Shown here: positions 1 through 43,188 of the stretch, in pieces
Numbering within the stretch: the first letter of the stretch is position 1
How the letters are laid out: each line of letters begins with the position of its first letter
Assembly (NCBI GenBank): GCA_017454625.1
Contig: JAFTCP010000066.1
Location: 1-43,188 of the forward strand
From: Synergistaceae bacterium
GTDB taxonomy: Bacteria > Synergistota > Synergistia > Synergistales > Aminobacteriaceae
DNA length: 43,188 bases
Direction of reading: 5' to 3'
Notes under the pieces: generated by a model
Databases searched by the model: none
What the model saw: only the letters and a program-made list of their open reading frames with translations
What the model was told of the DNA's origin: nothing
Made by a program: the position numbers and the translations under genes

Positions 1-90
1 ATTGACGGGTTTGAAGTATTATATATATTATGTGAAGAAGAATTTTGTGCATGTGGACATAGGGCGGAAAAGGGGTATAATATACGAAGT

Positions 91-136
91 GAGGGGATGA
101 TTGGAGTAACGGTAGTCATGACTTCCAATCCCTCCC
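91..136. other. Strong inverted repeat near left edge
   Basis: The arm GAGGGGATGATTGGAGT (91-107) pairs with ACTTCCAATCCCTCCC (121-136) around a short loop. It lies just past the stop of the minus-strand gene that ends at 168. A good sigma70-like promoter, TGGACA (54-59), 16 bp, TATAAT (76-81), reads into it on the plus strand. There is no clear T-run, so it is not a clean terminator in either direction. It may be the 5' hairpin of an RNA running antisense to the HTH gene, or a bidirectional transcript end. Confidence 0.45.
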
Positions 137-167
137 TTCAAATTTAAAGACACAAACTTTTCACTTT

Positions 168-1478
168 TTACTCAATAGAAGCATCAATAAAAAATAATAC
201 CATATCACGAAAAATTTTTAGCGTGTTCCTGCAATCCCCAGCATTCGCCGAAAACAAAAATACCCAGTCGTAAGGATTACCAGAGTAGAGAACCTCATAT
301 CCGCATTCCTCAAGCAAAATGTCAGCTTCTTCCCGGTATGTCTCAAAAAGTTTCTCGCACTCATTGTCAATATTTCCAAGTTTGCAATTACACCAGAAAA
401 CGTAAAAATGAAAAAGTATTAATGTCTTGCGTATCGCGTCGTAAGATTTCAAAGTGGTTGATTGCATCGAATTGATAACGTCCGACAAAACTTTTTTACT
501 CGGAAAATTATTCCTGACAATATACGGAATTTCCGAACTTTTCCCAAGCCCCGAGTTCGTCCCTAAAATATTATCAAGTATAAACGTATGCGAAAAAGTA
601 TTCTTCGATTTCAAAATGTCCTGCAATTTCTCAGCCTCGTATTTATCTGAATGGAAGAGTTTAGCGTCAAAAATTATTTCCCTCACAAGCAATCCGCATT
701 TATTAATCTCGTTGATATTCAGCTCTATAGTTCTCTCCGCTCGCTTTAAGAGTGTCAATCTTCGCTGTATATTCTTAATTATGGGCTTGGCCGCGTCTTC
801 ATTCCCAGTTATCTCCGTGAAGAACTGCTTGATATAGCGTATAGCCGTATTGTTCCAGACTGTAAAATTCGCTTTATTCTGAGTTAGAAAACTTTTTAGC
901 TCCTCAGGTGAAGTAAGCTCACGTATTCTCTCCTTAATGAAACTCGTATGAATTTTTGCATCAGGCCGCGCATCACATTGACTTGAATTTACCTCGTTGA
1001 TTATCTCTAAAGCCTCAGAATATTTCATGCCGTGAAGAAACGCAAAATAGAAAACTCCTTCAGAAATATCATGACAGTTAAAAGCCCTGTCGTAATGCAC
1101 GTGATGAAAGAACCACACAACCTCATTAAAAGTTAAGCCCAGAGCAAAGCATATTTCATACATTCGAGGTCTGCTGACAGGCTCAATCTTCGGCCTATGA
1201 CTTCCATCAAACCATGACTGCACAGTTTTTTTCTCCAGAGTTGAATTAATCTCACACAATCTTCCATATAAATAGTCAGTCATCTCGAAAATATTATTCG
1301 TGTCCCCCGTGAAGTTCTTCCTATTTAATAGCTCAATAAGTCCCTGCTTAAACGTCCTGAAATTTTGGGGATTTCTCAGAAAGTCAATAGCTTCAATCTC
1401 TAAGCTGTCATAATCACAATCGGCCTCCGCAAATTTTCTCAGGCTGTCCTCACTAAACACCGTGTAATCTTCTCTCAT
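168..1478 (-). CDS. HTH-like regulatory protein, function unknown
   Basis: This 436-residue soluble protein has no signal peptide or membrane segment. Residues about 55-130 look like a helix-turn-helix-like module: the WFDGSHRPKIEPVSR segment followed by MYEICFALGLTFNEVVWFF resembles the N-terminal region of hypothetical proteins common in Firmicutes. The remainder is mainly helical, with no catalytic motif I recognise. It is read from ATG at 1478 with AAGGGAG upstream. It is divergent from the viperin gene and could regulate that locus; this rests only on position. Its 5' end and ribosome-binding region are repeated, in decayed form, three more times upstream (1538-1745). It is a real gene by length and composition, but its function is open. 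Confidence 0.75.
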   Translation of the reverse strand: MREDYTVFSEDSLRKFAEADCDYDSLEIEAIDFLRNPQNFRTFKQGLIELLNRKNFTGDTNNIFEMTDYLYGRLCEINSTLEKKTVQSWFDGSHRPKIEPVSRPRMYEICFALGLTFNEVVWFFHHVHYDRAFNCHDISEGVFYFAFLHGMKYSEALEIINEVNSSQCDARPDAKIHTSFIKERIRELTSPEELKSFLTQNKANFTVWNNTAIRYIKQFFTEITGNEDAAKPIIKNIQRRLTLLKRAERTIELNINEINKCGLLVREIIFDAKLFHSDKYEAEKLQDILKSKNTFSHTFILDNILGTNSGLGKSSEIPYIVRNNFPSKKVLSDVINSMQSTTLKSYDAIRKTLILFHFYVFWCNCKLGNIDNECEKLFETYREEADILLEECGYEVLYSGNPYDWVFLFSANAGDCRNTLKIFRDMVLFFIDASIE

Positions 1479-1745
1479 TCTCGCAAGTCTCCCTTGAATA
1501 TTTTGATTAAGAACTTATCAAGCGTCAACGTAAAAATTCTCACTAAACATCATGTAATTTTTCTCTCTAAGCCTCCTTGAAGTTTACGAATTTATCAATA
1601 GCCAACATGAAGTCTCTCACTAAATATCATGTAATTTTTCTCTCTAAGCCTCCTTGAAGTTTACGAATTTATCAACAGCCAACATAAAATTATTCACGCA
1701 TCCTTGAAAACAGAATTACGAACTTGTCAGACCTCCAACGTAAAA
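1448..1745. repeat. Four degenerate tandem copies of the HTH gene 5' end
   Basis: Units start near 1448 (the gene itself), 1538, 1615 and 1692, about 77-90 bp apart. Each reads, on the minus strand, as a GTTGRCxxTTGATAARTTC upstream part, an AAGGAGG or AAGGGAG ribosome-binding part, and then the first codons of the HTH gene up to TTTAGTGAG. The second and third units are nearly identical over 75 bp. In them the start codon is lost and stops appear, so they are not coding. They fill the first part of the 442-bp space between this gene and the viperin gene. The rest of the space (1746-1903) shows no confident gene. Confidence 0.85.
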
Positions 1746-1903
1746 TTTCTCTCGTCGATTGAGTTTCATACAAACGCTGACAACGGAGAAAGAGCATGTA
1801 AAGTTTTTCGTATTTACGTCGGCCCGGTCCTGCAAAAATACACCGAGAAAATTTTACAGCAAAATTATCCGAAAGTTTCAGCTCTTCGACGAACAATAAA
1901 AAT

Positions 1904-1911
1904 CTAGGAGG
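1904..1911 (+). promoter_or_regulatory. Ribosome-binding site fixing the viperin GTG start
   Basis: TAGGAGGT lies nine bases before the GTG at 1921. It is the strongest Shine-Dalgarno in the area and supports GTG rather than a later ATG as the start. Confidence 0.8.
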
Positions 1912-1920
1912 TAACGTAAA

Positions 1921-2772
1921 GTGAATGGCTTAAAAGTTAATTTACACATCACAGAAACTTGCAATTACAGGTGTAGACATTGTTTCGCTCATTTTGACAA
2001 GAGGACGGATTTACCGTTAAAAAGTTGGCTGGCAATAATCGACAATTTCAAGTCCAGTAAAATTGTCTCAGCTATCAACTTTGCTGGCGGCGAACCAGTT
2101 TTCTACAGAGGCTTCAATGAGCTTCTGAGATACGCAAAGGAAAGTTCGTTTGAAGTCTCCCTGATTTCTAACGGCTCACTCTTGCTTGATGAAAAATTTT
2201 TCCCCGCCGAAAATTTTATTTACCTCAGCACTTTGGGAATATCCGTTGACAGCCTCAACGAAAATATTCTGCTCAAACTAGGACGCTGTGATGCCAAACA
2301 TAATGTTCTTTCTGAGAATAAACTTTGCGAACTCATTAATACTGCCAAAAGGATAAATCCTTCCATCAAGATTAAGTTTAACACGGTCATATCGCAGCTG
2401 AATTTACACGAACACTTGACACAGATCGAGCAGAAAATTCACATTGACCGATGGAAATTCCTTAAGGTTAAAGCCTTTGACGACAACAATTTTTCAAACT
2501 TGGATATTCTCGTTACTGATGATGAGTTCTCTTACTTCATCAATCGCAATAAACGCTCCGAAGGCCCGGCAATCCTTGAAAAGTCTACAGCGCGTTCATA
2601 CATCGTGATTGACAATCAGGGAAATCTTCTCGACAACTACAACGAGCAATACGAAATTGTAGGCAACCTCTTACACGAGAGCTTTGCGGAAGTCTTCAGC
2701 CGTTACCAGTTCGACAGAGAGCTTTACGAGAGCCGATATATCCAGACCGCAAGCGAAGACAGAAGTTTTTAG
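1921..2772 (+). CDS. Prokaryotic viperin-like radical SAM enzyme
   Basis: Viperins use SAM to turn CTP, GTP or UTP into 3'-deoxy-3',4'-didehydro nucleotides that terminate viral RNA chains. This protein has the radical SAM cluster motif near its N-terminus, ETCNYRCRHCFAHF, with Cys14, Cys18 and Cys21. It also has INFAGGEP (about 52-59), ISVDS near residue 107, LGRCDAKHN, KFNTVIS, RWKFLKVKAF, and a C-terminal SYIVIDNQGNLLDN that matches the MKDSYLILD region of animal viperin. At 283 residues it lacks the animal N-terminal amphipathic helix, as bacterial and archaeal viperins do. The tail after FDRELYESRY is atypical: the RGGKYxW segment is not seen. Decayed copies of this 3' end follow. No nucleotide kinase is adjacent. 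GTP-, CTP- or UTP-selectivity cannot be read from the sequence. Another SPASM-less radical SAM family is the alternative, but less likely. Confidence 0.85.
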   Translation: MNGLKVNLHITETCNYRCRHCFAHFDKRTDLPLKSWLAIIDNFKSSKIVSAINFAGGEPVFYRGFNELLRYAKESSFEVSLISNGSLLLDEKFFPAENFIYLSTLGISVDSLNENILLKLGRCDAKHNVLSENKLCELINTAKRINPSIKIKFNTVISQLNLHEHLTQIEQKIHIDRWKFLKVKAFDDNNFSNLDILVTDDEFSYFINRNKRSEGPAILEKSTARSYIVIDNQGNLLDNYNEQYEIVGNLLHESFAEVFSRYQFDRELYESRYIQTASEDRSF

Positions 2773-2804
2773 ATTTTACCCGGTCGCTTTATGTTTTAGA
2801 GTAA

Positions 2805-2932
2805 AAACGAGAATGGAATTTCTCAAGAGAGTTTTACAAGAGCCGTTCTGTCTAGCCTAAAAAGTGAAGACGTAATTTTGCAAACGTTGCAAGTTCGACA
2901 GTGGATTTACGATAACCGTTACAACTAAACAT
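2805..2932. repeat. Two decayed copies of the viperin gene 3' end
   Basis: The gene end AGAGAGCTTTACGAGAGCCG (from 2716) recurs as AGAGAGTTTTACAAGAGCCG (from 2826). AGTTCGACAG (2708) recurs with a similar continuation at 2892. Periods are about 110 and 74 bp. The copies carry indels and stops. They occupy almost the whole spacer between the viperin gene and the first GTPase. Confidence 0.75.
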
Positions 2933-2951
2933 TAAAGGAGAGATATTTACT

Positions 2952-3983
2952 ATGACAGATTTTGACCGTGAGGATATTTTTGCTAATCTTGAGTATGACG
3001 TTCAGCACTCGGATATGTCGGAGACGCTCAAGAATAAGATGTTGACGAATATTTTGCACCTTCGAGACCAGAAAATTAACATCATGATTACCGGAGCAAC
3101 AGGAAGCGGCAAAAGTTCAACGATTAACGCAATGTTCAACGCTGATGTTGCAAAAGTCGGAGTTGGCGTTGACCCGGAGACTATGAGCATCGAGAAATAC
3201 ACTTTGCATAATCTCGTTCTCTGGGACAGTCCGGGACTTGGCGACGGAAAAGAAGCTGACAACAGGCACGCAAGAAACATCATTAACAAGCTCGCTGAAT
3301 GTGATACGAACGGGAAAGCGTTAATTGATTTGGTCCTCGTTATTCTTGACGGAAGCACGCGCGATTTGGGAACGTCTTACGAGCTGATTAATCAAGTCAT
3401 AATCCCCAATCTTGGCCCGAATAAAGCAGATAGAATTTTAGTAGCAATAAATCAGTGTGATGTGGCAATGAAAGGTAAACACTGGGACCACGAAAAGAAT
3501 ATGCCCGATCCTGTCCTGAAAGAATTTCTTGATGAAAAAGTTCAATCCGTCAGACGCAGAATTAAAGAGGGGACAGGAGTTGACGTTGAGCCGATTTATT
3601 ATTCAGCGGGCTACAAGGAATCCGAACACGACAAGCAGAACCCGTATAATCTCTCAAAGCTGCTTTATTACATCGTCCAGCATACGCCGAAAGAAAAACG
3701 CCTCGTTTACATCGATAACGTCCCCAATAATAAGCCGGAATTGTGGCGGGACAACGACGATTTGAAGGATTACTCGAACGAGATTAAGAAGACGTGGGCC
3801 GAAACTGTCATTGAACACGTAACTTCAGGTGTTGAAACTGGAGCTGAGATTGGCCGAAGCATCGGAGGCTTGTTCGGGAAAACCGGCGAGATGATAGGCG
3901 GGGCATTAGGCGGCTTTGTTGGCGCTGTCGGAGGCTTTATCTCTGGAGCAATCAGCACAATAGGAAGCTGGTTCGGATTTTAA
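2952..3983 (+). CDS. Era/YfjP-like GTPase with glycine-zipper C-terminus
   Basis: This is a 343-residue P-loop GTPase of the TRAFAC class, closest in look to YfjP/YeeP and AIG1-type GTPases. G1 is GATGSGKSS (48-56), G3 is WDSPGLGDG with Asp92, G4 is NQCD (167-170) in place of NKxD, and G5 is probably YYSAGY. Residues about 293-343 are rich in glycine and small hydrophobic residues (SIGGLFGKTGEMIGGALGG and on), the pattern of a glycine zipper that inserts in or oligomerises on membranes. Start ATG follows AAAGGAGAG. It is one base from the next gene, its paralogue, so the two are co-translated. Its place after the viperin gene suggests a role in the same immune locus, perhaps as a membrane-acting effector or sensor; that is inference. 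Confidence 0.85.
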   Translation: MTDFDREDIFANLEYDVQHSDMSETLKNKMLTNILHLRDQKINIMITGATGSGKSSTINAMFNADVAKVGVGVDPETMSIEKYTLHNLVLWDSPGLGDGKEADNRHARNIINKLAECDTNGKALIDLVLVILDGSTRDLGTSYELINQVIIPNLGPNKADRILVAINQCDVAMKGKHWDHEKNMPDPVLKEFLDEKVQSVRRRIKEGTGVDVEPIYYSAGYKESEHDKQNPYNLSKLLYYIVQHTPKEKRLVYIDNVPNNKPELWRDNDDLKDYSNEIKKTWAETVIEHVTSGVETGAEIGRSIGGLFGKTGEMIGGALGGFVGAVGGFISGAISTIGSWFGF

Positions 3984-3984
3984 C

Positions 3985-4671
3985 ATGTACTCAGACTACA
4001 GACTTGCTGACCTCACGCAAAAAATGAAGATTATGCAAATCCGGCCTCTTGACGTTATGGTTACGGGAGTTACGGGCGCAGGAAAATCCACGACACTAAA
4101 CAGCCTCTTTGAAAAATGCGTTGCTAAAGTCGGTAATGGCGTTGAGCCTGAAACTATGAACCTGACTTCTTACATGCTGAATGACGTTGCGCGATTTTGG
4201 GACACTCCGGGACTTGGCGACGGAGTCGAAAGGGACAGGATACACGCTAAAAAGATTGTTGACCTGCTTTATAAGACGTATAACGTTGACGGAAAATATT
4301 ACGGCTGGATTGATATGGTGTTAATCATAGTCGAGGGGATTAATCGCGATATGGGCTCAACTTACAGGCTGCTCAATGAGATAATCGTCCCGAATTTTCA
4401 GCGTGATAGAATTTTAGTTGCTATCAATCAATCCGACGTAGCGATGAAGGGGCGGCATTGGGACAGCTATTATAATCGACCGGATGACGTACTCGAAAAC
4501 TTTTTGAACGAACAGGCTTTATCAATTCAGCGGCGAGTTCGTGAAGCTACAGGAGTAAATATCATTAAGCCGGTGTATTATTCTGGTGAGTATAATTACA
4601 ATGTCAATAAGCTGATGGATTTAATAATTGATAATATTCCCACTCAGCGAAGAGACTTGATTACACTCTGA
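3985..4671 (+). CDS. Era/YfjP-like GTPase, short paralogue
   Basis: This 228-residue GTPase is clearly homologous to the gene just upstream along its length: G1 GVTGAGKST (28-36), FWDTPGLGDG with Asp73, RDMGSTYRLLNEIIVP, and G4 NQSD (148-151). It ends shortly after the GTPase fold and lacks the glycine-rich tail. The pair may therefore form a heterodimer of one membrane-active and one soluble subunit, as in some paired GTPase systems; this is inference. It is in the same operon as the upstream copy, and a likely terminator follows. Confidence 0.85.
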   Translation: MYSDYRLADLTQKMKIMQIRPLDVMVTGVTGAGKSTTLNSLFEKCVAKVGNGVEPETMNLTSYMLNDVARFWDTPGLGDGVERDRIHAKKIVDLLYKTYNVDGKYYGWIDMVLIIVEGINRDMGSTYRLLNEIIVPNFQRDRILVAINQSDVAMKGRHWDSYYNRPDDVLENFLNEQALSIQRRVREATGVNIIKPVYYSGEYNYNVNKLMDLIIDNIPTQRRDLITL

Positions 4672-4706
4672 TTTTTCGTGAAGCGCAGGGATTTAAAAAA
4701 TTTTCC

Positions 4707-4747
4707 GAGATGAGCGTATTCTTCAAGTGTACGCCGTCTCTTTCTTT
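4707..4747 (+). terminator. Likely intrinsic terminator after the GTPase pair
   Basis: GAGATGAGCGTA (4707-4718) pairs with TACGCCGTCTC (4730-4740), with one small internal mismatch, and is followed by TTTCTTT. It separates the GTPase pair from the kinase-STAND gene. That gene may therefore have its own promoter or depend on read-through. Confidence 0.55.
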
Positions 4748-4806
4748 AATAACTTGATAATCAGCAAGTGTGATAAAAAGTTAGGGTAGAGGCGGGCAAA
4801 ATATAC

Positions 4807-7800
4807 ATGGACAACAGGCAGGCTTTAACTTCAGGGACAAAAATTGATGACAGTATAACGATTACGCGCGAGATTGGCAGAGGCGGAAGCTGTATAGTTT
4901 ATGATGCTTCGAGAGTTGACACGACGAAAACGCCTCACAAAATCCGCATCAGAGAATGTTATCCGGTCTGGCTGAAAATATCTCGTGATGAGTTCGGGAA
5001 TTTGACGGCTTCGGAGCTTGACGCTGAAAATTTCGCGAGGGAAAAAGAACGCTTCTCATCAGCTTACAGGAACGCCAGTAATATTCGCCACATAATAGGG
5101 CTTACAAACTCCACCGTAGACCTAAGCGACATGCTTCAAATTAACAACACACTTTACGCCGTAATGTCGTTCGATGAGGGAATTGATTACGGCCAATATC
5201 ACGATAAATCAGTCAAGGAGTTATTCCAGCACCTTAAAAGTCTCGCGCTAATCATACAGAAATATCATCAGAACGGTTATTTGCATCTTGACATAAAGCC
5301 TGAGAACGTCTTAATTATTCCGGAGACGAGCGAACACGTTAAACTCTTCGATTTTGACTCCCTGCAATCCGTAAAAACTCTTCATGACGGCGAAAATTTA
5401 TTAATCTCGTACTCGGAGGGCTTCTCTGCTCCTGAACAGGTTCACAAGAAATTAAACAAAATCGGCTTCCACACGGATATTTATTCGATTGGAGCAATAC
5501 TCTTCTACAAGTTATTCAACAGGAAACCTGACTTCATCGACGGGAGCCAAACGACAATTTATGATTTCTCACTCATGAATTATCAGGACATTCGTTATCA
5601 GCCGGGATTTTTCAGGAAATTGGCCGAGTTCCTGAGACGGACGATTGCATTATCAATATCATCACGCTGGAGTAAAATTGCAGTCGTCATTGAGAAACTT
5701 GATGAGCTGATTAAATTGTCGGAGATTGAGCGGGTTTTTGTGTATGACAACTTTCAATACAACTCAGCAAATTTTTTAGGGCGTGAACATGAACTTTCAG
5801 AGATAAATTCAGTCTTGCGAGACAATAATTTAGTGTTTCTCTCAGGCATCGGCGGAATTGGAAAAACTGAGCTTGCCAGGAAATACGCCGCCATACACCG
5901 AAATTCTTACGGCACAATAATTTTCTGCAAGTATACGACCTCGATAATTGACCTCGTAATTGACGAGATTAGCATCAATAAAATTGGCCGGGAAGAGAAC
6001 GAAACTCGCGAAGATTTTTATCAACGCAAACTCGCAGTCTTACGTGAAGTTTTAACGCCCTCTGACCTGATAATCATAGACAACTTCGACAGTGAAGAAG
6101 ACGCAAATCTTGGTGATATTCTCGCGTGCCCCTGCAAGTTCATAATCACGACGAGGGAAGATTTCAGGGATTATAATTACTGCCAGATTGACATAGAGAA
6201 GATTACGGACATTGACGAGATTAACGGGATTTTCCGCGTCTATAACGATGTGGCTTACACTGAGAGGGAATTTGATTACGTCGAGAGAATAATAAATTTC
6301 GTTGACAATCATACGATGACGGTTGAGCTTATCGCAAAATATCTTCGTGAGACCGGCGAGAACCCCGAAAAACTTTACATGACTTTTCTTGAGAAGGAAG
6401 GAGTTACACGGACTGACGACACGAGAATTAGACAGCGTAAGGATAATAAACTTCTCGCGGCCGGAGTGAATAAACATCTCAGCATATTATTTGACGTATC
6501 GAATTTCTCAGCTCAGGAAAAAGAAATCATGATGAGCCTCTCGCTCTTCGGGAATATCAGGATAAAGAAAACAAAATTTATTGACATGCTCGCACTCGAC
6601 AATAACGAAGCACTAAACAAGCTCATAAAATTTAACTGGGTGGAGAACGACGAAAACGACGGCAAAATTTCTCTTCACCAAGTAATTCTTGATTTAGTCT
6701 ACACTAATCTGAAACCGACGACCGACAACTGCCAAAATATAACTCGTTCGATAATTGACTTCCTGAAAAGAAAATCCCTGAACTTGGCCGAAAGGGATAT
6801 TAGAAGTTTAGTAGCTGACGTGTTCATGAGGAGAGTAACGGGGAAAAATTTGCTTTACGCTGAACTTTGTCTTGAATACGGGAAAAGGGAGTATCTCGAA
6901 AACGCCGTGAAAGTCTGCCGGAACTCCGATAACAAAGAGAGATGGGACATTCTGCAAAGGCTTTATCGCAAAAGGATTAAATATTTATCGGAAGTTGATA
7001 TTGTCGAAGCTGAGGAGATGGAAGAAGAGGGAGAAGATTTTCATGATTACTGCGTCGGGAAATTAAATCTCATAAGCTCAATGTTCGATGAAACTATAGA
7101 GTTCTGCAAAAAATACTCGTCTGAAGCAGAATATTTATGCGTGAATTACATTGAGACGGCATTAACTTTTTCTGACGCGATCGAAAGCGAAATTATGTAT
7201 ATCTCTGATGACGAGTTTGAACCGGAACTTAACGCGATATACGAAAAGATTATCAGTACTCTTGACGAAGCCGCCGAAAAATTACATGAAGCAAAAGCAA
7301 TCTCACCAGACGACAAAGTTAAACTCCTTGAAAAGTTACGTGATTTCTATGACCCAAGCGATTACTCGGCATTCTACAGACTTGAACACTTCGCGGACCC
7401 GGAAAAACGTTATCTTTATCAATGCATAATCGACGAAATCAAGAAACCGAAAAAGAACGTTATTGAAATTGGCCGGGTAACACTTTCGGAGTTGGCTTCG
7501 GATTACGAGATGAACGGGAATTATGAGAAAGCCGTTGAATATTACGAGAAGGCTTGTGATGAGGAACCCGACGAGTTTAATTTTTACGAGCTAGCCCAAA
7601 TTTACACGAAAACAGGACATCACGATAAAGCCATCGAAGTTTTGAAGGATATGTTAAGAGCTGAGGATTATCCGGATTATGCCTGTGTAATGCTTATAGA
7701 TATTTTAATCTCCCAGAATAAACTTGATGAAGCTGACTTTTTCGCCCATGAATTAATCCGACATAATAAACATGAAGATTATTCGGCAATTTTTGAAGGA

Positions 7801-9015
7801 TATTATGAAGATAAAACGGCTGAAGCTGGCTTTTTCGCTCATGAAGTCAACGATGATAAATATTCTCTTGCTGCGACACTTGAAGGATATTATAAGCTAT
7901 TTATCATTCACGGAGATGAAAAATTCTGGGAACTCAGCCTGAAATATTATGACATGCTCAAAGCTAAAGAGCCTGACTCTTACATTCTCAACGATGACTT
8001 TCTGAGAGGATATTTCGAGAGACTGCCAATATCCGAAGAAAGCCTAAGGGAGATGAATAATTTTCTGAAACGTTTAGATTTTCCCAGTCAAGAAAGCATC
8101 ATCAACACAATTTACAAGCGTCTTATTGACACGGCCGCGAGTTTAGAGTGTTACGTAAAATATCTCATGGATTACACAATGTACATCAGCGATAACATAT
8201 ACGGCAGAATTGAGGAGGCTATGAAGAATTGCGAGACGGCCCAAAGTGTTCTGGACCAGAACGAAATTGATAATGATTACTTGCAGAGTTTAATTTACCG
8301 AGTTCAGAGTAAAATTATGTCGGGAATGTCAGATTTATACACGTTTGAAGAGGTCAGCGAAATTCGGAGGAAGACGAACTATATATTGATTGCTGAGACT
8401 GAGGGCGGGCAGGAAGATTACGAAGCATGGGAAGACGTGGCATCATCTTACGGCTATATCGACGACTACGAAAAAAGATTGTATTGCTTGAAACGGGCTG
8501 AACAAATCTTAACTCAGAACTCAAACTTCGACTTCGATAAATACTACAACTTAGCCATTAACATAATCGAATGCCATTCACACCTGAAAAACTCTCACGA
8601 GATAAGGACGATTGCATATAAACTTTGTGAGGAGGCTTTAACTCATTATGAACCGGAACAGGACAAAATGACGCTGGCACGCAGGATTGAACAGCTTGCT
8701 TCGTATCTTGAGAAAGTTGCTGATGATGAGGCGTTCATGTTTTACTTCTTCGCGGTTTACGTGTCAGTTGCAAGTGAGATTGATAGAGTTCTGATTGTTA
8801 ACGTCATGAGAAGTGAAGAAGGTTACGAGCAGGATTTTATACGTGAGCTGAAAATTTTGATGACGCAAGATTTTACTCATTCACAGGTTGACTTTATCAC
8901 GGACATAAACAAGAAATTGACGGCATTAACCCCTGAGAAAACGAACAGGGAAATATATTACGTACTCATAAAATCCTTCAGCCTTAAATATCAATTCAGC
9001 GAGTTTGACTTATGA
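4807..9015 (+). CDS. Kinase-like / NB-ARC (STAND) / TPR fusion protein
   Basis: This 1402-residue protein has three parts. Residues about 15-310 are a eukaryotic-like Ser/Thr kinase fold with a glycine loop GRGGSCIVY, HLDIKPENV (about 160-168), LFDFDSLQS in place of DFG, and FSAPEQ. The beta3 lysine is apparently arginine (RIRECYP where relatives have LKECYP), so activity is uncertain. Residues about 325-640 are an NB-ARC NTPase with winged helix: FLGREHEL, Walker A GIGGIGKTE (346-354), Walker B LIIIDNFD (about 421) and a TTRE sensor. The rest is helical with TPR-like repeats, for example NYEKAVEYYEKACDEEPD. STAND proteins of this layout act as ligand-triggered switches, often in phage defence. 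It is co-oriented with the viperin gene and GTPases and ends convergently with the next gene. Residues about 975-1033 carry an in-frame duplication. Confidence 0.85.
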   Translation: MDNRQALTSGTKIDDSITITREIGRGGSCIVYDASRVDTTKTPHKIRIRECYPVWLKISRDEFGNLTASELDAENFAREKERFSSAYRNASNIRHIIGLTNSTVDLSDMLQINNTLYAVMSFDEGIDYGQYHDKSVKELFQHLKSLALIIQKYHQNGYLHLDIKPENVLIIPETSEHVKLFDFDSLQSVKTLHDGENLLISYSEGFSAPEQVHKKLNKIGFHTDIYSIGAILFYKLFNRKPDFIDGSQTTIYDFSLMNYQDIRYQPGFFRKLAEFLRRTIALSISSRWSKIAVVIEKLDELIKLSEIERVFVYDNFQYNSANFLGREHELSEINSVLRDNNLVFLSGIGGIGKTELARKYAAIHRNSYGTIIFCKYTTSIIDLVIDEISINKIGREENETREDFYQRKLAVLREVLTPSDLIIIDNFDSEEDANLGDILACPCKFIITTREDFRDYNYCQIDIEKITDIDEINGIFRVYNDVAYTEREFDYVERIINFVDNHTMTVELIAKYLRETGENPEKLYMTFLEKEGVTRTDDTRIRQRKDNKLLAAGVNKHLSILFDVSNFSAQEKEIMMSLSLFGNIRIKKTKFIDMLALDNNEALNKLIKFNWVENDENDGKISLHQVILDLVYTNLKPTTDNCQNITRSIIDFLKRKSLNLAERDIRSLVADVFMRRVTGKNLLYAELCLEYGKREYLENAVKVCRNSDNKERWDILQRLYRKRIKYLSEVDIVEAEEMEEEGEDFHDYCVGKLNLISSMFDETIEFCKKYSSEAEYLCVNYIETALTFSDAIESEIMYISDDEFEPELNAIYEKIISTLDEAAEKLHEAKAISPDDKVKLLEKLRDFYDPSDYSAFYRLEHFADPEKRYLYQCIIDEIKKPKKNVIEIGRVTLSELASDYEMNGNYEKAVEYYEKACDEEPDEFNFYELAQIYTKTGHHDKAIEVLKDMLRAEDYPDYACVMLIDILISQNKLDEADFFAHELIRHNKHEDYSAIFEGYYEDKTAEAGFFAHEVNDDKYSLAATLEGYYKLFIIHGDEKFWELSLKYYDMLKAKEPDSYILNDDFLRGYFERLPISEESLREMNNFLKRLDFPSQESIINTIYKRLIDTAASLECYVKYLMDYTMYISDNIYGRIEEAMKNCETAQSVLDQNEIDNDYLQSLIYRVQSKIMSGMSDLYTFEEVSEIRRKTNYILIAETEGGQEDYEAWEDVASSYGYIDDYEKRLYCLKRAEQILTQNSNFDFDKYYNLAINIIECHSHLKNSHEIRTIAYKLCEEALTHYEPEQDKMTLARRIEQLASYLEKVADDEAFMFYFFAVYVSVASEIDRVLIVNVMRSEEGYEQDFIRELKILMTQDFTHSQVDFITDINKKLTALTPEKTNREIYYVLIKSFSLKYQFSEFDL
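7729..7905 (+). repeat. In-frame tandem duplication inside the STAND gene
   Basis: GAAGCTGACTTTTTCGCCCA from 7729 recurs as GAAGCTGGCTTTTTCGCTCA from 7822, 93 bp later. TGAAGGATATTAT recurs 87 bp apart at 7794 and 7881, so two codons were lost but the frame is kept. The protein copies read ADFFAHELIRHN and AGFFAHEVNDDK, each ending in EGYY. The same kind of duplication fills spacers elsewhere in the window. Confidence 0.85.
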
Positions 9016-9837
9016 ACCTAAAAGGTCAGCGAGTTCATCAACATTCAATCCCGCACGTATTCCGAATCTCGTTAAGACAAAATCATACTTCGCGGGATCC
9101 TCAGGGTTTATCTCTCTAAATCCCTCCGTAATCTCAACAGCACACCTCAAATCCGCATTTTTCCGTTTCGTAAAGCCCAGCTTCATAGCAATATTATGCA
9201 TGTGCGTATCAGTCGGAACAATTAAATCTCTCGGCATCAAAACTTCCCAACCGCCCGGATCAACGTCATCATGTCTCACAAGCCACTTCAAGAACAAAAA
9301 TAACCTTTTGCAAGCGCTTCCATCACTCGGCGACGTAACAAGTGAAAATGAACCTTCCTTCTTGTTACGCATAAGCCTTCCGGAAAATTTATCAAGCGCA
9401 CGGAATAATCTTTCATGAAAATAAATAAGCCCGCCGCTCATCTCATCGTTTGAAGACTTCATACACTCACTCATAAAGTTTTCAAGAGAATTATACTCAC
9501 GCAAAATCTCAGCAATATTCTTCAGCAAGTTGTTCATGTCGTAACTCGTCGTAAATCTATGCTTGAAATTGGCCGGGACAATATTAAAGTTATCATTTTC
9601 GAGCAAAAATTTATGAGGCTCCTTAGTCAGACACGCTAAAACTTTCTCGACACTCTTCATGATCTGCGAAACTCGACCGTAAGCCAGCGACGAAGCTACA
9701 AGCCCGACAATCTCCAAGTCCCTGACATCCTCATAATCATAAAGAAAATGCAACGGGTCAGGATTAATCAATTCCCGACGCTGATACGTGTAATACAACC
9801 CTTCAAGAAACGCCTTTAATCTCTCGTTCATAATCAT
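9010..9837 (-). CDS. TIGR02757 (DUF2400) family protein
   Basis: This 275-residue cytosolic protein matches the TIGR02757 family, which is widespread in anaerobes and has a helix-hairpin-helix DNA glycosylase-like fold. Visible family features are ASSLAYGRVSQI, LFLFLKWLVRHDDVDPGGW, and PTDTHMHNIAMKLGFTKRKNAD. The last resembles the PxDxH region of the family. No experimentally fixed function is known to me; a DNA repair role is only suggested by the fold. The stop overlaps the convergent STAND gene by six bases. ATG at 9831 is an alternative start two codons in. Confidence 0.8.
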   Translation of the reverse strand: MIMNERLKAFLEGLYYTYQRRELINPDPLHFLYDYEDVRDLEIVGLVASSLAYGRVSQIMKSVEKVLACLTKEPHKFLLENDNFNIVPANFKHRFTTSYDMNNLLKNIAEILREYNSLENFMSECMKSSNDEMSGGLIYFHERLFRALDKFSGRLMRNKKEGSFSLVTSPSDGSACKRLFLFLKWLVRHDDVDPGGWEVLMPRDLIVPTDTHMHNIAMKLGFTKRKNADLRCAVEITEGFREINPEDPAKYDFVLTRFGIRAGLNVDELADLLGS

Positions 9838-9872
9838 AAAAACAAGGGAGAAACTCTCGAAAGCTCCTCCCC
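9836..9872 (-). terminator. Terminator after ferritin gene
   Basis: On the minus strand GGGGAG pairs with TCTCCC around a short GC-poor loop and is followed by TTGTTTTTAT. It closes the desulfoferrodoxin-ferritin unit. Confidence 0.55.
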
Positions 9873-9884
9873 TGAAAAATTCAC

Positions 9885-10373
9885 TTAACGTGCCGCTAAT
9901 TCCCGGTCAACGATATATACTGCGTGTTTGTCCGAACCTAAGAACTCCAACTTTGCAACAATGCTTCCGGTGTTGTCCTCTTCTTCCATCTGCTCATTAA
10001 CGAACCATTGAAGCATTGACTGTGTCGCATAATCCTTCTCGGCAATCGCCAAATCCACGAGCTTATAAATTCTCGAAGTAACATACTGCTCATGATTATA
10101 CGCCGTCTTGAACACTTCAAACGCGTCCGCATAGCTCTCTTTCGGCTTGGCAATCTCCGGAATTATTACACGGGCCCCGCGCTCATAAAGATAATCAATG
10201 AACTTTTCAGCGTGTTCAATCTCCTCTGAATACTGCTTCTTCATCCAGTGAGCCATCCCGTCAAGTCCAGCATCCTTGAAGTAAGCCGACATCGCGAGAT
10301 AAATATACGCCGAGTCAAATTCTGCCTTAATCTGGTCGTTAATGGCAGAAGTCATAGCATCAGAAATCTTCAT
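9885..10373 (-). CDS. ftnA: Ferritin
   Basis: This 162-residue non-haem ferritin oxidises Fe(II) and stores iron in a 24-subunit shell in the cytosol. Ferroxidase residues are visible in four-helix order: KAEFDSAYIYL (first Glu), EEIEHAEKF (Glu and His), and NEQMEEEDN (C helix). Its length is standard for bacterial FtnA. It starts ten bases after the stop of the desulfoferrodoxin gene and is surely co-transcribed with it. Together they handle superoxide and free iron in an anaerobe exposed to oxygen. Confidence 0.95.
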   Translation of the reverse strand: MKISDAMTSAINDQIKAEFDSAYIYLAMSAYFKDAGLDGMAHWMKKQYSEEIEHAEKFIDYLYERGARVIIPEIAKPKESYADAFEVFKTAYNHEQYVTSRIYKLVDLAIAEKDYATQSMLQWFVNEQMEEEDNTGSIVAKLEFLGSDKHAVYIVDRELAAR

Positions 10374-10382
10374 TCTTAAAGA

Positions 10383-10748
10383 TTACGCCTCAGCCTTCCA
10401 AAGTCCATGTTTGTTGCAATACTCACGCATTGTTGAACCGGCTTTTGCACTACCGAACTCCGCCGCAGGCTCATCACCGGGCTTCAGGAACTGACGGCAT
10501 ACTCTCTCACCGTTGATGACTTCGATCCATTCGATGAAGTGATCTTCCTGCATTGGGTGAGCAACGCTTCCGACTTTCACTTTCCCGCCATCAAGGACAG
10601 GAACATGCTTCTCCGTTGCCGCATCAGTCGTGTTCTCCTTGAGCTGCTTCATTGGTTCGCCGCAACATACAAGAGTTCCGCCGCCGACATGCATAACTTC
10701 AACGATGTTACCGCACTTTGCACACTTGAAAACGCTTAATTTTTCCAT
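10383..10748 (-). CDS. dfx: Desulfoferrodoxin (superoxide reductase)
   Basis: Desulfoferrodoxin reduces superoxide to peroxide without making oxygen. I choose the ATG at 10748, giving 121 residues, because it follows a G-rich Shine-Dalgarno and begins the family N-terminus [13 protein letters not shown]. The upstream in-frame extension is AT-rich spacer. The N-terminal desulforedoxin Cys4 iron site is present (FKCAKCG and [10 protein letters not shown]). The SOR domain has the histidines [25 protein letters not shown], and a C-terminal [11 protein letters not shown] with Cys and His ligands. It is the first gene of the dfx-ferritin operon. Confidence 0.95.
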
Positions 10749-10835
10749 GATAGATTTACCCCCGTTAAAATTTTTATTGTTTATATTGTTGATAAAGAAA
10801 GAATGTTTACGCGCTAAATTCACACGTAAAATTTT

Positions 10836-11015
10836 AATGATTATAATATACTTCAAGGATTTTTCAGGCAAGAATAATTTACGCAAAAACTTTGTTATAC
10901 GTTTAATAATCTGTGTCAAGAATTTACGCAAAAAAAAATCTAACTATTTAGCATATTAACGCATCGAGAATGATTATAATATTGTCAGCAAGAATATTTT
11001 TCACAAAAAGGATGT
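10836..11015. repeat. Duplicated promoter-like segment before the prepilin gene
   Basis: AATGATTATAATAT occurs at 10836 and again at 10969, 133 bp apart. Each copy is followed by a version of GCAAGAATATTTTTCACAAAAA; partial AAGAATTTACGCAAAAA copies lie between. The segment carries TATAAT boxes pointing towards the prepilin gene. It fills most of the 276-bp divergent spacer between dfx and the prepilin gene. Confidence 0.6.
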
Positions 11016-11024
11016 ATTTTAATC

Positions 11025-12038
11025 ATGAAACGTTCAAGAGCTTTCGTATTGACAGAACTTTTAACAGGAATGGCGCTTCAAGCAGGATTTCTTCTAGTTA
11101 TGTGTACAGCGTTCTATATGATGCTTTCGTTTTATACTCGAACTCAGCAGGTTTTAACAGCGCGGGAGAGAGGCCAGAGAGTTATTGCATATTTTGACAC
11201 GAGAATTAGGCATGCGGGGCTTGGACTTTGGAAATGCACAAGTTCACGCGACATCAATAATTCATTATCGTCAATATCACAACTTGAAGGTATAAATTTT
11301 CCTGTTGCCTTAACATCAGATTATACTGATACGACAATAACTAATTCGCTTGGACATAAAACATACTGCGGGAATATTTTAACGCTCCTTTATGCCGAAC
11401 GTAACATAGCTTCTTCAAATATCTTAAATCTCGTAGTTGTGAATAATAATTATCAATCTGCAGATATTGTTGCAACTCCGACAGCGTTTAGGCTTATTAA
11501 TAATGGGCATAAATTCAGAGACTCAGATTTTTATCATTACGTAAATTCCCAGATGTCTCCAAGAGTAATATATAAATACGGCTCAGTTCAACGTTTTGCA
11601 GTAATGACAACTTCAGGCGTTCCGTTTCTGCTCCAATGCGATGTTAATAACGGCAACAGCTATAAATTCAACGTATACAAAGCAGGGACAAGTACAATCT
11701 CAGCGAAAATCAACCCTATGGACGAATTGCTTTATCTAAAGTGCAAAAGATTATTCGTAGAAAGTGAGAATTTCAAATATATAGATTTTACGGACGATTG
11801 GGGCAAGAAAACTCCTCACGAAAAAGGAATTCTTGAGATTTACATGGAGCTTGATACTGTTACGAAAATTTTTGACTTGTACGTCTTATCAACCGGCGGC
11901 GAAGATAATTCTACAGAACGTTCAAAACCTGAGAATTGGCCGGATAATGCACGCTGGAAGGATGAGTATTTGAAGCAGTCCATATACATATCACATGCCT
12001 CGTGGAAAATGCATAATCTTGAAAACATTGCGCTTTAA
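11025..12038 (+). CDS. Type IV prepilin-like protein (PilW-like)
   Basis: This 337-residue protein has a class III (prepilin) signal: a short basic leader MKRSRA, cleavage expected after Ala6 before FVLTELL with the Glu at mature position 5, then a hydrophobic helix (about residues 10-35). Prepilin peptidase normally cuts after Gly but tolerates Ala. The C-terminal domain is exported and unlike any family I recognise; size and the early ARERGQRVIAYFDTRIRHAG segment fit PilW-type minor pilins. No other pilin genes are in the window, so it may be an orphan minor pilin or pseudopilin. Confidence 0.7.
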   Translation: MKRSRAFVLTELLTGMALQAGFLLVMCTAFYMMLSFYTRTQQVLTARERGQRVIAYFDTRIRHAGLGLWKCTSSRDINNSLSSISQLEGINFPVALTSDYTDTTITNSLGHKTYCGNILTLLYAERNIASSNILNLVVVNNNYQSADIVATPTAFRLINNGHKFRDSDFYHYVNSQMSPRVIYKYGSVQRFAVMTTSGVPFLLQCDVNNGNSYKFNVYKAGTSTISAKINPMDELLYLKCKRLFVESENFKYIDFTDDWGKKTPHEKGILEIYMELDTVTKIFDLYVLSTGGEDNSTERSKPENWPDNARWKDEYLKQSIYISHASWKMHNLENIAL

Positions 12039-12040
12039 CT

Positions 12041-12233
12041 CGATAATAAACTTGCAAGAGCTTCATCAATGTGTGGGGCTCTTACTATTTTTATTCCTGA
12101 AATTTTTACGTTCTCTAGTGAAATCATAAACTCGCGAACTTCATTAAGCCAGCAATAGCCTAGTTAATATGTGAGACCCGAATAACACCAAAATTTTACG
12201 TTCTAATGCTTCAACCGCATGAAAATCACATCT
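12041..12233. repeat. Two decayed copies of the radA 3' end
   Basis: The end of radA on this strand, from CAATAAGCCAGCAAGAGCTT (12241), recurs as GATAATAAACTTGCAAGAGC at 12042 and as CATTAAGCCAGCAATAGCC at about 12142. Each copy continues through an ATTCCTGAAA(A)TTTTACGTTCT-type segment seen in the gene. The copies contain indels and fill the whole gap between the prepilin stop and the radA stop. Confidence 0.8.
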
Positions 12234-13592
12234 TCAGCCAGACAATAAGCCAGCAAGAGCTTCATCGATATGCGAAACTTGAACAATTCTTATACCTGAA
12301 AATTTCACGTTCTCGCGTGAACTCACAATCGCCGTATGAAAGCCTAATCTCGCGGCCTCCTTCAAGCGTAAATCAATTCGTGTTACGGGTCTGATTTCTC
12401 CGGCAAGTCCGACTTCACCAAGCCAGCAAGTTCCGGATTGAAGCGGCTTGTTTTTCAGGGCTGAAGCTATAGCCGCACACGAAGGCAAATCCGCGCTGGG
12501 GTCTTGCAGTGATAATCCTCCGGCAACGTTGATATATAAATCGTGATTGTTGGTTGAAATGTTACATCGTCGATCGATTACGGCTGTGAGAAGCTGAAAG
12601 CGATTAAGCTCAATCCCTCGTGATGTTCGTCTTGGATAAGGAAATATAGTTTTCGCGGCTAACGTCTGAATTTCTGCGGCCAATGGAGTATTTCCCTCTA
12701 AAGCTATTGTCATCGCAACACCTGCAACGGAGACATCATCACGGTTCCAGTATAACCCGCTTTTGTCGATAACTGGGATTAATCCGTCCTCGTTCATCTC
12801 GAATATTCCGAGCTCGTCAGTGCTCCCGTAACGATTTTTCACGGCTCGTAACATCCTGTAAGACGAGTAGCCTTCACCTGAGAAGTTCAACACTGTATCA
12901 ACCATATGTTCAAGCATCATAGGCCCGGCAATTTTACCGTCCTTCGTGATGTGGCCGATTAAGACAGCGGGAATATTTTTCTCACGTGCTTTGTCGATAA
13001 CTCTTTGAGCAACTTCACGAACTTGCGTAACTGTTCCAGGCCAGCCCGAAGAATTATCAACACTCATAGCTTGCACGCTATCAAGGACGAAGAAGACAAA
13101 ATTATTCTCGTCAAGATTTCTTAAAGCGTCGTCAAGCTCAGAGCCAGAATACAAATATAAGTTTTCCGAAGTCGTATTAATCCTCGAAGCCCTCAAAGCA
13201 ACTTGCGCGTCGCTCTCCTCACCGGAAATATACAAAACTGGAGAATTATAATTTTTCGCGACACTCCCAGCAGCTTGAAGAAGAAGCGTAGATTTTCCAA
13301 TGCCCGGCTGTCCTCCGATTAAGACAACTCCGCCGGGAACAAGTCCACCGCCTAAAACTCGGTCAAGTTCACTAATTCCCGTTGAAACTCTCTCAGGAGC
13401 TTTCACGTTTAATGCGCTGATAATCTTTACTCGCTGTGAGTTTTTCCCTGATGATGCCGCTTCCGAAGGTGTTATATCCGGCATAACTTCAAGAGTTCCC
13501 CAAGAATTACATGAGGGACATTTGCCGGTTTTTGTCGTCGTTACGTGCCCGCATTCGGAGCAGATATATTTTGTGATTTGTGATTTTGCCAT
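12234..13592 (-). CDS. radA: DNA repair protein RadA
   Basis: RadA (Sms) is a RecA-like helicase that extends D-loops during recombination. It has a zinc finger with Cys11, Cys14, Cys25 and Cys28, Walker A GGQPGIGKS (about 93-101), the family motif KNRYG, and a C-terminal Lon-like domain ending in DEALAGLLSG. Length 452 is normal. It is the last gene of a minus-strand run with tsaD four bases upstream. Its 3' end is the source of the decayed repeats next to it. Confidence 0.95.
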   Translation of the reverse strand: MAKSQITKYICSECGHVTTTKTGKCPSCNSWGTLEVMPDITPSEAASSGKNSQRVKIISALNVKAPERVSTGISELDRVLGGGLVPGGVVLIGGQPGIGKSTLLLQAAGSVAKNYNSPVLYISGEESDAQVALRASRINTTSENLYLYSGSELDDALRNLDENNFVFFVLDSVQAMSVDNSSGWPGTVTQVREVAQRVIDKAREKNIPAVLIGHITKDGKIAGPMMLEHMVDTVLNFSGEGYSSYRMLRAVKNRYGSTDELGIFEMNEDGLIPVIDKSGLYWNRDDVSVAGVAMTIALEGNTPLAAEIQTLAAKTIFPYPRRTSRGIELNRFQLLTAVIDRRCNISTNNHDLYINVAGGLSLQDPSADLPSCAAIASALKNKPLQSGTCWLGEVGLAGEIRPVTRIDLRLKEAARLGFHTAIVSSRENVKFSGIRIVQVSHIDEALAGLLSG

Positions 13593-13595
13593 GCC

Positions 13596-14591
13596 TTATA
13601 ATTCATGAAGTGAGGGATTTGCTTCAACTTCCTGATTTCGTCCTTCACCGCGAAGCCACGCATTATGTCCAGCCATAGCAATCATTACGGCGTTATCTGT
13701 ACAGCGATTTAATTTCGGAAGCCACGCTTTAAAGTGTTTGTTGCGGCTCAAAGTTTCTCGTAAGGTACTGTTAGCCGAAACTCCTCCTGAAATTGACACG
13801 TTGACCCGGCCTGTATTTCTAGCTGCAAGAATTATCTTAATCGTAAGTGCCTCAACAACTGCACGCTGAAACGACGCGCATAAATCATTCACAGGAATTT
13901 TCTCTCCGGCTTCCTGAAACTTTTTTACCTGCCACAATAACGCCGTCTTTAATCCGCTGAAGCTGAACTCAACTTTTTGCGTATTCTTCAACGGAACAGG
14001 GAAATCAAAAGCGTGTGAATTTCCAGTTTTAGCGAGCTTGTCAATCTCAGGCCCTCCGGGATAAGGCAATCCCAAAATCTTAGCGGCTTTGTCGTAGGCT
14101 TCTCCGGCAGCATCATCGCGAGTTTCTCCAAGCAATTTATATTTCCCGAAGTCCTCAACGTCAATAATTTCCGTGTGTCCTCCTGAAACGATTAACGAGA
14201 GAAACGGAGGCTTTAAGTCCTCAGCATCAACGAGCGGCGCAAACAAATGACCTTCGAGATGATTTACTCCGATTAACGGGACATTCCAAACTTGCGAGAG
14301 AGCTTTTGCCGTCTGAACTCCGACGATTAACGAACCCATAAGGCCGGGACCTCGTGTTACAGCGATTAAGTCTAAATCCCTTCCCGTTATCTTGCATTCA
14401 CGAAGAGCAGCGTCAACCAATGGGAGCAAATTTTCCAGATGCTTACGGGCCGCAAACTCCGGGATTACTCCGCCAAATTTCGAGTGATCTTTAATCTGGC
14501 TGGAGAGAAATTCGCACAAAACTTCGCGTTCATCACGAATAATAGCAACGCCTGTATCATCACAGCTCGTTTCAATTCCAAGTGTCAGCAT
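13596..14591 (-). CDS. tsaD: tRNA t6A synthase subunit TsaD
   Basis: TsaD (YgjD/Kae1) transfers threonylcarbamoyl to A37 of ANN-decoding tRNAs with TsaB and TsaE. The N-terminal GIETSCDDTGVAI, the metal-binding GVNHLEGHL, IVSGGHTEI and GGVSANSTLR are all family signatures. At 331 residues it is full length. It is packed tightly between radA and a 60-codon gene, so it is probably expressed from the operon. Confidence 0.95.
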   Translation of the reverse strand: MLTLGIETSCDDTGVAIIRDEREVLCEFLSSQIKDHSKFGGVIPEFAARKHLENLLPLVDAALRECKITGRDLDLIAVTRGPGLMGSLIVGVQTAKALSQVWNVPLIGVNHLEGHLFAPLVDAEDLKPPFLSLIVSGGHTEIIDVEDFGKYKLLGETRDDAAGEAYDKAAKILGLPYPGGPEIDKLAKTGNSHAFDFPVPLKNTQKVEFSFSGLKTALLWQVKKFQEAGEKIPVNDLCASFQRAVVEALTIKIILAARNTGRVNVSISGGVSANSTLRETLSRNKHFKAWLPKLNRCTDNAVMIAMAGHNAWLRGEGRNQEVEANPSLHEL

Positions 14592-14596
14592 GATTT

Positions 14597-14779
14597 TTAC
14601 ATGAACGAATTATCCTGCACAAACTCAGGCCACGAATGAATAACAAAATCGTCGTAAGAATCGAAAATCGGCGGTTCAACAATATCATCATTGAATACAA
14701 ATTCTTCGAAACCGTTTAAAGCAATCTCGCCGAACCATAAATTATTGTCGCAATCCCGATTATGAGAGAACATCAACAT
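14597..14779 (-). CDS. Small acidic protein between ispDF and tsaD
   Basis: This 60-residue frame has an ATG that overlaps the ispDF stop (ATGTTGA) and ends six bases before tsaD. It therefore exactly fills the gap and could be translationally coupled. The product is acidic and rich in Asn, Asp and Phe (EEFVFNDDIVEPPIFDSYDD), with no membrane segment or known motif. Position supports a real gene; short length keeps it uncertain. Confidence 0.5.
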   Translation of the reverse strand: MLMFSHNRDCDNNLWFGEIALNGFEEFVFNDDIVEPPIFDSYDDFVIHSWPEFVQDNSFM

Positions 14780-15882
14780 TTTATCAGCCTCCTTAACGTC
14801 GCAACAGCTTCACATGTCATTGATAATCCACGTCCAGCATCATCAAGAGTTTCTGCGGATTTAAACTTGAGATTTAACGTGAAAAATTTTGCGAGATTGT
14901 TAATTATTTCCTCACGGTATTTGTTCAGTCTCGGAACCTGAGCGATCACGACGGCATCAACAAATTCAACTTCCCAGCCCTCAGCCTTAACACGCTTCAT
15001 TACGTCCTCAAGCAAAGCTATACTGTTAATGTCATGAAATTTTTCGTCATTGGCCGGGTATAAATTCCCAATGTCAGGAAGTCCAGCGGCTCCGAGAATT
15101 GCGTCCATGATTGCGTGGGTTAATAAATCTGCGTCGGAATGCCCTAAAAGTCCCAAGTTTGAAGCTATATTTATTCCTCCTAAAATTAATTTTCGTCCAG
15201 GAACTAATTTATGAACGTCATAGCCCAAACCCGTACGCGTAATTTTCTGCTCGGTCAAGGCTCGCGCGATTAACATATCTTCGGGCCAAGTAATTTTGAA
15301 ATTCAACCTTTCACCCTCAACTTTCAAAAGTTTATGTCCCGAAATTTTCCAGGCTTCGGCTTCGTCCTTAGCTTTCGGATTTTCACGGACACATTCAATC
15401 AATTTCAGCCGGTGAAAACATTGCGGGGTCTGAGTGATAAATAATCCGTCGCGGTCAACGCATGAAATTTCTTCGCCGTCAATCCTTTTCAGGGCATCAG
15501 CAACAGGCAGAACGGGAATAACACCTTTATCCTCGCTGACTTTTTCCATCAATGAGCTAATTAACTTTTTCGAAGCAAAAGGACGTGCGGCATCATGAAC
15601 AAGAACGTAATCACTCTCGGCCAATTCTAACCCGTTCAGGACGGACAAAGCGCGTTCACTTCCACCGTGAGTAATCTTGATATTTTTCTCAGGAGCAAAC
15701 TTTTCTCGTTCAAGATTTTCGCCTTCCGGGATTACAAGAATTACTTCATCACAGAGTTCAAGAGCTTTTTCCGCACTCCAACGCCATAACTCACGCCCCG
15801 CGAGCTTGATAAACTGTTTCTTCTCGCCAAATCGTGAGCCTTTTCCACCGGCAACTATGATAAATGCAAAACTTTTCTTCAT
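14773..15882 (-). CDS. ispDF: Bifunctional IspD-IspF
   Basis: This is a fusion of two non-consecutive MEP isoprenoid enzymes. Residues 1 to about 215 are IspD (CTP:MEP cytidylyltransferase), with VAGGKGSRFG at the nucleotide loop, VHDAARPF, and KITWPEDMLIA. Residues about 217-369 are IspF (MECDP synthase), with GLGYDVHKLVPGRKLILGG, GHSDADLLTHAIMDAILGAA and the zinc ligands Asp, His, His. The fusion is known in several phyla. recR lies two bases upstream. Confidence 0.95.
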   Translation of the reverse strand: MKKSFAFIIVAGGKGSRFGEKKQFIKLAGRELWRWSAEKALELCDEVILVIPEGENLEREKFAPEKNIKITHGGSERALSVLNGLELAESDYVLVHDAARPFASKKLISSLMEKVSEDKGVIPVLPVADALKRIDGEEISCVDRDGLFITQTPQCFHRLKLIECVRENPKAKDEAEAWKISGHKLLKVEGERLNFKITWPEDMLIARALTEQKITRTGLGYDVHKLVPGRKLILGGINIASNLGLLGHSDADLLTHAIMDAILGAAGLPDIGNLYPANDEKFHDINSIALLEDVMKRVKAEGWEVEFVDAVVIAQVPRLNKYREEIINNLAKFFTLNLKFKSAETLDDAGRGLSMTCEAVATLRRLIKC

Positions 15883-15884
15883 GA

Positions 15885-16469
15885 TTAAATTATCGGCCTT
15901 CGGGCTTCTATCGCAGTATGAAGAGTGAACCTGTCAGCAAAAACTATTGAGCCTCCGACGGGCAGACCGTAAGCAATCCTCGTTATGTTCGGAACTCCTG
16001 AATTTCTCAGAACGTCTAACAGCGTGTAATATGCCATATCTCCCTCAACTTTCGGGTTCGTCGCAATGATAACTTCATCGGGCTTGACCTCCTCAATATG
16101 CTTCACGAGAAATTCTGCGGCCTCATCGCTCAAATCGTCATCCTTCAAAGGTGAAACGCTGCTTCCTAAAACGTGATAAAGTCCGTTATAGCTTCCTGAC
16201 TGCTCAAAAGCTGTTAAAGCCTCGACATCTTGAACGACGCATAAAGTTTTACGGTCTCTTAACGGGTCATCGCAAATGTCGCACGGGTCATGTTCGGTGA
16301 TATTCCCGCAAAGCTTGCAAGTATATAACCCGTCTTTGAGATGTGAAATTAAGCCGCCTAAATCGTTTAACTCTGCTTCGTCCATTTTAAAGAGGTGAAA
16401 GGCTATACGTCGTGCGCTTCTCTGGCCAATTCCCGGAAGTTTCTTTAATGCTGAGATTAACTCTTCCAA
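15885..16469 (-). CDS. recR: Recombination protein RecR
   Basis: RecR acts with RecO and RecF to load RecA at gaps. The 194-residue protein has the N-terminal helix-hairpin-helix LPGIGQRSARRIAFH, a Cys4 zinc finger (CKLCGN and CDICDD), and the Toprim domain (VVQDVEALTAFEQSG, IIATNPKVEGDM). It directly follows ybaB, the usual pairing. dnaX, often in front, is not here. Confidence 0.96.
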   Translation of the reverse strand: MEELISALKKLPGIGQRSARRIAFHLFKMDEAELNDLGGLISHLKDGLYTCKLCGNITEHDPCDICDDPLRDRKTLCVVQDVEALTAFEQSGSYNGLYHVLGSSVSPLKDDDLSDEAAEFLVKHIEEVKPDEVIIATNPKVEGDMAYYTLLDVLRNSGVPNITRIAYGLPVGGSIVFADRFTLHTAIEARRPII

Positions 16470-16781
16470 TTAGAAGCCCATCCCCATAGCTCCAAGTGCG
16501 CCGGTAATTCCTCCCATTTTCGAGTTCATGAGTTCACGGCTCTTCTTTAAGCCTTCGTTGACTGCGGACATAACTAAATCTTCAAGCATCTCTTTATCTT
16601 CAGGATTGATTACTTCCTTATCAATTTTTATGCTGACCATATCGCCTTGCCCCGTGAAAGTTGCGCTGACCATTCCGCCCCCTACGCTTGCTTCGACTGT
16701 TTCGTGAGCTAAACTCTCCTGAATTTGCATCATCTGAGTTTGCATTTGACGAGCCTGCTTCATAATGTTATTGAGTTTCAT
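16470..16781 (-). CDS. YbaB/EbfC nucleoid-associated protein
   Basis: This 103-residue DNA-binding protein of the YbaB/EbfC family starts with MKQARQMQTQMMQIQESLA and has the conserved GGGMVSATFTGQGDMVSIKI core. It forms tweezer-like dimers on the nucleoid. Its stop abuts the recR start, so the two are co-transcribed. Confidence 0.93.
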   Translation of the reverse strand: MKLNNIMKQARQMQTQMMQIQESLAHETVEASVGGGMVSATFTGQGDMVSIKIDKEVINPEDKEMLEDLVMSAVNEGLKKSRELMNSKMGGITGALGAMGMGF

Positions 16782-16960
16782 GTGTGAATTAATTCTCCTT
16801 GCTAAAATATTTTGAATGGGTAAATTCTATCACGTTAATCTTGATTTGCTGAACTTTCACGAGCAATGTATCATAATCGCGCAAAAATTTCATTACTTCA
16901 AGTTTCAAGTTAAAGCTATAATTACACTCAAAAAATGTCAGGAGCTAAAAATTTTCAGTC

Positions 16961-17668
16961 ATGATAGAAATCTTCAAGTCAATTCCTGCCGGAGGAACAG
17001 TATTCAACTCAATCACCGTATTCTTGGGAAGCTCAGCGGGATTATTAATCGGAAAATTTATCCCCGAACGCCTTCGGGAGACGATATTCAACTGTTTGGG
17101 ACTTTTCACGATTTACGTCGGAATAAATATGACGCTCAGCACGAAACATTCAATCGCGGTATTATTGAGCCTCGTAATCGGGACAATCACGGGAGATTTG
17201 CTCGGACTTGAGACGAAATTAAATAATCTCGGCGACACGATAAAAGCAAAACTTCATACGTCAAATTCAAGTTTCACAGAAGGCTTCGTTTCGGCAACAT
17301 TATTATTCTGCGTGGGGTCAATGGCTATAATCGGAGCTTTCAACGACGGTTTGAGACATGATCCGGAATTATTAATGACAAAGGGAATAATGGACGGGAT
17401 TGCTTCGATTTTATTTGCCGGCTCACTGGGATTAGGCGTGTTGTTCTCGGTAATTCCTATGTTCTTTTATCAGGGGACGTTGACATTAATAGCTATTTGG
17501 GCGGAACCTTTTATCACAGCTGATATGTTCGCGAATATCTCAGGATTAGGCGGTTTAATGATAATCGGGATTGGCCTGAACATGATGAAAATTACAAAAT
17601 TAAAGCTCGGTGATATGCTTCCGGGATTGGTTTACGTGATATTCTTCACTATGCTGTTTACGCTGTAA
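16961..17668 (+). CDS. DUF554 family membrane protein
   Basis: This 235-residue polytopic membrane protein has six to seven hydrophobic segments. DUF554 (YdfK/YqgA) hallmarks are GTVFNSITVFLGSSAGLLIG at the start, GTITGDLLGLE, a FCVGSMAIIGAFNDGL segment and GIMDGIASILFAG. The family has no secured function and is sometimes described as a putative transporter. The start ATG follows AGGAGC. A TATAAT (16917) is upstream with only a weak -35. The gene is divergent from ybaB. Confidence 0.88.
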   Translation: MIEIFKSIPAGGTVFNSITVFLGSSAGLLIGKFIPERLRETIFNCLGLFTIYVGINMTLSTKHSIAVLLSLVIGTITGDLLGLETKLNNLGDTIKAKLHTSNSSFTEGFVSATLLFCVGSMAIIGAFNDGLRHDPELLMTKGIMDGIASILFAGSLGLGVLFSVIPMFFYQGTLTLIAIWAEPFITADMFANISGLGGLMIIGIGLNMMKITKLKLGDMLPGLVYVIFFTMLFTL

Positions 17669-17710
17669 ATTATGTTATAATTCATGCAAAATTTTACGTG
17701 AAAGGAACAA

Positions 17711-17740
17711 TTGACAGAAATGCGCGAAAATCTGTATAAT
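17711..17740 (+). promoter_or_regulatory. Perfect-consensus sigma70 promoter
   Basis: TTGACA (17711-17716) and TATAAT (17735-17740) match the consensus exactly and are separated by 18 bp. It is the best promoter seen in the window. Transcription should start near 17747, inside three tandem GTGGCTC repeats (17741-17761), about 250 bases before the FkbM gene. Confidence 0.75.
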
Positions 17741-17977
17741 GTGGCTCGTGGCTCGTGGCTCGTCTTGGCTTCTGTCGTATCAAATTCCCACCTAGCAGCT
17801 AAAACACTTCCAGACAATAAGCAAGTTTCATGTGAAAATATTATAGTCCACGAAACAAGGCTTAGCACAAATGATTATGAAACTCCGACAGCCAGCTTCA
17901 TCAACAACGTATTAATCAACAGGCTTAACTCTCAGAATAAATATGTCCCTTCAGGTGAAAACTTGCGGGGCTTTTTT
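17741..17977 (+). ncRNA. Candidate leader or small RNA before the FkbM gene
   Basis: From the consensus promoter to an intrinsic terminator lies a stretch of about 230 bases. It starts with GTGGCTC three times and contains a GTTTC/GAAAC hairpin at about 17826-17860. No known class (tmRNA, 6S, SRP, RNase P, T-box, S-box) could be recognised. It may be an attenuated leader of the FkbM gene or a free small RNA. A 96-codon open frame with a TTG start at 17711 covers the same stretch and overlaps the FkbM start by ATGA. I judge this frame less likely because its first codons are the -35 box. Confidence 0.45.
17945..17977 (+). terminator. Intrinsic terminator or attenuator before the FkbM gene
   Basis: GTCCC pairs with GGGGC and CAGGT with ACTTG around a GAAA tetraloop, followed by TTTTTT (17972-17977). 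It ends 20 bases before the FkbM ATG, so read-through would be needed for expression from the strong promoter. Confidence 0.7.
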
Positions 17978-17997
17978 GTGTTTGGGGGTGTTCGTTC

Positions 17998-19206
17998 ATG
18001 AGCATAAAAAGTTTCGTGAAAAAATATTCTCCAGACCCCTTGTTTGTATTAATGATAGCGTCATATAAGCTGGCAAAAGCACCTTACGACTCGGCAATAC
18101 GTTATAAGCGAAAAATACGCGGTAAGAAAATTATTCGTGAAGCAGAACAATTCAGGTCTTATTATCAAGATGAACTCTCACAAGAGATTTTATCGGCTCG
18201 CGAAGAATATCTTATATCCCAAGACGATATAATTTTTATAAAATTGGCGTTCAAAAAGGGCTTCAAATTCAGCAATCATTACTTATACATGCCTAATAAG
18301 CAACGCTTTGTACTGAAAAAATCCGGCAGTGAATGGCTATTCTACAACGAGAAAACTCCGTCCATTCAGGAAAAATATTCAGGTGTTGTTGTAATCTATG
18401 ACAGGGAAGACAGAAAACTTGAACGTGTCAAAATGTTTCTAGGTGTCTGCGATGCTTTGAGCAAATACAGGCTGCTTAGTATCGGTGAAGTTTTCAATGG
18501 AGCTGAGATTGCACAGGGTGAATTAATAATTAATGCTGTCTCAGGGGAATTTAATAACAGACGTTTGCTCAGGTATATTCATAAAAATAATCTGAGTAAA
18601 TATTTCGTCTTAGGTATGCTTTGGTACAATACGGAAAACCAATATTTTGACGTATTGAGTCCGGTTGAAAATGAAATAGTTATAGATGTTGGGGCTTATG
18701 ACGGAGAAACCTCTTTACAATTTCTGAGATGGGGAAAGGATAAAATTAGAAAAATTTATGCCTTTGATTTTGATATTGAAAACATCGCGAAGTGTAAAGA
18801 AAAATTTAGAGGCTTAGACGAGAAAATTACGTTCATCGAAAAAGGAACATGGGATAAAGATGAAGTTGTTTACTTGGATAACTCGTTCGTAGGGAGTGGA
18901 AGCAGTAAAGTCTCTAAGAGCGGAACAATTCAAGCCCAGTTGACGACCATTGACAGCGTTGTTAAGGACGAACCTGTTACGTTTATAAAGATGGATATTG
19001 AGGGGTCGGAGCTGAAATCATTAATGGGAGCTAAAAATACAATTTCCCGAAACCGGCCTAGATTGGCGATATGCGTGTATCACAAGCCGGAGGATATAGT
19101 CGAAATTCCCAAGTACTTATTATCTCTCGTACCAGAATATAAATTTATAATGAGGCATTACAGCTCCACATTTGCTGAAACAGTTTTATACGCCTATTGT
19201 GAGTAA
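17998..19206 (+). CDS. FkbM family methyltransferase
   Basis: This is a 402-residue protein whose C-terminal half (about 215-400) is an FkbM SAM-dependent methyltransferase. It has VIDVGAYDGETSLQFLRWG as SAM-binding motif I, YAFDFDIENIAKC at motif II, and FIKMDIEGSELKSLMGAK with RPRLAICVYHKPED. The N-terminal 200 residues are basic and of unknown fold. Such enzymes methylate sugars or small molecules, often surface glycans, but the substrate is not evident here. It stands alone between the leader region and metK. Confidence 0.85.
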   Translation: MSIKSFVKKYSPDPLFVLMIASYKLAKAPYDSAIRYKRKIRGKKIIREAEQFRSYYQDELSQEILSAREEYLISQDDIIFIKLAFKKGFKFSNHYLYMPNKQRFVLKKSGSEWLFYNEKTPSIQEKYSGVVVIYDREDRKLERVKMFLGVCDALSKYRLLSIGEVFNGAEIAQGELIINAVSGEFNNRRLLRYIHKNNLSKYFVLGMLWYNTENQYFDVLSPVENEIVIDVGAYDGETSLQFLRWGKDKIRKIYAFDFDIENIAKCKEKFRGLDEKITFIEKGTWDKDEVVYLDNSFVGSGSSKVSKSGTIQAQLTTIDSVVKDEPVTFIKMDIEGSELKSLMGAKNTISRNRPRLAICVYHKPEDIVEIPKYLLSLVPEYKFIMRHYSSTFAETVLYAYCE

Positions 19207-19210
19207 AAAA

Positions 19211-19257
19211 TTTTCCCTCCTCATGAACAAAACAGCTTCAAAGGGGAGGGATTTTAT
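19211..19257. terminator. Bidirectional terminator between the FkbM gene and metK
   Basis: TTTTCCCTCC (19211-19220) pairs with GGGGAGGG (19243-19250) across a 22-base loop. ATTTTATT follows on the plus strand and AAAATTTTTT-type sequence borders it on the other strand. It serves two convergent genes. Confidence 0.65.
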
Positions 19258-19264
19258 TATGCCG

Positions 19265-20464
19265 CTAAATTCCTGCCGCTTTACGTAACGCTTCGGCTCT
19301 GTCCGTTTTCTCCCAGCCTGGAAGTTCAGGCAAGTCAATTCTTCCCATATGGCCATATGCCGCGAGAGCTTTATACTGAGGCTTCCTCAAGTCCAAATCC
19401 CGGATTATTGCCGCAGGCCTGAAGTCAAAATATTCACGAAGAAGCTGAGAAATTTTCTCCTCGCTGATTTTTCCAGTCCCGAAAGTGTTTACGTTCAGTG
19501 AGACAGGCTCAGCAACTCCGATAGCGTAGGCAACCTGAATTTGACACTCGTCAGCAAGCCCAGCCGCAACAATATTCTTCGCCGCGTAACGTGTCATGTA
19601 AGCTCCGCTTCGGTCAACTTTCGTCGGGTCTTTCCCTGAGAATGCTCCGCCTCCGTGTGGAACCCATCCGCCGTAAGTGTCAACTATAATTTTTCGTCCA
19701 GTCAAGCCGGAATCCGCCGCAGGTCCGCCCTTAACAAATCTTCCGGTCGGATTAACAAAAATTCTCGTCGTGTCGTCAATCAATTCTGCAGGAACTATCG
19801 GAGTTATAACATGAGCGATTAAGTCCTCGCGTATTTTCTTCAGGCTTGTATCAGGAGCATGCTGTGTTGAAACTACGATCGTGTCAGCATGAACGGCTTT
19901 GCGGTTCTCGTAACGTAATGAAACCTGAGTTTTCCCGTCTGGACGTAAATATTTCAGTGTCCCGTCCTTGCGTACTTTTGTGAGCTGTCGGGCTAATGCG
20001 TGCGATAAAGCTATCGGCATCGGCATAAACTCCTTCGTCTCGTTCGTGGCGTAACCAAACATCATGCCTTGATCTCCCGCACCAATCTTCGCAACTTCAT
20101 CATCGCCCAAGTTCTGGCCTCGAACTTCGATAGCGTCGTCAACTCCCTGTGCAATATCGCCGGACTGTTCGTCAATCGCTGTAAAGACCGCGCAAGAATC
20201 TCCGTCAAAGCCGAATTTTGCTCTCGTGTAGCCTATCTCGTTAATCGTTGCACGTGCGATTTTCTGAATGTCGATTATTGCTTTGGTGCTGATTTCTCCG
20301 GCCGCAACGACAAAACCGGTCGACACCATAACTTCACAGGCAACTCGTCCCATAGGATCCTGCTCAAGAATTGCATCAAGTACAGCGTCCGAAATTTGAT
20401 CTGCAACTTTATCCGGATGTCCTTCGGTTACGGATTCCGACGAAAAAATGAATTTCTCTGACAT
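19265..20464 (-). CDS. metK: S-adenosylmethionine synthetase
   Basis: MetK makes SAM from methionine and ATP. The 399-residue protein is complete: [20 protein letters not shown] at the N-terminus, the MetK signature [12 protein letters not shown], and the phosphate loop [24 protein letters not shown] riboswitch and its terminator lie in the leader, so high SAM should shut expression down. SAM feeds the viperin and FkbM enzymes as well as general methylation. Confidence 0.97.
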
Positions 20465-20494
20465 TAATAAATTTCCTCCTTTGTTAATTACTCA

Positions 20495-20532
20495 CAAAAA
20501 AACGTACCCTCCTGAATGTTCAAGAGAGTACG
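20495..20532 (-). terminator. Riboswitch-controlled terminator of metK
   Basis: On the minus strand CGTACTCTCTTGAACATTCA runs into GGAGGGTACG, forming a hairpin followed by TTTTTTT (20495-20502). It is the expression platform of the SAM-I riboswitch. Confidence 0.85.
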
Positions 20533-20551
20533 CACAAATTTCTTGATTATC

Positions 20552-20656
20552 ACTCTCTCTCATCATCCAGCTTTGACATGCTGCCGGTATTGGCACCTGA
20601 TTCAAACAGGTTGCCGGGCTTCATAGGGCCGGTCCCTCCACCTCTCTCGATAAGAG
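20552..20656 (-). promoter_or_regulatory. SAM-I (S-box) riboswitch of metK
   Basis: Read on the minus strand, the aptamer has every S-box hallmark in order: CTTATCGAGAGAGGTGGAGG, GACCGGCCCTATGAAGCCC, GGCAACCTG, CAGGTGCCAATACC, and a closing GATGATGAGAG that pairs with the 5' strand of P1. SAM binding stabilises the aptamer and lets the downstream terminator form. A TATAAT box lies upstream near 20710-20717. Confidence 0.95.
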
Positions 20657-20752
20657 TTTTATTTACTGATGGACTGAAATAATATTTCCGTCGCTCTTAA
20701 TTCACGTATATTATATCAGCTGATACAAATTTTCACAGCTTATTGAATAACT

Positions 20753-21367
20753 TTACTTAGAATACAACTCGACCGCAAGGATTTCTGTTACATCAATCGG
20801 AAGTTCCTCGCGCATCGGCTCACGAACTAACTTTGCGCTGAACTGGGCTTTATCCTTCTCAAGATAAGGAACGTTGAATGAGACTAAGCCGTTGAAGTTT
20901 GCTTCGATTAATGGGTTCGTGCGTGATTTTTCCTTGAGGCTGATTACATCGTTGACTTTTACGCCGTATGATGGAATATCAACCTTCTGGCCATTAACTA
21001 AAATATGCCCATGACTTACAAGCTGGCGAGCCTGACGGATTGAGCGTGCAAATCCTGTTCTGTAAACGAGGTTATCAAGTCTGCACTCCAAAGCCTTCAA
21101 TAACGCGACACCTGTCATCTCTTCGCTTTTGTCGGCCATCTCGAAATAACGCGCAAACTGTCTCTCAAGAATGCCGTAATACGCCTTAATCTTCTGTTTT
21201 TCGAGTAACTGAAGGCCGTATTGTGAAACTTTCTGTCCTGTTCTTGCGGCGGCCGCTGCTGCTGAGGCTTTCGACTTGTCCGCACGTTTTAATGCCTTAG
21301 GATGTCCGCAGACGTTAACACCCAAATGACGGCATAATTTAAATCTTGGTTCTCTGCGTGTTGCCAT
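20753..21367 (-). CDS. rpsD: 30S ribosomal protein S4
   Basis: S4 binds 16S rRNA early in 30S assembly. The 204-residue protein has the RNA-binding S4 domain [20 protein letters not shown] and [20 protein letters not shown]. Two cysteines are near the N-terminus ([12 protein letters not shown]), fewer than a full zinc site. It stands alone, not in the alpha operon, as in several phyla. Confidence 0.97.
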
Positions 21368-21525
21368 GAAAATATAAACACTCCCTGAAAATAGTATATA
21401 ATTAGTAGCCTTGTGAGTTTAGCACCTGCATTTGAAAAAGTAAAGTTTTATGATAAAGCGTAAATTTTTTCGTGAATTGGCCGGGAAAATTTTTATTCTT
21501 CATTATTGATGGGGAAAATATTTCT

Positions 21526-21965
21526 CGCAAAAAGTTCTCTCATGACATAATTCATAAAATCTTTCAGGCATCTTTAATTTATAGATAATATTTTCTCACC
21601 TATTATGGGAACTAAGGGGAATAATAAAAAGTTTTCACTTGACATAATCCGTAAGGTCTTGCTGCTTTCTTAAATTATGGAACTAAGAGAAATAGCAAAA
21701 AGTTTTCACCTGTAAAATCATGCAGTCATCATTAATTTATCACTTGTTATCTCATCAATGATTTAGAATGACAGAAAAAATATTCACTCACTAAAAAGTT
21801 TTCGCCCTTATTCTCATTGATGCTTATGGGTTAATTCGTAAAAATCTCTCACCTTACATCATCGCTAAAAATCTTATTCACTTTATCACTCGTTCGCTCA
21901 TTAATGATTGATTAGCTTGCGCAAGTTTCATGATATTATTCACCGAAAATTTCAGGCATTAAGGG
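21526..21965. repeat. Decayed tandem copies of the trpD upstream region
   Basis: The segment just before trpD, AAGTTTCATGATATTATTCA followed by AAAATTTCAGGCATTAA (about 21924-21962), recurs at about 21531 as AAGTTCTCTCATGACATAAT followed by TTTCAGGCATCTTTAA. Shorter versions starting AAAGTTTTCAC occur at about 21629, 21700 and 21798. Spacing is about 70-100 bp, and copies differ by indels. They occupy most of the 613-bp gap between rpsD and trpD. I see no leader peptide rich in Trp codons, T-box or other trp control element in the gap. Confidence 0.7.
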
Positions 21966-21980
21966 AGAAGAAATATCAAC

Positions 21981-22997
21981 ATGATTAAAGAAGCAATCGT
22001 AAAGCTCGTAAACAAAGCCGATTTGACCTACGACGAGGCTTATACAGTTATGAACGAGATTATGACCGGCACAACGACACCGACACAAAACGCCGCATTT
22101 CTGGCAGCATTATCGACGAAGAGCGCACGAGCCGAGACAACTGACGAGATAGCCGGATGTGCCGCAGCAATGAGGGAACAGGCCCTAAGAGTTGATACCG
22201 GCATGGACATTCTCGAGATCGTCGGAACGGGAGGAGACAACGCCCACAGCTTTAACATTTCGACGACTTCAGCGTTAGTTGCGGCAGCAGGAGAAGTTAA
22301 AGTTGCTAAACATGGAAACCGCGCAGCTTCATCACAATGCGGGACAGCAGATTGTCTTGAAGCGCTCGGAGTTAATATTGACCAATCACCTGAAAAATGC
22401 GTTGAGTTATTAAAGAAAGTCGGAATGTGTTTCTTTTTTGCGCAGAAATATCACACCTCAATGAAATATGTCGGGCCAATCCGCAAAGAGTTAGGCTTCC
22501 GAACAGTCTTCAACATTCTCGGCCCTCTCACTAATCCAGCGTCGCCGTCAATGCAAATTCTCGGAGTTTATGATGGTTATCTCGTTGAGCCTCTCGCGCA
22601 AGTCCTCGTGAATTTAGGCGTTAAACGTGGAATGGTCGTTTTTGGAATGGATAAACTTGATGAAATTTCGTTAAGCTCACCGACGAAAATTTGTGAAATT
22701 CGCGAAGGCTGGTTCAAGTCTTACGTGATTAAACCTGAGGACTTCGGATTTGAGACGTGCAATAAGGACGATTTGAAGGGGGGAAGTCCGAAAGAGAACG
22801 CCGAGATTACGCGTGAAATTCTAAAGGGGAAAAAGGGACATAAACGTAACGCCGTGTTATTGAACGCCGGAGCAGCTCTGTATATCGCCGGTAAAGCTGA
22901 AAATATGAAAGCTGGCGTAAAATTGGCCGGTGAAATTATCGACTCAGGGAAGGCGTTAGAGACACTTAATATGCTAATCAAGGTCAGCAATCAATAA
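21981..22997 (+). CDS. trpD: Anthranilate phosphoribosyltransferase
   Basis: TrpD joins anthranilate to PRPP, the second step of tryptophan synthesis. The 338-residue protein has the PRPP loop [33 protein letters not shown] and [17 protein letters not shown]. It is not fused to TrpG. The stop overlaps the trpC start (TAATG). trpE and trpG are not in the window. Confidence 0.96.
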
Positions 22998-23794
22998 TGA
23001 ATATCCTTGACAAACTCGCAGAACTCGCACGTGAACGGGTAAATCAGGCCAGGAAAAAATTAACTCTTCAGGATATTTCACAGCTGGCATTGTCGCGTAA
23101 GAAGGGAAATTTTGAGTTTGAGCATGCTTTGAGGCGTGAGGGGCTTGCGTTTATCTGTGAATGTAAGAAGGCTTCTCCGTCCAAAGGCTTAATCGCAGAG
23201 GAATATGATTATCTCAAAATTGCGCGGGAATATGAGGCTGCCGGAGCTGATTGTATTTCCGTCTTGACTGAACCGGTTTACTTTCTCGGAAGCATTGTTC
23301 ATCTTAAGCGAATAGCTGAGGCTGTGAAAATTCCGTGTCTCCGCAAGGATTTCACGGTTGATGAGTATATGATACATGAGGCAAAAATTTTAGGGGCTTC
23401 GGCGGTACTCTTAATCTGCGCAATCCTGAGTGAAGGACAAATCCGAGATTATATTTCCCTGTGTGATGAACTCGGAATGTCGGCACTCGTTGAAGCTCAT
23501 GATGAAGCCGAAATTAACTCAGCAATCAACGCAGGAGCACGAATAATCGGCGTTAATAACCGTAACTTGAAGGATTTCACCGTCGACACTCAGAACAGCG
23601 CGCGACTTCGTGAGATAATCCCGGCTGATATAATCTTCGTGTCAGAAAGCGGAGTAAAGACAGCTGAAGATGTGAAGAAAATCCGCGAGATTGGGGCTGA
23701 TGCAGTGTTGATTGGCGAGGCATTAATGAAGTCAGACGATAAACGCATGAAATTAGCTGAACTTAAAGGAGAAAAACTCATAGCCGGAGCGTAA
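22997..23794 (+). CDS. trpC: Indole-3-glycerol phosphate synthase
   Basis: TrpC closes the indole ring. The 265-residue TIM barrel has the signature FICECKKASPSKGLI, LRKDFTVDEYMI with catalytic Lys, and VSESGVKTAEDV. It has no TrpF domain attached, and no separate trpF follows, so the phosphoribosylanthranilate isomerase step must be supplied from elsewhere. Confidence 0.96.
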   Translation: MNILDKLAELARERVNQARKKLTLQDISQLALSRKKGNFEFEHALRREGLAFICECKKASPSKGLIAEEYDYLKIAREYEAAGADCISVLTEPVYFLGSIVHLKRIAEAVKIPCLRKDFTVDEYMIHEAKILGASAVLLICAILSEGQIRDYISLCDELGMSALVEAHDEAEINSAINAGARIIGVNNRNLKDFTVDTQNSARLREIIPADIIFVSESGVKTAEDVKKIREIGADAVLIGEALMKSDDKRMKLAELKGEKLIAGA

Positions 23795-23850
23795 TTAGGC
23801 TTTCAACATGAAGTATAAACGAGCGAAAAATTGAAGGGGAGAAAATTTTA

Positions 23851-25041
23851 ATGACGAATAAGGCTGGGAGATTTGGCATTCACGGGGGGCAATATATCCC
23901 GGAAACTCTCATGAATGCCGTAAATGAGCTTGAACGTGCCTACAACTTTTACAAGAACGATGAAGAGTTTAATCGTGAGCTTGAGAGTTTATTTAATGAG
24001 TATGCGGGCCGACCGTCGAGATTGTATTATGCTGGTCGAATGACGGAGGATTTAGGAGGAGCGAAAATTTATCTCAAGCGTGAGGACTTAAACCACACGG
24101 GAGCGCACAAGATTAATAACGTTCTCGGTCAAGCCTTGCTCGCTAAGAAAATGGGAAAAACGCGTTTAATCGCCGAAACTGGAGCCGGACAGCACGGAGT
24201 AGCAACAGCGACAGCCGCCGCCTTAATGGGAATGTCATGCGTCGTGTTCATGGGCGAGGAGGACACAATCAGGCAGGCACTCAACGTTTACAGAATGCGT
24301 TTGCTGGGAGCTGAAGTTATCCCCGTCAAGACAGGAACAGGAACGCTCAAAGATGCCGTCTCCGAAGCGTTTCGAGAATGGACATCAAGGATTGACGACA
24401 CTCATTATTGCTTAGGCTCGGTTATGGGGCCTCATCCTTTCCCGACGATTGTGCGAGACTTTCAGGCTGTAATTTCACGCGAGATTAAATCACAAATTCT
24501 TGAACGCGAAGGAAGACTGCCGGACGCTGTAATCGCTTGTGTCGGAGGCGGCTCAAACGCAATCGGGAGTTTCTGGCACTTCATTAACGATAAAGACGTG
24601 CGATTAATCGGCTGTGAGGCTGCTGGACGAGGAATTGACACCTTCGAGACAGCCGCGACAATCTCAACAGGAAGGCTCGGAATTTTTCACGGCATGAAAT
24701 CATATTTTTGTCAGGACGAGTTCGGCCAGATTGCTCCGGTTTATTCGATTTCGGCGGGACTTGATTATCCTGGAATTGGCCCGGAACACGCGTATTTACA
24801 CGACACAAAACGTGCTGAATACGTCCCTGTTACTGATGAAGAAGCCGTGTTAGCTTTCGAGTATCTCGCCAAGACAGAGGGAATAATCCCGGCGATTGAG
24901 TCGGCTCATGCTGTATCTCACGCAATGAAACTTGCAAAGGAACTCGGACGCGGGAAAATCATAGTTATCACGATTTCAGGCAGAGGAGATAAGGACTGCG
25001 CGGCAATAGCAAGATACAGAGGAGAGAATATTAATGAGTAA
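23851..25041 (+). CDS. trpB: Tryptophan synthase beta subunit
   Basis: TrpB condenses indole with serine using PLP. The 396-residue protein has the PLP lysine in HTGAHKINN, the ammonium-gated [17 protein letters not shown], and the phosphate loop [12 protein letters not shown]. It is of the standard TrpB1 type that pairs with TrpA. It follows trpC after a 56-bp gap that holds no gene. Confidence 0.97.
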
Positions 25042-25055
25042 ACGGGGGAGAGAAT

Positions 25056-25838
25056 ATGAGTAAAATTCATGAGGCATTCGAGCATGGCAAGGCTTTTATC
25101 GCGTTTATTACGTGCGGGGATCCTGACCTTGAGACGACGAAGAGAGTTATACGTTCGGCGGTTGATAATGGAGCGGACTTAATCGAGCTTGGTATTCCGT
25201 TTTCGGATCCGACGGCAGAAGGAGTTGTAATTCAGTCGGCTAATTATCGTGCATTAAGCGGAGGAGTTACGACGGACAAAATTTTTGACATGGTGCGTGA
25301 AATTCGGAGCGACGTAAAAATCCCCCTCGTGTTCATGACCTATGCGAACGTGATTTTCTCATATGGAACTGAAAAGTTTATCCAGACTTGCCAAGAAATA
25401 AACATTGACGGGCTTATTGTTCCTGATTTGCCGTTTGAGGAAAAAGAGGAATTTATGCCAGCCTGTAAAAAGTTCGGAGTTGATTTAATCTCGATGATTG
25501 CGCCGACTTCCGACGAGAGAATAGCTATGATTGCGCGAGAAGCCGAAGGATTTATTTATGTCGTCTCAAGTTTAGGCGTAACAGGAACCCGCGAGAATAT
25601 CACGACAAATCTTGAAGAAATCGTAAAGTCAATCCGTAAAAGCTCAAATATTCCCTGTGCGATCGGCTTTGGAATTTCGACACCTGAACAAGCCGCGAAG
25701 ATGTCAAAAATTTCTGACGGCGTAATTGTAGGCTCAGCAATCGTAAAGTTAATCGCTAAGTTCGGTGTAAACTCTCCTGAATACGTCGGCCAATTCGTTC
25801 ATGAGATGAAACAGCCTATATGTTCCTCCAAATGTTAA
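25056..25838 (+). CDS. trpA: Tryptophan synthase alpha subunit
   Basis: TrpA cleaves indole-glycerol phosphate and channels indole to TrpB. The 260-residue TIM barrel has FITCGDPDLETT and the catalytic glutamate in IELGIPFSDP. In the next loop the usual DPLADGP reads DPTAEGV, so the acid equivalent to Asp60 of Salmonella TrpA is Glu. Glu at this place occurs in some anaerobe TrpA proteins, so it is probably functional. The 3' end overlaps the convergent YdjM-like gene by 23 bp. Confidence 0.95.
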   Translation: MSKIHEAFEHGKAFIAFITCGDPDLETTKRVIRSAVDNGADLIELGIPFSDPTAEGVVIQSANYRALSGGVTTDKIFDMVREIRSDVKIPLVFMTYANVIFSYGTEKFIQTCQEINIDGLIVPDLPFEEKEEFMPACKKFGVDLISMIAPTSDERIAMIAREAEGFIYVVSSLGVTGTRENITTNLEEIVKSIRKSSNIPCAIGFGISTPEQAAKMSKISDGVIVGSAIVKLIAKFGVNSPEYVGQFVHEMKQPICSSKC

Positions 25839-26355
25839 GGCAGAACTCAAGAAAGCTATTAACCGTGAAAGTTCTTATCATGAACGCGATAAAAGAAATT
25901 CCCGCACAGCACAGCACAAAATTCTTCTCGCCCCAGCTCATCTCGCCGATTTTCTTCGACATGTGGAAGACATGAATACCAACATCACGCTTCCAAGGAC
26001 GCAAAAACGGGACAGTCCCGCAAAAAGCATCTTCGAGAATATGCAGCACGCATCCCATAAACCAGAAACCCGCGCAAGCCCATACATCACGGTGTGCTCC
26101 TCTGCCGTCGACAAGGGCCGAAATTCTCGGAACAATCCACCCCGAACGTTCAAAGCAAGCATAAGCCAGCGCGAGCCAAGGAATAAACCAGTGAGTATAG
26201 CGCCGATGATAACGGTTGCGTCTTTTGCCGAAAAACGTATATTCCGAGCTGTCAGGAAACGTGCTCCCCAAGAAGCTCATAACTGCGGCCAATGGTGAAC
26301 CAGTCGCGCCGATTACGAATGCAAATGTCGATATTCTATGTCCCTTGCCTGTCAT
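25816..26355 (-). CDS. YdjM-like metal-dependent hydrolase, membrane-bound
   Basis: This 179-residue protein has hydrophobic segments at both ends and the YdjM/LexA-regulated hydrolase (PF04307) pattern: an early MTGKGHRISTFAF, FPDSSEYTFF, HRRYTHWFIPWL, and a later GCVLHILEDAF, giving His and Asp metal ligands. The substrate of the family is unknown to me. It starts directly after znuB on the same strand and may ride on that operon. Confidence 0.8.
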   Translation of the reverse strand: MTGKGHRISTFAFVIGATGSPLAAVMSFLGSTFPDSSEYTFFGKRRNRYHRRYTHWFIPWLALAYACFERSGWIVPRISALVDGRGAHRDVWACAGFWFMGCVLHILEDAFCGTVPFLRPWKRDVGIHVFHMSKKIGEMSWGEKNFVLCCAGISFIAFMIRTFTVNSFLEFCLNIWRNI

Positions 26356-27155
26356 TTTTTAGCAATTACCTTCATTATTATTAGTATTATCGTGTTCGCA
26401 AGAATTACCCCCGCTCCTGCCGGAAGATTAAACACGAACGAGAGAATTAATCCCGACACAAACGCGATTAAAGAGATTACACCGGAGATTATCACGAGCG
26501 AACGAAACCCCGAAGCAAAAACTTTCGCGCTCACAGCAGGAAGAATTATTACGCCGGAGATTAATAACGTTCCCATTATACGCATTCCCATGACGACGAT
26601 TAAGGCCGTGAGAATTGAGATTATCAGCTGATAAAACGTCGTGTTAATTCCAAGCGAACGCGAATAGTCTTCATTGTAAGTTATCAGGAAAAATTTATTG
26701 TAGAAGATTACGAACGAGGCCATAACGATTAACGAGATGACGACGGAGTAAATCAAATCCCCCTGAGTTATCGCTAAGACGCTCCCGAATAAATAACTGC
26801 TCATGATTGAAGTGTTGCCGGACAACGACGAGATTATTATTCCCAGTGCTAAAGCCGCCGACGAAGCTACAGCAATCGCAATATCTCCAGCAGTCTTGTA
26901 TTTCTGGCTGACGAACATAATTACGAACGACGCGAGAATTACGGCAGGAGTTGAGACGAGTTCAGGCGAAATATTCAGGGCCGCCGAAATTGAGAGTGAA
27001 GCAAATCCAATCTCAGAAAGTCCATGACCGATTAACGAATAATGCTTTAATACTAAAATAACGCCCAAGATTGACGCGCATATTGAGATTAACGAACCGG
27101 CGATTAAAGCACGAATTACGAACGGATAAGTTAAGAGGTCAAGAATTTCGCTCAT
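26352..27155 (-). CDS. znuB: Zinc/manganese ABC transporter permease
   Basis: This 267-residue integral membrane protein of the ABC-3 family has about eight hydrophobic helices, with GHGLSEIGFASLSI and a GTLLISGVIILPAVSAKVFA near the coupling region. It overlaps the 3' end of the ATPase gene by 17 bp. With ZnuC and ZnuA it imports Zn(II) or Mn(II); metal choice cannot be read from the permease alone. Confidence 0.92.
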   Translation of the reverse strand: MSEILDLLTYPFVIRALIAGSLISICASILGVILVLKHYSLIGHGLSEIGFASLSISAALNISPELVSTPAVILASFVIMFVSQKYKTAGDIAIAVASSAALALGIIISSLSGNTSIMSSYLFGSVLAITQGDLIYSVVISLIVMASFVIFYNKFFLITYNEDYSRSLGINTTFYQLIISILTALIVVMGMRIMGTLLISGVIILPAVSAKVFASGFRSLVIISGVISLIAFVSGLILSFVFNLPAGAGVILANTIILIIMKVIAKK

Positions 27156-27771
27156 TAATAATCTTCCCGTTTGAAAGCGTAATAACTCGGCCCGCTTTTA
27201 TTCCGTCCAAGTCCGAATTATCATGAGTTACCATTAAAACCGCACAGCCCTTTGACAAAACTTTATTGATTGCCTCGAACAAAATTTTATGGCTCTCAGC
27301 ATCAAGTCCAGCGCAAGGCTCATCAAGCAATAATAATTCCGGTTCTCCGCATAAAGCTCTCGCAAGAAAAACCCGTCGTAATTGTCCTCCTGAAAGCGTC
27401 TTAATTTCCCTGTCAGCGAGCTCATAAATTCCGAGTTCCTTCATCGCTGAATTGGCCTGTTCAGTGTCATGATTATTGTAGAAGAGTTTTCCGTTCCTCA
27501 TTCTTCCGGTTATGACGATTTCCCTAACTTTTGCCGGAAAATTTTTATCAGCTTCCTCAATCTGTGGGACATATGACATTCTTTGTGTTCGTTCAAGAGT
27601 TCCTGAACTTAACGGGAGAAGTCCGGCTATTCCCTTTGTGAGCGTGCTTTTTCCGGAACCGTTTGCCCCTGTGATAAATATCATGTCGCCTGAATTTGCT
27701 TCGAGCGAGACATCATTAATCGCTATTTTGTCAGAATATTTTATTACGGCGTGTTTAAGGCTGAATTTCAT
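27139..27771 (-). CDS. znuC: Zinc/manganese ABC transporter ATPase
   Basis: This 210-residue ABC ATPase has Walker A GANGSGKST, signature LSGGQLRRVFLARAL, Walker B LLLLDEPCAGLD and a switch His in MVTHDNSDL. It is slightly short for the family but complete. It sits between the binding-protein gene and the permease gene in a typical znuABC order, here A, C, B. Confidence 0.94.
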   Translation of the reverse strand: MKFSLKHAVIKYSDKIAINDVSLEANSGDMIFITGANGSGKSTLTKGIAGLLPLSSGTLERTQRMSYVPQIEEADKNFPAKVREIVITGRMRNGKLFYNNHDTEQANSAMKELGIYELADREIKTLSGGQLRRVFLARALCGEPELLLLDEPCAGLDAESHKILFEAINKVLSKGCAVLMVTHDNSDLDGIKAGRVITLSNGKIINERNS

Positions 27772-27844
27772 TGTGTTATTATTTTCCTGTTTGCATTGTT
27801 ATTGATTAAATCTGTTGTGAATAATTTTTCGTGAATTTATCCGT

Positions 27845-28873
27845 TCAGTCATTGAGAGCTTTCATGATATTGCGATAATTATTATTCATAATCTCAAAAA
27901 ACGTGATATTCTCGTCTTTAACGTTATGGGCTGTGTCGAACGTGAGAATTTCCGCGCCCGTCTCCTCGCTGATTGAACGCGTAACCTGTGAAATGTTCAG
28001 AGGCTCCGAAAAAATATAACGTGTTCTATTTTCTCGAATAAATTTCATGACTTCCGCGAGCTTTCGGATTGAAGGCTCATTTTCCCCTTCATAAGCACTG
28101 AGATAATCAAAGCCGTAACGTCTCAGGAAATATTGAGCTGAAAATTCTCCGGCGAATATCAGAGTTTTATGCTGGGGGTTATGAGAACTGGCATTTTCTG
28201 TAGAAAAATTTTTGTCGTCAGATTTTATGTCCTGTGAAAAATTCTCATCATGGCTGTATTCTTCACTCAGTGTTAAAGCAAAAAGTTTCTCGTCGAGTTC
28301 GGCCAATTTTGAGCAGTAAAATTTTGCGTTATCCGTGAAAGTTTCAGCATTCTCCGGCGAAATCTCACAGAGTTTATCGGATATATTCATCAACATTTTT
28401 TGCGCGTGTCCTAAGTCAAGCCATATATGAGGGTCATTGTCCATGAGAGTAATATTCTCTGAAGCGTCGATGATTGCAACGTGAGTTAATGAACGTGAAA
28501 CCTTTTCGGCCCAGCCTTCCATAAAATTACTCGTGAAAACGAAAACATCAGAGTCATTCAGAGCCTTAACGTCCAAAGCAGACGGCTCAAACTCGTGAGG
28601 CTCAACTCCAGGCTTAAGAAGTAATCTCACATCCGCGAGATTTCCCGTGATTGCACGCGTAAAGTCATAAACTGGGAATAATGAACATGTGATTGATAAA
28701 ACTTTTACTGAGTGAATGTCTTGCGAAAATGTATGAATATTAGTTTCATCATGGCCCCTAAAAGCTGTTATATGTGGAAAATTTTCAGCATTTGCTTCGT
28801 TGTCGTCAGCAGATGCAGAAAAACTTGCTGTGAGTAAAAATATTACGAGAAAAAATGTTGTCTTGAGTTTCAT
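27845..28873 (-). CDS. znuA: Zinc/manganese ABC transporter binding protein
   Basis: This 342-residue exported A-1 cluster protein has a signal peptide (MKLKTTFFLVIFLLTASFSA) with a cut near SASA/DD and no lipobox. Metal-binding core residues include KPGVEPHEFEP, DPHIWLDL and the late TAHNV. An acidic, His-containing low-complexity loop (about residues 207-235, including EYSHDENFSQDIK) matches the flexible metal-collecting loop of ZnuA. A similar HDETNIHTFSQDIH stretch occurs just after the signal peptide, suggesting an internal duplication. The loop favours zinc over manganese. Confidence 0.9.
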   Translation of the reverse strand: MKLKTTFFLVIFLLTASFSASADDNEANAENFPHITAFRGHDETNIHTFSQDIHSVKVLSITCSLFPVYDFTRAITGNLADVRLLLKPGVEPHEFEPSALDVKALNDSDVFVFTSNFMEGWAEKVSRSLTHVAIIDASENITLMDNDPHIWLDLGHAQKMLMNISDKLCEISPENAETFTDNAKFYCSKLAELDEKLFALTLSEEYSHDENFSQDIKSDDKNFSTENASSHNPQHKTLIFAGEFSAQYFLRRYGFDYLSAYEGENEPSIRKLAEVMKFIRENRTRYIFSEPLNISQVTRSISEETGAEILTFDTAHNVKDENITFFEIMNNNYRNIMKALND

Positions 28874-28916
28874 TAATAATATTCCTGAAGAAAATTTTTA
28901 AGCTATTATATCAGAC

Positions 28917-29103
28917 ATGATTATATTAGTTTTAGGGCACATCACGAAATAGAAAAGGACTTGAAGGTTTTGCGGGTTCTCACAAGATTTACGATGACGA
29001 ATTGATTATACTGACATAATTATATTAGTTTCAGGGAGCATCACGAACCAGAAAGAGGCTTGAAGATTTTGCAGGTTCTCACAAAATTTATGATGATGAA
29101 TTG
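28917..29103 (+). repeat. Two decayed copies of the cobU 5' end
   Basis: cobU begins ATGATTATATTAGTTTCAGG (29104). The same sequence with changes starts at 28917 (ATGATTATATTAGTTTTAGG) and 29016 (ATAATTATATTAGTTTCAGG). Each copy continues through ATCACGAA, GAAAxxGxCTTGAAG, TTCTCACAA and ends GATGAATTGA. Periods are 99 and 88 bp. Both copies lack about 18 bases present in the gene and contain stops, so they are remnants and not functional genes. They share this deletion, so one copy arose from the other. Confidence 0.9.
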
Positions 29104-29643
29104 ATGATTATATTAGTTTCAGGAGCATCACGAAGCGGAAAAAGTTTATACGCCGAACGAAGACTTGAGGAGTTAACGAGTTTTCACAAGATTTATGTTG
29201 CTGTGTCGAAAGTTTATGATGACGAGATGATGAGACGAGTTCAGCTTCACAGGGCACGAAGGGAGCACAAGAACTTTATCACATTTGAGAAATATTCAGA
29301 CTTGGCCGGATTAATAATCCCAGAAAAAGCCAGCGTCTTAATCGAAAGTTTAACGGTTTGGGTCGCTAATGAAATCTTCACTGATGACGGCGTGAGAAGT
29401 TCTGAGGAAGTCTGCGAAAAGGTTTACGGTGATTTTCTCGTTCTCAAGTCAAAATGTGAGAATATTATTATCGTCAGTGATGATGTTTTCTCGGACGGGA
29501 TAATTTACGACGCTCTAACCGAAGAATATATCCGGACGCTCGCAAAGCTGACGTGTAAGATTGCGGCCGTCGCTGATGAAGTCGTCGAATGCTCGGCAGG
29601 ATTACCCGTTCACTATAAGATTTATGCATTCACTGTGAAATAA
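29104..29643 (+). CDS. cobU: Adenosylcobinamide kinase/guanylyltransferase
   Basis: CobU phosphorylates adenosylcobinamide and attaches GMP in assembly of the cobalamin lower loop. The 179-residue protein has the P-loop VSGASRSGKSLYAE, RVQLHRARREH with the GMP-accepting His, and LIESLTVWVANEIF. ATG 29104 is preferred over the TTG one codon earlier because the decayed copies begin at this ATG position. No clear Shine-Dalgarno is visible. Other cob genes are absent, so the gene is detached from its pathway here. Confidence 0.9.
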   Translation: MIILVSGASRSGKSLYAERRLEELTSFHKIYVAVSKVYDDEMMRRVQLHRARREHKNFITFEKYSDLAGLIIPEKASVLIESLTVWVANEIFTDDGVRSSEEVCEKVYGDFLVLKSKCENIIIVSDDVFSDGIIYDALTEEYIRTLAKLTCKIAAVADEVVECSAGLPVHYKIYAFTVK

Positions 29644-29683
29644 ATTATAATTATCGTAAAAATTCAGGCGGCGTAAAAATTAC

Positions 29684-30205
29684 ATGAATGAGCGTTCAGG
29701 ATTAAATATAAACATGAACAAGGACGAGAGTTCTGACTATCAAAATCTCGTCGGTCAAATTCTTGCGCGTGTAAACCAGTTATCCCCCGCAGGATTTGAA
29801 CAGCTCATCACGGACTTATTAATACGCATGGGCTACGAAGTCTACAAAAACGCACGCCGACGCACGAGCACTTCAGCAATTCAGGGAATTATCATCGAGG
29901 ACAGACCAGGTTACAAGCCGATTTATATTCAGACACGAAAACTTGAGAAGGGGAGCATAATTACCAGCTGGAACATGCAAAGTTTTGGTGATGCCGTTGA
30001 ACGTAAAGCCGGGCGCGGACTTCTTGTTACTAATGCAAGTTTCTCGAAGCCCGCACAGGAATACGCAAAGGAAAAACGAATTATCCTAATCGACGGAAAT
30101 ATCTTAGCGCGCTTAATGATAGTTCATAACTTTTGCGTCAACGTTAAAGAGGTCGTCGAAATCCGCTCAATAGATCCAAACGCTTTCAAAGATTACGACA
30201 TTTAG
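29684..30205 (+). CDS. Mrr-like restriction endonuclease fold, catalytic site lost
   Basis: This 173-residue protein is homologous to the Mrr catalytic domain: LSPAGFEQLITDLLIRMGYE, then a core of IQGIIIEDRPGYKPIYIQTRK, GLLVTNASFSKPAQEYAKE and ILIDGNILARLMIVHNFCV. In active relatives the core reads GGIDGII and QAKR. Here the aspartate is Gln (SAIQGII) and the catalytic lysine is Arg or shifted by one (QTRK), so nuclease activity is unlikely. It may bind DNA without cutting it or be a decaying gene; the frame is intact. It ends convergently with glf, with a 4-bp overlap. Confidence 0.85.
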   Translation: MNERSGLNINMNKDESSDYQNLVGQILARVNQLSPAGFEQLITDLLIRMGYEVYKNARRRTSTSAIQGIIIEDRPGYKPIYIQTRKLEKGSIITSWNMQSFGDAVERKAGRGLLVTNASFSKPAQEYAKEKRIILIDGNILARLMIVHNFCVNVKEVVEIRSIDPNAFKDYDI

Positions 30206-31317
30206 ATAATATCGCCGAAGTTGTCAAAAGCGTGTTCCGTAGCCTTAATCACAGCCGCGTCCATATCGTAATAGAAATATTCGCCTAATCTACCCGCAAA
30301 AATTACGTTAGGGGCTTTAGTCTTCGCAAACTCCTTGTATTGATTGGCGAGCTTGTTATTCTTGTAATTATTCACAGGGTAATACGGCTCTGCTCCTGCT
30401 TTCCATTCTGAACTGAACTCGCGGGTTATAACCGTTCCCGGAACGTTCAAGCCCGGATAAAAATGTTTATGCTCAACACAACGCGTAAACGGGATTTCAT
30501 GGTCCGTGTAATTAACTATCGCGTTTCCCTGAAAATTATTAGTATCGCTCAAAATTTCCGTCTCAAATCTCAGACTTCGATATTCAAGCGTCCCTAATAC
30601 ATAATCAAAATATTCGTCGATTTGGCCCGTGAAAAATATTGTGTCGGCCATACTCTGAAATTCCGCGCGGTTCGTGAAAAAGTTTGTATCCGTCATAACT
30701 TCGATGCCTTCAAGCATTCTCTCGATAATTTTCGTGTAGCCGTCAACAGGAACTCCCTGATACAACGCGTTGAAATAATTGCTGTCATATGTAAATCTCA
30801 CAGGCAGCCTGTTAATGATGAATGCCGGAAGCTCTTTGCACGGCCTGCCCCATTGTTTTTCGGTATAACCTTTGATTAATATCTCGTAAATATCCCGACC
30901 GACGAGTGAAATAGCTTGTTCTTCGAGATTTTGCGGGGTCGTGATGCCAGCTTCTTTGCGCTGTTCTTCGATTATTGTTCGGGCTTCTTCGGGTTTCGTA
31001 ACTCCCCAAATTTGATTAAACGTGTACATGCTGAATGGCAATGAGTAAATTTTTCCGCGATAATTCGCAATCGGAGTGTTCGTGAACCTGTTGAACTTCG
31101 TGAATTTATTAATATATGTCCAGACGCATTCGTCATTAGTGTGAAAAACGTGAGGGCCGTATTTATGAACTTTGATGCCGTTGATGTTCTCATCGTAAAT
31201 ATTTCCGGCTATGTGATTGCGCTTGTCGATGACGAGGACTTTTTTCCCGTGCTGTTTGGCTTCATAAGCGAAGATTGCTCCGGTTAAGCCTGCTCCGACG
31301 ACTAAATAATCATACAT
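30202..31317 (-). CDS. glf: UDP-galactopyranose mutase
   Basis: Glf uses reduced FAD to convert UDP-galactopyranose to UDP-galactofuranose for surface glycans. The 371-residue protein has the FAD motif VVGAGLTGAIFAYEA, KVHKYGPHVFHTN, EKQWGRPCKELP, TRCVEHKHFYPG, and a final GRLGEYFYYDMDAAV. It is divergent from the phosphoramidate-pathway genes with 119 bp between. In Campylobacter the phosphoramidate group is often placed on a galactofuranose-type sugar, so the two may serve one glycan. Confidence 0.96.
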   Translation of the reverse strand: MYDYLVVGAGLTGAIFAYEAKQHGKKVLVIDKRNHIAGNIYDENINGIKVHKYGPHVFHTNDECVWTYINKFTKFNRFTNTPIANYRGKIYSLPFSMYTFNQIWGVTKPEEARTIIEEQRKEAGITTPQNLEEQAISLVGRDIYEILIKGYTEKQWGRPCKELPAFIINRLPVRFTYDSNYFNALYQGVPVDGYTKIIERMLEGIEVMTDTNFFTNRAEFQSMADTIFFTGQIDEYFDYVLGTLEYRSLRFETEILSDTNNFQGNAIVNYTDHEIPFTRCVEHKHFYPGLNVPGTVITREFSSEWKAGAEPYYPVNNYKNNKLANQYKEFAKTKAPNVIFAGRLGEYFYYDMDAAVIKATEHAFDNFGDII

Positions 31318-31422
31318 GAAAAGTTTATCTCTCCTGAGTAAAATAATTTTTCACGATAAATTTATCATATATCCCAAAAAATTCACAATTTACATCAAGA
31401 ATAAAAATCACGTCTTAACATG

Positions 31423-31428
31423 TATAAT
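31423..31428 (+). promoter_or_regulatory. -10 box placing the start of a likely leaderless mRNA
   Basis: TATAAT ends eight bases before the ATG at 31437, so transcription should begin at or next to the start codon. No Shine-Dalgarno precedes this ATG. The -35 region is poor. Confidence 0.45.
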
Positions 31429-31436
31429 TAGCAATC

Positions 31437-34334
31437 ATGAAGATTTCATACAGTTTCGGAATTATGGACTTGTTTCATTACGGTCATTTACGCGCATTAA
31501 AGCTCGCTGATGAGGGCTCAGATTTACACATCGTAGGCTTAATCTCGGACAAAGCCGCTCGTGCTTGGGTAGGCAGCATAGTCTCAAGCGAAACAGAACG
31601 CAGGAGGGTTCTGGAAAATCTCAAATGTGTAGACTGGGTTATGCCCCAAGATACTCTGGATCCTACGGAAAATCTAAAGAAACTTCATCATATTTACAGC
31701 GACGCGGAAATTACGTTATTCAGGGGCGACGGAATTTCGATTGTTGCCGCACGGGAATATCTCAAAGGAATTGGCGGAAAAGTTCAATCAATCGATTATT
31801 ACGAGAAACTCTCACCGGCTCAGATCATGGACACGCTGAATAATTATCAGGCCAATGCAGAACGTCATCAAGGAATTATCGCGACAAAAGCCGAAGTTCT
31901 CGCCGCCCTCAAAGAAAGATTGACATTATCAAAAATTGAGGAGATATATATTCTCAAGATTAAGGATTTCAAAGCTGACCCGGAAAAAATATTTGCTGAC
32001 ATATCCGCAAAATATACTAATAGGAGAGGGGGACAAAGAATTGTCGTGCGAAGCTCTTCGTCGCATGAAGACAGCCTAGAAACTTCCAATGCAGGACATT
32101 ATGAAAGCGTCTTAAACGTTGACCCAGCGAGTTACGAGGAAGTTATTAATGCAATCGAAAGAGTGAGAAAATCTTATGACACCCAGCCCCAAGATGAAGA
32201 CGACGAACAAATTTTAATTCAGTCCCAAACTCAAGATGTAGCATTAAGCGGCGTAATCTTCACACGGGAAATTCAAGCCAGCAAGCCCTATTACGTCATT
32301 AATTACGATGCCTCAGGTTCAACCAACACAGTTACAAGCGGAGGGAGAAGCAGCGTAGTCTACATCGCTCATGATGCGGATATTAATGAAATTCCTGACA
32401 GATGGAAAAATTTATATCTCGCCGTCAAAGAAATCGAATCAATCTTAAGCCGATTATTACTCGACATAGAATTTGCGATAAGGACAAACGGGGAAATTGT
32501 GATATTCCAAGTCAGGCCGTTAGCCGCAAATTATCGTTATGGTGTCAGCGGATTATCTAATAAATTACTCGACGACAAGAACAAAATACGCTCGCAATAT
32601 CAACTCTTCAGGAAAAATTCAGGCAATAATATTTTGTCGGATATGGCATTCTGGAACCCGGCGGAGATAATCGGCGAAAACCCGCATAGATTAGATTACT
32701 CGCTTTATAAGGAGATAATCACAAGTCATTCATGGAACTCCGGGCTTGTCCCGTTGGGTTATCGGGAAGTCAACAGGGATTTAATGTATCGGCTTGGCAA
32801 TAAACCGTTTATCTGCATCGAATACGCTTTCGAGTCTCTTATTCCCGCAAGAATTTCTGACAGCTTAGCCCAAAAATTAAAGAGTTTCTATATTGCAAAA
32901 CTTAAACGCGACTTCTCGGCTCATGACAAAATAGAGTTCGAGATAGTTATCAACTGTTTCGACTTCGCAATCGATGACAAACTCGCTGAACTCAGAGCAA
33001 ACAACTTCACTGACGAGGAAACGAACGCGCTTAAACAGGCATTATTCGACATTACGAATGAAGCTGTTAGAAATTACGAGAGAATTTTACATGACGATTT
33101 AGCCTCACTTGATGACCTCGAAAAAATCAGGCTCAATGTAGAACGTCAACTATCAGATTTAACCGGAACTCATGAACTTGTAAAACATGACGGCGAATTT
33201 CTCAGCTCAGGCACAACGGGAAATCATAAACTTGTAAAATCCAATGGAGAATTTCTCGAAACAGGAAAAACCGAAATTCATGAGTTAATAAAATTGGCCG
33301 GAGAATTGCTCGATGCTGTGAAAAATTTAGGAACTCCCCAGTTTTCACGTCAGGCGAGACTTGCTTTTATCGCGCGTGCGTTATGCGGATCGTTACGGGA
33401 TAAAAATTTCTGGAGCGTTGAAGATTATAATAACTTCATGGCAGGAATTGAGACAGTCGCGACCTCGTTCAAAGAGGACTTCAGCAAGTTCATAAACGGA
33501 GAGATTAACACCGAAGACTTTAACGGGACTTACGGGCATTTGAGGGCAGGAACTTATGACATAACAACGCCCCGATACGATGCTCAGGATTTCTCAGAAG
33601 GGAACGGGAATATCTCAGCTTCGGACGGGAAAAATCAAAGCCGAGAAACTTTTACGAATATCGACGGAACAGAACGAGCCTTGAAAGTTTACGGGATTGA
33701 CGCAGAGCCTGAAGAATTTTTGCGCTTCATGAAACAAGCTCTTGAACAAAGGGAATATTTCAAGTTTATATTCACTCGTTCACTTAGCCGAGCAATTGAG
33801 ATAATCGCGATTATCGCTGAAAAATTAGGCTTCGACAGAAACAACATATCATACTTCGGCATTGAGGAAATTTTAGGCTTGCAATTCTACGATAACATTA
33901 ACGACATGAGCGAATATTTACGTGAAACATTGCCCGAACGCAAAAAAATTTATTCAGGCTATTCACAGGTAATAATGCCGGAGATAATCAGCTCGCCTTC
34001 AGACTTCGACATTGTGAGCATGACCGACGCACGCCCGAATTTCATAACGGATAAGAAAATTTCAAGCGAATGCATAAAACTCGGCGAGAATAATAATCTT
34101 GACATAGCGGGAAAAATTATCTTAATCGAAAAAGCGGATCCCGGCTATGACTGGATTTTCACGAAGAATATTGCGGGGTTAATCACGAAATACGGCGGGG
34201 CGGCTTCTCATATGGCTATTCGATGCGCTGAGTTCGGAATTCCTGCGGCAATCGGATGCGGCGAGAAAATTTTTGCTTCGGCTTGTTCACGTGAATTTAT
34301 CGAGCTTGACTGTCATAACAGGAAAATATTGTGA
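31437..34334 (+). CDS. Cytidylyltransferase fused to L-glutamine kinase-like enzyme
   Basis: This is a 965-residue fusion. Residues 1 to about 140 are a TagD-like nucleotidyltransferase with HxGH as FHYGH (His14, His17) and FRGDGIS. The rest resembles PEP synthase/PPDK. It has an ATP-grasp domain (RIVVRSSSSHEDSLETSNAG, about 200-360, ending EIVIFQVRPLAANY), a long helical middle, and a C-terminal swivelling domain with the phospho-carrier His925 in GGAASHMAIR. This layout without a PEP-binding barrel matches Campylobacter Cj1418, an L-glutamine kinase that phosphorylates the side-chain amide for capsule phosphoramidate. The next two genes match the following steps, which supports the assignment. 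The TagD-like domain is an extra part, perhaps a second CTP-using step. An 18-residue repeat occurs three times near residues 579-628. PEP synthase-like phosphotransfer to another substrate is the alternative. Confidence 0.8.
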   Translation: MKISYSFGIMDLFHYGHLRALKLADEGSDLHIVGLISDKAARAWVGSIVSSETERRRVLENLKCVDWVMPQDTLDPTENLKKLHHIYSDAEITLFRGDGISIVAAREYLKGIGGKVQSIDYYEKLSPAQIMDTLNNYQANAERHQGIIATKAEVLAALKERLTLSKIEEIYILKIKDFKADPEKIFADISAKYTNRRGGQRIVVRSSSSHEDSLETSNAGHYESVLNVDPASYEEVINAIERVRKSYDTQPQDEDDEQILIQSQTQDVALSGVIFTREIQASKPYYVINYDASGSTNTVTSGGRSSVVYIAHDADINEIPDRWKNLYLAVKEIESILSRLLLDIEFAIRTNGEIVIFQVRPLAANYRYGVSGLSNKLLDDKNKIRSQYQLFRKNSGNNILSDMAFWNPAEIIGENPHRLDYSLYKEIITSHSWNSGLVPLGYREVNRDLMYRLGNKPFICIEYAFESLIPARISDSLAQKLKSFYIAKLKRDFSAHDKIEFEIVINCFDFAIDDKLAELRANNFTDEETNALKQALFDITNEAVRNYERILHDDLASLDDLEKIRLNVERQLSDLTGTHELVKHDGEFLSSGTTGNHKLVKSNGEFLETGKTEIHELIKLAGELLDAVKNLGTPQFSRQARLAFIARALCGSLRDKNFWSVEDYNNFMAGIETVATSFKEDFSKFINGEINTEDFNGTYGHLRAGTYDITTPRYDAQDFSEGNGNISASDGKNQSRETFTNIDGTERALKVYGIDAEPEEFLRFMKQALEQREYFKFIFTRSLSRAIEIIAIIAEKLGFDRNNISYFGIEEILGLQFYDNINDMSEYLRETLPERKKIYSGYSQVIMPEIISSPSDFDIVSMTDARPNFITDKKISSECIKLGENNNLDIAGKIILIEKADPGYDWIFTKNIAGLITKYGGAASHMAIRCAEFGIPAAIGCGEKIFASACSREFIELDCHNRKIL
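33171..33320 (+). repeat. Three in-frame 54-bp tandem repeats
   Basis: CATGAACTTG (33171), CATAAACTTG (33225) and CATGAGTTAA (33279) start copies exactly 54 bp apart. The protein reads HELVKHDGEFLSSG, HKLVKSNGEFLETG and HELIKLAGELLDAV. The repeats lie in the helical linker of the glutamine kinase-like protein and keep the frame. Confidence 0.9.
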
Positions 34335-34361
34335 AGAAATATCATGAAGGAGGAAAATATC

Positions 34362-34991
34362 ATGAAGACTGTAATTTTCACACAGCGAGTTGACATAATC
34401 GAGGCTTATAACGAACGCAGGGATTGTGCGGACCAACGAATAACGGAGCTTATAAAATTTTGCGGTTATCTTCCTGTTCCAATTCCCAATAAGCTAAATC
34501 ATGAGGAGATTGAAAATTTTATCGGAATAATCAATCCTTCAGGAATAATTTTCACCGGCGGCAACAGCTTAGTGAAATACGGCGGCAACGCTCCTGAACG
34601 AGATTTTACGGAACATGTTTTAGTCGACATTGCCATTGATAAAAATATTCCCGTTTATGCGCTTTGTCGAGGAATGCAATTTATTCTTGATTACTTTGCT
34701 CAAGAACTCGTGAACGTAAAAGGGCATGTTGCAATTCGTCATGAATTAATCAGCGATGAAAAAATTTACTCAGGCCGTGAAGTCAATTCATATCATAATC
34801 AGGCTTGTGTAAAATTAATTCCCGGCGAGCTTGAAACTTTAGCAAAAACTTCTGACGGAGTTATCGAAGCCGTACGACATAAGACCAGGCCAATTTTAGC
34901 GACAATGTGGCATCCGGAACGTGAAAGCGTGTTTGTGAGTGAGGATATTGACATGATAAAAAATTTATTTGCTGAAGGAGAAACGAATTAA
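34362..34991 (+). CDS. Gamma-glutamyl-CDP-amidate hydrolase-like amidotransferase
   Basis: This 209-residue class I glutamine amidotransferase-fold hydrolase has the nucleophile elbow YALCRGMQF with Cys102, then SYHNQACVKL and MWHPERE with the catalytic His and Glu. I choose ATG 34362, since AAGGAGG (34347-34353) sits eight bases before it; the in-frame ATG at 34344 lies before that site. It belongs to the peptidase C26 group that includes Cj1417, which releases cytidine diphosphoramidate from gamma-glutamyl-CDP-amidate. Its place between a Cj1418-like and a Cj1416-like gene argues for this over a general gamma-Glu-GABA hydrolase. Confidence 0.82.
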   Translation: MKTVIFTQRVDIIEAYNERRDCADQRITELIKFCGYLPVPIPNKLNHEEIENFIGIINPSGIIFTGGNSLVKYGGNAPERDFTEHVLVDIAIDKNIPVYALCRGMQFILDYFAQELVNVKGHVAIRHELISDEKIYSGREVNSYHNQACVKLIPGELETLAKTSDGVIEAVRHKTRPILATMWHPERESVFVSEDIDMIKNLFAEGETN

Positions 34992-34993
34992 TT

Positions 34994-35776
34994 ATGAAAG
35001 CATTGATTTTAGCGGCAGGACAAGGGACGAGGCTCAAGAAATACACGCAGGGACTTCCCAAAGGAATGCTGAATTTCGACGGCAAAACTATTATTCAACG
35101 TCAGCTTGAGATTTACAGGGCTTGCGGAATTGATGATATTTCCATCGTAAGGGGCTATGCGGCTGAAAAAATTAATTATGAGGGCGTGAAATATTATGAC
35201 AATCTTGACTACGCAAATACAAACATGGTCGAGTCCCTTATGGCGGCAAAAAGCGAGTTCAACGATGACTTAATCGTGAGCTATTCTGATATTTTGTTCG
35301 AGCCCGGAATGTTGAAAGCGATGATGAACGCTGACGGGGATTTTTGCGTTTCCGTTGATGATGACTGGCGCGAATATTGGCAAAAACGTTACGGGAAAAT
35401 TGACTTTGACACCGAGAGCCTCACGATTGACGACGATAATAATATCACTGAACTCGGACTTGAAAATCCACAACTTGAAACGATAAGTGCAAGATACATA
35501 GGATTATTGAAGTTTTCACGCGCTGGGCTTGAATATATCGTAAAAACTATGAATGAAGCCTACAAGAATTACGAGGGCAAAGCCTGGCAGCAATCGGGTA
35601 AAACAGTTCGCAAAGCCTACATGACGGATTTACTCAACGCGATAATCGAATCAGGACGAAAAGTTAAGGCGGTAAGATTTTCTCACGGATGGATTGAGTT
35701 CGACACAAACGAGGATTACGAGCAAGCCTGTAAATGGGCAGAAGACGGCTCATTGAAAACGTTGATTAATCTTTGA
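34994..35776 (+). CDS. CTP:phosphoglutamine cytidylyltransferase-like enzyme
   Basis: This is a 260-residue sugar-nucleotidyltransferase fold. It has LILAAGQGTRLKKYTQGLPK as the nucleotide-binding loop, VSYSDILFEPGM with the metal Asp, and FSHGWIEFDTNEDYEQA at the end. Members next to glutamine kinase genes (Cj1416 type) move CMP from CTP to L-glutamine phosphate. It begins two bases after the hydrolase gene and completes a three-gene operon. A MobA-like or phosphocholine-type cytidylyltransferase is the alternative. Confidence 0.82.
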   Translation: MKALILAAGQGTRLKKYTQGLPKGMLNFDGKTIIQRQLEIYRACGIDDISIVRGYAAEKINYEGVKYYDNLDYANTNMVESLMAAKSEFNDDLIVSYSDILFEPGMLKAMMNADGDFCVSVDDDWREYWQKRYGKIDFDTESLTIDDDNNITELGLENPQLETISARYIGLLKFSRAGLEYIVKTMNEAYKNYEGKAWQQSGKTVRKAYMTDLLNAIIESGRKVKAVRFSHGWIEFDTNEDYEQACKWAEDGSLKTLINL

Positions 35777-35786
35777 TGAATTAATG

Positions 35787-35821
35787 CCTCCCCTGAAATT
35801 TTATGCGGGAGGTTATTTTTT
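35787..35821 (+). terminator. Terminator of the phosphoramidate operon
   Basis: CCTCCC (35787-35792) pairs with GGGAGG (35807-35812) over a 14-base loop and is followed by TTATTTTTT. It closes the three-gene operon. Confidence 0.8.
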
Positions 35822-35926
35822 GTCGTTATAGAACTCGCTTATCAGGGACTTCACAACGTGAAATATCAGCCCCAAAATTCCCGTCAAGACGATTACACCT
35901 AATAAGCACCAGACAAATTCAACCAT
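35813..35926 (-). CDS. Small hydrophobic membrane peptide (toxin-like)
   Basis: This 37-residue frame starts at ATG 35926 with GGAG sequences just upstream. The product, MVEFVWCLLGVIVLTGILGL followed by IFHVVKSLISEFYNDKK, has one transmembrane helix and a charged C-terminal tail. That is the design of small type I toxins and holin-like peptides. Upstream, the opposite-strand region contains a long hairpin that could terminate transcripts in both directions. It sits in the 395-bp gap after the phosphoramidate operon; the rest of the gap holds hairpins only. Size makes this tentative. Confidence 0.4.
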   Translation of the reverse strand: MVEFVWCLLGVIVLTGILGLIFHVVKSLISEFYNDKK

Positions 35927-35962
35927 GCTCCGACAACTCCATTCATGACGAAAAAAGAAAGC

Positions 35963-36023
35963 GGCAGGTCGTCTGAGCAAGGGCGTAATGCTTAAGAGCT
36001 GCTTTTATCAGGGACTTCCTGCC
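35963..36023. terminator. Long bidirectional hairpin flanked by T-runs
   Basis: GGCAGG (35963-35968) pairs with CCTGCC (36018-36023). AATTTTT follows on the plus strand and GCTTTCTTTTTT on the minus strand. The enclosed 49 bases can fold further. CTTTTATCAGGGACTTC inside it repeats CTTATCAGGGACTTC from the small-peptide gene 170 bp away. Confidence 0.5.
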
Positions 36024-36052
36024 AATTTTTAGACTACAAAAGAGGTTCATAC

Positions 36053-36081
36053 GCTTCTTTGCAGGTTACATACAAAGAAGC
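36053..36081. promoter_or_regulatory. Perfect 9-bp inverted repeat before the LytTR gene
   Basis: GCTTCTTTG (36053-36061) and CAAAGAAGC (36073-36081) are exact inverted repeats around 11 bases. No T-run follows, so an operator or RNA hairpin upstream of the response regulator gene is likelier than a terminator. Confidence 0.45.
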
Positions 36082-36198
36082 TGAAACGTGTATAAATGAA
36101 ATTATATCAAACAAGATTTATTATTATAATAATTAAGGCATCTTTGGTATTATTTACGGAATATTTTTATCATGAGTTATTTTGTGGGGAAAAACTTT

Positions 36199-36902
36199 AT
36201 GCATAACATAGCGATTTGTTCGGGAAATCCTGAGGAATTAACACAGCTTCAAAATATAATTGATGACTATGAAGAGTTCTCTAATGAAGATTTTACCGTG
36301 AAAGTTTTTCCGAGTTCTGAGGCATTAACTTTAGCTATGAAGAGTTACAGGCCGGATATTCTCGTGATTGACGCTGCCGGAGGGATTGAGACTGTGAGAA
36401 ATCTTCGAAGGGAAAATTACACGGGCGAGATTATTTTCACGGCCTCAAACGGTGAACACGCTCTTGAAGCATTTGACCTTGAAGCCCGGCAGTATTTCAT
36501 CAGACCGATTAACCCGCAAAAATTCTTCAGGACACTTGAGAAAATTATGCCGCCTAAAAAGTTTATCATCGTCAAGCAGCGAAGGAACATACGAAAAATT
36601 TTGTGTGATGAAATTCTTTACTGTGAGACTAACGGCAAGCATCAGGAGATTTACACGTTCAACGAGAAAATTACGGTGAGGATTACGGCTCGCGAAATGA
36701 AAAAATTAGCCCCCCCCCCCCTTACGGTAATTTTACCACCTTAGGTTCAGCATATTTACTTAACATCGAGAACATAATATCTCTTTCAGCTGACGAATGC
36801 AAAGTAATCTTCTCAGGAGGAAGGGAATTAATATTGTCGTGGAAAAAGTTTCAGGCTTTGAGAAGGGAACTCAAAAATTTTTACGGGCTTAGGAAAAAAT
36901 AA
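36199..36902 (+). pseudogene. LytTR response regulator, frameshifted at a C12 tract
   Basis: The first part encodes a receiver domain (starting MHNIAICSGNPEELTQL, phospho-Asp in ILVIDAAGG, and RQYFIRPINPQKF) and the first half of a LytTR DNA-binding domain (RNIRKILCDEILYCETNGKH). At 36710-36721 there are 12 consecutive C. Translation then leaves frame and stops at 36742-36744. The rest of LytTR is intact in another frame (YGNFTTLGSAYLLNIENIIS to YGLRKK, stop 36900-36902). Thirteen or ten C would restore one protein of about 234 residues. ATG 36199 follows GGGGA; ATG 36172 is an alternative. No histidine kinase is adjacent. Either a phase-variable switch or a sequencing error. Confidence 0.85.
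36710..36721 (+). repeat. Poly-C (C12) homopolymer inside a regulator gene
   Basis: Twelve C residues in a row in the middle of the LytTR domain, the longest homopolymer I noticed in the window. Tracts of this type mutate by slippage and act as on/off switches in host-associated bacteria. Confidence 0.9.
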
Positions 36903-36940
36903 ACCCTCCCGCTTGGAACGAGAGGGCAAATAATCTTTTT
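36893..36940. terminator. Bidirectional terminator between the LytTR and HAD genes
   Basis: CCCTC (36904-36908) pairs with GAGGG (36922-36926). CTTTTT follows on the plus strand and TTTATTTTTT on the minus strand. It serves the convergent regulator and HAD genes. Confidence 0.6.
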
Positions 36941-38021
36941 ACTGTCTGAATTTCTGTTCGGTCTTTTCTACGCCGTCGCCGTAAATAGTTTTCCAGTCGT
37001 CGCGCATTGAAATCGGGACCCAGCCGAATTTTTCACACGTTGATTTGTAGCCCTGAGCTTTTTTCGCGTTGCCGTAATCTCTCGTTTCATCGTCTGCGCA
37101 TACGCCCATCGCAAAGCCTTTATACTTGGGATTGAAAATTGCGTAATTCAGCATTGACGAGTCAGAGCCGCTGTTTCCTAAGCCCATAACCGGACGTTTG
37201 CCGATTTCTTTATAGATGCTTGAGACCTTGTTCATCTTGTTATTCGTTACGAGATAAGGCCCGCGAACTACAACATCATCCTGCTTGAACTCGAAATAAA
37301 GCCCGTCAGTAAAGCCCTGTCGTCTTGCAAGCGGTAAGCTGTCAGTTCCGATTACGTTTGCCGGTGAAATTGAGGGGATTGCGCCTCGTAAAGCAACTCG
37401 CATTAATTGACGATCCGCCGCCGTAACAACATAGAAGCTAAAGCCGTTAGCCTGTAAATATTTAATCACTTCGACCATTGGCAAATAATACGCTTCGGAA
37501 AATTTGCAATTGCTCAGGCCATCAAGCGGCGTGTTGTTAATAAAGTTCTCGGCGTAAGCATCAAACTCCTCAACCGTCATTCCATCGAAGGCGTAAGACT
37601 GTGCGCTGTCCTCTCCGGCATCAATAGCTGTTGAGATATTTCCGGCTTTGGCGGCTTTCAAGGCTTCCTGTGCGAAGGCGAATACTCTGGGATTAGGCGT
37701 GTAAGTGTCATCGTCAAAAACTCTGTGGAAGAACAAATACCATTCCATATAGATTGGCGCGAGTTCTCCGTAAATGGTTCCGTCCATGTCAGATACGCAA
37801 ATTCTATCTTCAACGGGAATAAAATTCGGGCTTTCAGGGTTAGTAACGTCCTCAACGTAGGCTTTCAACGCTTGAAATGATTTTGAGTCTTCGTTCCAAT
37901 ATTTGAAGTCCGAACCGTCAGCCTTCACTGAAATACTCGCAATATCCTCAACGGACATTGCACAGGCCAATCCTGCGAATGATAACACGATAATTAACGC
38001 TGATAAAAATTTTCTCATCAT
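36939..38021 (-). CDS. Exported HAD-family phosphatase
   Basis: This 360-residue protein has a cleavable signal peptide (MMRKFLSALIIVLSFAGLAC with a likely cut after ACA), so it works outside the membrane. HAD motif I is SDMDGTIYG, motif II is in FYVVTAADRQ, and motif IV is in VMGLGNSGSDSSML. The cap region before motif II is large. The substrate is unknown, but its place downstream of the TRAP and flavoprotein genes, three bases from the flavoprotein stop, suggests it dephosphorylates a compound outside the cell membrane, perhaps for uptake by the TRAP system. Confidence 0.82.
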   Translation of the reverse strand: MMRKFLSALIIVLSFAGLACAMSVEDIASISVKADGSDFKYWNEDSKSFQALKAYVEDVTNPESPNFIPVEDRICVSDMDGTIYGELAPIYMEWYLFFHRVFDDDTYTPNPRVFAFAQEALKAAKAGNISTAIDAGEDSAQSYAFDGMTVEEFDAYAENFINNTPLDGLSNCKFSEAYYLPMVEVIKYLQANGFSFYVVTAADRQLMRVALRGAIPSISPANVIGTDSLPLARRQGFTDGLYFEFKQDDVVVRGPYLVTNNKMNKVSSIYKEIGKRPVMGLGNSGSDSSMLNYAIFNPKYKGFAMGVCADDETRDYGNAKKAQGYKSTCEKFGWVPISMRDDWKTIYGDGVEKTEQKFRQ

Positions 38022-38023
38022 TA

Positions 38024-39547
38024 CTAATAAATAAACTCCTTTTCATATTCTGGTTTTTGCGCGGGGTAATCCGTTCTGTTCAGAGTTCCCCTGCTTTCCT
38101 TACGATTGAACGCGGCTTTTGCGATTAAGTGAATTGCTAAGGCTGTCTGCTGGGTCATGTCGTCTTGGGCAATTTCAGGGTCTGCAAGAATTTCATGCGT
38201 GGCTTCAAGCGCTTTGCTCAAATCCTCGCCGTTCCTGTAAACTCCGAGTGCATGGCCCGCGATTTCCTGCAACTTCGCAAGATATTTCTCACGTACAGCA
38301 TCATCACGCTTGTAATCAACCGGACATTCTTCAATTTTACGGTCAAGTTCGCCAGTTCGCATAATTCCTTCTGCGCAAAGTAAACCTGACATCGTAGCTT
38401 GACTTGCGGCATTTCCGGCACATCGACAAGCTCCGTGAATTCCTCCGCAGGCTTCTCCGATAGCGTAAAGTCCGGGAACATCAGACTCATAATTTCTGTC
38501 AACTTTAATTCCGCCTGAAAAACTGTGCGGCATTGGCCCGACTTCAAGCAATTCTTTCTTGGGATCGCATCCGCTCGCAATCAACCTGTTATAGAACCAA
38601 GGATAAGCCTTAAGAATGTTTACGTCAAGATGTCTCAAGTCAACCAAAATTCCGCCGTGAGGATTGCCCTTTCCTTTTGCGACTTGCTTCCAAATTTCAT
38701 GGTTGATTAATGACTTCGGCGCTCCGGCTTCCCCTTGAGGACGAACTTCAAGCAAAAATCTTTCGCCGTCAGAGTTAAGCAAATATCCTCCTTCTCCGAG
38801 CATCGCCGTTGGACAAGGTTCACCAACAGCACCAGCGGGAGACATCATTACCATCGGTTCGAACTCGATAAACTCAATATCAACGAGACTTGCTCCGGCA
38901 TTTTTCGCCATTCCTAATGTGTTGCCTTTAACGTCGTCAGGATATGTTGAAGTCCCTAATAAATTTCCAACTCCGCCCCATGAAGCTACGACAACAGGAG
39001 CGTAAACGTTGTAAGGTTCTCCGCCGTTTTCGATAACCGTGAAGCCGTCAATTTTCCCAGATTTATTCTTGAGCAACTTCACGACGACGCATTTTTTGTG
39101 AAACTCAATTCCGGCCTCTTCAAGTTTCTTAAGCATAATATTCTCAATCTCAACGCCAATTAAATTTGTCGTCTGGCATAACGAACGCGGGTATGTATGT
39201 CCTGAAACGTGGCGTAATTTTATGCTTCCGTCGTCATTATGAGCAAAAGTTACTCCCCATCGACATAAAAGCTCATAACTCCTTAACGTATTAGCCGCCA
39301 TTTCGTTCACAAGCTCTTTATTCCCAATATTATAACCTGCCGCTAACATGTCCTTTGCGTATTGTTCGGGAGTGTCGCCGTAGGGATTTTCAGGGAGAAC
39401 AAAATTTATTGCCGCGATATATGGAGTTCCTCCGAGACCGTCAGCGTAAATTGCAATGTCCTTCACGCCCTCTTCATGAAGACGTGCCGCTGCCGCGAGT
39501 GCCGCTAATCCGCTTCCTGCTATAGCAACTTTATGATGTCTGGTCAT
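38024..39547 (-). CDS. FAD-dependent fumarate reductase-like oxidoreductase
   Basis: This 507-residue protein of the SdhA/FrdA/AspOx flavoprotein family has an FAD motif AIAGSGLAALAAAARLHE, a substrate-side HVSGHTYPRS, HSFSGGIKVDRNYESDVPGL, IGEACGGIHGACRCAGNAAS, and a C-terminal NRKESRGTLNRTDYP. There is no signal peptide, haem motif or FMN-binding domain. It therefore probably takes electrons from a soluble or membrane donor not encoded here. With the TRAP transporter it may import and reduce an organic acid. The substrate is not set by the residues I can see. Confidence 0.85.
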   Translation of the reverse strand: MTRHHKVAIAGSGLAALAAAARLHEEGVKDIAIYADGLGGTPYIAAINFVLPENPYGDTPEQYAKDMLAAGYNIGNKELVNEMAANTLRSYELLCRWGVTFAHNDDGSIKLRHVSGHTYPRSLCQTTNLIGVEIENIMLKKLEEAGIEFHKKCVVVKLLKNKSGKIDGFTVIENGGEPYNVYAPVVVASWGGVGNLLGTSTYPDDVKGNTLGMAKNAGASLVDIEFIEFEPMVMMSPAGAVGEPCPTAMLGEGGYLLNSDGERFLLEVRPQGEAGAPKSLINHEIWKQVAKGKGNPHGGILVDLRHLDVNILKAYPWFYNRLIASGCDPKKELLEVGPMPHSFSGGIKVDRNYESDVPGLYAIGEACGGIHGACRCAGNAASQATMSGLLCAEGIMRTGELDRKIEECPVDYKRDDAVREKYLAKLQEIAGHALGVYRNGEDLSKALEATHEILADPEIAQDDMTQQTALAIHLIAKAAFNRKESRGTLNRTDYPAQKPEYEKEFIY

Positions 39548-39629
39548 GTAATTTCTCCTTTCTTTGTGATCTATTAAGGGGACAAAATTCGCCCCCCTCG
39601 ATAATTTTTTCGTGTTCTCAGTGTTTTAC

Positions 39630-39975
39630 TCTCATGTAAATATCTCTAACTTTTCATGAGCCGCTAAATATTTCATTAAGAACAGCTAACTCCGAGAAAA
39701 TATCATGTGTCTCATGGGCCGCACCAGAAATTAGCTTTCTTGTCATGGCTGAGAATATCTCGCATGTCTCATGAACCGCTACTCTTGACTGAGAATAATT
39801 CATCATCACCGATAATATTTCATGTGTCTCATGAGCCGTCAAAAATTTTAGCTTCCCTATTTTGGCTGAGAATATTTCATTATCTCCGCAAAAATCTCGT
39901 GTATTTCATGAACCGTCAAAGATTGTTTCGTCTAAGAATAACTAATCATCACCGAGAATATTTCACGTCCTCACG
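39630..39975. repeat. Decayed tandem repeats after the TRAP permease gene
   Basis: A unit close to ATATTTCATGTGTCTCATGA then GCCGTCAAAAATTTTAGC occurs, with changes, near 39640, 39701, 39757, 39815 and 39872. The last copy, ATATTTCACGTCCTCACGTT at 39957, runs into the stop codon and last codons of the permease gene (AAGCCGCCGCAGGTTTTGC). Spacing is about 55-85 bp. They fill the 428-bp gap between the permease and flavoprotein genes. I see no gene in the gap. Confidence 0.7.
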
Positions 39976-41945
39976 TTAAGCCGCCGCAGGTTTTGCACCT
40001 CTTGAGTTGATGAAGAGTATTGCAATTCCGATAACAGCACCGACGATTGAACTTATCATTTCAGGCGCGATTAAGCACAAAGCCGATAAGAATAATATTG
40101 CGCGGGATATTACGTTCATCTCACTCTTGAAGAAACCAGCAACGACGATAGCCAAGAAATATGTTCCGATAGCAAGCTGTAACGTTGCAATTGCGATCTC
40201 CGACCATGAACCTTTAAGCAATAACGGAGGATTATACACGAACACGAACGGAACCAAAAAGCCAACCATCGCGAAAGTAAAACCCTTCAAGCCCGTCTTC
40301 ATGGCATCGGCTCCAGCAATTCCCGCCGCAGTATACGAAGCTACGCAAACAGGAGGCGTGATCTGTGCCATAATTCCATAATAGAACACGAACATGTTAG
40401 CGCAGAGTGCCGCAGTCGCAGGAGCTAATCCAGTCTGTAATAATATAGGCTGAATGCACGGAACGAACAAAATTACGCCGACCAAATAAGCCGCAACCGT
40501 TGGTAAAGCCATTCCCAAAATCATACAGCCGACCATCGCAATAATCATAGCCATGAATAAATAATTTGTTCCGAGTGAGCGAATCAAAACTGAAAGATTC
40601 GTTGCAAGTGAAGTCTGCTGAGTTACGACGTTGATGATAATTCCGCAAGCCGCCGTAGGAATTGCAATAGCCGCCGCCTGTTTTGCTCCATCAACGCAGC
40701 ATCCCCATAATCGCTGTAAGTTCAGGAAGTCTGATTTATTCACGAAATAATTAATCACGTCGCAGGCTAAACATGCGAAAATTCCGACCACACCGGCGCG
40801 CATTAAAGAGTAGCCGCGAATGATCCAGACAACAAGCAAAATTGCAGGAATTAACAAATATAATCTCGGCATTACCGGCCTGTCTACGCGAATTGAAGCA
40901 TCAGCGGTTGAATCAAGATTTGCGGCACGTTTTGCGGCTAACCTGTCAACAAGCACGAACACAGCGAAATAATAAGCTACTGCCGGGATAATTGCGCTTG
41001 CAGCTATCGACATGTAATTTACGCCTAACATTTCGGCCATTATGAACGCTCCCACTCCCATTATAGGCGGCATAATCTGGCCTCCTGTCGATGCGACGGC
41101 TTCAACAGCTCCTGCCTCTTCTGGTTCGTAGCCGATTTTTTTCATCATCGGAATTGTCATAACGCCGGTTGTTGCGACGTTCGCGACTGCTGAGCCTGAA
41201 ATCATTCCCATTAATCCCGAAGATAACACTGCGGCTTTCGCGGGGCCTCCTGAAGATTTGTTCGATAATTTCATTCCCATGTCAATTAATAATTGGCCGC
41301 CTCCGATTGTTGAGAAGAACGCACCGAAAACTATGAAGTAAAATAACGTGTTCGCGCTCGTCAATAACGGAGTTCCAAATACGCCGCTCTCTGTCATCGT
41401 CATTCCCGAAGTAAATTCCTCTATGAACTGGTCAAAAGGCTTCGCGTTGGTATGCAAAATTCCGGGAAGATACGGCGAAGTCCAGGCGTAAATTATGAAA
41501 ACGGTGATAAATCCCGCTAAAATTCCGCCGAGAGTTCTATACACAGCGACGAGCAATAATAAAATTGTTATAACCATTGCCGCGTGGTCAATCGTCATAA
41601 CTTCGTCAACGCCTAAAACGTAATCATTCAGTCTTCCGTACTGTGTCAAGATATACCATAATAAATAGCCGATACCTACGAACGCAAAATGTCAATGAAG
41701 TTCCACCAAGAATTTTTGTTCAGCAACGCTAAATCTGGAACTTGGCCTGCTTCTTCGGCTTTCTTCTGGACTTTCTTGCGATAATTATAATCTGCCGGGA
41801 AATAAATAAATACCAGCGTCAAAGCGAAAATTAAGTGTATCGGACTTTGAAGCATGGGCATAAACTGTTTCACGAGCGCGATATACATTTGGAACGCGAA
41901 GAACGCTATTGTTACGATTACTGCCGCGATCATTCGTAAACCCAT
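39976..41945 (-). pseudogene. TAXI-type TRAP fused permease, frameshifted
   Basis: The large part (39976-41649, 557 residues) is a TRAP DctQM-type fused permease with many hydrophobic helices, SSGLMGMISGSAVANVATTG, STGGQIMPPIMGVGAFIMAE and ALPTVAAYLVGVILFVPCIQ. The piece 41676-41945 (89 residues) is its natural N-terminus, ending KNSWWNFIDIL. Adding one base at the T4 run (minus strand, about 41687-41690) joins them through LAFVGIGYLLWYILTQYGRL into about 656 residues, the usual length for the family. So this is one gene broken by a one-base loss or by a sequence error. It imports an organic acid with the TAXI protein using an ion gradient. Confidence 0.88.
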
Positions 41946-42036
41946 AAATTTTTCATCTCCTCAAGAAAATTAATGATTAATAAAGGCCCGCCCCGTGTAA
42001 AAGCGAGTCGAGCCGTAAAATTCTTATTGCGAAATT

Positions 42037-43051
42037 CTATTTGAACTCGTCGAACTCGTAGCCCATCTCCTGATAATATTTCATTGCGCCGGGATGAAGG
42101 GGAGCGCCGTTGAGTTCATGTTTTCCGGCCGTCTTGGGGTCAAACCATTTCAATGAAGCTACTGCGGAGGCGATATCCTCTTTGTTCTCGCAGATTGCTT
42201 TTGCCAGCGCGTAAGCTACATCGTCATTCATGCTTGCAGGGACAATTACGTTCTGTTGTGAGCCCATAGTTTGAATATCTTTATCCTGTTTGTTCCAAGT
42301 TCCGGCGACCATCGTAACAGGAGCATAGCCCATTGTCTGAAGTTTCGCGAGCGTCTCAGGGGCAAGCTGGACAAAATGCATCTCGTGAGTTAAGCAAATT
42401 TCAGTTGTCGTTGATTGGCCTGCGTCTACGTGGTCAATCGTCGCGTCGTATAAATCATCCTGAATGCCCGACTTGATTGCGTCCGTTCCTGTTTTCTCCC
42501 AAGTTGCAAAGCTCATGAAATCCTGAACGGAAATTCCGCAAGCCTCGATAACTCTTTCAGCCGTAAGCTCGCCGAGAGTTCCGTTTTTCTTCGTGATTAA
42601 GCGAATGGGATATTTTTTTCTCGATGACTTCTTCAAGTGTCGTGCATCCAGATTTGTCAACAAATGCTTTCGTGAACATGATATTTGCGAAAGCGTGTCC
42701 AAGTCCTCCGGCAATACTGCGAACGTCCGGGCAATCTCCAAACTGATAATCTTTCTTGCTTCTCTCGTAGCTCCAAAGTGAGGGGCCTGCGTTTCCAACG
42801 ATTAACTGGGCACGTCCACGCTGAATGAGAACAGGAGCGCCGACTCCACCCGGAGAGTTCGTTGTTAAGTCGATCGTTGAGCCTTCAGGAAGTCCCTTTA
42901 ACATTGCTCCCTGAATTGCCGCTGAAACTGAATAAGCTCCCGTTCCGACTTCCTGAGCCGCAAACGTAAGGTGAACGGGTTCGGTGAGTTCCGCGCTCGC
43001 CATTAACGTGAAACAGAACACTAATACTAAAGCTAAAGCAAATTTCTTCAT
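42037..43051 (-). pseudogene. TAXI family TRAP solute-binding protein, frameshifted
   Basis: The start at 43051 follows TAGGAGGT and gives a signal peptide (MKKFALALVLVFCFTLMASA). The N-terminal lobe carries TFAAQEVGTGAYSVSAAIQG and LTTNSPGGVGAPVLIQRG, typical of TAXI proteins. At an A7 run on the minus strand (42612-42618) the frame shifts after TTLEEVIEKK. The other frame continues KKYPIRLITKKNGTLGELTA to the end at 42037. With A6 one protein of about 337 residues results, the normal size. It is the first gene of the TRAP operon visible here. Confidence 0.88.
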
Positions 43052-43111
43052 AAAAACTTTACCTCCTAAATATATTTTTAACCTGCAAAATTTACAGGTC
43101 ATTCTCTATTT

Positions 43112-43188
43112 TTATTTCTTGTTCTCAGCTAATCTTATTCCGTAATCGATTGAGTTAATGAGGCTTAACTCGTTAGCTTCTCCGCTAC
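43112..43188 (-). CDS. C-terminal end of an unidentified gene, cut by window edge
   Basis: An open frame on the minus strand runs in from the right edge and ends at TAA (43112-43114). Its last residues are SLINSIDYGIRLAENKK. It is co-oriented with the TRAP operon, 60 bp before the TAXI gene start, so it is probably the operon's previous gene. There is too little to name a family. Confidence 0.5.
   Translation of the reverse strand, partial: SGEANELSLINSIDYGIRLAENKK

Follow-up and report, generated by a model that had tools for sequence, protein, structure and literature searches.

A three-gene cassette in a gut bacterial genome of the Synergistota is very likely to direct synthesis of CDP-phosphoramidate. 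Its first enzyme, a predicted glutamine kinase, is fused to an additional N-terminal nucleotidyltransferase-like domain, here called TAG. We lean toward an overall account with three elements: the cassette makes CDP-phosphoramidate; this unphosphorylated donor is used directly; and TAG is functional alongside the third gene product.

Natural P-N bonds are rare. Phosphoramidate decorations in Campylobacter jejuni have a role in phage recognition. The C. jejuni enzymes Cj1415 through Cj1418 convert glutamine, ATP and CTP to CDP-phosphoramidate 3'-phosphate (PMC11800397), and a 2022 review termed the glutamine kinase C. jejuni-specific (PMC9561416). Within the literature searched, whose scope excludes most subscription papers (the primary enzyme papers among them), the kinase is discussed only with respect to C. 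jejuni.

The cassette and its predicted reactions

The window, the whole 43,188-nucleotide stretch analysed, comes from a 2.47-Mb Synergistota gut genome (G000) that is 98.4% complete. A preliminary description had assigned three adjacent genes to the Cj1418, Cj1417 and Cj1416 steps in order: kinase, amidohydrolase and cytidylyltransferase. The present analysis agrees. The cassette and its C. jejuni counterpart have in common three enzyme families, the order of transcription, and the expected product, CDP-phosphoramidate. They differ in that the window's kinase bears TAG; its gene 2 is a distant homologue; its genome contains no Cj1415-type 3'-kinase; and the cassette contains no transferase or methyltransferase gene.

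Gene 1 (31437-34334, plus strand) is an open reading frame of 965 amino acids. TAG occupies residues 1-135 (31437..31841), and the kinase part spans residues 144 (approximately) to 965 (31866..34334): a PPDK_N ATP-binding region, a middle domain, and a C-terminal phosphohistidine domain with H925. Residues 143-964 match the curated glutamine-kinase model NF004508/PRK05849 at 740.2 bits (cut-off, 501), whereas PEP synthase models reach at most 59 bits. The domains PPDK_N and PEP-utilizers were both found, providing the required ATP-binding and phosphohistidine domains, and H925, within the sequence SHMAIR, is invariant in an alignment of 34 sequences. The AlphaFold model (mean pLDDT, 85.7) adopts the rifampin-phosphotransferase fold. 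Judged on this profile and these residues, the C-terminal part is very probably a Cj1418-type glutamine kinase.

Gene 2 (34344-34991, plus strand; 215 amino acids) begins after a gap of 9 bp, or at an alternative start, 34362, that has a good Shine-Dalgarno sequence, AGGAGG. Domain searches identify a class-I GATase/Peptidase_C26 protein. Among NCBIfam models it is matched best by NF045546, gamma-glutamyl-CDP-amidate hydrolase; the score of 110 bits falls short of the cut-off of 250, and the GABA-route hydrolase model scores 44.5 bits. The protein is not counted as an NF045546 member, and is classed as a candidate (Cj1417-like) hydrolase presumed only to work alike. Its Cys-His-Glu triad (C108, H190 and E192) is retained in all 77 homologues. 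The preliminary description had named kinship with PEP synthases or GABA-route hydrolases as what would count against its reading; the scores of both proteins point away from such kinship.

Gene 3 (34994-35776, plus strand; 260 amino acids) follows after 2 bp and encodes a GT-A-fold nucleotidyltransferase (NTP_transf_3, PF12804, 2.6e-15). The nearest PDB structures are LicC (1jyk) and PntC (6pd1). Its signature (LAAGxGxR, PK, D99, W233, E235 and D237) is invariant or nearly so in both TAG and unfused loci. It is a candidate CTP:phosphoglutamine cytidylyltransferase of the Cj1416 type, a class that has no curated model; the comparison covered PDB structures and the TAG and unfused loci. A terminator-like hairpin and T-run (about 35787-35820, plus strand; CCTCCC...GGGAGG followed by TTATTTTTT) ends the three-gene unit. 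The GC content of the cassette, 0.39-0.43, is close to that of the surrounding DNA. Because dozens of unrelated genomes carry this fused gene with these partner genes downstream, a chance reading of the cassette is excluded.

Three steps are very likely, given the families of the enzymes, the order of the genes in the operon, and the catalytic residues, which are intact. The kinase part would transfer phosphate from ATP, via phosphohistidine, to the side-chain amide of L-glutamine, forming N-phosphoglutamine; the gene 3 product would add CMP from CTP, yielding gamma-glutamyl-CDP-amidate; and the gene 2 product would remove glutamate, releasing CDP-phosphoramidate.

Distribution of the fusion and of the 3'-kinase

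An alignment scan of GTDB contigs found at least 542 relatives in bacteria and archaea. The first sample, the best 80 of these at least 542 relatives, contains 30 TAG-fused members, 25 unfused members, 24 with C-terminal glutaminase fusions, and 1 with an N-terminal GT-A fusion (counts after hand correction of locus L086). In the second sample, kinase carriers make up 15 of 398 genomes of Pseudomonadota, 7 of 395 of Bacteroidota, 9 of 371 of a DPANN phylum, and 6 of 380 of the Anaerovibrio class; centre genomes, and a few genomes that also occur in the first sample, are among those counted. This second sample contributed six further TAG loci and three further GT-A-fused loci. Taken together, the two samples bring TAG fusions to at least 36 loci, distributed over Synergistota, Bacillota, Melainabacteria, Bacteroidota, and DPANN archaea. 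The fusion is thus not confined to the window's genome but is a widespread architecture.

The kinase, hydrolase, and cytidylyltransferase co-occur in most TAG and unfused loci, across many phyla. Unfused PRK05849 loci (in Pseudomonadota, Negativicutes, Planctomycetota, and others) have the same three-enzyme operon but no N-terminal domain, and most have an adjoining Cj1415-type (APS_kinase-like) 3'-kinase. In the GT-A-fused lineage, a nucleotidyltransferase-like domain sits at TAG's place; its GxGxR...PK signature is lost, and the separate gene 3 is intact. On a kinase tree made without Campylobacter sequences, the TAG distribution needs about four changes. This is consistent with a single fusion followed by wide transfer and by later loss in Lachnospiraceae.

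The label "MeOPN-type", applied in the preliminary description, is too strong. The whole 98.4%-complete genome yields neither a PF01583 (APS kinase) match nor a locus-derived-profile match for a Cj1415-type 3'-kinase, and the cassette reaches its terminator-like site with no gene for an MeOPN transferase (Cj1421/Cj1422) or methyltransferase. (The description had correctly reported the CDP-phosphoramidate kinase to be outside the window; the genome search extends that absence to the whole genome.) Among relatives, a 3'-kinase (c5 profile, at least 100 bits within 6 kb, hand-counted) is nearby in 2 of 36 TAG loci and in 19 of 31 unfused loci with genes 2 and 3 (Fisher p = 8e-7), counts that are not phylogenetically independent and for which a kinship-aware test has no power. 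With only approximately four TAG changes on the kinase tree, a single evolutionary split largely accounts for the anticorrelation. In whole-genome searches, strong 3'-kinase matches (at least 234 bits) came only from unfused genomes and from the TAG genome L086, a contrast that is partly by construction in that the profile was built from the same genomes. L086, an Ekhidna metagenome-assembled genome with frameshifts, has TAG and 3'-kinase together, which overturns strict mutual exclusion and leaves an anticorrelation only. About a third of the unfused loci also are without the 3'-kinase, and none is near the five GT-A-fused loci, one of which (L104) stops at a contig edge.

The rarity of the 3'-kinase near TAG loci, together with its absence from the window's genome, makes the cassette look like a variant route that would omit 3'-phosphorylation, rather than the Campylobacter MeOPN pathway proper. 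The donor without its 3'-phosphate might then serve as it is, with LicD-type transferases as the most plausible enzymes to place unmethylated phosphoramidate on a glycan. This proposal is tentative, and is inferred more weakly than the steps that would make CDP-phosphoramidate. In the first sample, LicD genes are nearby in 8 of 30 TAG loci (two of the matches being weak) and in 0 of 14 unfused loci; in the second sample, LicD is present at one unfused proteobacterial locus, L183. The window's genome has four LicD regions, none adjoining the cassette.

The TAG domain and its possible roles

The preliminary description had reported a TagD-like cytidylyltransferase at the kinase amino terminus. 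The additional cytidylyltransferase domain is indeed there, but it is nearer to the phosphonate cytidylyltransferase of Fom1 than to TagD, and its RTxGISTT motif is altered. TAG is a CTP_transf_like domain (PF01467, 2.2e-8) whose best solved sequence match is the Fom1 CyTase domain (PDB 5x3d; phmmer, 2.3e-8). The TAG AlphaFold model aligns with 5x3d at TMt 0.80 and with glycerol-3-phosphate cytidylyltransferase (GCT, 2b7l) at TMt 0.85. Motif (H14xGH17, here HYGH at residues 14-17) and fold (the match to 5x3d) both are those of an HxGH cytidylyltransferase. Fom1, of the fosfomycin pathway, likewise joins an HxGH cytidylyltransferase to an enzyme making an unusual bond to phosphorus. The partners differ, however: glutamine kinase (P-N) for TAG, PEP mutase (P-C) for Fom1. 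Moreover, TAG's RTxGISTT is altered, and the window's cassette also contains a separate GT-A cytidylyltransferase.

Across 31 distinct TAG sequences, residues D11, G16, H17, D29, D38, E54, R55, Q71, and N79 are invariant; Y5 and S126 also are conserved; and H14, hence HxGH, is retained in 29. The usual form of RTxGISTT is missing, replaced by YYxxLSxxxI (YYEKLSPAQI in the window's protein). Some archaeal TAGs have a more canonical LSTxKI end (YYxRLSTxKI), whereas gut-lineage TAGs lack the basic residue present in archaeal members. In all eight pairs compared, conservation is higher in TAG than in the kinase core, which indicates strong selection and rules out a vestigial domain. The dN/dS of TAG is 0.03-0.12 where computable, and is below that of the kinase core in the three pairs computable for both.

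We see an even chance that TAG is a functional Fom1-type nucleotidyltransferase-fold domain, one that would bind CTP or a CDP-linked pathway intermediate and work with or after gene 3, not instead of it. Simple replacement of gene 3 is disfavored because gene 3 is retained alongside TAG, signature intact: it accompanies TAG wherever this can be judged, in G063 on a separate contig. A related alternative keeps both proteins but reassigns their tasks, making TAG the true phosphoglutamine cytidylyltransferase, positioned beside the kinase to capture labile N-phosphoglutamine, with gene 3 having taken another task. The closest solved relative of TAG does cytidylylate a phosphonate, and Fom1, a CyTase-PEP mutase fusion, provides a parallel; the window's genome itself also encodes a CyTase-PepM architecture. 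Nevertheless, the catalytic residues of gene 3 are equally invariant in TAG and unfused loci, and gene 3 is kept even where unlinked, so that we regard this reassignment as quite improbable. TAG might instead be a non-catalytic ligand-binding domain, through which the committed kinase would be feedback-controlled or partner enzymes would dock. Replacement of RTxGISTT would fit such a role, as would the second lineage, in which a signature-less GT-A-like domain occupies the same place beside an intact, separate gene 3. Retention of HxGH in 29 of 31 sequences and of D11, D38, E54, R55, Q71, and N79 in all 31 argues against a non-catalytic role, as do archaeal members with the LSTxKI end; we consider this reading somewhat unlikely.

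There are two further alternatives. Conceivably, TAG makes a second CDP-activated group (similar to CDP-glycerol or CDP-ethanolamine) that is used together with phosphoramidate. Its fold and HxGH motif are typical of CTP transferases that act on phosphate esters, and LicD transferases are near several TAG loci. This idea is unlikely: it gives no reason for fusion to a glutamine kinase, and TAG loci have no recurring neighbor specific to CDP-alcohols. Least probable, and very doubtful, is that there is no phosphoramidate pathway, gene 1 encoding a different dikinase that resembles PEP synthase and gene 2 encoding a hydrolase of the GABA type. Gene 1 is remotely similar to rifampin phosphotransferase and PEP synthase, but its score is 740 bits with PRK05849 and at most 59 with PEP synthases, and the trio is conserved in many phyla.

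Significance and genomic setting

If the assignment is correct, the enzyme family spans hundreds of bacterial and archaeal species and no fewer than four architectures, and microbial surfaces may generally carry phosphoramidate decorations. The fused TAG poses a defined question: what is the role of a phosphonate-type cytidylyltransferase on a glutamine kinase? A speculative and rather unlikely extension is that an alternative phosphoramidate pathway is widespread, ranging from gut bacteria to DPANN archaea. In it, the kinase-fused second nucleotidyltransferase would replace the 3'-kinase and yield another activated P-N donor or another kind of hand-off; decorated glycans would then be common rather than peculiar to Campylobacter.

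The gene glf (UDP-galactopyranose mutase; 30202-31317, minus strand; TIGR00031, 387 bits, cut-off 303.75) does lie alongside the cassette, as the preliminary description stated. It is a divergent neighbor on the opposite strand, however, and in the relatives G049, G063, and G113 it is away from the cassette. Its adjacency therefore carries little weight, and relatives provide no support for glf as a pathway member.

A defence-system reading of the cassette found no match in a PADLOC search. Viral contigs contained one distant, unfused relative only, which gives no support to viral spread, and plasmids contained unfused relatives only. The kinase is present in 3 of 42 sampled genomes of the window's genus, in surroundings that differ among them; the cassette therefore behaves as horizontally moving. 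Among the matches listed, the closest named carrier of the cassette comes from red deer and is an uncultured Synergistales bacterium.

Variation in kinase architecture

The kinase of gene 1, the fusion of a cytidylyltransferase-fold domain (TAG) with a Cj1418-type glutamine kinase, carries an insertion at residues ~575-620 (approximately window 33150-33290). This is a short imperfect tandem repeat (units HELVKHDGEFL, HKLVKSNGEFL, and HELIKLAGELL), absent from aligned relatives and predicted with low confidence.

At five loci (L004, L104, L186, L187, and L189), a GT-A nucleotidyltransferase-like domain replaces TAG at the kinase amino terminus. The fused domain has lost the GxGxR...PK signature in L004, L186, and L187; each of these three loci also encodes, near the fused kinase, a separate nucleotidyltransferase copy with the signature intact.

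Glutamine kinases of Lachnospiraceae/Bacteroides bear instead a carboxyl-terminal glutaminase (loci L043-L049, L053, L056, L057, L059-L061, L063-L066, L068, L070-L072, L075, L076, L079, and L090), and often adjoin housekeeping genes (recA, rny, and DAHP synthase). No close homologue of gene 3, the Cj1416-like cytidylyltransferase, was found in the searched genomes bearing these fusions. Their release product may be free phosphoramidate.

Neighbours of the kinase operon

The kinase operon is repeatedly adjoined by two protein clusters that occur together (L055, L074, L093, L095, L096, L098, L099, L101-L103, and others): c3, a formyltransferase-like protein, and c4, a protein of ~200 residues without a Pfam match. 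Both are candidates for later pathway steps.

Marine Thaumarchaeota/Nitrosopumilus (L087, L091, and L094) encode an unfused set of kinase, hydrolase, and cytidylyltransferase; the Cj1415-type CDP-phosphoramidate 3'-kinase was not found nearby at these loci.

A phosphonate cluster in the same genome

Elsewhere in the window's genome, contig C31 carries a phosphonate gene cluster (locus L129, 3100-8906, minus strand). Its members are a CyTase-PEP mutase; a radical SAM protein fused to a cytidylyltransferase; a TPP enzyme resembling phosphonopyruvate decarboxylase; an iron alcohol dehydrogenase; and a small NTP transferase. The fusion of radical SAM and cytidylyltransferase is reminiscent of the step order in the fosfomycin pathway.

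Follow-up and report, generated by a model that had tools for sequence, protein, structure and literature searches.

We describe a gene that very probably encodes a translationally phase-variable orphan response regulator of the LytTR type, and that would be one of many poly-C contingency loci spread across the genus, the majority of them flanked by a shared motif. The gene is located in a stretch of DNA of 43,188 bases, i.e. the window, from a genome (G000) whose host is probably an uncultured, gut-dwelling bacterium of the Synergistaceae. On the sequences compared here, phase variation is a better reading than a dead gene or a single error, because four of the five orthologues carry the tract, in truncated and in full-length states. 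The original prediction had spoken of a phase-variable global regulator: its first half is supported by the orthologues and by about 36 tracts across the genome in contingency genes, but the word "global" is not, as the gene looks like an orphan, with no kinase found among the neighbours scanned. The best-known cases of homopolymer phase variation come from a few pathogens; the present genus, of uncultured gut bacteria, appears to bear tens of switches throughout, one of them inside the DNA-binding domain of a regulator.

The tract is a run of 12 C residues on the forward strand (36710-36721), the only run of C or G longer than six in the window, where 0.0005 runs of at least 12 are expected under a model of independent bases. 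It is situated inside an open reading frame of 190 aa (36172-36744), the stop codon of which (36742-36744) occurs 21 bases past the run. An in-frame ATG is found at 36172, and the alignment to four orthologues places the start of the gene at the ATG at 36202. The segment from 36202 to 36709 encodes the receiver domain and the first half of the LytTR domain, the segment 36722-36744 is the out-of-frame end of the truncated frame, and the second half of the LytTR domain is intact in another frame (36722-36902, stop codon included), which is open across 36720-36902. When the two parts are read through, with an X at the break, the protein matches the LytTR profile (PF04397) over positions 2-97 of 98 at 34.0 bits (cut-off 22.6), a match that the tail completes; neither piece of the gene alone matches this profile at E 0.001. 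The receiver is marginal: the read-through protein scores 30.2 bits against Response_reg (PF00072), exactly the cut-off, and the truncated frame alone scores 30.8 bits. The original prediction, made from the letters alone, is thus borne out in its claims of a C12 tract in a LytTR regulator gene, of its position inside the DNA-binding domain and of an intact downstream half; its arithmetic, by which 13 or 10 C residues restore the full protein, is right, and its bounds lie close to the gene, with a start (36199) three bases from the ATG and an end (36902) at the last base of the stop codon of the tail.

Immediately after the tract lies the motif ttacgGTAATTTTACc (36722-36737, core 36727-36736), which is common to other tracts; the pattern GTAATTTTAC/GTAAAATTAC has its single site in the window at the C12 tract, and GTAATTTTAC itself occurs once, beside the tract. 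The tract is intragenic, with no match in the scan for -35/-10 boxes, and no kinase gene was found among the scanned neighbours; the gene looks like an orphan LytTR response regulator. Elsewhere, the window contains two short tandem duplications (28905-29105, 99 bp x 2.0, and 1538-1685, 77 bp x 1.9).

The search for the same gene in relatives covered 61 genomes, one per species and with the genome of the window included; close copies, by score, occur in five of them, every one in the same Synergistaceae genus. When named genomes were scanned with an alignment of the orthologues, four loci were found: two in metagenome assemblies labelled "uncultured Fretibacterium sp.", one in an "uncultured Synergistales bacterium" from red deer and one in a "Synergistaceae bacterium" from goat omasum. 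The tract is located at the same site in four of the five orthologues, two of which are truncated (the window copy and G030), one full-length (G010) and one followed by an abnormal join (G033); its length and the state of the gene vary between these four species (C12, C12, C9 and C10, respectively), a comparison of species and not of strains, nor of switching itself, in which the count of the window copy rests on a draft assembly. The G030 copy resembles that of the window, with an intact tail in another frame, and the G010 copy runs in frame for 233 aa, with both PF00072 (58.3 bits) and PF04397 above the cut-off. The fifth copy, in G001, is intact (245 aa) and has no tract; 507 aa FAD-binding proteins are found near both this gene and the gene of the window, which supports their orthology.

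A gene in decay, with a frameshift fixed in the lineage and no way back, would also present truncated frames such as those of G000 and G030, and the weak receiver (30.2 bits, at the cut-off) and the replacement of the phosphoacceptor by Glu in G001 and by Gly in G033 point in the same direction. We nevertheless regard decay as highly improbable: the tails of both truncated copies have no stop codon before the natural end, that of the window completes the LytTR match, and the sole lesion is at the tract. Relatives of the window tail were found in G001 and G010, and the G030 relative was reached with the G010 tail as the query; the tails of G030 (off) and G010 (on) are 92.5% identical, with a dN/dS of 0.41 over 49 codons (first part: 0.18), which speaks against decay, although it is based on few changes. 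The aligned phosphoacceptor is Asp in G030 and G010, and the alignment has a gap there in the window protein; because of the Glu and Gly residues of G001 and G033, phosphorylation may be dispensable in this LytTR regulator.

The G033 copy deserves a separate description. On contig C29 of that genome, an inverted glycosyltransferase gene of the GT2 type adjoins the first half of the LytTR gene; the two meet at the C10 tract (about 19286-19295; L066/L156) and its motif, and the frame of the GT2 gene runs into that tract. The join is either an assembly chimera at shared sequence or a true rearrangement between tracts. A match on contig C139 (E 9.7e-4) was considered as the missing LytTR tail and set aside, as it looks like a separate small open reading frame behind promoter-like sequence.

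The tract of the window is one of many. In the G000 assembly, a draft of 2.47 Mb in 182 contigs and 98.4% complete, the C9 pattern occurs at 104 overlapping places, corresponding to about 36 tracts; 35 of these, which account for 102 of the 104 places, were analysed, with one or two further tracts left out. Their lengths are 9 (three tracts), 10 (eight), 11 (17), 12 (five), 13 (one) and 15 (one), so that 35 tracts of at least 9 are observed against 3.3 expected in 2.47 Mb, and 24 of the 35 reach at least 11, against 0.15 expected. Long runs of A or T are not similarly enriched, the longest being 9 in the 226 kb examined. Runs of C10 are present in 36 of 37 genomes of the same genus, often in tens of places, and in 24 genomes of other families they occur in 0 to 13 places. 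The exception in the genus is G020, a genome of 1.8 Mb that is listed as 100% complete and has no C10 run. Loss of mismatch repair was considered as the cause of the tracts and rejected for MutS1: since mutS1 is present and intact in G000, loss of MutS is not the explanation of tract instability.

These counts also bear on the possibility that the gene is full-length in the cell and that the assembled tract has the wrong number of C residues. Homopolymers are where assemblies err, G000 is a fragmented draft of 182 contigs, and one of these (C2) starts with C15. However, three further assemblies, made from different samples, have the tract at the very same codons, and the 35 tracts share one kind of sequence context; an error could alter the count of the window copy, but would not create the tract family. 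We therefore consider a miscount very unlikely as the whole explanation, and an assembly error, which the original prediction had named as its possible undoing, is unlikely as the origin of the tract, given the three other assemblies.

The genes in or beside the G000 tracts include two LicD genes and glycosyltransferases of the types GT1, GT2, GT9, GT10, GT87 and GT92, together with a PEP-mutase/cytidylyltransferase protein, HsdS, a flagellin, pilin-like N_methyl proteins, a polysaccharide exporter, an MBOAT acyltransferase, amino acid permeases, and hybrid and GHKL kinases; others have no match. Like the LytTR gene, several are interrupted by their tract, for instance GT1, GT10, GT2 and the nucleotidyltransferase/PEP-mutase locus; in others, such as MBOAT, GT92 and the GHKL kinase, the frame is maintained. 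A C10 tract precedes the start of a flagellin gene of 902 aa by 58 bases (L057:3008-3017). On contig C134, next to L002, a GHKL-type histidine kinase (L058:2578-3900) has a C10 tract inside its open frame, and is accompanied by a regulator with a LytTR domain, the match of which is under the Pfam cut-off; the two form a second two-component pair, the kinase of which may, from its tract, be phase-variable too.

Slippage on long homopolymers is an established phenomenon, and ribosomes or RNA polymerase slipping on the C run could yield both products at once, with no switch. That the tract is conserved between species would agree with such a role; tracts that are intergenic or lie in promoter spacers, and tracts in many unrelated genes, fit slippage of the DNA better, and we hold transcriptional or ribosomal slippage to be most improbable.

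The long tracts have a feature in common, namely a motif of the approximate form TAAGTAATTTTAC, of palindromic type, that lies a few bases 3' of the tract as read on the C strand, both at genes on either strand and between genes. An unsupervised search 3' of the C strand at 101 tracts from four genomes returned TAaGTAaTTTTaC with a log-likelihood of 302; C5-C7 runs in equal number gave 67, and shuffles gave 96-113. In G000, AAGTA is found within 22 bases 3' of 12 of the 35 tracts, where 0.5 would be expected, and at none of the 35 on the opposite strand; GTAWWWWTAC lies within the same distance at seven of the 35 (0.04 expected). By length of the run, the motif occurs at short runs of 3, 4, 5 and 6 C residues at the rate of the background (8%, 9%, 8% and 11% of 6676, 1272, 262 and 45 runs), at three of eight runs of 7 and at the one run of 8; at runs of 9, 10, 11, 12 and at least 13, it occurs in 42%, 83%, 70%, 75% and 54% (of 12, 30, 30, 16 and 13 runs), rates that are somewhat inflated and not wholly independent, as the consensus derives from these very tracts, of which some are orthologous between genomes. 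The long tracts are thus set apart by an adjacent motif, which at the ordinary short C runs of this DNA occurs no more often than background. A motif dispersed through the genome without tracts finds no support: a pattern of C5 plus the motif has 75 matches in G000, and seven of the 13 best (at most two mismatches) are sites of long tracts, all matches beyond these 13 having three mismatches.

A simple reading of the motif is that it is a promoter -10 element, with the tracts as the spacers of sigma-70-type promoters. Among the loci scanned in six genomes (G000, G030, G010, G033, G031 and G032), 14 tract loci are indeed flanked by TTGACA-like and TATAAT-like hexamers, with at most one mismatch each, most of them 18-22 bases apart. 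As classed by an open-frame rule and not by annotation, however, 71 of the 101 tracts are coding, 56 of these in genes of the opposite strand, with the run of G on the coding strand. Counted as present with at least 8 of 13 letters right (null rate 7.5%), the motif occurs there (39 of 56) as often as between genes (22 of 30), compared with 9 of 15 for genes of the C strand; moreover, a perfect TATAAT lies within 24 bases of only five of the 30 intergenic tracts. As a general account of the motif, a promoter element is unlikely. At seven loci (L108, L120, L107, L146, L201, L209 and L223), C10-C12 tracts are located between TTGACA-like and TATAAT-like boxes 20-21 bases apart, and two of these, L108 (G030, C10) and L120 (G010, C11), look orthologous; these loci are likely to be phase-variable promoters, as judged from their layout.

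Two further explanations of the motif were considered and rejected. A constraint on the amino acid sequence does not apply, since in 27 genes of the opposite strand the motif occupies all three codon phases (12, 11 and 4); because the motif is indifferent to both gene strand and codon phase, it is a feature at the level of the DNA. A mobile cassette of tract plus motif was rejected for two genes, as the tract-free orthologues of LytTR (G001) and MBOAT (G062) align over the tract site with no inserted segment; these two already hold a motif-like sequence, with 8 of 10 core letters by manual count.

The association was then compared with tracts of held-out species. At the 39 tracts of G031 and G032, the scores of a weight matrix trained elsewhere exceed those of random places (p 3e-10), and tAATTAC came out of an independent search, with a log-likelihood of 86 against 42-46 for shuffles; the orientation of the motif is not distinguished there (downstream at 16 of 39, as its reverse complement at 18 of 39), and the exact 11-mer is weakly enriched (2 of 21 in G031, p 0.03; 3 of 18 in G032, p 0.04). 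Among 30 loci out of 125 places, with tracts near locus ends and duplicates dropped, the motif accompanies 8 of 10 tracts of G022 (p 3e-11), 4 of 10 of G026 (p 0.0015) and 4 of 11 of G017 (p 0.054); at 15 tracts from other families of the order, no significant motif was found (p 0.1). From these tests, therefore, the association is genus-wide, with a drifting consensus, and weaker in the held-out species.

As for the mechanism, slipped-strand mispairing during replication would most likely change the length of the C tract inside the DNA-binding domain, reversibly within a population. One frame would give the full regulator and the others a receiver followed by a broken LytTR domain. The assembled copy corresponds to the truncated state; this form should not bind DNA, having lost the second half of the LytTR domain, and might still compete as a receiver. 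The long tracts may keep the motif for one of several reasons: it may ease tract formation or slippage, it may bind a factor, or it may reflect a local mutational bias. We also entertain, as a possible but rather doubtful extension, an addressed hypermutation in the genus, in which a DNA-binding factor would recognise the GTAAnnTTACg-like motif by the poly-C run and promote tract formation or changes of length, with MutS kept. The chosen sites would lie in genes of either strand and in promoters, and the LytTR tract would be one of them, so that the regulator, and hence its targets, would be under the same switch. If the motif does steer the formation of tracts or their rate of change, these contingency loci would be addressed by sequence and not merely repetitive.

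In the literature searched, conserved flanks of phase-variable tracts are not the subject of any report found by title, and the words "flanking", "motif" and "adjacent to" are absent from PMC2831843. Among the matches listed, no work on phase variation in Synergistetes or Synergistaceae was found by title; the parts of PMC3711429, on Synergistetes, that were consulted do not treat phase variation, and for LytTR proteins with homopolymeric phase variation, one candidate (PMC8545106) is unrelated in the parts consulted. The same searches returned no literature combining Fretibacterium with phase variation and no description of the tract-flanking motif.

The LytTR gene has the architecture of the AgrA-type response regulators, a receiver followed by a LytTR domain; it differs from them in that no adjacent kinase was seen, in that the tract lies inside the LytTR domain, and in the degenerate receiver of some relatives. 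Helicobacter, Campylobacter and Neisseria have poly-G/poly-C phasomes, in which promoters and genes for surface structures or sugar transfer carry long tracts by the dozen, and the same holds for the tracts described here. The differences are the other phylum, the intact mutS1 and the shared flanking motif, none being mentioned for the 29 poly-G/poly-C tracts of H. canadensis in the portions of PMC2823697 consulted. A known precedent among two-component genes, for what the original prediction took to be rare in response regulators, is bvgS of Bordetella pertussis (PMC1891110): a C6/C7 tract is located in its coding region and a change in the length of the tract truncates the product, as would be the case here; BvgS, however, is a sensor kinase of a cultured pathogen with proven switching, whereas the present gene is a LytTR response regulator with tracts of C9-C12, one of a motif-flanked set. 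A close parallel to the motif comes from the fim promoters of Bordetella, where a C-stretch is located beside a conserved "fim box" and expression depends on the length of the stretch (PMC1891110); in both systems a C tract adjoins a conserved motif, but the fim box belongs to the promoters of one gene family, whereas the motif described here accompanies tracts inside unrelated genes, on either strand.
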